Shown piece after piece: positions 1-64,000 of a stretch of 64,000 nt of DNA. A model generated the notes under the pieces. The model searched no databases. It was given only the letters and a program-made list of their open reading frames with translations, and was not told where the DNA came from. The stretch's first letter is position 1. Each line of letters opens with the position of its first letter. The DNA is from Toxonevra muliebris. Its lineage: Eukaryota; Arthropoda; Insecta; Diptera; Pallopteridae. The position numbers and the translations under genes are program-made. The stretch covers positions 29,965,890-30,029,889 of the forward strand of contig OY829328.1 of the NCBI GenBank assembly GCA_963691655.1. Reading direction: 5' to 3'.

Positions 1-2664
1 ATCTTGGGCGACTTTCGCGAGATTCGTCTTCCATAGAAAAGTGCCTGGTCTGGAACCTTCGAAATCACTTCATGATAGTTAAAAGCGATGGTGCATTCTA
101 TAGAATCTCTTGATGTGATGGTAGTAGAATTTCTACTAACTCTTTCTTAGTAGCTTTGCGTTTTCTTCTCTTTATGTTGACTATTTGCAATGAAACTTAA
201 AATGAAATATCGCAATACTATGCCAAATCATCTGGAATTTTTTGAATTGTCAAAAATTTATTCCGTATGAACATTTTTTAATCTAGAACTTGAAATTTGA
301 AGCATAATAAATTGAGAGAATAATATAAGAGAGGGAGGGCTGAACAAATACTAAAAAATTTTAGTTTAGGTTAAGTGGTTGGCTTCTCTTCAGACCGAAG
401 AAAATAAGTCCCGGACCACTGCAGCGCTTGTGATGTTAAAAACAAACCGAAGCTGTTGTTTAATAATATCTGGCTTCAAAAATCAAACAAGTTTATGATC
501 TATAAATTTCAGCGTAATAAGTTTGGGGGTAGAATAGGACTGCCAAAAAATTAGATGTTGGTGAGGTAGACCTTCAGTAATCCCAACATTTTTCATTGAA
601 AAATATTTTCCTCGAAGATTTTATGATAGGTCTCGCAACCGTTTACCAGTATGGTCATATACATGATAATGACTATCTTGATATCATGATAGATAACTTT
701 AACTTTTAATCTTGAAAACCTAAAGAAGTTAAAATAAAAAAAAAAATCTGGATTCCTCAAATAGCAAGAATATCGAATCCCAATACTAGGTTAGTACTAG
801 ATCAAAATCACTAACCCCAAAATACCTTTAAATGGTTATTCATTCGCCAATTGTCGTACTGTGTTATTAGCATGGAATTTTTAACTAAAGATACAGGGGT
901 GCTCCTGGCATTTTAAAAGCTAAAAGCTCAATCAATCTTAATTTTAAAATATTGGGTAGATATATTAGAACCATGAGTTAGCTAAAGGTTTTGATTCTAG
1001 TTCTATTCAGAGACGGACAACCATACAGGATGTATTCGTAACTTTCTTTCGGTTAGAGATGTTTAGTTTTGGAGATATTATATTAGAGGCACATCGTTTT
1101 TGATATGGCACACTTAGTTAGACCCTAGTCAAATCAAAATAAAGGCTTCATGTGCGAGGGTTTTTGTTCGAAATGCGTTTTATTAGGTGGTTGGAACTTG
1201 AACCGACGTATAATTACACAGCCACACAAAAAAAAAAATGTTTTTTTCGGGTCTGGAGGTCAAACCATGTTTACTATGTTTTTGAGATCGCTGAATCCGA
1301 ATCCGAGGTCAAAAAAACCCAGCACGTCAGGGTTCTGTCATAACCTCCGAAAACCTCATCAAATTTTTTTAGATCCCAGTGGTCAGGATTTTAAGGATTT
1401 TAGGAGTCATATATGTTTTTCGGTTTCGAATAATTGCTTTTATACATATTTTAAAAGGTATGTTTTTAGAAATAATTGAAGCCCGCATTGAATCCTATAT
1501 CTTAAATAATGAATGAATATGTCCTAGTTAATCTTTGAACTATTTCAAAACTATAAACGAGTTTATTTCGAAACGCTATTATTTTTGATAAAATTTTTTA
1601 TGGCTTTTTGTGGAATTCATTCAAGTAATAAAACAATTCGTTATTTTAGCATTCATGCCTATTGACTTATGCCTGGTTTCCACTATGTCAAAATCAATAA
1701 AATTTGTTAACATGTTGACAATTTCATATAGGAAATTCTCTCTTTCTCTCTCTTTGATATGGAATATAATATATGTATTGAAAACCAGCCAATACTTTGC
1801 AACTGAAAGTAGTTAAACAAATAGTGGGTGGTTATGGTTGAAACTGTGATTGGTATTTTAAGAATTGTAACAAAGGGTTAACGGTGGGCATATAGATTCC
1901 CGGGGGAAAGTGTGATGAACCTTTCGCACACCACATTAACTGGCATACACAATTCATTAAACAATCCACTTCGTTACTTGGTCATATTCAGGGGATAAAC
2001 AAATTTTGTCATAGCTATACAAACTCGCATATACATACATACAAACATACATATAGTATGTATAATGTTTACACATACGTATGTCGATTATTAAAAATTT
2101 AAATTGTTTGTTTATTTATGTCTATTTTTGAAAACACTGAAATGCGTTGGCGATTTTTATGGAAAATATTTTTACGCATACCATTTTTGTTATTGTATTT
2201 TTGATGTTTTTTCTGTATTTTTAGCTATTTTTTAAAACAAAAATTTGTCTACGTTTAAATTTTTCTTTTGTTGACTTAAATTTTTAATGTTTCATTCATT
2301 AAAATTTAATAGTGTTTCATTTACTTTTTTTTTTTGAAAATTATGTGCTCTCGCGCTTGTTCCCATTTACAGCATTTGAATAATTTATATCACGTTCCAG
2401 TGTTGCCAAATCACGCATTTTAATAGTATTAAATCGCATTTTTGCTTTTTGCAGAGATTTTTGCTTTACGTATAAGCGCGCTCGCTACTCGCATGATGAA
2501 TTTAATATTTATAACACGTTCTTATATAGTGTGCGATTGTTTGTGTTTCATGCTTTTGTTTCATTTGTTATGCGCACAATTGTTTTTGAAGATGCTTAGT
2601 CCGGGAATGGATGATTGAATTATTGTTTCATTTAATTTAAATATCCTTATCCCTTACTTTACAG
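1..2664. other. Non-coding DNA left of the LDLa gene (probably its intron)
   Basis: No exon can be supported here. The stretch is A/T-rich and probably belongs to an intron of the + strand membrane-protein gene whose next exon starts at 2665, because that exon begins mid-protein. A short motif at 1288-1310 (TCGCTGAATCCGAATCC) recurs at 15364-15386, which marks a dispersed repeat. An ACAT/ACATACAT simple repeat lies near 2027-2060. Open frames near 1150-1479 and 1610-1816 have no coding character. Confidence 0.5.
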
Positions 2665-2885
2665 TTCAGTTCTCTCGATCCTCATACACCACAATGGCGT
2701 ATCGATCCGTGTCAACTGGAAGATACCGCACCAGAAATGGAAGACCCGGTACGTTTATTTCATGGACGCGTGCGTATTGTCTGGGAACATAGCCACAACA
2801 CTCTCAGTTCTAAGCTGATGGTTACAGTATTGGGGAAAGGTGATCAGTGTCGCAGCGAAAATAAACATCAATGCTTGAAAATCGG
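2665..2885 (+). CDS. LDLa membrane protein, exon 1 of window
   Basis: The exon follows a pyrimidine-rich acceptor (CCCTTACTTTACAG) and ends before GTAAGT at 2886. It encodes 73 codons plus two bases (ATC GG), so the intron is phase 2. The content is the CUB-like terminal strands, then the first two cysteines of the LDLa module (GDQCRSENKHQCLKI). Confidence 0.85.
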
Positions 2886-4294
2886 GTAAGTAACTGTAGC
2901 TTATGTATTTCAAAAGAATTGATATTTATAGAAATCATTCAAAATTAACCAACCACAGACGCTCATTGAATGAGCGCCAAAATATGTATCAATATATATC
3001 TCAAACTTAAACTCTTTCTTTTCCGTAGTGATGAACCCATTCTATGCATTTCTCAAGAGCTCGTTTGCGATGGGATACGTCATTGTCCTTACAGCATAGA
3101 ATACGATAGCGATGAAGATTATACAATGTGTTGGAAACGTCGCCGTTTCGATGAACCTATACCACCAGCCATGGAATCGGATATATTTGAACATTTTGCT
3201 TTGGAAGTATTTCGTAATTTATTTGCATTTGATGTGCCTACATCACCAGCGCCGGCGGTGGATGATGATGGCAAAGCGATGCCAGTAAATGAAGATGTCA
3301 CAACTTCAGTGATGCCGTTCGCTAAAGATGTTAATCGTACAACACTGAAGAAAATCGATATAAATGCAACCGGCAGCAGTAGCGATGAAATTACACCGAT
3401 GCCGAACGCTGAAAATTCTACAGAAAATTCAAATGGTGGCAATGGACATCATCGACGCAACTCAACACGTATGGGCTTGAACTCGGATTTGTCGAAATAT
3501 GGACCTTGGGGTTATCTGATGCTGGGCATGTTATTATGTGGTGGTGCTTTGCTGATTTGTGGCTTATGGGGTAAGTGAAGAAAATGCGCATTCCATTGTG
3601 GATGTTTGCTGTTTTGTTGTTTCTGGGCTGGTCCTGACATGTTCATTCTTTTTGTTTTTTGTTTTATTTTGCATTTACATATTCATCTAAAAAATCTACT
3701 CAACCAAACCTTTCGTCCTACCTTCCTGTATCTCTACATACATTTACTATTCCACTATTATTCTTCCGCTACTACTCGACATCATAACCGAAATACACAT
3801 TACCAACCAACCAACCTCAAAATTCTACCTACCGCTCTCTTCCTTCTTTTTTCTTCACACCTACAGTTTGCTGTTGTCGCTTAAGCTTTCACATTCAATC
3901 CATACGTTCATTTTCAGCCTCTGCCTCACAACACGCAGCAAACAATGAACGCGAATCAGCTTTGCAAACCGCTGCTGCTGCTGGCAACGAATATCAATCT
4001 GGCAGCACAGGACCACCCAATTATGAAGAACTTGATCCACCACCTGCTTATTCTGTGCTGTTCCCAAATCAAAAGGCCGCATCAAGCACAACGTTAAGCT
4101 CGTTGGGTGCACCGGCACCCCCTGCAATGGCGCCGGCAGTCGGGCCAGAGCTGGCCGCCGCGGCAGCGTCATTATCATTATCATCAACTACGACGACGGC
4201 AGGTAATGAAACCATACTAACTTCTCCAACAACAGTGCCGGCATCATCCACGAGTATAGAAACCGCAAGTAGTTCTCAACAGCGACCTCACTGA
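2665..4294 (+). CDS. CUB/LDLa single-pass membrane protein with PPxY tail (3' exons)
   Basis: Three exons join in frame: 2665-2885, 3029-3570 and 3867-4294 (an alternative start for the last is 3918). All introns are GT-AG. The first exon reads like the last strands of a CUB domain (RVRIVWEHSHNT), then a Cys-rich LDLa module runs across the first intron, with six cysteines and a DSDED acidic cluster. Next comes a Ser/Thr/Pro-rich stalk with NxS/T glycosylation sites, a transmembrane helix encoded at about 3499-3570 (GYLMLGMLLCGGALLICGLW), and a cytoplasmic tail. The tail has a possible CCC palmitoylation patch, an Ala-rich part, and two PPxY motifs (PPNY at 4013-4024, PPAY at 4040-4051). PPxY motifs bind Nedd4-type WW domains, so ubiquitin-driven endocytosis is a reasonable inference. 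Drosophila Culd (CUB + LDLa, endocytic) is a candidate orthologue, but I cannot confirm it without a search. The N-terminal exons are outside the window. Confidence 0.82.
3029..3570 (+). CDS. LDLa membrane protein, exon 2 of window
   Basis: The acceptor is TTTTCCGTAG, and the first base completes the Gly codon split by the previous intron. The exon encodes the remaining four LDLa cysteines (ISQELVCDGIRHC ... DSDEDYTMC), a stalk of about 115 residues rich in Asp/Thr/Pro/Asn, and the transmembrane helix. It ends in phase 1 before GTAAGT at 3571. The open frame continuing upstream to 2970 is intron read-in, not the start of the gene. Confidence 0.88.
3867..4294 (+). CDS. LDLa membrane protein, last coding exon (cytoplasmic tail)
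   Basis: A strong acceptor at 3866 (long C/T tract, then CACCTACAG) adds VCCCR directly after the membrane helix, a typical juxtamembrane palmitoylation arrangement. A second acceptor at 3917 (TTCATTTTCAG) is exactly 51 nt downstream and keeps the same frame. Both isoforms continue into SASQHAANNE, an Ala run, the PPNY and PPAY motifs, and an Ala/Ser/Thr-rich end. The stop is TGA at 4292-4294. I prefer the 3867 start for its better pyrimidine tract. Confidence 0.82.
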
Positions 4295-4990
4295 GACAAA
4301 CTAACAGCAAATGAGAGAGCGAAAGAGTGCAAGCCTATGACTTTTGCGCGCTTTCACTTATTTGCCTCTTACTATAGATTAGTCTGACAAATTCGGCTCT
4401 CTCCGCATATGCTAAAGCAAGATAAAAAATACTAAATATTATTTGTGGTGAAAATTTTGTAAAGCGCTGCACTTAGCGAAATAGTTTTTTTAAAACGACT
4501 GACTTTTTTAATAATAATTACTTTTAGCTTGTAATATTGTATTTTTAAAATGGTATTTAATTTAATTCTACTTTTTGTCACTCTTTCTTACTTGTAATTT
4601 AAAATTTAATTGGATTCTTTGTTTCTCTTTTTTCATATTTGTATTATTAAAATATTGAACAAAATTAGCACTTTAGTGCTTTTCTAAAAATTAAATTAGT
4701 TTATTTTATCTCTTCTATGGAGTGAATGCGTGCGTGTGTGCGTGTTAATTCTATTTAAGTAAATTTGTAATTAATTAAGAATGACAAATGTACAATGACA
4801 TAAATGGTAAAAACAATAAACTTTAAACAAACTACTTTTTTAGCAACAAGAAACAAAAAAATATATAAACGAAAATCAATGTATGTAACTAATTGTAATT
4901 TTTAATATTAATTTATTTTAATGTGATATAATTTAATGTTGTACGTAATAAATGATAAAAACACAAAAAGAAAATGCAAATAAAAACAAA
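4295..4990 (+). other. Probable 3' UTR of the LDLa gene with poly(A) signals
   Basis: A/T-rich sequence follows the TGA stop. AATAAA hexamers at 4815-4820, 4947-4952 and 4979-4984 are candidate poly(A) signals, giving a 3' UTR of about 0.55-0.7 kb. The exact cleavage site cannot be read from sequence alone. Confidence 0.55.
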
Positions 4991-6238
4991 AATTTTATCT
5001 TTATATATTTATTCTTAAATACAAATTTTCACTTTTACATGTAAGTACAGATGCGCCTAACAGGCAATGGAACGCACCAAAGGGGAACTGAGATCAGTCA
5101 AGAATTATCAAAAAATGTTTGATTTTTTTTGTATTATGGTAAATTAAAGGTTCTTAAAAGGTTCAAAAGCTCGGAACACCACAAAGCGAAGACAGACTTT
5201 TTCACACAAAACAAACTGTTACGTAGATGTTGTATCCAAGTGCTGACGGCTTTGCTATTTGATCCGTTTAATCCTAGAAAGGAAAACGCAGTGAACTATC
5301 ATTTAAAGGAAAAGATTCGTCGATCCGACGAAGATTTAATTTCCAAGGTTAAAACTGAACTACAGAATATAGTCGAAGCTCACCTATTTTTGTTGTTCGA
5401 AATTATTTGGTTTATATCACTCTTCTATACGGAAGTAGTTCCAAAAGTTCCTACGTCCTGCAATTCCTTAAAAATTAGCTTCAAAATCTATATTTCGTAT
5501 ATGGTAAAAAAAAAGAATGCCGATGAAATGGCTGTAATTAAAACAATCGAAATCAATACATATAGATTTAAACTTGATAGCGGAGATGATATTTTCTAAT
5601 CATTAGCCTTTCTTTTAGGATCTCCCTTGTTGTAGCTACACAACAAGGGTTATCCTACAATTAGAATATTTGAATTTTATCTGCGATCTAAATCTAATCT
5701 GTTTTACATTTACTTGTGATGAATTTTTGGTTACAAAGAAAACTGCAAGAAGGATAAACTGACAAGGAGGATCACAATTAATGCTTTACCAGTGGGGATA
5801 CAGGGAACATTATTTTGGGGGGAATAAAAAATAAAAATTCTCCATATGAACCAAAACGGGGTCTGGAGCGTTACATGTTTTTTTTTTTTTTGCTTATTCA
5901 TAAACTTTATTTCGATGGCTAACAATTTCAAAGGTACGACCATGTGAAAACTTACTGGTACGTTACGCATTTTGGGGAAACCCTGTTCTTGTAGCAAAGC
6001 ATTTCACAATTTCTATGTAATTTCTATTTCTAAAGTAAAGGATCGTGGAAAATATAACAATATAAAACATTTATTCAGTTTTCGGTTTTAGGTTGGTTTA
6101 TAATGGGTAGAGAATTAATAGAATTAATTTTAAGAATAACTCAAGGTCGCTGATTCCTACCCTGTATTCAAATTTTCTCTTTCCCCTCTGGGATTTTCAT
6201 TATATCGACCCGAAACCTATAATTTGGTTTTTTTGGTG
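4991..6238. other. Intergenic DNA with an unassigned 156-codon open frame and a hairpin
   Basis: An open frame at 5129-5599 (+) begins only with TTG and has no early ATG. Parts of it (FDPFNPRKENAVNYHLKEKI) look like real coding sequence, so it may be a fragment of an unrecognised mobile-element protein, but I assign no function. It is followed at 5617-5656 by a strong inverted repeat. The rest is A/T-rich with nothing recognised. Confidence 0.35.
5617..5656. repeat. Imperfect hairpin, 15 paired bases
   Basis: The arms CCCTTGTTGT (5624-5633) and ACAACAAGGG (5640-5649) are perfectly complementary around a 6-base loop AGCTAC. After a 2x2 internal bulge, AGGAT (5617-5621) pairs with ATCCT (5652-5656). 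Confidence 0.7.
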
Positions 6239-6404
6239 GATTCAATTCTCTATCTGAGAATAGAACCCGTTGAACTGTACACGAGTCAAGTATTTAAGAA
6301 CTAAAAATCCATTTGGACATTTTTTTCGAATTTAACCCCATTTGGTAATCGAACCTGAGGCAGCTGAAACTTTAGTCAACCACTCATCCACCCCGGTGGC
6401 CTGG
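6239..6404 (-). mobile_element. tRNA-headed SINE, family B, copy 1
   Basis: On the - strand the copy begins with the palindromic CCACCGGGGTGG block, which carries an A-box-like segment. It has a clear B box, GGTTCGATTACC, and ends near GAGAATTGAATC. The same order of segments is present on the + strand at 47601-47757, including the unusual central TCAACGGGTTC. Two diverged copies with pol III boxes support a SINE rather than a tRNA gene. Confidence 0.6.
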
Positions 6405-6959
6405 ACCCATATAAAATTTAAATTTTTTTAAAGCAAATGCAATTTAAGTTCTATCACAAACAAATTTCTATTGTTATAACATGGAATATGAAAATTGTAA
6501 AAAAAATTTGTAAAAAGTTTGAATTTGTTTGGGAGCAGTGCGTTTTTGAGTTTACAGATGACATCTGACAGCATTAAAACTATGGTAAAGAGCTCTGACT
6601 TGAAAATTATGTATCCTTGGCCGAGGCTACCTTACAAAAGCTTTTAATTTCCAAAATTTATAACTATGTAAAAAGAGCATTTCATAAACCTCGTATTACA
6701 TTAGTACCAGAAGCAGCAGAACTATAATGGTTCGATCTAACATAGCTAATATATCTATTCATAAAATAAACTTCAAACGGTAAATAGTATGCAAATAGAA
6801 GCTGGGGGAAAATATGAAATATATCCTCCCAAAGCGATATTGAGCTACATTACTCTAAATGTACTAGCAAATGTGATAACAAAAAACCGAGCCAGTGAAT
6901 ACAAAAGCTTTAACCTTTAGAATATTTAGGTCTTTGTGCGATGCGTTGTTAGTTACAAA
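6405..6959. other. A/T-rich intergenic DNA
   Basis: No gene, repeat boundary or RNA can be supported here. Confidence 0.4.
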
Positions 6960-7700
6960 TCAGGGTGATTTTGCTAAGAATCTCAATGTTTTGTATTGAT
7001 AGCGTTGTAGTATTTCTAAGTTTGAATTACCGTATGTCCAAACTGGTTTCAATATCGTTTTATAAAGTAGTAGTTTGTTCTCAAGACTCAGCTCTGATTT
7101 CGGACCCAATAACCAGTGCATGCGTTTTATTTTTATGTAAAGATGTAACCTCTTCGCTTTTATATGCTCTTTCCAATTTAATAGTATATCAAAGAGTAGT
7201 CCTAAATATTTAAAACTGTTACGTTTGGGGAAAGTAATTCCATTTAGATTTAATGGAGGAAATTCCCCTCTTCTTAATGAAAACGTGATATTTGCTGACT
7301 TGTCTATATTCACCTATTTTTCTACGAAGTAACCATTGTTGAACGACGTCAGCTTCTGTAGGAGATTAACTGGCGCTAAAATGGCAGTAACGTCTGGATA
7401 AGTAGCAATAATAACACCAACAGTTTCAGGCAAGTCGCAGGTAAAAATCGAATAAAGAACAGGACCCACAACACTGCACTGTGGTACTCCTGCTTTTATT
7501 TGACATTTGGCTGATGTTTCATCATTTACTTTGACATAGCATGATAGGACTTAAAGACCAAATAAGTAAATTTTTTAATTTGTATAACAGCCCTTGATGC
7601 CAAACTTTGTCGAAAAGCTTGTTGAATGTCCAAAAATATGTCAGAGCAATATTTTTTGCGATCCAGAAAGTCAGTGACAATATTGATGATGTTGCTTATG
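6960..7700 (-). pseudogene. Dead jockey-like non-LTR reverse transcriptase fragment
   Basis: Reading the - strand in order, the RT core is recognisable through several frames: FLDIQQAFDKVWHQGLLYKL (finger/palm with catalytic Asp), then AGVPQCSVVGPVLYSIF, then ATYPDVTAIL. The C-terminal thumb region follows at 7313-6960 (FKYLGLLFDILLNWKEHIK ... ILKPVWTYG). The catalytic box YADD is altered to YPDV, which loses the second aspartate, and frameshifts separate the blocks. The element is therefore inactive. The block order and the WTYG motif are typical of the jockey clade. No endonuclease domain or poly(A) tail is visible. Confidence 0.75.
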
Positions 7701-9100
7701 AAGATTCTTATTTTCTTGTATTATTAGCAATCTACTACTTCGAATATTTTGGAGAATATTGCCAGCAAACTTATGAGTCTATATGAGGACACTGAGCTTT
7801 CAGGTTTATTTGGTTTAGGTAACATTAGTATTTCAGCACATTTTCATTGAGAAGGAAAGTGGCTTAATGAGCAAGATTGTTCCTTATTCTTATAATTGAA
7901 AGTAAATCATAATAACTAAAAACAACAATAACTAATTACGTTCACCTTTTTGCCTGTTTAAGTTATTAAATTTATAAGTGTTTGAAAATCTTTTGGAGAA
8001 GGGGGCGGGAGTTTCCCCCTGTGCACTCCCCTTCCTTGTAACCGCCCCTGGCTTTACTTTCTAAAATTGAATGCTTGGATGATAAGATAGATGTGGAATT
8101 AATCGGCCATCTCTTATGTTCTAGTCCCAGTGTTTGCTCACGAATTCTCATATGGTTCAATAGTTTGTCAACATTTTTTTTCTTTTGCAATAGCAAACTC
8201 GTAATTGATTTGTTTTCCATTTAGTTGCACAATTTTTCTTTTCTAAACGAAAAATTAGTCAACATTTTTTATGTGCATTATATTTATGGAAAAAGTATGG
8301 CTCGTTTTAATTTTCAATTCAATATTAGTCTGTTAACATTATAATATTATTTTTACATGAAAAATGTATTAAGAAATTAGAACATTTTTGTTGTAATTTA
8401 CCATGCAATGTAAGACGGATTATGATCAATATTATAGTTTGAATGTAAATTCATCATGCAACATATCAGTCCGATATTTTTTGCCGTAATATATCAATTT
8501 TACATTGCAGGTTTTTTTTTCTTTTGAATAGCACGAATATTTTAATTTCTTGTAAAAAAAAATACATTTATTTAGCTAAAAGCATGTTTAAAAATATGGA
8601 AAAGTTGATCGCCCAGTATCTGTCTAAAATTAAGGGATCTGCATCGTGTTGGTATTGACCAAAAATTCTTAGCTGAATGTTTAAATAAAACAAATTACCA
8701 AAAATAATAGTTCTTTAACCTAATTTTGAAATTGGAGACCCTTGTCGTGTGTTTCAAATTCTTTTGTCTGTATTTTAATGATATTTTAAGTAGATTATTT
8801 CGCGTTCTTTCCATTTTGCTAAATTTTAAGAACCTTAATTAGAGATGATAGCATTAAGTAAAGAATCTTTTGAGTGGAAATATCGAAAATTAACTGCATC
8901 TATAAAAAAAAATTAATAAAAACCGTTTTCCAGCAATTATGACTCAATCAAAAACAATTTGGGAATTTTTTTTACATATTTTTTTTTTTTATATTTCTGT
9001 TAAATATCTACAAATGTAACTTACGTACAAAATATTTACATACCATTGTTATGTTTTATTCATTGAAATTTGGATTTCTTATACTTACTTTAGTTTACTT
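7701..9100. other. A/T-rich intergenic DNA with one transposon-like end
   Basis: No gene is supported. At 8035-8060 the - strand reads CCAGGGGCGGTTAC, which resembles the terminal motif of CAGNGGCGG-type DNA transposons, but I find no matching second end. Confidence 0.35.
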
Positions 9101-9794
9101 TAAGGGGACCTTCTGGTCTAGCGCCCTTGAATTTGACGAGTTTTTAGGACTTTTTTTTATGAAATAATGAGCAATAGTATTTAAACTTTGTAGATATATT
9201 TTTTAACTTTAACAATATACAAAAATATTAAAAAAAAAGTATAATTTTAAGTAAACTAAAATTGGTGTTACAGTTGCCCTCTTCAAAATAACGGATCTTG
9301 CTGGTGGGTCATATTTTGCATTTTCCACTGATCTAAAACAAAAAAAAAAAAGAGGTTGCAATTGGTATGAATGTAGTTATCGCAGGAAATAAAATGAAAG
9401 AAAAAAAAATTGACGAAACGGCGCGTTGTTGAAATTTACGTTACGAAAACAGACCGTTTTTTCATTACTTTTTGTATGTAAAAAGTAAGAAGTATTCAAC
9501 GTAGAAAGTTCCTGTGATAACCACTAGTTTAATGAATAATATAGCAAAATTTGAGACGAATCGGTCGAGTAGTTTTTGTTTTTTGTTTTCCACGGTGCAG
9601 AAAAATATAGTTTCGAGGTAAATGAGTTTATACTTCGGTCGGCCCTTTTACCTGCTTCAGCGCTCACCTGCTAAATAGGCTGTAGAAGTCGTAATACTGA
9701 AAATAATGATACGAAAAGTATACCTTTAAAAGTCTATACTCTTGAAATATAAAAAAAATCAATTTTTTGAAATATCTAGACCAGAAGGTGGCCA
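9101..9794. mobile_element. Short inverted-repeat element (possible MITE)
   Basis: ACCTTCTGGTCTAG near 9107 is matched in inverse by CTAGACCAGAAGGT at 9777-9790. The interior is A/T-rich and has no transposase. A clear target duplication is not visible, so the boundaries are approximate. Similar GGGTT-GTCTGGT ends appear singly near 43130 and 44078. Confidence 0.45.
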
Positions 9795-9873
9795 TAATAT
9801 TACTTAGCTACATACATCATTTATTACCGTATGTAAAGCGACCGCCTTGGTCCAATTTTATAATAGCTGATCG

Positions 9874-11042
9874 CACAGTGGTCTGGAATCCCGAAAAGCT
9901 GGCCATAAGTCGAAAAAATCATTCTTTTGTAATGATTATTTGTGCTAGGGGGTTTTTAGGGTAGGTGATTATAAATCCGATCTCAGTTAAAAAAAAAAAA
10001 AACAAAACTACAGATCCAAAATGGCGGATCATTTGCAAAACAAATTATCGAATTTTGACGAAACCAGACATTTGGGGGTTTTTGAAGTCGTTAATTACGA
10101 ATTTGATCTCAGTTTTTAAAAAAACAAAATGGCGGATCCAAAATGGTGGACCATTTCCAAAAAAGATATCGAATTTTGACGAAACCAGACATTTGGGGGT
10201 TTTTTGGAATCTCTGATTACGAATCCGTTCTTAATTTGTAAAAAACAAAATGGCGTATTCACGGTGGCAGATTTTTGATATACATGCTGATGTTGTCCCT
10301 ATTGTCAATACGAAAGGAGATAATAGAGGAGGATGGCTAATACAGCTAATGTAAGCTCAAGGAAATATTAACAGTTATTGAACGCAGAAATCTTTAACCT
10401 TCCTCTCTCCCCATCTATACGAATTTAACACAAATAAATTTATATTATACAAATACTTTTTTGATGTTACAATTTGCTGGGACATAGAATATAGCGCATC
10501 TGTACCTTGCATTGAAAATATTGTGTAAAATCCATTCCGGCAACTAATAATTTTATATGTTTTACAAAAATGAATAATTAATCATTTAAAACTAAAAACT
10601 CGGCGGGAACTCTTCGGAATTTTTTTAAAACCCTTTTTTTCTCAGCCTTGAAAACAGCTTACATGATAAAAACACCGGTGAATTCATTACTTATTTATTG
10701 TTTTGATTATAGTTAAATAATATTTTTATTTAGATATAAAAAAATTACTTAATCTTACAAGTTGATTGCATGTTGTCTCGTTAAAATTGGCGAAACAGTT
10801 TAAAAACTAAGCACTTGTTAATAACTCACTTTTTCCACATAAAAATTCCACACGTTTCGACACCTATTTTTACTTAGACTTGAAAAGGCGAAAGAAAAAT
10901 TTTGAAGAATAGCTGTACTTAAGCGTTGTTCTAAAACGCTGCTAGGGTTATCACTGCAACTATTTGAAATGTCAGAACCCTCCCACAAAAAAACTTTATT
11001 TTTTGACTTATGGCCAGCTTTTTGGGATTGCAGACCACTGTG
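9874..11042. mobile_element. Inverted-repeat element carrying a 122-bp internal tandem repeat
   Basis: The left end CACAGTGGTCTGGAATCCC with AAAGCTGGCCATAAGTC is repeated in inverse at about 11003-11042 (one or two substitutions), giving arms of about 38 bp. The interior has no transposase. It contains the 122-bp tandem repeat at about 9990-10260. No convincing target duplication is visible, so the class is unknown. Confidence 0.6.
9990..10260. repeat. Tandem repeat, about 122-bp unit, 2-2.5 copies
   Basis: AAAATGGCGGATC starts near 10018 and recurs as AAAATGGTGGACC near 10140. Each is followed by TTTTGACGAAACCAGACATT, then a G run and T run. A third partial start, AAAATGGCGTATTC, is near 10246. 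Confidence 0.8.
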
Positions 11043-11860
11043 TATCGTCGGCATCAAAACAAAAATCAACAAAAATCGAAATCGGCCAGTAGTAAAGAGC
11101 GGAAAGTAAGTTTTATATAAGATCGAAAAAAACAAAATTTTCTATTTTCAGGAATAAAAAATTTACCTAAAACGGTTTAGCTCATAACGAAACTTTTATA
11201 AACATTTGTAAAACCTTGTTTCTGAATGTGTTCTGAGACAATTAAGGATTAGTTTTAAACCTATTTTTAGCAAAATTTTTGCTTCTATATATTATCTATA
11301 ATAGAAAAGTGACAACATCAGTTTCCTGCATTCCGATTCGAATTCAGCAAATAAATATACATACATGAGCAAATAAATATACATACCATAAGTTTTCACA
11401 TGGAAAATGTGAGGTTGTGAATGAAAATAAACATGGAATTCTTTAGATTTCTATCCGGTGATGCCGAAGGGTTCCGGGTTAAGCATTTAGGTTCTTCACT
11501 AGGAAAAATGTTAAAATTAAACCTATTATACTAAATTTTCACATTTTACTACTACAAAACCCAAACCTATGGTCATTTACTGTTTTTTTCAAAAACTAAA
11601 TACAATTACCTTTTGAACAAGCTAAAAAGGTCTGAAATCGGTTGAAATATTTCGAAACGCGATAATATCAAAATTTGAGAAGTGCGAAAAAAATTCAAAA
11701 GGCACCAAAACTTTATTTTCCTTCATTTGACGAAACTTTCGAATACATACAGCAATACTAGCTCTCTGTTGAGGTCTCATTTGAATGAGAGTGTGAAATG
11801 CATAACGCGAATGCAATTATAAAGTGAAACGAAAAGTGGAAATTTTTTTAAAATAGCTTT
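11043..11860. other. Intergenic DNA without recognised features
   Basis: A duplicated GAGCAAATAAATATACATAC phrase occurs near 11345-11385. Otherwise there is no gene or element that I can support. Confidence 0.35.
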
Positions 11861-11866
11861 AGCTCA

Positions 11867-12464
11867 TTGAAAAAACAACTTCAATCCAATGATGATATAA
11901 TATTTTTGGTAGAAAAATGTATAAGTGATCTCAAGAGCGCAAAGTTGCCGAGTATGAAGCAAGTTCTTCAGTTCTTTTTTTTTTATAAAACACGTGTAGA
12001 AAAAGTCTCTGTGAAAGCCAGCGTAAAATACGCAGTTGATTTTACTCCTGATTTTTGGCAAAAAGCTAACATTTTCACGAGATTTGCGAGATTCATGCCC
12101 AAAGATATTTATTGCTATAAGATGTTTTTGCTTCGCTGTGAATTCAAGATGACAGCGTCAGAACTGAAAGTCATTCGAAATATTTGCATTTTCCCAACGC
12201 CTATTTTCATTTTTTATTGGTTCGGTTGCGTGAGTGCTGTGAATGTATTACGCCAAGACTTACAATTCGTTCAAGACGTCTTTGCATATTTCGATGCAAT
12301 AGTTTCAAAAGCCTTATTGTGCAAAATCAGAAAACATTTGTTGTATTTGTCAGCGAAGGCCGTTGCTTTCGGAGCATTTGCCACTTAAATTGAAACGAAA
12401 AACGGTTCAAGTTCTAGGTAATCTTCATGATGAAGATGAAGAAGTTGTTATTTCGAAACGATGA
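11867..12464 (+). pseudogene. Unrecognised coding relic (173 codons plus frameshifted tail)
   Basis: The frame 11867-12388 starts with TTG but reads like real protein: FLVEKCISDLKSAKLPSMKQ, then KTRVEKVSVKASVKYAVDFT and DFWQKA. After the stop, a second frame from about 12368 to 12464 continues plausibly (VQVLGNLHDEDEEVVISKR), as if a frameshift had split one gene. The composition differs from the surrounding A/T-rich DNA. I recognise no domain. It is most likely a fragment of a mobile-element protein, and I do not assign a function. Confidence 0.35.
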
Positions 12465-12659
12465 GATGTAACAGTTGAACAACTGAAGTCGTACGCGAAT
12501 AAAGATGTATGTGATTACGTCACGGCACGCACCAAGCGATTTTTCGAAAATGTTTGTTTAAAAAAACTAGTCAAAGTTCATTTGCGAATATTTCAAAAAT
12601 CTTACGTAACAAAATCGACTGAGTTATCTAAATATGATGTATAAAGCTTTTGACGTAAA

Positions 12660-14478
12660 ACTATTTATTGATTAATAATAATTTTGAAAGATTTAAAAAA
12701 AAAACTGTTAATCATTCAGCAGAAGTAAAAAAAATTGCGAGCGTGTTACGCAAACAGACTAACTTCTTTTTTTGTTTTGTATTTTTCCACTGGGTACATT
12801 TTGTTATCTAATAATTTCAGCAAAGATCTTAATAATATTAAGATCTTTGATTTGAGCTTTTTTGCTGCTCACTAGTTAAAAGGACACCTAAAACTGATGT
12901 ATACTTTTAGGCTTGTGAAATAAAACACAATTTTTATTTTTTTTTTTCGACAAGACGAGAAAATGTGTAGACAATTTTATTTTTATTAGTTTGATGTTTT
13001 ATTTTTGTTCGGTTTTATTTTGGTTTTGTAAATGAGCGTAAATCGCTGATTTTTTCTTTAATAGCATTTTTTACGCTATTACAATAATACTTTAATATGT
13101 TGTTTCTTTCCATTTTTAATATATTTTTTTCTCATTCGTGTTTTACATCTTTCAAATTTAGCAACATTTAGTTTTGTTATGGTTTTTGTTTGCTTTTATG
13201 CTATTTTTTGCAATTGTGTATTTATATTACGGCTTTCAAGTGACATTTATTTGTGTTTAGCATGGTTTAATTTGTGTTTTTTTTTTTGTTATTTAAATTT
13301 TACACATAAGATTTGCACACGTAAGTAAATTTTTTCATAATTTTTCATTTAATTCCTTGTTTTATTTTTTCGAAAAAAATTTATTTTTAAATTAGTTAAA
13401 ATTAATGAATTTAATACTTAAGCTAAACAACAAATGGCATAATTAATAAACAAATGCGTGTTTTTTTAGTAACAGTAGCGTTAAAGAATATAAATTGATC
13501 AGAAAAGCAGGAGGAAAATCTTTTACTTCAATGAATTTTCTGAATTCAAAAAAGTGAAACGAAAAGAAATGTGACAATTTTCACAATTATTATGCAAATT
13601 TGTATTCTTTTTTTTTAGTTTACATTTAAATCTTTTTATTTTTGCTGCTTAAAAACTAACAATTAGCTAAATATTTATTTTAATTTTTGTTTTGTGTTTA
13701 GTTTCAATTTAATATTTTCTATTTTTAGTGTTAATTTTTATAGATACTTTTTTTTTTATTAATAATTTGCTACTTTTTAATGCCAATTTGTAGCAATTTC
13801 AATTCAACATTTTCGTATATGCGCACAAAATTTGAATCTTTTGTTTTTTCTTTTATTATTATTTTTTTGTAATTTTGTGGCATTTTTTTGTATACGAAAA
13901 GTTTTTCATTTGTTTAATAAAAAATTAGTTTTCATAAGAATTGGGCGTTTCATCATTTCATATGTTTTCTTTTACAATAATATAATAATAATATTTAATA
14001 ATAAATCATTTTCATATCCCAAACGTCATTGTTTGTAGATATTTCAAAATTAACTAATAACTAATAAATATTGAGTTTTTTCAGCTTGTGTTGTTGCTTT
14101 TTTGTTTAATATTCATAAGTGTTTTTTGTGTATGTAATTTAAATTTTTTTTTTTTTGTTATTTGCAAATAGTTTTAAAAACTCTCTTACTTCAATAGACA
14201 TAATTAATTTGCTCGTATTCTACTAAAATTGTAATCTCAATGTGTAACTTTGTGATTCTTGTGTTTTTGTTTGTTCCTTTTTTCTTGTTAAATTTACTTA
14301 TATAATACTGTAGGCAATAGGGTATGCATTGTATTTTTTGGTATGCTTGTTTGTATTTTGGAAAATTCACACATACTTATGCACAAAAACAAAAAAAAAA
14401 AAGAAAAAGGTTTTTTTTCGAACTTAGGTGCTAACAAATTAAATTATACAGACAAATAAATAAATTTTTCATGACATT
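12660..14478. other. T-rich low-complexity intergenic DNA
   Basis: Long stretches are dominated by T on the + strand (TTTTTGTTTT, TTTATTTTT). The open frames here, such as 13832-14038, are low-complexity and not coding. The same composition occurs at 22500-23300. No gene is supported. Confidence 0.4.
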
Positions 14479-14499
14479 TTAAAAATTTACACTTCTAAC

Positions 14500-14800
14500 A
14501 AATAATGGGGCATTCCATATCATATTTATAACTAAAAAATAAAATCGCCCCAAGCATTTTTTCATGTGTCTGATACAGAATAAATCGACCAATATTTTTT
14601 TGTTTGAACATGATACCATATACAAAATTTTCGAGTTACGAATATTTAAACATCTGAAGTGTGAAAAATCAATTTTTTTTTTGTAATCGTGTAGTTCGTA
14701 AGCGATTTTATAGAAAGTAACGAGTTTTTTAGGAAAGGTTTGCGGTAAATCGAACTTTTCAAGGTCAAATAAATAAAAAAGTTTCATATTTTTTTAATAA
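14500..14800 (-). repeat. Dispersed repeat, copy 1 (paired with 18455-18605)
   Basis: The - strand reads ACCTTGAAAAG, TTACCGC, then CGTTACTTTC, GATTACAAAAAAAAA, and TTTTTCACACTTCA followed by ATGTTTAAATATTC. The same ordered segments occur on the + strand at 18455-18605. Two inverted, diverged copies 3.7 kb apart show a dispersed repeat with no visible protein. Confidence 0.6.
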
Positions 14801-14984
14801 AACAAATGCGCAAGTGTAATAAACAGATTGCATTTACAAAAAATTTGACAGTTTTAATTACTAAAATAATTATCATATTTTTAGCTCCAAACTTCATTCT
14901 AATCTTTCGTCAAAACAGCGTAGGCGTAATATTCGCCAACTTAAGATATGCAACAAAAATAGCACTCCTTGTACTCTTAACTCT

Positions 14985-15345
14985 GACGTGCTTAACAATT
15001 TCTTCATCTCTTCTAGTAGCTCTTACCACTATAATAGTATTTTGTCAAAGGAATCTCTATATCATTCAATTTTTAATGATGACAAAGCTTTTTACTTTGT
15101 TGCTGTTTGTGAGGATGACGTAGCTAAATGTACTTTAAGGATTTCTTCCAATGCTGTTGGAATTGATGGTATCCCTATCAAGTTTATTAAAATAATTATA
15201 CCTTATATACTACCGTCCTTAACATATCTCATAAATCACTGTTTTACAAGCTCACTATTTCCCAGCTCATGGAAAATTGCTATCGCTAAAAACACTGTCG
15301 CTCGTGAACCCAAAGACTTCAGACCAATTACGCTGTTCAACAGCC
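14985..15345 (+). pseudogene. Non-LTR reverse transcriptase relic (N-terminal RT region)
   Basis: The frame 14988-15356 contains the start of an RT domain: SNAVGIDGIPIKFIKIIIPY, then ILPSLTYLINHCF, FPSSWKIA and DFRPITL. This order (AxGxDGIP, then FPxxWK, then RPI) is the fingers region of jockey/CR1-type reverse transcriptases. The Lys-rich block and everything after RPITL are missing, because unrelated sequence begins near 15346. The copy is truncated at both sides. Confidence 0.7.
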
Positions 15346-15780
15346 AATGTGGGTAATAGGGGGTCGCTGAGTCCGAGTCCGTGGTCCGTTTTGCTCTGCT
15401 ACGTCACAATTTTGTTTTATTGACATCAAAATTTTTAAAATTGAAAAAAAAAAAAAATTAAAAATGCAGTTCATATTTTTTTTTCATCAAAACGCCCATT
15501 TTTACAAAAAAAATTTTTCGATTTTTTTTATTTTTGAACTTTGAAATTTGTTTTTATTTTTAATTAATTTATTTTTTCGCAATTTTTTTCATCCTCGTTA
15601 TCATCGTTCACTTTTATCTCGTTTTTAGCTTAACCCAGTAATGCCTAGTGGTGCCATATGGTACCTTGTCGCTGAGCCGTTCCTGAGCCAGGTTCAAAAA
15701 TAATTTTTTTCTCAAGTTACTTTCTTGATCTATCTACTTTGTGTTCTTGAACAATTAAATCCTAAAAATTTTTTTATGTA
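15346..15780. other. Intergenic DNA between RT relic and DD37E element
   Basis: TCGCTGAGTCCGAGTCC at 15364-15380 matches the motif at 1288-1310. The rest is A/T-rich with no gene. Confidence 0.4.
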
Positions 15781-15782
15781 TA

Positions 15783-17075
15783 AAGCGCGGTTCACGCCAA
15801 ATTGGCACGCTTTGTTGTGGTCACGACGTCGCCCCTAGTCATAAGAACAACAAATTTTTTACTGGGATTTGTTTACAATACCGTTACCGTTAGTTGATAA
15901 ATTTTTCATATTAATTGATCGTAAGTTGGCGATTGTGTGCACAATGGAAGCTGCAAATAGAAAATTGATTGTGAACAAATTTGTTGAAAATCCGTCGTGG
16001 TCTGGTTCAAAGATTGCGAATGTGCTAAATATCTTCAGAAGAACGGTATGTAGAGTTATAAAACGATATAAAGAAACTCTTAGTGTTGAAAGAGCTAAAA
16101 AAGTTGTGAACAAAACGGGAACCACCAACCTAAAATTAAAGGCAAAAATCTTGAGGTCCATCAAAAGCAATCCCGGACTATTGGATAGCGATCATGCCAA
16201 AAAATTCAATACCAGCAAAAGTACTGCTAGACGAATACGCATAAAAGCTGGGCTAAAGTGCTAACGTGCCATAAAATATCCAAATAGAACAGACAAATAG
16301 AATTTGCTGGCCAAAAAACGTGCTCGTCTTCTTTATAATAATGTTTTGACCAAATTCAATGGATGCATTATTGTGGATGACGAATCATACGTAAAATTTG
16401 ATCTTACAGGTCAAAAATTGTATATGGCAACGAATCGTGGTAATGTACCTTCAAAATTCAAGTACATAAAAATGGATAAATTTGCAAAGAAAGCAATGGT
16501 GTGGCAGGCTATTTGCAGCTGTGGTCTCAAATCCAGGGCATTTGTGGCATCCTCTTCTATGACGTCTGATATTTACATCAAAGAGTGCCTTTCGGAACGA
16601 CTATTGCCATTTGTTCGTCACCACTATTCGTCAGTGAAGTTTTGGCTTGATTTAGCCAGTTGTCACTACTCTAAGAAAACCATGGATTGGTATCAGACAA
16701 ATAAAGTAGATGTAGTGCCCAAATATATGAATCCACCCAATTGCCCCCAGCTTCGACCGATCGAAAAATACTGGGCTATTACAAAATATAAGCTGAAGAA
16801 AAATGCAGATATTGTCAAAAATGTGAATTCAATGTTACTAAAATGGAACCAAATAGCCGCAAAAGTATCCAGAGCGGATGTTCAAAGGTTGATGGGGTCC
16901 ATTAAAAGGAATACCCGGAACTTTTTGCACAACAAAGAAATTTAAGTCTTTTAATATTATAGTATTAAAACACAATATTAAACTTATCATTTAATGCATT
17001 ATTTGTTATTCTGAGTGTTCTGGTTAAAATGATACAGCAACTTTCCTACGTGCCAATTTTGCGTGAACCGCGCTT
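15783..17075 (+). mobile_element. DD37E Tc1/mariner element, copy 1 (1293 bp)
   Basis: The terminal inverted repeats start AAGCGCGGTTCACGC at the left and, read in reverse, at the right end (CGCGCTT at 17075). They are about 27 bp long with one mismatch. TA dinucleotides flank both ends (15781-15782, 17076-17077), the Tc1/mariner target duplication. The element carries a broken transposase gene at 15944-16945 and is a close relative of the copy at 25002-26251. Confidence 0.93.
15944..16945 (+). pseudogene. DD37E transposase, two nonsense codons
   Basis: The start MEAANRKLIVNK leads into two helix-turn-helix motifs (SGSKIANVLNIFRRTVCRVI and SKSTARRIRIKAGLK). A TAA at 16262-16264 then replaces the TAT of the sister copy, and a TAG at 16298-16300 replaces CAG. 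After these the catalytic domain is open: IVDDESYVKF (first Asp), DLASCHYSK (second Asp), and PQLRPIEKYW (Glu). There are 37 residues between the second Asp and the Glu, which defines the DD37E family, also known from mosquitoes. Nine bases near DLTGQKL are also deleted relative to the other copy. The protein would bind the element ends and cut and paste DNA in the nucleus, but this copy cannot make it. Confidence 0.9.
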
Positions 17076-17077
17076 TA

Positions 17078-18454
17078 CCTACAAATAAATTTATATATTG
17101 TTGCTTCCTTTTTGACACGTTCACGTATTCATTTTTGAACACATTGTAGATAAATATAGATAAATATATATAATATTAAATAAAAAACGTAAGTACCTAT
17201 GAACATAGTTATTGACCAGAGAAAGATTTATTTTTAAATTTTATTCATAATTTGTCCGAAGATGTTTCATTTTTGGTTCATACACGCTGGATTCCATTTT
17301 TGCACACATCGCGATTCTCAAAACACTAATAGTGAAAAGAGCGGAGGGCTTTGCGTCTCCGTGCAAGGGGGGATTTCGAGGGAATTTGAAATGTGTAAAA
17401 GGAAAACAGCAGTTAGTTCAAAATAATCAAATATAATTTATTCGTAATTATAAGAAAATTTACCTATCGCAATTCGATTTTCTCAGCTTAGCTGCTACGA
17501 CCTCTTCGTGGCGTCTTCAGGATATATAATGATATCCTGGCATTCGGTAAAATTGTCTAAAGATGACAAATTCAACCCGCTGAATCATAAATATATCGAT
17601 GAAAAAATCGAATTGGTAAGGGTTGCCAGGAGTACAAAAAACACTTAAATCTAATAACTAATGCAAATAAGGCATCTGGCCTGAACAAATAGTAAAACAA
17701 ATAGTTTGTATAAAAATAAAGCCAGTGACAGCCTACTCCAAGCTTGCTTCGAAATTTAACAACAAAATTAAAATTAATTTTTAGGATTTAATTGATCAAG
17801 AACATATTAAATTAAAGTCAAACTTTTATACTGTTCTGCCTTTGAACGTTGCAACGGCATTTTTCAGCAAAGACAAAGGCTTGGTTGTGGTGATGTAGTT
17901 TTGCAAAGGCAGTGACTTTTAAACATTCTAAAAACGGTACAAGTTATGCTGTTGTTGTTGCTTTCTTTCTCTAATTACGTACTGCACATCTTATTCAAGT
18001 ACTCCAATCGTATTTTTACATACGTATCATCGTCTGAGGATAGAGTGGCAACCAATCACATTAACTTCAAACTGTGTTTACTCGAAAAGATATTTTCAGA
18101 CTTAAGCGGTTACTGCTTTTGACCACAGATATATTGTCTCGGTATGATATCATCTCATTATTTGGGATTTTTGAATTCTAATCATTCGATAGAATCACAA
18201 ACTAAGCGCGTGAAATCTTTTTCGAGCAGGCACCGTGTCCCGCAGCCTGAGTGGATGGAGCGATATAACGCGCTCGGAGCCGAAGCGACTATAAACAATT
18301 ATGTATTTATATCTTGAAAACTTCTGAACGGTTCACTATGAAATTTTTATCAGGCATTCTAGGTACTGTGACTAATATTTTAATATTTTAGTAATTGAAA
18401 AGACTATTGCAAATGAAATTTGTTTATTACCTTTTCTCATTTGTTTTATTAAAA
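17078..18454. other. Intergenic DNA without recognised genes
   Basis: A short palindromic pair, AGGATAT...ATATCCT, occurs near 17518-17538. A small GC-richer patch lies at 17338-17390. No open frame of interest is present. Confidence 0.35.
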
Positions 18455-18605
18455 AAAAATGAAACTTTCTTATTTATTAGACCTTGAAAAGCTGGACTTA
18501 CCGCGAAACTTTCCTAATAATTTCGTTACTTTCTCGAACGAACTACTAGATTACAAAAAAAAAATTATTTTTCACACTTCAAATGTTTAAATATTCCATA
18601 TTCAG
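18455..18605 (+). repeat. Dispersed repeat, copy 2
   Basis: This is the + strand partner of the repeat at 14500-14800, with the same ordered segments from ACCTTGAAAAGCTGG through GATTACAAAAAAAAA to ATGTTTAAATATTC. Confidence 0.6.
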
Positions 18606-21600
18606 CGGAAAATTTTTGTATCATAAAATAGTGTTAAATAAATACAGTGCTGGTTAAAAAACATCAAAAATGTTTTTTTCAATAACGGCTTGTCTCTTAT
18701 AGGCCAAAATATATCGCTAGTTCGCTGCAAACCCAAAAAATAAAAATTTCGAGTTAAGCATACAGTAATAGCTATTATTTAATGCTCTATCTTGTGTAAA
18801 GAAATCATAGCGGTATTTTATGAACTCTCTTCTTGAGGATATAATGTATGGATTGTTATTGCTTTCTACGAATTGGTAGTTCATTGAAAATTTTAAATGG
18901 GATTTTCTCAAAATTTTGTTTTTACTTACGATTTACGTCATGCAGAAAACAAGCAGTATGCTGTAATCACCCATGTAAGCTCCCATCATCATTCAAAAAT
19001 TCGATTGTGCTACTACCCCGATTGATACAGACGTTGTTAATCACAACGGTGTGTTTTTTATTTTATTTCGTTCCTTTCCGTTAAATTTCGTACCATTTTA
19101 GGAACACCGACATTGGTATCAAAGATTCTAATGCTAATAGAAATCAATTTGAGTTGTGCTATTTTTCCTTTAATATCTCCTAAACCACTGAACCGGTATT
19201 AATAAAATTTTGGCACAATATGAAATCGGATATGAAGATTTCAATTATAATAATAACTCGAATTCGACAAAACTCGAGTTGTGTTGTTATGCCTTGTGAC
19301 AACAGAGTTGTAAATAGAATAAATTTTGAAAGTTAGGAGATGATGAAGGAATACCAGGCGGTCAAAACGTGATATGTGCGTTTAAATTTTATGCTCTGAA
19401 TTAGTTATTTGCATAGGCATACATAAACACTCATTACATGTTGACCTCAGGTTAGGTCCGTACTTACCGAAATTCGATTTTCGAAATATTATTTTAAAAT
19501 AAGTAATCAACATTTTCAAAACCTGAAAGCGGTAAAATGTTGGCGTGGTTTTAAAGAACCAAAAACAAAAAAAAAAACTCATGGCACAAATAAATTTTGC
19601 TTTATTCATTGGCAACAATATTTTGTTATTTACTTTTTACAAAAATTGGTCTTTAATATTTTTTCTGGTTATTTTGAAAAAAGTCTAAAAAAGGCGTTAT
19701 TCCCCGTTGCGTTCAAAATCAAAAATTTTGGATGCACATCAAAAGCCAATTAACTAAAGTTTATAATGATTAAGTTTTGTTTAGATAATTATGCGGGTTT
19801 TATTTATAGAATTTTTTAAAGTTGTGCTGCTTTAAAGCGACGACCGTGCAAAATGGGTTAATGCTTTTATTTACCTATGTGTAGTAACAAAGCAGAAAAC
19901 TAAGTTAACTTTTTGTTTAGTTTAGCTCAATTGTATTGTTTTAGATTTTACAATGTGCATTTTGGTATAAACACAACCAAAGCAGACGACCTTCGCCCGC
20001 TGACTCTTCTGAGAGATTCAACTCAATAAAAGCGTTCACTTCTAGCGTCAAGAATATATAGAAGAAAAACAAAGCAGTTGAATTTGGTTTTTGTTGCTGA
20101 AGTTGAGATCGGTTGCTTTGGTTGTATTTATACCATTACATACCAACTAAATATGAACACCAGCGTCGTTTATCTGTCAAAACTTTGACAGATAATGCGA
20201 CGTGACATACACTGGAGTGAAATTCAAAAAAGCTGGTCCAAATATGAAATTCTCTATAAAAATACGTGAAATTCTTTACTTAAGGGTTTCCGGTGTCGTT
20301 GATCACTTTTTTAAAAATCTTCTATACATCAAAATAACTGTAGGTATGGCAATTGTGGTCGCTGGTTACAAATTAGATAACAAATTTTTAAAAATACAAA
20401 ACGGCGGCCTCAAAATAGTAGATTTTGTTTTTTTTACATATGAGTAATAACAATTCTGAAATTAAATGTTCGGAGGGCAAGTAGACGCAGGTGGATCTTG
20501 GTGGAGGCTGCACTTTTCGGTCATGAAACTGTCACTACTTATTTGATGTTTAATTAAGATTTTGAAGTGGAGTCGTGCGGAGCGCACTACTAATTTATAT
20601 TTTTAGATGCAATACCCCAAGTTTTGCAATTTGTGAAATACTTAAGTATAGCAATTTTTGGCATTTTTGTACAACGAAAGTATGTATAAATATTATCAAA
20701 TTTTGGGATTACTAACCTTCAAAAAAACACTTTATTAGGGGGGAAATGAGAAAACATTCCGATAAAGAATTTAGCAACGCATACAAAAATATTTTCGTTT
20801 TGCATAATTTTCACGATTTTAGTGTTGCAACAAAGTGATTATAAACAGGGTTTAATCAGCGATACTAAATGATAACGTAATAGACTTTCCTACCAACATT
20901 ACGTATTCTAACTCTCCCTCAAAGTTACAAGCCCAACATGTTCTTTTTGAGGTTTTGTCCAGTTTTTGCCCGAGTTCGAGACATTTTAGTTTAGGTAAGG
21001 CTGTTACTGGTTTTTAGTACCTACTATAGAATTCTTTCCAAATCTCTTCAATACAAGGTGGGCTCAAATTCCAAGTGTTGTTTCAATTTCAGTGAACATA
21101 GTAGGCATCACTGAAAAAATCTCCTATGCTTTTGAGGCCAATCAAGCTAAATTTGTTTAACATCGTTACTCTGGAATATGTTTTATATGCCTTCATTCCT
21201 CAGAGGATCAATATTGACGATTGTGTACTCTACGAAATTAACCATTTATGAAAGCTGTTCTGATTGTTGAATAAATATATAAGTATACAGATCTTCATAA
21301 AATTTTATTAATTAATTTTGGGGACTGTGTTACTGTTTTCAATGCCTGTTGTATGGGACCGATTATCAGCTGCTCGCCTGAGGAGTATAAGGTCAGCACT
21401 TGTTGTTTTTCTTTTGTTAACGAACACTTGCTGCCGAAAAGCAATCGTCTCCCAGTCAAACGACGACAAGATCATTGTAATTTAAAATAACAAAACTGCT
21501 GATGCAAAGATTTAATATAATATAATATAACTCTGACCGAGAGTAACTCTAAGCCTACGTAAAGGGTATTTTTCGTTTGTATAAAATGGTTATAAGAAAA

Positions 21601-21690
21601 GTGCGTATCGTACTGTTATAAAATGAAAATATACCGGTGCGGGGAATTTGGTCGAAAATCGGTTAATTTCGAGAGAGCTATCGGGGAGAA
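18606..21690. other. Intergenic DNA with a palindrome at 20164-20201
   Basis: No gene is supported in this 3 kb. Short open frames (18848-19084, 19382-19618, 20202-20447) lack any recognisable motif. The one structural feature is the inverted repeat around 20171-20194. Confidence 0.35.
20166..20200. repeat. Near-perfect palindrome TATCTGTCAAA / TTTGACAGATA
   Basis: Two 11-base arms (20171-20181 and 20184-20194) are separated by AC. CGTCG upstream and CGACG downstream extend the pairing after a small bulge. It could be two abutted transposon ends left by a deletion. Confidence 0.75.
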
Positions 21691-21691
21691 A

Positions 21692-21932
21692 GACGACCTC
21701 GATTGTCTAGTGGATAGTGCACTAGACTTTCATTCAGAAGGTTGCGGGTTCGATTCTCGTCTTGGTCTGGTGGTTAATTCTCATAAACTTCTTATGTTCA
21801 CTATCGATATGAAGTGGATGAGAATTATAAAAACGTGTACAAGTACACACTTTGGTTGGTAATGGCAAAACCACCGAGCTGATAAAAAATTGCCACACAG
21901 CCGTTCGGAATCGGCGTTAAACTGTAGGTCCT
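21692..21932 (+). mobile_element. tRNA-headed SINE, family A, copy 1
   Basis: The head starts GACGACCTCGATTGTCTAG and carries an A box (GTCTAGTGGATAGTG) and a perfect B box, GGTTCGATTC, at 21747-21756. These resemble tRNA genes, but the cloverleaf 3' half is replaced by a body ending CGGCGTTAAACTGTAGGTCC. A diverged copy in opposite orientation lies at 42696-42956. Confidence 0.75.
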
Positions 21933-22122
21933 ACCATCGCCACTGTGGTCTAGTGGCAGAGTGCCACACCCTTATCTCTGGAGATCTGAGTTCGGTTCTC
22001 GGCTTGGGTATGTTTCTTATCTATCTTTCTTTCTCTCTGCCTTTCTTTCTTTCTTGGGGCTTTGGTACAATAGATCTTATAGGTCGAATTGTCCTCTTTC
22101 AAATAATAATAATAATAATCGG
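21933..22122 (+). mobile_element. tRNA-headed SINE, family C, abutting family A
   Basis: Immediately after the family A copy, a second tRNA-like head begins (CACTGTGGTCTAGTGGCAG, B box like AGTTCGGTTCTCG near 21989). It is followed by a pyrimidine-rich body and a simple (AAT)n tail at about 22101-22119. Such a tail is usual for SINE 3' ends. Confidence 0.6.
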
Positions 22123-23656
22123 GAAGAATGAAAAAATGAGTTGGCATCTCTGATCTGTATGCTCTCCACATGATAACTTTTCTATAGATTTTTTCCATAA
22201 AACGTGGTAAGTAAATTTTTAGAAGTAACACCAGTACAAGCATATAGGAAAATTTTTATCAATTGATTTAGAAAAAAATTTCACCAATCAACGATAACAC
22301 AAAAATGGGGCACTACTAAATTAAAAGTGTGCTGCAATGAAATGAAAAATTACTAAAAATCTGATATAGCAAAAAAAAAAAAAAAAAATTTCGAGTAACA
22401 ATAATATTTAGTGCTAGAAATATTTCAATATACATCAATAATTTTACACATACATATGTAGTTCATATTTCTAAGTAAATAAATTCATATGTCATTTTCG
22501 TTTTTTCTACTACTTTTTCCAGCTTGTTTTCTTTTTATTTTTATTTATTTTTTTTTAGTATTTTTGTTTTGGTTTTTAGCTTAAATGGTTTTGCTTCTTT
22601 TTGTTCTAAATATGTATTTGAAAAATAAGGCCGTGGATACACTCTAAGAAAGCGAATACACTAAAAAATTTACTGTTTACTCGTTTAAGGTTTTTCTTCT
22701 TTCATGCTTTTGTTGCATTGGTTGCAAATAGATTTGCTAAAATATTTCTTCTATGTAAATTAACTAATTATCTCATTTCTGCTTTAATAATCTGTTTAAT
22801 TCTACGCACGTCAATTTTGTGTGTTTTCTATTTTTACTTCCTATTTAATCTGCATTTTACATTTAACATTTAACATTCAGCAGTGTGCTTAAAAATATAA
22901 AGTGCTACCAAATTTTATTTTCAGTGTCATTGCAATTTACTTATTTATTTATATATCAACTGGTATAATTATGTATTTTTATATTTGTTCTTTATGTTAG
23001 ATTTACTTTATTTATTTAAAAAAAATGAAAAACTTTCATTAATTTATTATTTTTTTAATTAATTTATTTTTTTTTGGAAAAATAACTTTACAAATATGTT
23101 GTGTCTTTTGTTTTGATTAATTTCTTATTTTTTTTTTTGTTTGTTTTCTTTATTTAATTTTTATTGATTTTTATGGTATAAAAAATAGAAAAGTTTATAA
23201 TCGTCGGTATTTTTTGTTGGTATTTTGAAAAAATGTTTATCTGAAAATTTTAGTTTAAAAATTCTTCTTAAAAATTTTTTAATTAAATTTTGTGTAGTTA
23301 TTTTTTGAGAGTTAAAATATGAAAATATCTTTACCGCGTGTCAGCATGAAAATAAAAACGTGTATGCGAATTTCTATGTATTTTTTAAAGAATGTAGATT
23401 TGAAAATTGTTTCATGAGCTTTCCAAGAAATAGATGTGAAAATCAGGGTCTCAGGGAGCACACAGCGGAATAGAGGATAAACCTAAAAATAAAAAATCTA
23501 AAAAAGAATTCTGCAATATATCTTAAGTATTTCTGATATATAGTCAGATATCTAGTGAAATGATCTTGATTCTTTTTTTTTCGTTGACGATATGCCGTGG
23601 GTACAGCAACGTTTGAAACAACGCGTTTATTGTGGCTGCGGACTGTGATAATAGGA
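22123..23656. other. T-rich intergenic DNA
   Basis: From about 22490 to 23300 the + strand is very T-rich, with interspersed TTTATTT and TTTTTGTTTT. No coding region is supported. Confidence 0.4.
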
Positions 23657-23664
23657 GCATGGAC

Positions 23665-24902
23665 TAGTGTCCAACCGAAGGTGATTTTTTGGACGAAGCC
23701 GAAGCCAAGCTTCGGTCATTCATCTAACCTTCGGCCGAAGATCGAAGACCGAAGGATTTTAAAAATATAAAAAATAGAAATCTGAAAGTAAATTTTTTCT
23801 ACCTATATATTTGCAAACATATACAGAAAAATATAAATAGTAGATACTCCAAATAAAAAGCTGACCAGTAACACTAAATAACTGTTCACTGTCGGAGCTG
23901 AAGGAGCTGACAAATATTATTTATTTCAAGAATCATTTAAAAATTTGTTTACGTCAAAATATACAGTTACATCAACTATATATCTGTAGAACGACTGTCG
24001 TTCAACGACACCTGTGTCAAAAAAAAAGTTGGCCGATGGCTGCCATGGTTCTGCTTATCTAAAATCAAAGATTGAATCAGCGTATTAATCGATAGACCTG
24101 TAGCCGGAACCAGAATAAATCCTCTAGTTCCCAAATTTTTGATTGATTGGGATTGATAAATTTTAATGTAAAAAGTATAAATCTGATCTCAAAACCTTAA
24201 TAAATTAATGGGAGTGGTTTTATGAAGCCGAAAAAGTTGAATGCCTAAAAGTATTTGTTGTTGAATAAACTTTTTATCAATTTTTTTTAAATAAAAAAAT
24301 AAAAAATTCAAATTCCTTGCTAGTTTTTTTATCTGGCTAGTATGACGGGAAGTATTTTATTCATTGAAGATACGATGAAAATTTAAGCGCAATCAGTTCA
24401 TTAGTTTTGGAGATATCGTGGCAGCCATTTCGAAAAATGCTGCTTTGAGAAAAATAGTTTCAAAGTTCAAATATGCATGACTGCTGTATCAGGGCCTGCA
24501 AATAAACATCTGTAACTTTCAATCGACTGTGAATTTTAATGCGCTTCCTTAAAAATTAAAAAAGTTTGGCTTGCTTCTGCTGCCTCTAATTGTATTAGCT
24601 CCAGCAGGTTGTTCGTTAAAAAAAATCACTGATAACTGTTTGTACGGTTGTAAATATGTGGGTTAATTCAAAAGTAAAAATGGAACTTATATACTTGGAA
24701 TTTAAATACTTTATATAACCACTTCACATTTGTTTATTTGCATACATTTTTAATGGCAATCTATAGTAAAAATTATTATAAAATAAAATGCTTATAATCT
24801 TCGGCTTCGGCAAAATAGTTCGGCCATTTTTTGCCGAAGCCGAAGGTGCAATTTCAGGCCGAATAGCCGAAGAACCGAAGCCGAATATTCGGTCGGACAC
24901 TA
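23665..24902. mobile_element. Non-autonomous hAT-like element with CCGAAG subterminal repeats (1238 bp)
   Basis: The element starts TAGTGTCCAACCGAA and ends, in reverse, TAGTGTCCGACCGAA. It is flanked by GCATGGAC (23657-23664) and GCACGGAC (24903-24910), an 8-bp duplication with one change. The first and last 100 bases are packed with CCGAAG/CTTCGG motifs in both orientations, typical of hAT subterminal transposase-binding sites. No transposase is encoded. Confidence 0.82.
23950..24058 (+). repeat. Dispersed repeat shared with 57319-57420
   Basis: The segments ACGTCAAAATATACAGTTA, GTGTCAAAAAAAAAGTTGG, CCGATGG and GGTTCTGCTTAT recur in the same order on the + strand at 57319-57420. Here the repeat lies inside the hAT-like element. 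Confidence 0.7.
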
Positions 24903-25001
24903 GCACGGACTAACTTAACCAAGGTGAGCTTTTTTTTGGTGTACGTATAAGTATGTATACGGTAGACGCCCACTAAAAAGCGGTCGCATCCGATTCTATT
25001 A

Positions 25002-26251
25002 AAGCGCGGTTCACGCCAAATTGGCACGCTTTGTTGTGGTCACCACGTCGCCCCTAGTCATAAGAACAACAAATTTTTACTGGGATTTATTTACAATACC
25101 GTTACCGTTAGTTGATAAATTTTTTATATTAATTGATCGCAAGTTGGTGATTGTGTGCACAATGGAAGCTGCAAATAGAATTGCGAAAGTGTTAAATATC
25201 TCCAAAAGAACGGTATGTAGAGTTATAAAACGATATAAAGAATCTCTTAGTGTTGAAAGAGCTAAAAAAGTTGTGAACAAAACGGGAACCACCAACCTAA
25301 AATTAAAGGCAAAGATCTTGAGGTCCATCAAAAGCAATCCCGGACTATTGGATAGCGATCGTGCCAAAAAATTCAATACCAGCAAAAGTACTGCTAGACG
25401 AATACGCATAAAAGCTGAGCTAAAGTGCTATCGTGCTATAAAATATCCAAATAGAACAGACAAACAGAATTTGCTGGCCAAAAAACGTGCTCGTCTTCTT
25501 TATAATAATGTTTTGACCAAATTCAATGGATGCATTATTGTGGATTACGAATCATACGTAAAATTTGATCTTAAACAGCTTCCAGGTCAAAAATTTTATA
25601 TGGCAACGAATCGTGGTAATGTACCTTCAAAATTCAAGTACATAAAAATGGATAAATTTGCAAAGAAAGCAATGGTGTGGCAGGCTATTTGCAGCTGTGG
25701 TCTTAAATCCAGGGCATTTGTGACATCCTCTTCTATGACGTCTGATATTTACATCAAAGAGTGCCTTTCGAAACGACTATTGTCATTTGTTCGTCACCAC
25801 CATTCGTCAGTGAAGTTTTGGCCTGATTTAGTCAGTTGTCACTACTCTAAGAAAACCATGGATTGGTATCAGACAAATAAAGTAGATGAATTGCCCAAAT
25901 ATATGAATCCACCCAATTGCCCCCAGCTTCGACCGATCGAAAAATACTGGGCTATTACAAAATATAAGTTGAAGAAAAATGCAGGTATTGTCAAAAATGT
26001 GAATTCAATGTTAATGAAATGGAACCAAATAGCCGCAAAAGTATCCAGAGCTGATGTTCAAAGGTTGATGGGGTCCATTAAAAGGAATACCCAGAACTTT
26101 TTGCACAACAAACAAATTTAAATCTTTTAATATTATAGTATTAAAACACAATATTAAACTTATCATTTGATGCATTATTTGTTATTCTGAGTGTTCTGGT
26201 TAAAATGATACAGCAACTTTCCTGCGTGGCAATTTTGCGTGAACCGCGCTT
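25002..26251 (+). mobile_element. DD37E Tc1/mariner element, copy 2 (1250 bp)
   Basis: It has the same inverted repeats as copy 1 (AAGCGCGGTTCACGC) and TA duplications at 25000-25001 and 26252-26253. It contains an open transposase frame. Relative to copy 1, a 51-bp in-frame segment is missing near the N terminus, and the 9 bp missing from copy 1 are present here. It lies about 100 bp from the hAT-like element at 23665-24902. Confidence 0.93.
25162..26121 (+). CDS. DD37E Tc1/mariner transposase (319 aa, internal deletion)
   Basis: I take the ATG at 25162, matching the start in copy 1, rather than the longer open frame from 25021, whose first part runs through the inverted repeat and leader. 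The frame is free of stops. It carries the second helix-turn-helix (SKSTARRIRIKAELK) and the full catalytic triad: IVDYESYVKF (first Asp), DLVSCHYSK (second Asp), and PQLRPIEKYW (Glu), with DD37E spacing. The first helix-turn-helix has lost 17 residues (KLIVNKF...SGSK in copy 1), probably between short ATTG repeats. The residue after the first catalytic Asp is Tyr here (DYES) and Asp in copy 1 (DDES). DNA binding, and hence activity, is probably impaired. Confidence 0.88.
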   Translation: MEAANRIAKVLNISKRTVCRVIKRYKESLSVERAKKVVNKTGTTNLKLKAKILRSIKSNPGLLDSDRAKKFNTSKSTARRIRIKAELKCYRAIKYPNRTDKQNLLAKKRARLLYNNVLTKFNGCIIVDYESYVKFDLKQLPGQKFYMATNRGNVPSKFKYIKMDKFAKKAMVWQAICSCGLKSRAFVTSSSMTSDIYIKECLSKRLLSFVRHHHSSVKFWPDLVSCHYSKKTMDWYQTNKVDELPKYMNPPNCPQLRPIEKYWAITKYKLKKNAGIVKNVNSMLMKWNQIAAKVSRADVQRLMGSIKRNTQNFLHNKQI

Positions 26252-26253
26252 TA

Positions 26254-29200
26254 GGACATTGATATTTATTTTAAATGGGACTTAAAAAGCTTACTGTTAT
26301 CCGATTTAAAGACTCTTATTTTTACCACAAGATAACTTTGCTTTTACTTTAACGCACAACTAAAATTTGAACCATTTCACTTTTTGAACTCCTTCTTTAA
26401 AAAGATATCACCTCAGAATTGATACAGTAAATTTAAAAAAATCACCTGAGAAGCCGGTGTATTTGTATTTATTTAGTTAATCGTTTCAAAATCTAGCACT
26501 TCAAGATATAAATTTTATAACAGCACTAAAACTAGTGATTAGAAAAGTTCAAATACAAAAAAAAGAGCAAAGCTTAATATTGTTTTTTAAGCATACAAAT
26601 TATTACCCATCAAGTGGCCCCTACTAATGATGACGACTAATATTTTATTGAAAAAAAGTTAAGATTCTTTTTTGCTTGCGGGTAAAGTTTGCCCGAAATC
26701 GGCACACAGCCTACTCATGACGCCCCTTTGTTAATGATCTGACACTTGATAGAGAACAAATTAATGTGTGCAACGGATTCCTCTTCTCTTTTAAAAAATA
26801 TCTGCGAGTAGTTCTTGAAATTCACAACATTCAAAAATCTTTCCACTGAATCCTTAAACATTCTTTAAATGTATTCGGCTTTAAGCAAATTCATTGAGAT
26901 ATTTGTAGCAGCACCCAAATTTAATGAAAAGGTTATTAAACTATCAATAGTGAATTCAATAGCATAAAATCTAGAAATAGAAAATTTTCTCGTCTTCGAG
27001 GGTCAAAATAAAAATATTAGGTCTATTTGCTGGCTCAAGATTTCGATAAGATTGGAAAGTTCGCAATAATGCTTATATTTGGAAAAGCTTCACCAACCTG
27101 CAAGATTACAAACACACAGTTGCGAAACAGTTGATTCTTGCTTTGATTGTTTTAAAACAGGTTAAATTTATTGTGCGATGAGGTGTCATTACTTCAATAC
27201 GATTTCTCATTTAGACAAAAGTGTTTATTTAGGTAATTTTTGCTTTCACATTTGGGTCCTCAACAGCAGGCGGAAAAGGCTCTAAACCAACAAAGCAAAC
27301 GCGGTCGGCATCATGTCTCTGCCATTATCAACAGTATCACAGGCTACAAGATGCGACGACCCAAATACTCCTGCGATTTTTTCGCAATAGAAATTGTATG
27401 CAGCTGGACCTTCTCAGCAGTTTACCTCAAAATCTATGTTCTAACATTACGAAAATACTTATTTATTTATTTATGACTATAGCAATTATGGATAATAGGA
27501 GGAATGGTAATGAGTTACTTTCCAACCCCATTATTTTTTCTCTTAATACATATTGCAAGAGAAGCTGTTATGAAAACAGAATCCAAAATGTCTAAAAAAT
27601 GTGAAAGATCTTAAATTTTTCCTGTTTTTTACAATCTTGTGTTTATTAGAGAGTTGCTAGTCAATTGCATCTGAAATCTGACATTTTTGTACAGCGAAAT
27701 TCCGAATTTCAGACGCACTGCTAAATTTGCCTGAAATTCACTCTCGTGTGTCTGCACTATAAAGTAAGTAGGATTAGAAGCATAATGACCATCGGTGAAA
27801 GTAGCCTCTAGGGTTTCCTATCTATTAAGGATCATTATTCTATGTATAAGTTATATATAGTTAGTAAGGACTACCCCTTTGAGTTAGGTATTTCTAATAG
27901 ATTTAATTAGTTTTATTTATTTTTTAAACCAATATGACAAACTTGCATTGATATGAATTTTGAAACAATAAAAAAATACATAGATATTTACATAGATAAC
28001 GAATTTTTTCGCAGACATGCGGTGTAGTTGTTTATGTACTCGTAGGTAGGTATACATATGTATGAAGGTATTTTTGATAAAAATTTTACTGTTAGCTTAT
28101 TTTATTTTTCTTTTTTTTTAGGAATTCCAGGATATGAAACACGATTTTGAAATGATTTATCTCTTGTGTCTCGTTTTTCATTTTCTTTAATAGATATAAA
28201 TATTTTTGTGATTGTTTGTGTTGTTATTGTTATTCTTATGTATTTATTTACTATATTATATAAATTATAAAAATTTTGAGCGCATTTTTTTTCTTAGACG
28301 TATATACATATATTTTTTCCATATATGTATAGTAAAGTAGTTAGTAGATATAATGAAAAAAATAAAGTTCTAAAATTACACAAATGACCAAATTTATCGA
28401 AAATTTTTAACAGTCCATACATTACATGATATGCTTAAAAATTTCCTTTTTTCAAGAGCGCTTTCCCTGCAAATGAACCGAGGAGACAGAAAGTTGTTTG
28501 TTAACCGGAAACAGCTCCTGATTAGGTTGGGTGTTATAAGTATGTAAGTGATATAATTATGTAAATGATTTGAAATTACATAATTAATTTTCACACATAC
28601 ATTTTGTTTAAGAATTATGGAGTGTAATTCAAGGAATGTTTATTAGAAATATTTGAATGAGTATTGTCTTGCTGCTTACAAATTTTTTATTCTAATAGCC
28701 ACCGGGGTACAACGAGCGTTGTTTGTTGTTATTAATTGGTTAAGGAATCAAATTGTTTCTGTACACCTGAATTGAATATTAGAGATGAAAATTAAATTCA
28801 CGTATAATAGTTGGAATTAAAGAGATCAGGCAATGCACTACCACATCGCCACAGTGTTTATTTTGTCGTCGCGATTAACATCATACAAGGAAATCATTCT
28901 ATCAGTTTATTTAATTGAAATTACTTAAAAAAGTTAGGGTCTTTATCAAAATGTGTAAAAGCCATATAAATCTCGTAAACTGCATACACACCTAAAACAT
29001 ACTGTCAAATTTCACATAAATTTCGGCAAGCTTCTGGTGCTTATGAGGTTTACAAGGCTTTTGCACGTTTTGATGAAGTCCATTAATATTTCTATTGATA
29101 TGGTACTATTATATCAAGGGCTATTAGTTTTTCAGCAATGAAAACTATTTGGACGTTTCTCCAATTTTTACACGAATTCTCCGAATACTCATAATCAGGA

Positions 29201-30344
29201 CACAATTTGTATTTCTTTCAAATCAGAACGAAAGCCGGAGATATTACAGAAAACGGCTTTTAAAACATTCATCCACGACTCCTCTAGGGAGCATAGGGCT
29301 GGAATTAATGGGAAGATACTGCGTCTGTGTTAATCAGTCGGTTGGCAATAAGTAGGAAGAATTTTTGATATTAGGATATGTTCTCTTTTGGTCTAATTTG
29401 TGATAGTTTTAAGTAAAATGAAGAAAAACGCACGAGCATATCATTGTGAGGAATTGAAACCATAAGCTTTGAGGTGATATTCCAGTACGATGCCACTAGA
29501 CCATCGAGCCGGTTGCTCTATATATGAGGATCATTGAGATATTCGCCAAAAACTTATGCAGCGGAATACGTCGAACATTTAAAAACAGTTACAATTGGAT
29601 TAATATATTTGCGGGTCGTATTTTGTTATTGTAACAGTTTTGTTTGGATATTTTTTTTTTGGTAAATTTTGTTTGTAGATCAAAATAGGGTACCCTAATT
29701 AGTACGAATCGATACTTAATTAAAAAAAATCCGATTAATAAGTTTTTGCTTATTTTCTCCTCACAAATGTAGATTCACGTTTCAGTAAAAATTTGTTTTG
29801 CCTTTACCACATTTTTATTTATAGTTGTTGAACATAATTCTTGAACATTCAAATCTTAAGTATATTTTACTAGATATCTCCAAAGTTCGACATGACTTGA
29901 ACTGCATCACTAGATGAAATTGATTTTTTTTTTCTGTTTTTTATTTTTGTTTGGGCTTTGTGTAATTTCAGAACTTTCTATTATCTAATAATAGTAATAC
30001 AAATTATACTGTCCTCGTACTGCAAGTTATACGAGCTTATTACGTACCTGCTCTCAAAAATATATATGCTTTAATAATCATCGTTAATTTCTGTAGGCAA
30101 AATGCAATTTTCCGGTTTTGAATGGAGCTCAAAAATTGCTTTAAACAAGTAGATGCCCCTTCTTTCTAACGATCGTACAGTTACTTAATTAAAACATCAT
30201 CACTTCATCATCATATTTCCAATGGTGTGGTGGAGTTGTCTCTCATCTTCATATCATAAATTTTACATATTTCTATATCAATATCATATCAGAACCGAAC
30301 CGAATCGAATCATCAGTTTGCTAATCATTCATCATCATCTAATA
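26254..30344. other. Intergenic DNA between DD37E copy 2 and the stac 3' end
   Basis: No gene is supported in 4 kb. A GC-richer open frame at 27240-27476 (QQQAEKALNQQSKRGRHHV) may be a small fragment of something coding but is unrecognised. A SINE-like relic lies at 29430-29520. Confidence 0.35.
29430..29520 (-). mobile_element. Relic of a tRNA-headed SINE
   Basis: On the - strand, GATGGTCTAGTGGCATCG (A-box-like) is followed about 35 bp later by GGTTTCAATTCCTC (decayed B box). No body or tail is identifiable. Confidence 0.4.
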
Positions 30345-30672
30345 ATTTGGAGCTGGTATTTATTACTATTTTGTTCCGCTAAACCAAAACCAAACAAACA
30401 AAAACAACGAAGATATTAAACGGAAAACTATTGCTGAATATCAACGATTGATTGAAAGCAATAATATGAATCGCTGCCGCTGACTGATACAATTCTTGAT
30501 GATGCCAAAATGCACTGGTGATATGACAATCATTGTTGATTCCCATTGATTGTTGATTCCATATGTTGTTGTTATTGCTGTTGTTGTGTTGTGCGTTTAC
30601 GTGTGAGAGTCTGTGTTCTTTATCGGTTAAACTCAACTAACAACCCCCATACCACGGAAAGGTCCAGCACCA
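30345..30672 (-). other. Probable start of the stac 3' UTR
   Basis: Sequence following the distal TGA on the - strand is rich in CAA/AAC repeats. The + strand TTTATT at 30359-30364 is an AATAAA signal in the sense of stac, giving a minimum 3' UTR of about 320 nt. Longer 3' UTRs are common for neuronal fly genes and are possible here. The 85-codon open frame at 30379-30636 lies in this UTR and has no support of its own. Confidence 0.5.
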
Positions 30673-33009
30673 TCAGTGCGGAAGCATAAGTGGACGTGCT
30701 GTACTGGTGAGTTTGTGACGCACCTGCGGCTTCTCACCGTAGCACTCATTATAATTGTAGAGTGGTGATATTTTGAGGCCAGTCTTCTCTGGTATTATCT
30801 TAAAATGAGGCTGTTCAGTGCTGACAATAAGCGGCCGCTGCAGTGAGTGCATATATTCGCCCAATGGACGTTGTGTGCTGGGGACATTCATTTTCTTACA
30901 AGGCTCGGGTTTACTTCCGACATTCATTTGGCAGTTGAGGGGTGAATATTTGCTGGGTTTGTAAATGGAGAAGATGTTATTGATCAGACTCAATGCGGAA
31001 TGGCCGCTTGCGGAAGGATGATGTCCGCCCGTGGTGGGCTGTTGTGTCTCTACTTTATGTTGGGGATAGAAGTTATTGTACTTGTAGGTCGGTAGGGTAT
31101 CCATTGTTGGGTAGACTTTGTGGCCGTAATTATAGGAGCGGTGTAGGGGCGAGCCACCTTGCTCAAAAAAATGAAAGTCACTAGCTGCATTATTGATTGC
31201 CTGCGTATCGATTTGCGGTGGTGATGGCATACCCTCTAACAGCGATTTCTTGATCATCATGCGCTCTTGCTCGCGATCATGCATGTCGATGGGTTGTCCG
31301 TTGTTGTAGCAGCCCACATTAACGTTTTTCACTTTCAAATTGCTCTGCATATTGCGTCGCTGCATGTCTAGATCAATGGGGCTGGGAGGCTTTTCCAACT
31401 CCTCCCAGTATTTTTCCAAATCGATATTGAAATCTTCCAAATCCATTTGTGTTGATTCTGAGCAAGTATCTTCGTCATATCGACTAGGCGGTTGAACTTC
31501 TAGCAATGACTTACTGCGCGCCGGACGTCGATAATTGGTGGCATAGTGTAGACTGGGTTCTGCTGTAGTGGATAAGTAACGTTCATCCTCGTCTAAAAAT
31601 TTATCTTGCATCATCAGACGTTCGCGTTCATCCCGTATAAAGTGATCCAAGTCTGTGTCGTATGCTGCGGCGCGGCAATGCAGATGCTCCTCCTCCTCGG
31701 CGGCCGGATGGTGGCCGGGACAGTGTAGGCGTGCACGTTGCCTGGCAATATGGTGCTGTTGCTGGCGGTGGTAGCAATAGTCTTCGGCGGCGCAGCAACA
31801 AATCACCGTAGGTGGCGGCGGCAGTGGCTGCTCGCGTTCACGTTCGCGGCTGCTGCATACAGCCGAGTGTAGCGAGTAGCGCGGCGCCGTTGCCACACGA
31901 TGGTTGCCTCGGTCCTCAATCCAGTCAGCGGCAGCGTGCAGGTTTCTGTTGCTACTACCGCTGGCGTCAGCGCCATACATGCCCATGGGTACACCGACAC
32001 GACGCCATGAACGACGCGAGCTCATCGGGTAGTTCGGATAGATTTCATCCAGTAGACACTTGGAGTTGGTGCAGTGTTCGCGTGCACAGCACGTGCGCGC
32101 ATCGTGCGCATATATTAGCGCACTCTCATCCAAACTGTTGCTGTAACCATAGTATGCCATAGATTTTCGGAAGGCCTCCTGTTTGTCACGGCGTGTGTTA
32201 CTCGCTGGCGGCAGTTCATAATCCATGACATCGAATGGTGTTGTCTTAGATGTTGTAGCACTAAAGGAATACGATTTCGGCACATTGGTTCGATTCTTTA
32301 AGATTGAGGTGGTGGCGGTTGGACCGCCGCTGTCGTAAGTGTTACCCAGAAAATAGCAGCTTTGAGACTTTGGATACTGAAATTCTTTGTAGCTCGTCGA
32401 ACGTTTTAAACCATATCCTGACGAACCCTCGCCCTCACCCCTTTTTCCACGTCCATCCATATCCATGTCGGCCAAATCAGTTTCAATGTATAGTTCATCC
32501 TGCTCACGTATATTCCGTAACTTACGGTACGTTCCATATTTAATACAATCCGGCACATAATCTTCTTCCAAGTCTTCGGAACGATTCGAATATATATTGT
32601 CCGTGTACCATGTTGGATCTAATTGTTTTGGTTTCGGTTTAGCTAATTGCATTTTATCCCGCTTCGATTGGCGATAACTTTCAAAGCAGATATTTTTCAT
32701 TTTCTCTAATTTCTGTTCACGTATGCGCTCCCAATTTTCCCAATTCTTATCGTTCTTACTTCTACCATTATGCAACTCAGCATAACTGAGGCCATTATTT
32801 AAATTATATTCTCCAGCGTTATAGTCGAGATTAATTTGTTTAAGTTCATTTTGGGTTTGTTCTTTATTAAAATTATTGTAGCTGGTCGTGCTGCCACCGC
32901 TATCGGTGACGACTATTCTTATTCTACGTTTGGTCTTGTCTAGCAGCTTCGACGACAGCAGCGATGATTTTTGCGGCTTATCGCGTTCGGCTGACGGCTC
33001 TTCTGGCTG
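30673..33009 (-). CDS. stac: stac in-frame 778-codon extension after TGA (putative readthrough)
   Basis: The frame continues from the TGA at 33012 with CAG CCA GAA and stays open to TGA at 30675-30673. Extension residues 1-78 are PEEPSAERDKPQK..., a basic stretch (KTKRRIRIVV) and NYNAGEYNLNNG-type sequence. The first Met is at about residue 104 (codon 32700-32698), so an independent start is unlikely. The extension is largely disordered in character. Cys/His clusters lie at about residues 307-318 and 405-434. An acidic, Trp-containing segment (DLEDFNIDLEKYWEELEKPP) lies at about 523-542, and many Tyr residues are present. Codon use is more GC-rich than the surroundings, as expected for selected coding sequence. 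No known domain is recognised. Confidence 0.85.
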   Translation of the reverse strand, partial: QPEEPSAERDKPQKSSLLSSKLLDKTKRRIRIVVTDSGGSTTSYNNFNKEQTQNELKQINLDYNAGEYNLNNGLSYAELHNGRSKNDKNWENWERIREQKLEKMKNICFESYRQSKRDKMQLAKPKPKQLDPTWYTDNIYSNRSEDLEEDYVPDCIKYGTYRKLRNIREQDELYIETDLADMDMDGRGKRGEGEGSSGYGLKRSTSYKEFQYPKSQSCYFLGNTYDSGGPTATTSILKNRTNVPKSYSFSATTSKTTPFDVMDYELPPASNTRRDKQEAFRKSMAYYGYSNSLDESALIYAHDARTCCAREHCTNSKCLLDEIYPNYPMSSRRSWRRVGVPMGMYGADASGSSNRNLHAAADWIEDRGNHRVATAPRYSLHSAVCSSREREREQPLPPPPTVICCCAAEDYCYHRQQQHHIARQRARLHCPGHHPAAEEEEHLHCRAAAYDTDLDHFIRDERERLMMQDKFLDEDERYLSTTAEPSLHYATNYRRPARSKSLLEVQPPSRYDEDTCSESTQMDLEDFNIDLEKYWEELEKPPSPIDLDMQRRNMQSNLKVKNVNVGCYNNGQPIDMHDREQERMMIKKSLLEGMPSPPQIDTQAINNAASDFHFFEQGGSPLHRSYNYGHKVYPTMDTLPTYKYNNFYPQHKVETQQPTTGGHHPSASGHSALSLINNIFSIYKPSKYSPLNCQMNVGSKPEPCKKMNVPSTQRPLGEYMHSLQRPLIVSTEQPHFKIIPEKTGLKISPLYNYNECYGEKPQVRHKLTSTARPLMLPH

Positions 33010-36000
33010 TCACACCTCTTGTAGGTATTTAATCGGGCAGTAGCCCTGACGATTGTCTGCAGAACGTAACTTAATCATGCCATTAACCTCTTCGCCAGTC
33101 TAAAAATTCAAATATCAAATATTTTAAAATGAAATACGAAAGTAAATGTTTAATTGATGAAGCAAGCGTAAGGGACTTAAATGTTTTTAATTTATTAACT
33201 TAAGCTGAAATCGATACTTAAGTGAGATGGTTGATGGTGTTCAATGGGACTCACCTGTATTACAATTTGATCCCTTAATAAAGTCAAACTCTCTCCACGT
33301 TCACCATCTGATACTGACAAATTTTGTGTCACCTGCAATGGTTTTTCATTGGCATTCAAACGTACACAATATTTTGATGGAAAGTAACCAACACGTCCAA
33401 GTACTTTAGCCTTCCACCAGTCCGGGTCAGATGTATCGATGACAGTAACCTAAAGAATAAATGTAACAAAATAATTTAATATGGAATTTATTTATTTATT
33501 TTTATTTACAATATCAAATTATTCTGGACTTTTTATAACACACTCGTGCTATATTTGTACATGAATAGGAAGAACTCACAATTCGGGGACCGTTTGAATT
33601 AGTAGCAATTCCTATACCTACCAACATAAATTGGAAGCTCTTCTAATACCAATTGCAAAACCAGTGGTCAGCCAACTAATCTAGACCGATACTGAACCTT
33701 TTAAGGGTGATCATTAGTACCTTTTTAGGGAAAATTTGTAACAGCAGCAATCTTGGACCAGTTTTGGACTATGTGTTTGCATACATTAACCAACATCTAG
33801 TTTTCTTTTGGAGATAGGAAGAAAAGTTTAAACAAAAATTTTTTTTTTTAAATCTTTAGACTTTCTGTTGTTTGTATTTTCACGAAAAAAAAATATTTTC
33901 TTGTCGTTGAAATGAAAGACTCACTCAATAAATATGTCCAAGCGATCCAATAGAGTTTTGCAAATAGAGTTGAGTTTAACGCAACGTCCATAAGTCTCAA
34001 TATTGTGTGTTATCTCACCAGAGCTGTAAAAGATTGCAGTCTTTTTCAGTTTGATGTCAACTGACTTCTAAAAAAATGATTGCAGTAATCCAGTCTTTTT
34101 GTGAATGCGGAATAAGACTTTGAAGTCAAAAGTCATATTTAAGTCAATGACTTATCATTCATTTTTGAAGTCATTTTTTTGAAGTCATGAATGATCAGCC
34201 TCTTATTTGCAGTCCTAATCTCAACAAAGTATTAATTGACTTGAAGTCATTCATTTTGAAGTCATTTAAAGTGAATTTAAGTCACTTGAAGTCAATTGCA
34301 GTCATTTAAAGTCAATTGACTTCAATTTATTTCAATGAAGTCAATTGACTTCACTGAAATAAATTGAATTCATTTTTTTTTTGTTTAAACTAATTAGATG
34401 AGCCACCAATGTTTTCGAACACTACACTTCTTCCCATTGAAGATGAATATTGCGCCTATCTGGCTGATCCATCTGCATCTTTAAATGCGCTTCACAGATA
34501 CCCTACAATAAAAAAGGCTTACATAAAATATAATACTTCCTTGCCATCTTCTGCTGCAGTGGAAAGACTATTTTCTATTGCAGCACTTATCAATGCTCCT
34601 CGGCCTGGGTCGCTTTCAGACAGTAATTTCGAGAAATTGCTACTACTGAAAGTCAATGACTCGCTATAAAGAAAAATTCAAATGTATAGGCATATAAAAA
34701 ATCATCGAAATCAAAGCTGTGCCTCAAGCAACTTTTTTCCAAATTTACTAGAAATACCTGTATAAATTATAATAATTAAAATTTTTTTATTTATTTAAAA
34801 AAATTTGTAATTATATTTGTATCTAATATAAAAACTTGGTTATTCGATGTTCTAGTTGTGTATGTAGTTACTTATATGTATGTATGTATGTCTAAGCTGA
34901 TATGTATTATTAGGTACTTATATGTATGTATGTCTAAGCTAATATGTATTATATGTTTTTTCACAACTGTCTTATTGTCGTTAAAATCATGAAGAACTTT
35001 TTTGTTTAATTAAAAAATTATACTACTTATAAATATTGTATATTTTTTATCATTCAATAACAGATTTCACTCAGTGAAGTCTCAAGTGACTGCAAGACTT
35101 CAAACCAATTTGAAGTTATGACTGTGACTTCAAACCAATTTGAAGTCATGACTGCGACTTCAAGTATAATGTGAAGTCATGTGAGTGATTGTGACTTATT
35201 TGCATTGAAGTCTCAAATTGATTGCTATAATCAATGAGCAGTCATTGACTTTAAAAAGACTGGTGACTTAATTTTTTAAAGTCATAAGACTCAAATGAAA
35301 TCAAAGACTGTAATCAGAAAACGTAATTCATTTGCAGTGACTTCAATGAATGCAGCTCGAAATGACTGCAGTCTTTTACAGCTCTGTATCTCACAAACCA
35401 ATTTTCAAACCTAATCTCTTTAAGTGCGGTAGATATTGCGGAATTAGCGACTCCAGCTTCAATGTTTCGCAGATAATTTGTTTTTGTATAAATAATTTAA
35501 TATAAATATTAAAATGGGGTCGGATATTTGAATTCATTCGGATTATTCGACATGCTGGGCGTGCCAATAGGATGCACGCTACAGTGCAACTGGTTATTAA
35601 ATACATTCAGACTACATTAAATCTATAATTTCAACGCCAGCTTGTAAATGCTTTACTTTTAGGAAGCTTGTTAATGGTCTAGTTTTTGGATTGAATTTTG
35701 TACTGAATTTTAATCTGATATTGGTTTAACTTTTCCTTTTTCGCCCGTTTTTGATCTGAATTCTGGTTTGATTGTAAGCCAGAAATTTGTTTTATTTTAG
35801 TTTGAATTTTAATCTGAATTTGGTTTGCGTTTTAATCCATGTTTGGTCTAAATTTTGATTTGCTTTCCAGCGCTTGCAGACCACGGCTTGATCTGATTTC
35901 TGGTCTAAATTTTGTTTTGCTTTTAATTTGTATTTGGCGTCTTAATTTGTATTTGCCTCAGTTTTAATCTAACACTTAGTTTTAGTTGTGGTCAATATTT

Positions 36001-38244
36001 TCGTCTGATTTTGATACTTTTTTGGTCTGAATTTCGGTTCGAAATCGGTCTGAATTTTGTTTTAAAATTTGGTCTAAATTTGTTTGGAATTTCGGTCTAG
36101 TTTTTGTTCAAATTTAATTTTTTTTATGTAAATATTTATCAGATATTCCCACTAGTTTTTTGTCCGAATTTTGGGTTACTTCCGTTCGGTATTTTGTGCA
36201 CTTTAGGCCTAATGTTTTGTCTAACTATTGGTCTAAGTTGTGGTCTAATTTTTTTTGTTTTGAATTTTGGAACAAATTTTAAAATTGATTTTGGTTTTGA
36301 TTCGTTCTGAATTTTGGGGTTTCAGTCTGAGTTTTGACATGAATTTGATATAACTTTGGCTAATTTTTGTTGGAATTTTGGTCCGATTCGTGGTCTGAAC
36401 ATTGTTTCTTTTTAACCGGTTGTTGCCCGGTACCCGAAAGTGCGTACGGATCTCGTTGAAATTTAAAATGTATTGGTTTTTTGGTAAAATTAAGATATAT
36501 TTACATTTTTAATAATGTATAACAGGCTTAAAGAACGTATTTAATTTTTCATAAAAACGAAGCGCTTGGTTATGGAGTTGGGAGATAGTAAACTCACCAC
36601 CAGGCCGATATTAATAGTAATATCGATGCTAAGAGTTATATGAATATATATTTTAAAAATTCGTTTAAAGTACTATCCAAATCAATTGTTATCTTAATTT
36701 AATTTTTTTCGGGTTTTTGTTTCGACCACAAATGACCCAAAAAATAGAGATGTATCAAATTGTATCATCATAATTTTTTCTCAAAAGAAATTAAAATTTC
36801 CTGTACATTGTTTTCTCAAATTAGATCATTTAACAAAATAAATCCATCAGAAAAGTCATAATCAAGATTTTGATCTGAATTTGGTTTCTTTTTGATCTAG
36901 ATTTTTGATCTGAATTTGGTTCTTTTCTTGGTTTGAACTGCGATCTGAAAAAAGTATTTGAATTTTAGTTTGAAATTTGGTCGAAATTTCCACCTAAATT
37001 TCTATTCGATTTTAGTTTGAATTTTGGCCTCAGTTTTGTTCCAGTTATCTTTTAATTTTTGACCTGTATTTGATAAAATTTTTGCGCTAGTTTTTGGCCT
37101 AGATCTGCGTTTTGGTCGATAGTGAATCTGATATTTATCTTTTAATTTAATAAAATCAGCACCCCCAAACTTAAATCCTAGAACCGCCACTACATGTGGT
37201 CGGCATAATCTAACGCCTGCAAATATAACTCACATAACTGAAATGGATGCAAAATGCTTGGTCTAGGCCTTCTGTGGAATGTTGTGTTATAACAGAAGAA
37301 CTAGCTTATGACTATATGTTAAAATAGGCGTTGTCGAATAATAGTATTTAACTATTTTGTTGGATTTTTTAATTAAACCTTTTACTATTTTAATTTTTAG
37401 TATTCTTAAAAAGCTCAGCATACTTTTTGGCTGAATGATAATTTTGTTTGCTCCTTATCAACTACGTGTATAGGAAAGTTTTTAATCAACGCATTAAAGT
37501 CTATGGGAAATAACTGTTTGTATCCCTGATGAAAAATTTTATTTTTTGCCGGGGTTCTTTTTCTTTCATATTTTTAATTAATTTTACTTATTTTTCTTGA
37601 ATTCTAGTGAAATTATAAGAAAACATAATGCTTATATATTCTCCTTATTTCACTAGAAATAGGGAAAAATAATTTCAACAAATTAAAAACGTGGAAATAT
37701 ACGCGAAACCTTGAATACACAGATGTATACTTTTTCAGTGAAGAGAATAACCTCAAACCCATTTTCCCTTGGATCAGTTAGTTCTCGCAACTACATTTAA
37801 CCGAAATGAGAAGATATTACCACCTTTGTATTGAAACTAATTACTGTTTGGAATACAACAAAAGATGCGTGCTACTATATAATTGAGTAAACGGAATTTT
37901 TAAACTTAAGATGTTGCGTTTAACAAATTTTCTTTCGAAGTAATTTTTTCAGTAAATCGCCTCATGAATTTTTGGCAAGTCCGTACTTATCATTCGTTCA
38001 TTTATATTTATGTTCAAACACTTTTTGAGCAATCAAAATTAATTAAAATTTTCACTCACACCAACTATGGAACTATTCAAAAGTTAAATTACACAAGTGC
38101 ACAAAAACACTTATGTAAAAGTACAAAAACACACACAAAAATACCTACACATTTATGCATATGTGTAGGTGTATAATTTTATGAGTATTTACCGCTCAGC
38201 TTTGATTCCCTTACAGATGGAAACATTTCAACGAATGAACATAC

Positions 38245-38275
<31 letters not shown>

Positions 38276-41200
38276 GAAAAATGAGTAAACAACAAAAACC
38301 AAAAATGTACGAATATTTTCAATAAAATGCACTTTCCGCATTAAAACACTTCCAAGTTGCTGAACCTTGACATCACACTCACACTTTTATCTTTTAGCTA
38401 TATGTCAATAACATAGCGTTGCATTGATTATACATACATGAATACATGCAAACACACACACCCCTTACTTGTGTGTGTTTATGTGCCTGTCTGTTTGTTT
38501 TTTTCATCTGGTTGTCTGTCAGTCTGTCTTTTTGAATGACTGTATGGCTGTCTGCCACAACTAAACTCAAAAACTCAATGCTGGGATGCATTTTACGTTT
38601 CCGTTTCCGTCTGACTGCGTGAATGATGAATGCCACTATGCAATGCCGATGCCATTGTCGTTGTTAATATTGCCGTTGTTGTTTTTGCTGTTGGCATTGT
38701 TGCTATTGCCATTGCTGTAACAGTTATCCTCATCCTCATCATCGTCATCGTCGTTTTAGTTCTGGTTAAAATTAATGCCACAAGAATGACATTACAGGAT
38801 TGCCAAGTGATTGTTTTCAATTGTTGTTGAATTCGATTGGTTTTACTTTTGCATATTACTCGTGTTCTTTTGCTACTGTTGCAAGTAATATCGTTATTGT
38901 TGTTGTTGTAGTCATGGTAAACATCACTTCATTGAGCACCATTTCAAAAGTGTGTACTTTTGGGTTATTTAGGGGCAATCGCAACTTCTGTTTACATTCA
39001 TTTATTGCTATTTCTTTCGCTCTTATCCTCACTTACTTTCCTCTCCTATCTGTGTGCATTTTTATTTACTTTCGCAATAGTTTTGCTCATTTTCCTTGTT
39101 TACTTTGTATTTTTATTATTTTACGGTTTTATTTGAACGAGAAAAATATTTTATTTGAATTTTGTTTAGTTTTATTTATATTTATCAGACTTGGGCGATT
39201 TCCACTAAATTTGTAGTGCACTATGCTTTCACTACCATTAAAATAAATAAGTTCTCAGGATCTGGAATTTTGTCAGCCTGTGTAATTTTTCTACTTTGAT
39301 TTTACATTTGATAATTTTGAGTCTCGAAAATTTCGAAAAATGTTTCTGGATCGACGCTCTAAAATTTGTTTTTATCAATACTTTTAACTTTTTTTTTATT
39401 ATTTATCAATATGAAAATGAAAAAGTTTCGATTAGAAATAAAAAAAAAACATTTTAATTGAAAATCTCTAACACGAAATTTGCACTCATTTCTAAAAGTT
39501 TTAGCTTTGTGTTATTTTTTTACATACATATGTATATATGTAAGTATTTGTGTAAACTTCCATGGGGATGAAACGAAAAGTGAAAAAAAATCTCAATTTT
39601 TAATTCATAAAATCTGCAAAACATTTACGTTTTTTTCGATTATTTGAAACTAACAAAACTAGCAACTATGAGTGTATAAAAATCTAAAATTATGAATGCA
39701 TGCAAAAGTTAAATCCCCATGCATACACACACACACACGTTTTCTATAGCAGCACAAATTCAAATACACTCTCACATATTCGAATAACTACCCAGAAGGA
39801 AAATGGATTGTATAGGATTGCACGTTGAAATGCATAGCTCCTATAGGCTATAACTTCCAGAATACATGACTTTTAACACGGCGATGTCCTACGAAAAGTA
39901 ATGCTCCCTACTTTGCATTATCTGGGAATGCAAAAATAGTTTTCCTCACAATTTTATGCAATAACTATCGTAAATGAAAGAATCGATGTTTAAATCATAC
40001 AAATCATTATTTTTAGGCTGCTGCTGATACGTGATCAAATTTTAGATTCAAATGGAGGAATAGTAGAAAATTTAATTTAATCGGAAATTCTTACTGGGAA
40101 AGAATTTTTTGCACCAATATATTGCTTTTTGCTTGGGATTTAAGGACCTTTTCTAAAAGAATTTTGCATTCATCAACATTCCCTATTAAACAAAAGTATT
40201 GTCAAGTATTTAAGAATAAATTTCATTTAACAGAAACTACTTACATTTCAGTGAATTCAAATCATTTTGCAAAACCTCAATTCACTTTTTGTTTTTAATT
40301 TTCCGATAGTAACACAGTCCAACATATTAAGACTTTTTGGCTGCACCAGAATAGCCACCCGATAATCCTGAAAGTGTATGTTGTATAGACCTTTTTTGTA
40401 AAACGAACTTATAGTCCAGCACGTCTAAGTTTTTTTTTACAGTGGGTAAAATTTTTCTAATTTTGGTCGAAGGGAGCTGAATACTAAGTGCAAAAAGTGT
40501 TATAAATTGATGTCTGAGAAAAATCTTGTTGACAAAGTTGTAAGGTAGAATTTTACAAGGGTCATTTCTGTAGAACACTTTAACCCTGTAGTTCCTCTTT
40601 TATGGGACAATTTGAACCCTTTTTTTATGAAAACCTGAAAAGTCCTTTCAAAAGAGACATTTAAGGATTAAAATATTCCACAAAAATATTTGCCAGAAAA
40701 TTGCACTAGGGGTCAACAAAGACATAAAAGTCATATATATAGTATTCCCTTCTACCAAAATAAGAAAACTTTGACACACTGTAAAAAAAACTGAGACGTG
40801 CTGAACTATAAGTTTGTTTTACAAAAATGGTCTATACAACATACCCTTTCAGGATTATAGGGTGGCTATTCTGTTGCAAAAATGCTGTTGGACTGTGTAA
40901 TTTAACGTTGAAGACGTGTTGATTGTTCAACTTTCACAAAACGACTAAGTTACTGTACTGTACTGAAAAAACAAAAAAGTACACGGACGCGAGACAACGT
41001 GTAGCCAAAAGTAAAAAATCGGTTAGAGGAAAAATTCTGTTATTTCATTGATCATCGCTGATGTCTTTCATACATTTCAAGCTGCATTACTTGGTAAGAT
41101 ATGTTTTCTCTTTAACATTTTCGATTGTATAAAAACTAGAGCAAAGCTATGAGAGAAGAAATCTGTGCATTCTATGTTCTCTTACATATTAATTCATCTT

Positions 41201-44200
41201 TTCTTTATGATTTTTTTTATAACCTAATTCGTTCATGATAAAAGTCATGCATTCCTCATATTCCTTCTGGGTAGTTAGCATGCTCTGTTGGTCAGTTGTT
41301 GTTACGAGAAAAAAATATCTCACAGTTACGCCATGAGTACACAAATTGATTAATATTATTTTCCAACATTCGCACAATTTAGTTAAGCTACCAAGTATTT
41401 GGTTTTTTCGTTTTTTTGGTTTTATTTTTGGAGCTTTTGCTTTTTTATTTTATTTGAACCCTTGTTGCCACTTGGGTATTGCAATTATACTTCGTTTGAT
41501 ATGTGTGTACAGTAGCGGATCCAAGAGCCTTAGATTCCTATTGAGATTTTTGTTTTATTTTATAAAATACACAAATGTGAAATTCCTTATGTTGGAGAGC
41601 ATTTCACCTGCTATATTGGATATTTGGGATGATTTTACCATTTATGTATGTTTATCTTCCAGTTCCAGCTCCAAGAAAACATTACATTTCACAAATTTTC
41701 GAGAGCACAATACAAAATATCGGTGCCGAAAATTGAACAGCGTGAAGATGCTAAGACTGGCTATCCTATTTATGATGATAAGTAATATTAGCTTCTACTC
41801 TTTTTTGCAATAACACAAATAAATTCTTAAAAACTTTGGGTTTTCCTTTTTTAATACATTTTTCTTTTCAAATATTTTTTGGCCCCATAGTGGGTTAAGT
41901 CTAAAAATTTAGTTTTATTGTCTAGTAATTTCCACTTTTTTGTTCTACTAAGCAAAAAGTCCGTAATTTTAAAAATGTTTTTTGCCAAAATGTTATTTAA
42001 TAATTTTGCTCTTTTTTTTGCTCTTTTTTTTTGTTTTGAGTTGCAACGTTTATGCAATTGTGCAACTCTCTTGAATGGCCCAACAGATATCAATGAATTT
42101 GGCCTTAAAAGTTTCGTAGTAGACACGGGAACATGACATAATAATTTTTTTTTCCAGGTTAGTAGTCGTCCATTTAAATTTAATGAAAAATGCAGTATTA
42201 ATTTACCAGCACCAGAGTTTCTAGATCCGCCACTGTGTGTGTATGCATGTATGAATCTGTGAGTGTATCCGTTGCATTTTTTTTGGGTTAGTCGGATTGT
42301 GTATTTTTGGAGTAGGTATCTGCTAGATACTTCTACATATGAATATGATGCTATGGCAGCGGCAGCAACACACAGAAACATCAACATTTTGCTAGGGGCG
42401 TAGTCAATTTATTGTGCACATAAACAATACACAATACAAATAAGTAAATAGGATTAAATAAAGTAACAAACACACACGAACCCAAAAAATAGAAAATGCT
42501 GATAAATATTTTCTTTGGAAAATATAATAAAATATTTTGTTATGGTAGTATTTGAGAAAAAGCTGCAGTAACACAGTGTTACATCCATTTTCACACATGA
42601 AAAAAAATCCATTTATGTACATTTGAAAGATAAGGGATTAGGTTAGGTTGGAGTGGCTGTCGAGAGACACACTTAGGTCTGAACGGCACATAGTTGGACC
42701 TACAGTTTAACGCCGATTCCGAAGGGCGATGTGGTAATTTTTTATCGGCTTGGTGGTAATTTTTTATCGGTTTGGTGGTTCTGCCATTGCCAACAAAGGT
42801 GTGTACTTGTACACTATCCTATAATTCTCATACACTTCATATTGATATTGAATATAAGAATGTTATGTTTATTAATCGCCAGACGAAGACTGGAATCGAA
42901 CGCGAACCTCCCAGATGAAAGTCTAGTGCACTACCCACTAGACTATCGAGGTCGTCAGATAAGGGATTCAATCTCTCAAATATTCTTGCAACCCCGAGAT
43001 GTCCTGATTTTGAAATAGCGACGTCGGGATGAAGGGGGTTTTCAGGTTTTCTTTGAAATAGTTTTTAATTTTTAGTATGTTTGACAAATAAAATAAAATG
43101 TAATATAAAGGTACTAGTTTTTCATTTAAGGGGTTAGTCTGGTACAAACAAATTTTTGGTTTTAAAGTTTTTTCATACTAAAAAGTATTCTCATAAATTT
43201 TAATATTTTCATACATACATTGAAGGTATTAAACTACTGAAAACATGTTTGTTGTTGGTTTTCTGATGATTTGTTTGCTAAGTAAAGCCGTCTGAACAGA
43301 GACCTGCTAAAATCTGGGCAATTAAAATCCAAGCTGATTCTAAAAATATAGACATGGCGCTAGTCTGAGATAGAATTTTTTATTTACGAAGAAACAAAAA
43401 AAGAAAAAGAAAAAATTAAGGACTTTTTAAATTTGTGACCTAATTTTTGCAAGGTTTTTAAAAATGTAGTTAAATATTGATGATCAATCAAATGGCTAGT
43501 TCCAACGATAGCCATTATTGTATGGAAAAACCCCTAAAATTTCAGATGGATCGGTGTAACAGTTTTGTTTTTAATCATGCTAACCAAAATTTTTTTTATT
43601 AGTGTAATACCTTAAATATTAGCAGCGTTTTGTTTGCTACTTGCTTCTAGTTATGTACAACTAGCAGCGATAATTGTATGGGAAAATAACAAAAAATTCG
43701 CAGAGATAACATGTATTATTATAGCTATATAGAAGAAGCATGACAGTTTGGCAAAAAACAAAAAAGGAAATGATTCGAAATGTCTGCCAGCGAAAAGAAG
43801 TTAAAATCATTGTTGAATATTCTTGGAAAGCGTAAAAACTAAAAACAATGCCCACGATTAACGATCTTTTTTAAAATGTTTTACCTCTAGCTTCTGAGTA
43901 GTTTCATTGTGAATAATAATATAACGAAGAAGAGACTTAAAAACTTGGTCGTTTTATTCGCACATATTAAACTTGCTGGCGAATAAAACGCAGCTATTAT
44001 GTATGAAAATATTAAAATTTACGAAAATATTTTACTATGAAATAACTAAAAAAAAAAACTCGAATCTGCCAAGCTAGGGGGTTGTCTGGTAGACCACGAA
44101 AACTTTGCTGTTTAGTAAAAAGCCATATCATTTTTTGTTTCACCTATATTAAAAGTTTGTATTAGTCCTTTAGTTTCATATTAGAACGAAAAAATAAAAT

Positions 44201-47200
44201 TTTTTATAATAGCATAAATAAATTTTATGTAATTTTTTTAGATCAATCGGAAACAGACAACACACTTCAAACCATTTTTATGAGAATAAATACAATGATG
44301 TTTTTGATGGGACCAGTAAACAGCAATAGCTTTTTAAAGGAGGGTGACCGCACAGAAATTTAAAAAAAAAATAAATTTTTTTATTTTGCCATATTCTTAA
44401 AGAACAAATTTTTAACTCATTTTTCTTCACAGTTAGTGACCATGATTGGTCAAGAACTGTTTAACCGATCAATCTGAAATTTGGGAACACATATTTTAGA
44501 TTATATAAATTCGCGATGACTAAAAATATATAATTCAATTCAAATTTTTCTATCAAAAATTGCGTTAATGTGGATGTCAGATTAATGGATACAAATGCGA
44601 ATGTAGAAGTAAAATAAGAACAAATTTGTAACTTCAGAAACAGAAGTCATCACCCATAAAGTTCCATAAGAAACTGAGCAAATCTGTTCACAAACATAGC
44701 TCAGAAAATTTATGTGCATGAAATTTGCTAATATATATGAAGTTATACATTCGCAGACGAGAGTGTGAATCCTGATGCGAATATCGAAAATATGTAAATG
44801 TTTCGCATATAGCTGATTTATTCCCGAATTACAGTGCTAACTGCAAACTTATCTGAAAAAATTGCACGGAAACTTCCATAACTCCGACATAAATCAATTT
44901 TTACAACAATTGTTCTTCAAGCTAAATTTTGGCAGTATACACACACACATTTTCAGGCTAATAACACATTTTTTTGACATAGGTTTTTAATTCAGATTCT
45001 AAAACAGAAAGTTTCAAATTTTTTTCGAAATGCTTGTTGCTGGGACTGTTAAAAACTTTTAAAATTAAAAAAAAAAAAACAGAAAAATCCAGCTATATGC
45101 GAGTTTATGAATTGAATTCCCATTTTAATTTTAAATATTCAATTTCAAATTAGAGATTCTCATATTTCTGGCTTATAAGAAAGAAAAATATAGAAATGAA
45201 AAGTATTTGAAAATCGTTGAATATTATAGATTATTAATAAGAAGATTCAACATTTGGGGGCTGAAGTTAAAACCCTAAATCTTCCTCTAAATACGACTTT
45301 GTAATCAGCCGTAGTGGAGCACCTTTCAGCCTCAAAGTTGATAGGAGAAACTGAATGTAAAAAGTTATACATTATTTGTAAGGGTACTCCACGAGAATCG
45401 TCGGATACAAATAAATCAAGTTCCTGAGTAATAATATCGGACAATTTTTCTACGATTTAAAAGTTTTGTGTCTTAGCTGGGCTGTTAAAACTGATTTTAA
45501 TTTTTTTTTAACACAAGGATTCAGAATTCTGAGCATGCACTTTTTCTTTACTTGTTGTTCTCTTTTATGTGTATACGGTATACCACATAGCTGTTAGTTT
45601 CTTATGTGAGGAGAAGACTTAATTTTTGTCACACTGTGTAATCTATACTAACACTACTCTATTTCTATTTAGGTGTTAAAAGATATTTATACAGATAAAT
45701 GTAGATAAAAAGTTAAGAAGATAAAGTGATTTTTATGCTCAACTTTATCTAAGGTTTTATTAAATTGTGTTTATACATTGTTAAAAAAATATATTTTGAA
45801 TACTTCAGTTCCGATTGCTGAAATTAAGAACTAAAGCGACTAGAAATCTCGCATTCGATTAACTTACATGTTCAGTTCTGAAATACTATCAAAAAAAAAA
45901 AATCCTTTCTCTTAAAATTCTTGAACACGATCACTTTTACTTATTAGTGCTTTTCAAGAAGAATACTCAAGATGAGCAAATATAAAATTTGGGTGACTCT
46001 AACCATCATTATTTATTAAAAGTTTTCAATATTTCTTGAACTTACCTTATAACCAGCTTTTAAGTCTAATTCATCAGCATGACGCGCTTTAAAATTGTAC
46101 AAAACGACATACAAATTTGTTGGCAATAAACGATGGGATTTCTGTTAAATATTTTGGGAGGGAAGAAATTTTAATTTAGTTATAAGTTACTTAAATATTG
46201 AAAAGTTATTATATACAAAATTTATGTACAAAATCAAATAATAGAAACTATCCAACTAAAATTATTAAACGCACTTGTGTACATAGTAATCTAGACCAAA
46301 ATTGTTACTTAGTATAAAATTATTAAATTTATTTTATTAGATTTCATCTAAGACCATAAATCGAGATTATTGATTCATTTTTATGATTATAAAGTTCAAT
46401 ATGAGTAGCAAACGGTATTTTTCATTTAAAATATTAGCGATTAAATGAATTTTTCAGTTGATTATAAAAATCTTCAATACTTTGGTAAAAACTTTATATA
46501 AACTAATTAAAAAAGAGAGTCCGGAATTTGATCGGTGAATCCTAGCCAGACTCTTTTTCTTAAATAGAGTTATCGATCCCAAAACACTTTTCGTGATTTC
46601 CGGCACTCAAAATTCAATGCCGGGATTCGTCCACAGATTGGCAATTTCATCAAATATGAAATAAACTCTATTTGAGAGGCTGAGAGGAAAAGTGGTATAA
46701 CTTCTACGTTCAGAAAAAAGTGGAATAATTTTACTTAAGAGCAAAAGCAAAACGAAATATGTTCAGAGCAAAAGTGAAACGAAAATGTTCGGAGCGAAAA
46801 CGGAATAAAAAACTATGCTATTCTTGCTCTGAAAGAATTGTTATATCATTTTTGCTCTTACTTTTAAGGCGTTTCATTTTCACTCTAAACCGTATTACTT
46901 ATGCCTTTCTTGCACTGACACTCTAAATTATTTTACTTTTGCTCTTATATAAATTTTAGCCCACTTTTCCTTTCAGCCTGTCATTTGATAGGAGGAAATA
47001 TATTGATATGATTCAAGATAAAAAATAAATTAATGTTTATTTCATTAGAGTGGCGAACTTTTGCTTTTGCACTTTTATTTCGATATCTTTGAATTTTTTT
47101 TTCCAAATCGATTATTGTTTGACCTCTTAAGCCGACTAAGTTTTTGACGACGCATTTTGTGAGCAATTATTTTTTCCGTTCTACGAAATTTTGTCAGGAT

Positions 47201-50200
47201 TGTTTACAAATGTGCCTAAATAAATGTAAAGTTGAGTAAAGTACAAAAAAACTATGTATATTTTATAATTTGTCGATTTTCTGCCACCAAGTGATTCGTC
47301 CCAAAGACAAAATTCGGAAAATTCATAATGTCAAAACCAAGCAAAAGGAAAAATTCCAACTAAGAAAAATCCCAAAAAAAAAAAAAAATACTTAGAGAAG
47401 AAATAATTAGTATAGGTGCAAGAGCAGCTCAAAGGCGAACAATTTTTCGCAAAAATGTTGGATCGTTCGATTTTAGTTTTTTAGCCCGTTAAGTGAAACT
47501 ATCTGAAAAATAAGTTTTAAATATTATCCTGCCGAAAGTACCAGTTTTGTTTTCGCAATTTATGAAGGCAATTCTTGGTGTTTTGTTTTTATCAAGATTT
47601 GGCCACCCCGGTGGCCTGGTTGATGAGTGCTAGACTGGAGTTCCAGCTGCATGAGGATCGCTTTCTAGATGGGGTCAAATTCGGTGATTCAGTTTTTAAA
47701 TGCTTGACTGGAGTGCTAGTTCAACGGGTTCGTTTCTCAGGTAGAAAATTGAATCTATCAAAAATTAAAAAAGACTTTTTGAAAATACGGAATAAGAAAA
47801 TATGAATATATTTTTGGATTTTTTATTTATTTTAAAAGGCACTATGTTTTATTAGAATGTAAAAATCTTCAGGAAAAAATTAAATTTAAAAGTAGGTCTT
47901 TTTTTTTTTTTTTTAATTAAAAGTATGGAATCATGGTGAAAAATAAATAAAAGTGTAAAAAGTAATATCCATTAATATCATTTTTATTCCAACATTAAAA
48001 GATTCCAATAAAAATTGTTTACTTTTCTGAAAACATCAATGTTAACATAACTAAATAAAATAAAATAAACTTCTTGAAGATCCAACCGCCCATTCCTCCA
48101 GTACTGCGAAACCAAAGCAGGGTGACCAAACAAGCATACGAAATTTTATCGAAATTAGTACGCTCTTTGTAATTTTGTTTCTTCGTTGTAATGAAAATAC
48201 TTTTTATAGATTCAGCGAATAATTCTTCTTCGAACATTTATAGTAATAAGCTTTTCAGTTGAATTAAGTATTCTATCAATTATTCAGTCAATTCAACTAG
48301 AATATCCGAGTTTTCTAATTTTCTTACTAATTTCACTTTTTCTATATTTAAGCATCATAAAATTTTGAAAACAAAAGTGGTATGTAGAGCACGTAAAATT
48401 CATCTACTTTAAGATGAAATTTTTGGGTATTTAGGTTAAAATTTCGTAGAACAAAATATACTGAATGGTAGTGGTAGTTTTCTTTCAATATCTCTATTGG
48501 TGAAGATATTTGGAATCAAAACTCTAATTCTGGGTTACTATTTCAAATATTAGTAGTTTATATGGGATATTGAAGGATTAAGAACTATCACTAAGATCAC
48601 TAATGAGGAATCGTGGCGGATTCCGAAACTGCCGTCTGATTTGCCCGTCTCTGTATACACTGTTGTTGTGACGACTACGTACATATATACGTTCTTGAAG
48701 TCTGTTATACATTATTTAAAATGATACAATGAAAATAATTTATCACAAAGTTGGTCGGCTTTTGAGGGGTCGTATCATAGACGAATTAGAAAAAAGGCTA
48801 ATGACAAAATATTCTGTTGATTCAAAGAATAAAGATTACATAAACAATCCCAGGAACCCCGGATTCCGAGATTGGCAGCCCTAGTGTGCATACTTTAATT
48901 GCAGAGGTCAGATTTGTAAAATTTCGATGTAAAATAGTTCGAATTCAATTGAGTTAATTCGAGTGGAAGGGAATGAATCCTTCGAGTTTACAAATTTTCG
49001 AGGTTCGAATTATAAAGGTTCTATTGTATATTGAGTTGGATGTGTGTTATTTTTCGCAACAAATGGCAAATGTAAAATATATATTTTGTAATAAGTTTGA
49101 TTTGATTTATTTACAATTTAATTAATTTATTCAAAAATTAAGTGTACTTTAACTAAACTATACTTTAATCCTGCGCATATTTTATGGCATTAACCTATAG
49201 ATAAGTTAAAGTATACTTTATTTTTTATTATGACTATGCACCAATGAATCTAGATTAATATGTACTTTAAAAACTAAATACGGCTGAATATTTTTTTCCT
49301 TCTAACAACGCAAGGAATATAAAGAAAAATATTAATATATTTGTTATAAAAACATTTAACTTACAGCAATTTAAAACATTAAAACTTCTACAAAACAAAA
49401 TGAAACTATAAAAAAAAATACCTGAACTTTTCTTACGGGAGATGGGCATGGCGATGTGCTCGCCGATGATTGTGATTTTTCCATTTCATCCGGAAGATCA
49501 ACACTGCCACCACGCATGCCACGGCTGGCATAAAGTAACTTACGACCTTGATGCGAAGGGCTGGAGGGCGCTGTAAATATGATGTTTTGAAATGATTTCT
49601 GGGTTAGCGAATGTGAATGTGAAACATTTATGATTGTGGGGTAGCAGCGGCGAGTGAATTGAATTAATAATTTAATTAAAAATGCAGTAAAAATAAATTT
49701 AATTAGAGGCTAAGAAAATATAGAGAAGTGTTGAAGGCAGCGTGCATAAATAAGTTCAAGAAAATAAAATTTAAAAATATAAATATTGTAAAACGTACGG
49801 ACAGTACAGAATTAGAAGTAGAAGAGTTGATAATAATTACTTTTTTGTTTTTAATTTTTTTTTTTTCGCAAAGTAATTTAGTTTGCGAAAAAATTAAAAT
49901 TGTTAATTGAAAAAAATATACTTTATTGATTTGTAATATTGTTCCCTAAGTTGAAAATATGGACCGTTTTTGTTTTGATTTAATGTTTATGTTCATGATG
50001 AATATAGTATAAATATTAATGAAATATTTGGAAATGTAACAGCTACAATAAATACTTTAATATACTTTGAACATTATTATTTAATACAAAGAAAAAGAAA
50101 CTACTAGTTTGTTTAGGTATGAAGATACTTTTTAATTAGTGTAACTTTATTAATTGTTTAAAAGCACTAAACCCAAGAAAAAAACTCTGAACTACTTTTC

Positions 50201-53200
50201 TACAAAGTATTTACTGCATATATGAAACATTTTCTATATTTGAATTGTTAGTGTTTTTATTGTTTTTTAGGGATTTTATTTACAAGTTTTTGTTTCATTT
50301 TTGTTTGCAATTATTTAATGAAGTGATATTCAATGTGAGGCGTCATTTTAATATGCAGAAAAATTTGCAATAGTATTTCTATTTTTTTCATTTCAACATT
50401 GCATTAATTTTTAGTTTTATTTGAGATTGAATCTTCAGGGATGATTTTAATTACTACTTAGAATTTACCTTTATTATTTTTTTGGAGTTGCCATATTTAT
50501 AAATGTAAAAGCTTAGACCAGATAAAAAAAGTAGACGGTAAAGGTTACATGCTAAAAACTGCCTAGTTAAATAAAATTTTTTGATAGTAATAGGAGGTAA
50601 TCTCAAGCATTAAGGGACAGTCATGGACATCCAAATGTATTATTGTGAACTTTGTATTTATGAGGCCATGATAAGTTGCCAGGAAAGTTAAAAAACCGTC
50701 TGAAGTAGTCTGAGAAAGCTAGAAATAGTAAAAGGTAACGAAGATAACTTAGATGTAGTTCAAAAAGATGTTTTCAAAAAATGATATCAAAGAAAAACTT
50801 AACTCAGTAAAGTTTGTACACTTCAATGAAATATACTGTAACACAACTGTTGTAAAAATTGTCAACATCGAGCAATAGCCCATCCATCTCTTTATAATTC
50901 CGGATTGAATTATATTAAAGTTGAGGGTAAAATTAAAACACGATAGAATTCGGTTTTAGAATTATTAAAAAAAGAGTTCATTCAAGTTGAAATTAGGAAA
51001 TTTGTACAACATCGAATGAGTGACCGAACGGTGGAAAATATTCATAAGAATGAAATTTGGTATAAGGTTTGCGCACGATGAAACTAGTGCATACGTTTTT
51101 ACTCATAGTTTTTTTCCAGTTCAAATTTAAAATTTTTTCACATCAAAGTAGCTATGTTAAACATGTCTAAGCTCTCATATCAAATTTAAAGAACATTCGA
51201 TAGTTTTTGGCTTCAAAATGAGCAACAAAATAGAAGTGAGTGAAAAAATTATTATCCAATCCAAATTTGGCTTTCAAAGCAATTGCTCGAAAAGCACGGA
51301 TTTCGCGAAATACCGTTTCGTGTGTTATTAAAGTATACAATGAATGCCTGACCATTAATAGGAAGCAAGGAAGTGGCAAAAAGAAAAGCTTTAATAATCC
51401 TGCTATGGCCAAGAAAGCGATAGCTTTTTAAAAAAAAAAAATTCCAATACATCAGGCAGGAAAGTGGCTGAAAAACTAGGATGCTCTGAAACTTGTGTTG
51501 GAAAAGTCAGAAGGGAGGAAGGGCTGAAGTCATACAAGGTCCAAAAAGTTCCAGACAGAAATTGGAAGAAGAACAGCGAAGCAAAAGAGCGAGCCAAAAC
51601 TTTGCACCGTGATTTCATAAGGAATTTTGATTGCTGCATTATGGACGATGACACCTACAGTGCCGGTCATATCATTTGCAACTAAAATCACTTGTACTTA
51701 AAATGACTTCTTTAGTTCACTAAAATAATTTTTATCAAAAATCTTTTTTATTCAAAACAAAGTGTTTTTATTGCCATTTATTATAAAAAATTAAAAGTAC
51801 ATAATTAAAACGTTTTAAGAGACATTTTACTACTGTACGATAGCTTGGAATTGCCGCTTGATTGGACGTTCCCACAGAAAAAAAAAATCGGAATATATGG
51901 AGCAAAAACAATCCTCAAGAAGTTCTGCAGGTTCAATTGCATCTTGAAAAATGTACTGTATGGTGTGGTTTACACGCTGAAGACATTATCGGTCAAAATT
52001 TTTTTGAAAACGATGCTAGAGCTAATGTTACAGTGAATGGTGCTCGTTACAGATCGATGATCAATGATTTTTTGTTTTAAAATTTGAATGGTATCGACCC
52101 CGAAGTATTTTGGTTCCGACAAGATTTTTTGATTTATTGAAAGAAAGATTTGCTGATAACATTATTTCGGGAAATGGTCCAATTAATTGGCCTTTAAGAT
52201 CATGTGAAATAACGACACTGGATTATTTTCTTTGGGGTTATGTGAAGTCATTGATTTATGCTGATAAACTAGAAACTATATACGCTTTGGAAGCAAACAT
52301 TACTCGTGCTATTTATGAAATAAGGCCTGAATTACTCGAAAAAGTGATCCAAAATTGGTCTGATTCTGATGCGGTTCCTCAAAGCTAGTTGTGGTGGTCA
52401 TATGGCGGGAATCATTTTTAAATATTCAATGTCATAAAATTATCTTACAAATAAAAAAAGAAAAATAATAATTATATGCCTCAAGCACTCACAGTAGAAG
52501 TGAAACTATGTTGTTTATTATAAAATTGTTGGAAAACATTTATAAACATTCTGTTGAAGTTTTTGAAGTCCTTTTTTCTCTATTTTGTTTATGCTTTTCC
52601 GCTGTTGATACTTAGTACACGTATATAACATGTAAAAAGAAAGTTCAGTTATATGCAATCAAGCCGAGACTTCTATATCGACTCTCTCACTAAAGCACAT
52701 GCGATAAAACTGCGAGATTTCGTCTCTCTGCTTGATTATATATAGCCGAATAACAACTGCATAACTTCGTTTTTTACTAGTTTTGTTAGAGTGCAACAAA
52801 AACAAATCGTGACCGTTGTTGTTGGAGCTTTTGCACTTATCTTCTTTCTATTTTCTGAAGCTTTTTTCTCTACACATATCGGCACAAACACGACGTAGTA
52901 CACGTAAATAACACATGAGAGGAAAGCAGCTATATGGAATTAAGCGCTCTCACTAAGGGCGATATTACACGATCAATGTTTTGCTGTCAAACAATGAAAT
53001 TGTTGTTGCTTTGAAAAATGAACACTGAGCAAAGGAGAGGATGAACATATTTCACTTCAAATTTTTTGCTGACGGAAAAAACCTACATCACTTCAAATAA
53101 AATAGGGTTGTCGAAGATACACTGTTGTATTTTACTGGAAATACCAATATTTTATTGAAAATAGTACACTTTTCACTAATTTATAAATACATTTTTTTCC

Positions 53201-56200
53201 TTTTCCCCCTTTGCTGTTTGGCTTTTGTTTGGTTGTGAGACTGCTGTTTAAAAAATTACTTAACAATTTTTATAAAAACATGGTAATTCTATGCCCAAGT
53301 AACAAAGTGGCGGAGCTTATTTTAATAGTTCGCAAATTTTAAATATTATTTTTCTGAGTTTTTCATATGTAAATGCAATATTTTTTGTATAATTTGTAGC
53401 TATTTCTATCAACATTATTTTCTATCCAATTCCATTCCAATTGTTTAATTTTCATTCACTCCAAAACACAATTAAATACATTTTAGTTGGAAAAACAAAG
53501 TTGCAGATAAAAGTATTAAAAAATAACATTCAGCAAAAAATTGATAGTGTAACAGGGCCTCAAACAAAATGATGAAAAGAGAGTAAAAACAAAAAACATT
53601 GACAGCAAAACATTAACCGTGTAACATCAGCCTAAAGCACATGAAATAAAACTGAGAAAAAGTCGACTCTTGCCGATCCCCATCAGTGCTGCCGAAGGTA
53701 CTCCAATCGGAGTATTGGTACTACGCTCAAATCTCAATCCTCCTGTCCTCCCTAATCGGAAGAAATCTTCCTATTTCATATTCTCGAATTTTTGAGTTGT
53801 ATGCAAAATAAACGTTAATAAAACTAAATGTTTTCTGTTGCGTTATTTTCAATCCGTTTATGTCTGTGAAATATTTGTTACTAGGACTAGCTGTTTTATT
53901 TGTCGCTGGGATACTGTCAAAATTTAAAAGTTCGCATTCCATTCCCAAACGTTTTTGCTTGGCTTTGTGTTAATGTTTGTAATTTTTGACAATTGAAATC
54001 AATAGTAGAAAAACTGTGTAAAAGTAAGTGCCTATTTAATAAATATCGATAAATTGCTTGCTGACTGCAACTGTTAATGCAGTAATGGTTTGTAAGGGAA
54101 AGTTGGAAAAAATTATGCATCCAAATGGGTCCTTTCGATTGAGCTAGCTAAAAAATACCACAAATAACATCCTATGTTTTTATGTCCGGTTTTGTGAAGA
54201 GCGAAGAAATGTTAGTTTTAGTTTTTAATCTTTTTTGTTTTTTTTTTTTTAATTTTTTTTTTTTATTTTAAAAAAGACGTTGGGGTAGCGCATTACCCAC
54301 CAAGTGGTCCTTCTGAAATCCAGCTACAGATTATAAATCATCAGCTGATAATGGCATCTATATATTTAAAAAAGTTATAACATTTTGTTTTATGGAATCT
54401 ACCGAATCAGAAATATCAATAGCATTAAAGAGGGTGTTAAAATCAAAGCAGGCACGGCGGAACGGCTCATATTATTTACTAATATTAATACCTTATATTG
54501 CACCATTTATTTCCAAAGAAGGATTATTTTGTTTTTATATAAACTTGTTTATTTTTCATATCTTTTATATGACTGAATTTGTTACAAAAACTTTCTATAC
54601 ATTATTGGAACTGTTAGCAGTTATCTAAGTAATACTTAATTGAAAACTTTTAAGACATTTTGAAAAATTCCTCCCTTGTCAAGCAAAATCCTCTGCTCAA
54701 AAGAAAAAATTCTTCCCGTTAAAATTTTCAAAACGACAGCACTGATCCCCATATGGCCTCGTTCGCTAAACACTAACAAAAGCATAACTTCTTTTCATAT
54801 TAGTTTCGTATGAGTGCAACAACAATGCGATTTCCGTTGCAAAATTTTCGATTTACCCTCGCTAATGAAGTTTCACTTCAAAAATTTGGCATCATACTTA
54901 AATTTTTATGTGTTTTACTTAAAAGAAGAATTCTATCACTTTTGAAAAAATATCCTTTACATAAGTAAATGCAGTGATGCTGCTCAGCCTAGTGTGCTCC
55001 TGGGCGAATTCTTACAGTAATATCCCAAAATATACATATATATCTCTCTCTAGTGTTCTGTTTTTTTGTTATAAAGCGTATTCCACATCTACTTAAAACC
55101 TTTGATACACATTTTTTAAAACCTTTGACTTCATTTAGACAGACGTCCCTGTAAAAATTAATATCTGCAAATAAATTATTATTTTTTTTTAATTTCTAAA
55201 ACACAAATTCTCTCAACTGTTGCGATAGTGTTTCAGAAACTCGTAGTTGTGAGTTTTTGTCAAAAATTTTCAATTTAGACTTTGTTTTTCCATCTTATTA
55301 ATTTTCTGCTCTTTCTGGTCGCAACAGTGTCGAAATTTTTGCAACTTTTAAAATACTTGTGTGAGCGCAGAGAACATACAACTGCATTAATATTTACTTT
55401 TTAACTTAAGGGTTACATTTGAACCTACCAATAAAAGGCTTAGTGTTATGAGAATATGTATGCTTCTGCTTGAGAATGATTCCACTAGGAAAACAAATTC
55501 ATACGAATTTCATGATAACCGTATACATATATAAAATTCTAAAATATGGCAACTCCATTAAATACTAACTGCTGTAAGTCACTGAAGAATTACCTAAAAA
55601 ATTATGATAAACATTTATGTTTTTTAAATTATTTGTTTTATTTTTGTTTTTTAAATGGATAATAAATGAAAAGGGTAAAATTACGATAGTACCCAAAAAG
55701 CGCTTAAGCGATAAAGGTACAAAAAACATTTAGTTGAAGTAGAGATGATTGTGAAAGAGATAAGGCGGAGGTAAAGAAAAGTAATAAAAAAGAATAGGTA
55801 TATGTAGAATATTTGGAGGAACCACAACAACCATTTATGTAGAGATATTTGTAAGTACAAGCACTTAATTTTCACATGAAAATTTGAAGTAGAATGGCCG
55901 TACTACATACATACATTCATATCTGAGGGGCATGGTAAACAGTTGTAGCTGCTGTTGGTGTTGTTTGGGCTGTTTGGTTGGCTTGGTTTTTATGTACTTA
56001 CAATGCAAGCGGCTATTATTCGACGGTGGTGTACTATGCTCTAGGTGTCCTCCCGAACCACCATGATAATATGCTCCTGAAGAAGTACCTGCTATGCTGG
56101 GCTGTTGTTGACGCCGTCTCATTTGACCATGTAATTCCGATGATTCAGGTGAATCCAAACTTAATGATTTCATGCGTAAATTTAACTTTTGGCGACGTGG

Positions 56201-56211
56201 TGAGTGTGGAG
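30673..56211 (-). CDS. stac: STAC family adaptor: linker, tandem SH3, then TGA and in-frame extension
   Basis: Exons on the - strand are 56211-56002, 49570-49422, 46141-46046, 33449-33255 and 33099-30673. All junctions are GT-AG and keep frame. The first two exons encode a Ser-rich linker, and the next two and a half encode the SH3 pair. SH3-1 has VVLYNF, DELDL, DWWKAK and GYFPSKY. The second, STAC-type SH3 ends NGMIKLRSADNRQGYCPIKY-LQEV followed by TGA at 33012-33010, which is the normal end of STAC proteins. The same frame stays open for 778 more codons, to TGA at 30675-30673. STAC proteins bind voltage-gated calcium channels and adjust their traffic and gating. Fly Stac acts in muscle and neurons. 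The C1 domain and start codon are upstream of the window. The symbol rests on the SH3 pair and its C terminus. Confidence 0.85.
33010..33099 (-). CDS. stac: stac terminal exon, canonical end of the short protein
   Basis: After TTTTTAG the exon encodes TGEEVNGMIKLRSADNRQGY, then CPIKYLQEV and TGA. This completes the second SH3. STAC-family proteins end within a few residues of this point, so translation stopping here gives the ordinary short protein. The stop context is GTG TGA CAG. Confidence 0.92.
   Translation of the reverse strand, partial: TGEEVNGMIKLRSADNRQGYCPIKYLQEV
33255..33449 (-). CDS. stac: stac exon encoding the rest of SH3-1 and the start of SH3-2
   Basis: There are 65 codons between ATTCTTTAG and GTGAGT, phase 0 at both ends. 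It contains the SH3 signatures DPDWWKAK and GRVGYFPSKYCVRL, then NANEKPLQVTQ and the first half of the second SH3 (SLTLLRDQIVIQ). NEK after the first SH3 and the spacing of the second fit vertebrate STAC proteins closely. Confidence 0.92.
34019..35386 (+). mobile_element. hAT element, internally deleted, with GAAGTCA subterminal arrays (1368 bp)
   Basis: The perfect 8-bp duplication TATCTCAC flanks both ends (34011-34018 and 35387-35394). The ends are CAGAGCTGTAAAAGATTGC and its inverse, with one or two changes. Inside each end are hundreds of bases of repeated GAAGTCA/TGACTTC motifs in both orientations. The middle keeps a short transposase remnant. Everything fits the hAT superfamily. It sits in the long stac intron. 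Confidence 0.93.
34409..34669 (+). pseudogene. hAT transposase C-terminal dimerisation fragment
   Basis: The frame encodes HRYPTIKKAYIKYNTSLPSS, then AVERLFSIAALINAPR, LSDSNFEKLLLLKVN and a stop. This is the conserved C-terminal hAT dimerisation region, in which YPxxKxxxxxYNTxLPSSxxVERLFS is diagnostic. The upstream transposase (zinc finger and catalytic domain) is gone, apparently through an internal deletion of the element. Confidence 0.85.
35690..36415. repeat. Degenerate minisatellite, TTTTGGTCTGAAT type
   Basis: Irregular copies of an 18-24 bp unit like TTTGGTCTGAATTTTG recur many times, with variants such as ATTTTAATCTGAA. The array resumes at 36860-37130 after about 440 bp of different sequence. 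Confidence 0.75.
36860..37130. repeat. Second block of the TTTTGGTCTGAAT minisatellite
   Basis: Units like TTTTGATCTGAATTTGG and TTTTGGCCTCAGTTTTG continue the array of 35690-36415. The intervening DNA (36416-36859) is probably an insertion. Confidence 0.6.
38245..38271. repeat. A27 homopolymer
   Basis: An uninterrupted run of 27 A lies inside the long stac intron. It could be a retroposed tail, but no body is recognised upstream. Confidence 0.9.
40313..40897. mobile_element. MITE with about 125-bp inverted repeats (585 bp, TAA duplication)
   Basis: The left arm 40313-40437 and the right arm 40778-40897 are inverted copies about 85-90% alike. They share CACAGTCCAACA, AATAGCCACCC, ATGTTGTATAGACC, and CAGCACGTCT followed by a T run. 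TAA flanks both ends (40310-40312, 40898-40900). The long arms and 3-bp TAA duplication suggest a PIF/Harbinger-type non-autonomous element. No transposase is encoded. Confidence 0.8.
41510..42235. mobile_element. Non-autonomous hAT-like element (726 bp)
   Basis: The ends are CAGTAGCGGATC and, in inverse, CAGTGGCGGATC. They are flanked by TGTGTGTA on both sides (41502-41509, 42236-42243). The duplication is low-complexity, so coincidence is possible, but position and length agree with the inverted repeats. The open frames in this region are not coding. Confidence 0.65.
42696..42956 (-). mobile_element. tRNA-headed SINE, family A, copy 2
   Basis: The - strand starts GACGACCTCGATAGTCTAG. It has an A box (GTCTAGTGGGTAGTG), a B box near GCGTTCGATTCC, and ends CGGCGTTAAACTGTAGGTCC. 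The body contains a short internal duplication (GGTGGTAATTTTTTATCGG twice on the + strand). The + strand continues upstream into a TTAGGTTAGGTT-type sequence. Confidence 0.75.
45249..45444 (-). pseudogene. hAT transposase C-terminal relic
   Basis: The - strand frame reads ITQELDLFVSDDSRGVPLQI, then MYNFLHSVSPINFEAERCST and TADYK. It resembles the LxxIPPTSVEAERxFSTAG block of hAT dimerisation domains with degraded residues (SPINFEAERCSTT). No ends or other transposase parts could be placed. Confidence 0.5.
46046..46141 (-). CDS. stac: stac exon encoding the start of SH3-1
   Basis: There are 32 codons between TTTAACAG and GTAAGT, phase 0 on both sides. It encodes LLPTNLYVVLYNFKARHADE followed by LDLKAGYK, i.e. 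the ALYDF-like strand and RT loop of an SH3 domain. It is followed by the 12.6-kb intron. Confidence 0.9.
46677..46979. repeat. Fold-back repeat with AGAGCAAAAGTGAAACGAAA subrepeats
   Basis: The outer arms AGGCTGAGAGGAAAAGTGG (46677-46695) and its inverse (46961-46979) differ by one base. The left half holds repeated AGAGCAAAAG(T/C)(G/A)AAACGAAA units. The right half holds their inverse (TTTTGCTCTTA, GTTTCATTTTCACTCT). The whole 303 bp can therefore fold into one long hairpin. Confidence 0.8.
47601..47757 (+). mobile_element. tRNA-headed SINE, family B, copy 2
   Basis: Its segments match the - strand copy at 6239-6404: the palindromic CCACCCCGGTGG, TTGATGAGTG, TTCCAGCTGC, AAATGCTTGACT, TTCAACGGGTTC, and GAAAATTGAATC at the end. 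The B box is more decayed here (GAGGATCGC). Confidence 0.55.
49422..49570 (-). CDS. stac: stac linker exon 2
   Basis: The acceptor ATATTTACAG ends at 49571, and the donor at 49421 is GTATTT (weaker). The exon encodes 49 codons, PSSPSHQGRKLLYASRGMRG through VDLPDEMEKSQ to SPVRKVQ. It is a basic and Ser/Pro-rich linker that enters the SH3 exon in phase 0. Confidence 0.82.
51218..51660 (+). pseudogene. DD37E transposase relic, N-terminal half
   Basis: The ATG at 51218 begins MSNKIEVSEKIIIQS. A frameshift follows, then FKAIARKARISRNTVSCVIK (helix-turn-helix), VAEKLGCSETCVGKVRREEG (second helix-turn-helix) and LKSYKVQKVPDRN, up to NFDCCIMDDDTY, which holds the first catalytic Asp. The rest of the catalytic domain is absent. 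It is a different subfamily from the two near-full copies. Confidence 0.75.
51845..52420 (+). pseudogene. Tc1/mariner-type transposase relic, C-terminal half, catalytic region deleted
   Basis: Reading across frames: NPQEVLQVQLHLEKCTVWCG, then GQNFFENDARANVTVNGARY, FWFRQD, then FDLLKERFADNIISGNGPIN, LDYFLWGYVKSLIYADKLE and ELLEKVIQNWSD. This matches a mariner-type transposase common in insect genomes. Between FWFRQD and the DLLKERF block, the segment that normally holds the second catalytic Asp and a CHT motif is missing, and the frame shifts there. The copy is dead. Confidence 0.75.
52957..53632. mobile_element. MITE with 34-bp inverted repeats and TAA duplication (676 bp)
   Basis: The left end GGGCGATATTACACG...AATGTTTTGCTGTCAA is matched in inverse by GGCTGATGTTACACG...AATGTTTTGCTGTCAA at the right. 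TAA flanks both sides (52954-52956, 53633-53635). The neighbouring duplicate keeps the uninterrupted site CTCACTAAAGCAC, which confirms the insertion point. This is probably a PIF/Harbinger-type MITE. It has no coding capacity. Confidence 0.88.
53684..54744. mobile_element. Non-autonomous hAT-like element (1061 bp)
   Basis: The ends CAGTGCTGCCG and, in inverse, CAGTGCTGTCG are flanked by a perfect 8-bp duplication ATCCCCAT (53676-53683, 54745-54752). No transposase is encoded; the small open frames inside are not recognisable. Confidence 0.85.
56002..56211 (-). CDS. stac: stac linker exon (Ser-rich)
   Basis: The acceptor CAACAACAG ends at 56212, and the donor GTAAGT starts at 56001. The exon encodes 69 codons plus split codons at each end: PHSPRRQKLNLRMKSLSLDS, then a Gln run, a Gly/Ser/His stretch, and NNSRLH. 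The final T joins CG of the next exon to make Ser. SPRR and MKSLSLDSPE look like phosphorylation or docking sites in the linker between the C1 and SH3 domains. Confidence 0.8.
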
Positions 56212-57318
56212 CTGTTGTTGTTGATTGGTTGGTGTTTTATTTTTTGGAATTTTTTGTAATATTTTTTTTTTTTATTAAGTTTGATGTTCATGATGATGAT
56301 GATTTATATTTGTGTGTGAGAGTAAGCATCGGTTTGTTTTTTTTTTTTATTATAAAAAATTGTTTTGAAGAGAAATTTAGAAAAAGGCATTAATTTTATA
56401 TTTCAAATTTTCTAAAAACTACTACTAAGAATTAAATTAAAAAAATAAGAGTAATAAAAAAAAAAAACAGAAACTGATTTAGAACATTTAGCAAAATTAT
56501 TAAAAAGAAAATAATATTAAGACACATTTATGCGGAAAATCTGAGTACACAAATAGACTAACAGACAGACAGACAGAGACAAAGAGTTATACTATATAAA
56601 TATTTATGTAGAAAAGTGGGACAGACTGTGTTTAGTGAAAGAGAAATCACGTGTATGTAAATGTTAGGCTGTAGTGATGGAAGAAAGTTTGAACTTTCTT
56701 GCACTGAATTTTGAACAGCGGTGAAAAAGTTGCATAATTTATTGCTAAATGAGATTTGTGTTTATTTTTGTTAAACTCCAAATTTTTTGTTTCTGTGTAA
56801 ATTATTATAGTTTCTCTTGTAAAAATCGTAAAAATTTTCCAAACAAAAATATTTATTTTTAAATGGTAAATTCTTGTTATGTATCAAAAATATTTAAGTG
56901 GATTTGAATTGTGTGTGGCTTTTTTGAGAGGTTTGCATTCAAAAATCGAAAACTACATTTTGCATATTATATAAATATTTAGAAAACATCTAAAAAATGA
57001 TTAATGTTCTACAGTGCAGTGCAGAAATAAGTATTTAGATTTTATTACTACATAACATAATAAATGTTTTTTCAATAAAATAATAAGTTTTATAAAAGAA
57101 ATAATAAATTAAAATGAAGATTAATTACTTAACTAATTATTTCATAAAAATTATTTTTATTTCTTTTTAAATTATTTTAAGGTGGCCGTTCGGTGTGACA
57201 ATTGTTCTATTTTAACGCTTTTTTGGTTTTTTTTTTTGGTGATGAACAATAAAAATAAAATTGCTTTGTATTTTCATCATATATTTATTAACATTTGGAT
57301 AATTATTTAAAGTTTTTC
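56212..57318 (-). other. stac intron sequence upstream of the linker exon, first part
   Basis: A/T-rich DNA lies 5' of the exon at 56002-56211 in stac orientation. It includes a GA-rich patch at 56545-56585 (ACAGACAGACAGAC). No upstream exon, in particular no C1-domain coding sequence, is recognised from here to the end of the window. Confidence 0.45.
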
Positions 57319-57420
57319 ACGTTAAAATATACAGTTAAATCGACTATACATTTCTGGAACGACATCGGTGTCAAAAAAACGTTGGCCGATGATTGTCATG
57401 ATTCCAGCTGTTCTGCTTAT
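57319..57420 (+). repeat. Dispersed repeat shared with 23950-24058
   Basis: It matches 23950-24058 in order (ACAGTTAAATCGACTATA, GGTGTCAAAAAAACG, TTGGCCGATGAT, CTGTTCTGCTTAT). It ends exactly at the TTAA that begins the next element. Confidence 0.7.
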
Positions 57421-57424
57421 TTAA

Positions 57425-59014
57425 CCCTCGGATTAGTAGTAAGGTTCCTGGGGACCTTTTTGGTTTTTAATTGAAAATTGGTTATATTTCGGCCAAGGTA
57501 AGGTACCCTGGATCGATAATATATTCCAAGAATATGTTATTATGCTTCGTTTAAAACCATTTACAATGCGATTTATGGATTGGTTCAGATTTTATGGCGG
57601 TTTTTATGTGTTAAGGGCTCGGATTATCGGTGATAAGGTCTATTGGTACCTATCATAACACTGTGCGACACCAAAAATATGAATCTAAATTTCTCAACGG
57701 TTTCTAATAGCACTAGCCCCACTTAACAATATTTGTTCAAATCATAGTGATTTGAAAAATGCGGGCTGAAAATGAAGAAATTTAAATAATAACGCACAAG
57801 GTTTCTCGGGTTAAAAGTTTATAATATTTCACGGAGCATGATTTCCATTGAATTTGTATGATTGTTTAAGAGCAGGCGTTACTCAAAGACTAAGTTAGAT
57901 TTTCTCACGCGATGGGATTTTATACGACGGGTAACTGGTATAATCCCAAGGATTGAGAGAATCTATTGCTATGTAAATATATACTCTCCGCATATACTAT
58001 CATATTGTAATAGATAAATACCAGAGAGGCATTTCAAAGGACATTTATATAATTCAATTTTTATACCAAAGTGGTATTTCAAGCCCTTAGGGGGGAAATT
58101 CAATATAATTCACAATTCAATCCAATAAAATTAATATGGTTGCGGGCTGACCATCACTACTTACGGTGGGGCCGACGATTCGTGCAGAGAGCACTCACTC
58201 AACGTTAATGAGAGGTTCCTCCATAGGACCCTCAACAATATTGCCAATACGCTTTGATACTTTAGGTCAAATAAGTGATTTTTTCAAGGGCAAAGTCTGC
58301 AATAGAGGTCATAAATATAAACTCGCTTAACTCATAAACCACAAGGAATTTCGTATTGATGTTTTCGGAAAAATTGGGTCTTTAAAACAGGTCTACAATA
58401 TTGTGGAGCACTGTAGCATCAAAAAGTTAGCACAGGATATAGGATATAAATGCACGTAACTATAAGTTTTTTTATCATTTGTTTATCTTCTTTTACCTGG
58501 CTACAATTTTACTGAATAAAGGTAAAGTTATGCTCCAAAAGTATAAAATTGAGAAATATTTAGGCTATATATACAATGACACACAAAATTGATCAGGAAC
58601 CACACAGATCTTTAGATATTATTTGATTTCCTGTATTTATTCATCACGCAATTGGCAACTGGCAAAAATATTGGAAACCGGGCCATGAACGCTCGCATAA
58701 AACAATTTCCTCACATAAGAAATGCTATGACGTCTTTTACAGTAGTTATCACAAGCAGACAGCTAGGACAAGGACGTGTACCTCAACTTGCAGAGTGGTC
58801 CAGTAGACCTTCATGCTAGTTGTGTCGTGAGCTAAACAATCAACAACGAAAAATAAAATCTATCTGCTGTAATTGTGAAAAAGTGATTTGTATTGTATTA
58901 AACATTCAAAACAATTGAATAGGTTGAATACTTGAACTTTAGCCCTAAGTATAGAGTTACAAGAATAACAATTCATTTTAAGTTTATTTTCGTCCGATTG
59001 CGTGCTATAAAGGG
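57425..59014. mobile_element. Probable piggyBac-like element between TTAA sites (1590 bp)
   Basis: TTAA at 57421-57424 is followed by CCCTCGGATTAG. At the other end TATAAAGGG precedes TTAA at 59015-59018. TTAA duplication with CCCT/AGGG termini is diagnostic of piggyBac. A decayed Cys-rich segment near 58809-58905 (LCRELNNQQRKIKSICCNCE, then KVIC) resembles the piggyBac C-terminal zinc-binding domain. The catalytic domain cannot be followed. Confidence 0.6.
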
Positions 59015-59018
59015 TTAA

Positions 59019-61860
59019 AGGTGCTCTTCTATACACCTAAAGATGACAAAAACTGACCACAGTATATTTTCTTTTCGAAAGCAAATAACTATTTGATGAT
59101 AAGTATCAATATTTTTTTGACCTCCTGTTGGCATTCCTATAGGCGGGCAAACTCCAAAGTTCATTTTGGCACAAGTTTATTAATACAGTACTATATTTTG
59201 TTATATAAGTAATTTGTACGTATTAATGGCGAATATAAAATGGCAGCATTGACAGCCGCTGAAGTGATTGGTCACTGCAGTGACCAGTGGGTATTTAAGG
59301 GTTATTATCATATTTCTATGGTTACGAAATTAAGTTAATTTTATCCGCTTATAGTATAATCAATAATTGCTAAAAGATATGACAGCATGCTAAATCTTTA
59401 ACCCGTTATTGCTGGTAAGAAGTTGAAAATAGACCCCCTTACGATTTATTACTTGTATTGAAGCCCCCTATTACCTTCTGTCATATTGACTATTGAGACC
59501 GAGTCACTCTATATTTTAGAGTAGATCAATCGATTTTACATCGCCACTTTGAGCACGAATTTTTGAAAAGAGAGATTAAATACAAGCACTATGTAAGTAT
59601 ATGAAGCCATATTAAAAAAAAGTGTCCCTCCTTTCAAGTCTTATACAAGTTTTTTGTGTGCTAGAACGTTTTACTCTGGTTTTTATATGCGCCCAGCAAA
59701 CACTTGAAAACTGACACATTTTTGTTGCATACACCTGTTTTTCATGAACCTATGAAGCTTTGAAATTCATTAAAAATGTATATGCTGGAGTTTATTTGGG
59801 CTGGGGAACCAACACTGGGGAACGACCACTATTTAGCTGACAAGTGAAAAATGCTAGAAGTCGCTCCAGTACAAAAACTTAGATAAAACTGGAGAAAAGA
59901 GAGAGGGGGTGCATTTTTCTTTTAAGAATGATGATGCTTGTATATAACACCAAGTAGAAAGTGTGGTTAGAAAATTTACCTACCAAATGATTTACTGCAT
60001 GAACTGAAAATGAAATTTAAAAAAAAAAAAAAAAAAAAAATCGACACTGCATTTAATTAAATAAATCGTATGCCATAAATCATATGTCATAAATTATATA
60101 AAATTATTAAAAAAGAAAAGCACAACTAATACTTGTTTTACTTTTGCCCACATTACACATACAAACACACTATAAATTAAAATTATGTGCATATGTGTGT
60201 GTGCGTTTTACCAGGTGCGTGCGACTAGTGCAACGTGCATATGAAATAAATAAGCACAAATACACATTATTTTGTTTATTTAATTTTTTACCTATAAGTA
60301 TCAATAATTTAATGATATTTTAATTATAATAATATATAATATTTATATAAATATATACAACATTTACACGGCAAAAAAAAATATTATTATTGAAAATTAA
60401 ACACATTTACAAATACATAATACAAATATATTGTAGTACCTACATATAAATAAAATATTGGCTTAAAAAAAATAATAATAAAACAATAACAGAAAATCGT
60501 ACCTTAAACAACATAAAGTAAATATAAAAATATGTAGACACGAAAATATTAAATAAAACAGAAAAAATATTTAATAATAAATGAATAATTGTTTTGCATA
60601 AAATATTGGCAAAATTTAAATATTGTATTTAGTAGAATAAAATAATGGTATGACTCGACTCCTTTGTTTTATATTGATATTATTTATAAATAAAAAGGAC
60701 AATTTATTTGAATTTGTGTGCTATTTGTTTGATTTTTGTTTTATTTCTTCAAATAATTTTTGCTTTGGAGTTTTGCATAAAATTTTATTTATTATTTATT
60801 TATAATAATATTGTGAGTATATTTTAAGTTGAGCATGTAAATATTAAATTTACATTCATTCATTTATAAAGTAATAATTTGTTTATACTTCGTAATTAAT
60901 ACATATGTATATTTTGCGGTTGAAAGTGATGCTATTGAGGCTTTTTATTGTGGAGAGAAAGGATTGTATTTAGTTAAGGAGTTTTAGTGATTTTTTTTTT
61001 TTTTTGTTTTGGTTTGTTTTTATCTAATTTTTTTTTTTAACAACTGTTTTAAAATTTCTACACAAAAAGGATTAGAATGCTCCTAAAACTAAAAAAAAAA
61101 AAATTTACAAATAAACAATAATATTTATAACTTAAAAAACTTCTCTAAAACAAAATATAGTGTCTTCTCTTTCAGCGAATTTTTCTCACATTGTTTTTCG
61201 ATACTTGACTTTTGTGTGCCAGTTTCGTTCGAACAAGATTTCAGTGTGCAAAAAGAAAGTCGCTCGCAAGGAATTAGCAAAAAAACTCTTTATTAACAAA
61301 TCTTCAAATACTAAACAGTGATTTGAAAGCTTCGAATTTTAAATAGAATAAAAATGTCAGCCATGCTGCATATTGTTGAAGTTCAAATTCACAAAAGACA
61401 CAATGAATGTTACAGTCTACAGAGTACTGTTAGCATAAAGACGGATTCGCCGACCGAGTGCTGAACTCTCTTTTCGTTTTTGTTTTATATGACGTTTTTC
61501 GCCCATACATACTGCCTTTGATATAGTGGTTAGTGTAATCAGTTTCCGCCAGAGTAAATTCCTGTAAACTACAAAATACTACAAAGAACCAAATAAATAA
61601 ACTAACAACTTTCTTCTCTGCCAGGTGACAGGTGATCAGAGGCCACCATACATGTAAAGACTGCATCGAATAAAATTGTCCGTTAAATTTTTTTCCAATC
61701 TATATTTCCGAAATATTTATGTTACAAAATTTTTATCTTATTAGCTCTGCATTAAATATTAGAAAATATTATATGCCACTTATATATAATAAAAAGTTAT
61801 TTAATGCAAAAATCTCGCACTTCCCATTGGGAACAAATTTTTTAAACATTTCCAAAATCA
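59019..61860. other. A/T-rich DNA, stac intron or upstream region
   Basis: No coding sequence is supported. There is an A22 run at 60019-60040, a perfect 18-bp palindrome at 59269-59286, and strongly A/T-rich low-complexity DNA at 60050-61130. Confidence 0.4.
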
Positions 61861-61899
61861 ACTTCGGTGGACTGGCAAAAAAAAACATACCAAGCAGTT

Positions 61900-62400
61900 G
61901 ATCCTCTTTCTTGCATTATAAACCGGCTCAACAAAGATCTGAGCATTAATCGGAAGAAAGGTTCTGAAAAAAGGCGAAGAAACTTGTGACCATCTTGAAA
62001 AAAAATCCGAGTATTTTAGGAAGCAAATTGGCAAAAGAAAAACGGCTTAATTTTTCCGTGCGCAGAGCTAAGAAGGAAGCTGGGTTAGAAACGTACAAAG
62101 TACAAAAATTCCGGACAGACACGCCGTGAAATACCACAGCAAAACAACGGACTAAAAAGCTTAAATAATATTATGTTGACAAATTGAATGCGGCATAGTG
62201 GACACTGGTTTTCTGGATAGGAATTCTATACTACTAATTTTCAAGGAAATGCCCCTGAAAAATTTAATGCCAAAAAGGTCACAAAATTTCCCAAAAAAAT
62301 TCATTATTTGCAAGCCATTTGCAGTTGTGGCAAACAAAGCAAATCTATCGTGATTTCGGGCACTAGTAATGCAGAGAAAATGAGGTGTTTAAACTTTTTT
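61900..62400 (+). pseudogene. Heavily decayed DD37E transposase relic
   Basis: Pieces in several frames can be read: IINRLNKDLSINRKKGSEKR, LKKNPSILGSKLAKEKRLNF, KKEAGLETYKVQK, then LQAICSCGKQSKSIVISGT. The last block corresponds to MVWQAICSCGLKSRAFV in the copies at 15.8 and 25.0 kb. Multiple stops and frameshifts are present, and the catalytic residues are lost. Confidence 0.65.
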
Positions 62401-62790
62401 TTGCCAAATGTGACCTGGTGTCACTATGCAAATTGACCTTAGAGTGGTTCCGAAAGAATGCCGTGATTTTAGTGCCTAGAGAAGCCAATCTACCAAGGTG
62501 CCTAGAACTAAAGTCAGTTGGGAGATATTCGGCTTTAGTTAAAAGAAAAATAAAAGCAACAAAGAAAAGTGGTCAAACACTTTAAAGATTTCCGAATAGA
62601 GTGGTCTTCAGCAACTCTTCGGGTGTCTGACACTATTATAAAAATGATAATGTTCCTGAAAAACAATTTTATTAAAATAGAATAATTTTTTTGGGTTTTA
62701 ATTTTGTATTTAAATTGGAGAGGACAATTTTATTCCACGCAGCCGTTAGATCCTACATGTTAATCCTGCCAAAAAAGTAGCTCTGTATAG

Positions 62791-63240
62791 CAGCGCCGTC
62801 TGAGCATTTTCGGGGGCCCTGTGGCAAAATAATTGCGGGGACCTACAATTTTTTTTCAATATTACAAAAATTAAAATTTTGATTACTGCTCCAATTTTGA
62901 TTGAATTTATACGAATGAAATTCAGCTATGTCAAGATTCATTTATAATTTGTACAATGTTGTTGAACATGAGCGTTATTTTTCATAAAAATATGAAAGTA
63001 TATGCGATTCAATATTCCATTTGACACGGCAAGTAAAACCTACTGTTATCTCCATTTTCCCTCTTATATTTGCAATAAAGAATTTGGCTCAAATTATTAA
63101 ATTATTATTTATATAAATTATAGAATCATTTTTTTTTTATTTTTTTCTTTGCAAAATTTATTCTTGAACCTTTCTTTTTGTATTAATTTTACCGTTGCAG
63201 CTCGGGCCCTCAGAGTCACTGGGTTCTGAGGCGGCTGCAT
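62791..63240. mobile_element. Possible non-autonomous DNA transposon (weak)
   Basis: CAGCGCCGTCTGAG...GGGGGCCC at 62791-62820 is loosely matched in inverse by GGGCCCTCAGAG...GGCGGCTG at 63205-63238. No target duplication was found. The class and ends are uncertain. Confidence 0.35.
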
Positions 63241-64000
63241 AACTCGAATCGTAGCTAAGTTGGCACTGCTTTATATCATTAACTCTGTCTGCCTTTGCGA
63301 GAAGCAGGTCACTCCTGCTAGGTAGTAAACTCTTCAGTTTTGCTCATTTCTTTCCTTTACCTGAACTTTTTACGTTTCGTTGACTGAACGGTAATAAGTT
63401 ACTTTTTTAAAAAAATGTCTCTTTTTTCTTTTCAATTTTTTCTTCTATTTCGTACATTCTTAGTATAATAACCGAAGGGATTGAGTCTATGAACCTTCTG
63501 CCCATCTTCTGCAATCCAATCTATATAATCTAATCTTCTACATTCAGGTATAAATATAAATTGAAAGGATAACAGAGTTTCTCTAGATGTATCGAGTTCT
63601 TCTTATATGAGAAAGCTAGAAACGTGGCCGCCATATCTTTTTTGGGTGCAAGATAAAGTTTTAATTGGAAAGGAACCCAATGAGGGGGAGTAAAACTCTG
63701 AGTGCCAATTTTCAGGCTGAAATATTCTAGAAGTTTACAACATCTGATGCTGAGTGTTCGGAATAAATATAATTTAAAAATTTTATAAAATTTGATTTAA
63801 CACAGAAAGAATATATTCAGAGTTCTACTTAATAGATTTTTAACAATTAGGCACTTGCAGATTAGAGAACCTTCTTCTTCTCAATCAACACAAATTGTGA
63901 ATCTTTTTTCTTACCAAACCTCATATAACCACTCAATGTGGGTAAGGAATGATAGCTCTACCTGAAATTGAAGTTATTTCCAAGTCCAATGAAATATTAC
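63241..64000. other. Right end of the window, no recognised features
   Basis: The DNA is A/T-rich, without a coding region, RNA gene or clear repeat boundary. Confidence 0.4.

Follow-up and report, generated by a model that had tools for sequence, protein, structure and literature searches.

A TGA stop codon near the 3' end of a Stac-like gene is followed, in the 64,000-nucleotide stretch of Toxonevra muliebris DNA analyzed here (the window), by 778 further codons in the same reading frame. Readthrough of the TGA, which would add a 778-codon tail to the Stac-like protein, is the best explanation of the sequence comparisons, and we give it a probability of roughly three in four. Flies are already known to use stop-codon readthrough. 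According to this model, the gene, whose 3' end lies in the window, would yield two proteins from its mRNA: the majority of ribosomes would halt at the TGA to give a short STAC protein, and a minority would insert an amino acid at the TGA, whose TGA-C context is of the leaky type, and so extend the protein by a long, largely disordered tail. Within this tail, the conserved blocks and helices would serve for docking, so that a small fraction of the STAC proteins could bind additional partners at the calcium-channel complex. The size of this fraction would be set by the readthrough rate, for which the available text of PMC3840789 gives a median of 5.2% in ribosome profiling of conserved fly extensions. 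The result may be a dose-controlled second form of a calcium-channel adaptor, as was suggested in a first-pass annotation of this DNA.

Five Stac-like exons, representing the 3' end of the gene, were placed on the minus strand of the window. The first two are linker exons identified by tblastn, one at 56002..56211 (APHSPRRQKLNLRMKSLSLDSPES..., matched with P0003 and P0033) and one at 49422..49570 (SPSSPSHQGRKLLYASRGMRGG...), both preceded by AG and followed by GT. The same flanks surround the exon for the first half of SH3-1 at 46046..46141 (KSHRLLPTNLYVVLYNFKARHADELDLKAGYK), which is 94% identical to P0033. The remainder of SH3-1 and the start of SH3-2 are encoded at 33255..33449 (86–91% identity in tblastn), an exon that ends with VIQ|GTGAGT, and the end of SH3-2, TGEEVNG...KYLQEV, is found at 33013..33099, up to the stop, again by tblastn; both of these exons match STAC structures in the PDB. 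Overall, the SH3 and linker exons are 60–94% identical to those of other flies in tblastn, and the top PDB matches of the tandem SH3 before the TGA are STAC3, STAC and STAC2, with E values from 5e-16 to 2e-9. Of 25 matches to P0033, a protein of 1410 aa from Bactrocera latifrons, 18 were located between contig positions 29998902 and 30358934, suggesting that the gene spans about 360 kb and continues upstream of the window. The exons encoding C1 are situated at contig positions 30071553-30071714 and 30074338-30074481 and match residues 1001-1097 of P0033, which include its C1 domain (residues 1023-1071). Dstac has a BAR domain according to the accessible part of PMC7573238; the Pfam FCH domain was seen in Culicoides P0038 below the Pfam cut-off only and not in P0033.

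At the end of the last SH3 exon, the minus strand reads GAG GTG TGA CAG, with the Val codon at 33015-33013, the TGA at 33012-33010 and the next codon, CAG, at 33009-33007. The six nucleotides GTG TGA (33010..33015) thus encode Val and the first stop, and are donor-like too (GAG|GTGTGA). These coordinates and the PDB matches agree with the first-pass annotation, in which the STAC SH3 pair was said to end with LQEV-TGA, followed by CAG. The extension (30676..33009) runs for 778 codons before it meets a second stop, the TGA at 30675-30673 (30673..30675), and its first Met is codon 104. When the stretch was shuffled 500 times with its dinucleotides preserved, the first stop in frame was encountered after 19.5 codons on average and after 103 codons at most, and the remaining two frames of the same strand contain 29 and 66 stops across the extension. 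The GC content by codon position is 0.517/0.413/0.497, as compared to 0.317 for the whole window. An open frame by chance was ruled out by the shuffles in combination with the 27 related proteins described below. The annotated features of the extension, namely 778 codons open in frame with stops only at the two ends, GC-richer codons and about 103 codons without Met, were all recovered. The claim that the extension more than doubles the protein is correct for the part inside the window; for the full-length form it is not, since 778 codons added to the 1410 aa of P0033 correspond to a gain of about 55%.

A protein search with the extension, in which 7986 candidates were scored, identified 27 related proteins at E<=1 with 43–75% identity. 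These include proteins from Teleopsis (stalk-eyed fly), Lucilia (blowfly), Glossina (tsetse), Megaselia (phorid), Scaptodrosophila, Bactrocera and several Drosophila, in addition to 13 others. The C-terminal end PH of the window's extension is present in 25 of the 27, with P0002 running on and P0027 ending differently. In a tree of the extension, drawn open, the window groups with Teleopsis and P0002 (support 80/73), a placement that makes an acalyptrate fly probable. The similarity to the relatives starts at codon 1 after the TGA, with no Met needed, and the number of identical residues among the first 26 is 22 in Teleopsis, 21 in P0002, 21 in Lucilia, 18 in D. miranda and 22 in Glossina, where the first residue was supplied by us. 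Codons 1–26 are more conserved than the next 52, beyond which conservation climbs again, and length differences between relatives within the first 26 codons are whole codons. Gln is the first residue after the stop in all five sequences that show this position, suggesting that the base after the stop is C; the TGA-C was read directly as DNA in the window alone, and the relatives were compared as proteins, a search of viral and prokaryote contigs having yielded no DNA from them. The first-pass annotation had proposed a TGA-C context with a constrained extension behind it, to be supported by a conserved frame beyond the TGA in relatives and contradicted by a lack of coding constraint there. At the protein level, the frame is conserved in five relatives (18–22 of 26 residues) and the constraint is present from the first codon.

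In Teleopsis, Lucilia and D. miranda, proteins labelled 'partial' begin with Gln directly after the stop site, which implies a stop at the same site in these species. In the window and these three proteins, the four sequences reaching the stop in which codons were counted, the first Met is at codon 104, 98, 102 and 122. P0002, which over 378 residues shares 93% identity with a protein from Bactrocera latifrons, displays W at the first-stop site and W again at the second, and past the second stop 10 of 11 residues match the sequence that the window would encode. Thus, the P0002 model evidently translates TGA as Trp, with a TGG at the first site alone being barely conceivable. Glossina P0003 lacks exactly Val, the stop and Gln; if the DNA is the same as in the window, the gap would correspond to a 9-nt 'intron', GTGTGACAG, too short for splicing. 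A sequencing or assembly error at the TGA is weakened as an explanation. The STAC part, ending with LQEV, and the tail are separate protein entries in Lucilia, Scaptodrosophila and D. madeirensis, and the tail protein of D. busckii carries the name CG43729. No Drosophila protein with both halves was found among the best 120 of 534 matches, nor was a fused Drosophila protein present in the complete list from a second database search, where Anopheles proteins found by the first search were likewise missed.

Fused proteins with both STAC and tail were seen in nine cases outside the higher flies. In seven of these, five from Anopheles, Culicoides P0038 and P0071 from the beetle Phaedon, the tail is joined directly after LQE, and in the other two, the Anopheles models P0062 and P0064, it is joined earlier so that the end of SH3-2 is omitted. 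None of the nine fused models retains LQEV before the tail, and 85 of the 121 proteins compared have an LQ[ED]V end. The gene name CSON012985 in Culicoides covers two forms, one ending with LQEV and one fused.

Readthrough is favoured by the TGA-C context, the Gln at the first position, the lack of Met before codon 98–122, the constraint from codon 1 and the poor quality of the nearest acceptor. The AG directly after the TGA is preceded by 8 pyrimidines in 20 positions, as compared to 12–16 at the gene's four acceptors in the window. This AG would be the acceptor if the donor after VIQ (33255) were joined in frame to CAG|CCA, so that the mRNA would lack both the last part of SH3-2 and the stop. 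Such a splice is consistent with both joins being in phase 0, with CAG forming the last letters before CCA, with the Gln at the first position, which CAG as an acceptor would also keep, and with the omission of the end of SH3-2 in P0062 and P0064. However, the pyrimidine tract is weak, about 30 residues of SH3-2 would be removed and the join is seen in no higher-fly protein among the 121 compared, and we consider the splice from VIQ unlikely.

Slightly more doubtful is a splice in which the donor within the Val-stop codons (GAG|GTGTGA) is joined with an AG deeper in the extension, modelled on the mosquito, midge and beetle proteins, seven of which join directly after LQE. An in-phase AG with 12 pyrimidines in 20 positions is located 63 nt into the extension, giving an intron of 69 nt, but the first 26 codons are conserved as protein with length differences in whole codons, as an intron would not be. 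In published practice, as described in the available text of PMC5100048, splicing or a dicistronic mRNA is called when the stretch from the stop to the acceptor or to the ATG looks non-coding; the stretch directly after the stop is here conserved as protein.

The conservation of codons 1–26 in five relatives, ahead of any Met, also argues against the extension being a second protein with an internal start, on a dicistronic mRNA or from its own promoter, as does the run of 103 codons without Met in the window. This reading is very doubtful for the window, even though several annotations list the tail as a separate protein starting with Met. A start with MQTS or MQSS about 20 codons in was observed in 7 of the 27 proteins, five of the seven with a drosophilid name, and drosophilids may therefore use an internal start. 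RNA editing occurs widely in the neurons of flies, and the editing enzyme disfavours an A that follows a G. Conversion of the stop UGA into UGG by A-to-I editing, or its decoding as selenocysteine, is hardly credible: the Stac-like gene is expressed in some neurons (PMC7573238, accessible part), but the 240 nt around the stop do not fold strongly (z -1.48) and there is no SECIS element among the Rfam matches at E<=5 in 28500-33300.

Speaking against readthrough, the sequence after the stop gave no sign of a stimulatory RNA structure (z +0.87, +0.64 and -0.16). The splice-like joins of the fused models in other insects, the failure of the two limited searches to find a fused Drosophila protein and the possible Met about 20 codons into some drosophilid tails also weigh against it. 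The value for the 240 nt spanning the stop, as good in 16 of 200 shuffles, is slight and was discounted as evidence. In the titles and text passages covered by a literature search, no paper linking this gene to readthrough was found.

The tail of the window is homologous to the tails of the fused proteins, with E values for the best segment of 5e-57 to 2e-35 for each of the seven Anopheles proteins, 2e-33 for Culicoides and 1.7e-5 for Phaedon, and of 2e-8 for Megaselia against Phaedon, all computed on a database of nine sequences without composition correction. The flies and mosquitoes have 154 alignment columns in common, 109 when Culicoides is included and 31 when Phaedon is included too. 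Based on these homologous tails in mosquitoes, midge and beetle, the tail seems to be older than Diptera. Either splicing may have given way to readthrough in the higher flies, or the introns of the mosquito, midge and beetle models may be annotation artefacts that skip the stop. The differences in the joins between Anopheles species favour artefacts, and the two Culicoides forms under one gene name favour splicing. Since the joins of Anopheles vary and Glossina P0003 lacks exactly Val-stop-Gln, gene prediction that steers round a stop could have created the joins seen in mosquitoes, midge and beetle, and we do not take them to prove that splicing is ancestral. A tentative idea, which we hold to be somewhat less probable than its negation, is that GTGTGA is a double switch, serving in midges, mosquitoes and beetles as a 5' splice site through which the mRNA bypasses the stop and gains the tail, with the intron shrunk, perhaps to the 9-nt relic, and the TGA read through in the higher flies. 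If so, the control of one ancient isoform would have moved from the spliceosome to the ribosome.

The predicted model of the extension has a mean pLDDT of 45, with 594 of 778 residues under pLDDT 50, consistent with the disordered C-terminal region proposed in the first-pass annotation. Eight helices are predicted, including 87-122, 449-481, 531-539, 544-555 and 576-592, and the blocks that are invariant across 25 aligned sequences include WYTDNIYSN, INNIFSIYKP and FKIIPEKTGLKIS, among others. No Pfam domain was found in the window's extension, and the 25 members displayed stray hits only (each confined to 1-2 members, with best E values of 0.096 to 0.41); a PDB profile search with the extension gave no match at E<=1. 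We infer that the tail may be a scaffold with docking motifs on a channel adaptor. Stac proteins set the behaviour of L-type calcium channels in muscle and neurons. Dstac acts in locomotion and neuropeptide release, according to the available text of PMC8258685.

A tail of several hundred residues is thus conserved in flies and mosquitoes as well as in one midge and one beetle protein, and is a separate entry in several fly genomes, suggesting that a part of the insect Stac protein may have escaped functional work. If one isoform is made by splicing in some insects and by readthrough in others, the gene would offer a direct test of how one control replaces another.

Fungal peroxisomal enzymes, in work attributed to Freitag in 2012, reportedly gain an extended isoform via alternative splicing or stop readthrough, which is the same kind of isoform, obtained in the same two ways, as considered here. 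The fungal extension is said to be a short targeting signal, whereas the Stac-like tail has several hundred residues. The extension of kelch is of similar size to the Stac-like tail, and in both cases a very long in-frame extension follows a TGA. Kelch is however an unrelated protein, for which readthrough has been shown experimentally; it is named as an early case in Drosophila in the accessible parts of PMC8417969 and PMC4528330. In the available text of PMC8258685 and PMC7573238, the accounts of Dstac (Stacl, CG43729) leave a C-terminal tail unmentioned, but the gene described here resembles STAC and Dstac in its tandem SH3, C1 exons and linker. The Stac-like extension differs from the conserved readthrough candidates in the accessible part of PMC5100048, 9% of which have RNA structure, in its 778 codons and in that no such structure was found. 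Judged from its sequence, it is like them in having TGA as the first stop, followed by C, constraint from the first codon, and a long gene with long introns.

Past the second in-frame stop (TGA, 30675-30673, minus strand), the frame at 30637-30672 on the minus strand would encode WCWTFPWYGGC, followed by TAG. The related fly protein P0002, which carries Trp at both stop positions, reads WCWTFPWYGDC at the same place, and ends at the same length as the window's frame when this is closed by the TAG. In the pairwise comparison of the window with P0002, 10 of these 11 residues are identical, whereas only 11 of 24 match over the final 24 codons ahead of the second stop. Based on this single pair of sequences, the stretch at 30637-30672 may be translated by readthrough of the second stop as well, or may hold an RNA element that is conserved.

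At the other end of the extension, seven related proteins (P0012, P0014, P0018, P0019, P0021, P0022 and P0024) start with MQTS or MQSS approximately 20 codons past the first stop. Comparison by eye placed a Leu in the D. miranda protein P0015 at the position of their initial Met, and an internal start may have been gained in some drosophilids.

A remnant at 34394-34669 (plus strand), in the intron that lies upstream of the 33449 exon, resembles the dimerisation region of hAT transposases (PF05699, E 0.0051, under Pfam's cut-off).

The scorpion (Centruroides) protein P0032 displays two tandem copies of the SH3 unit, an arrangement that may be an artefact of gene modelling or of assembly. The junction between the copies follows KYLQD and lacks the Val, as though the GT of the Val codon acted as a donor in Centruroides too.
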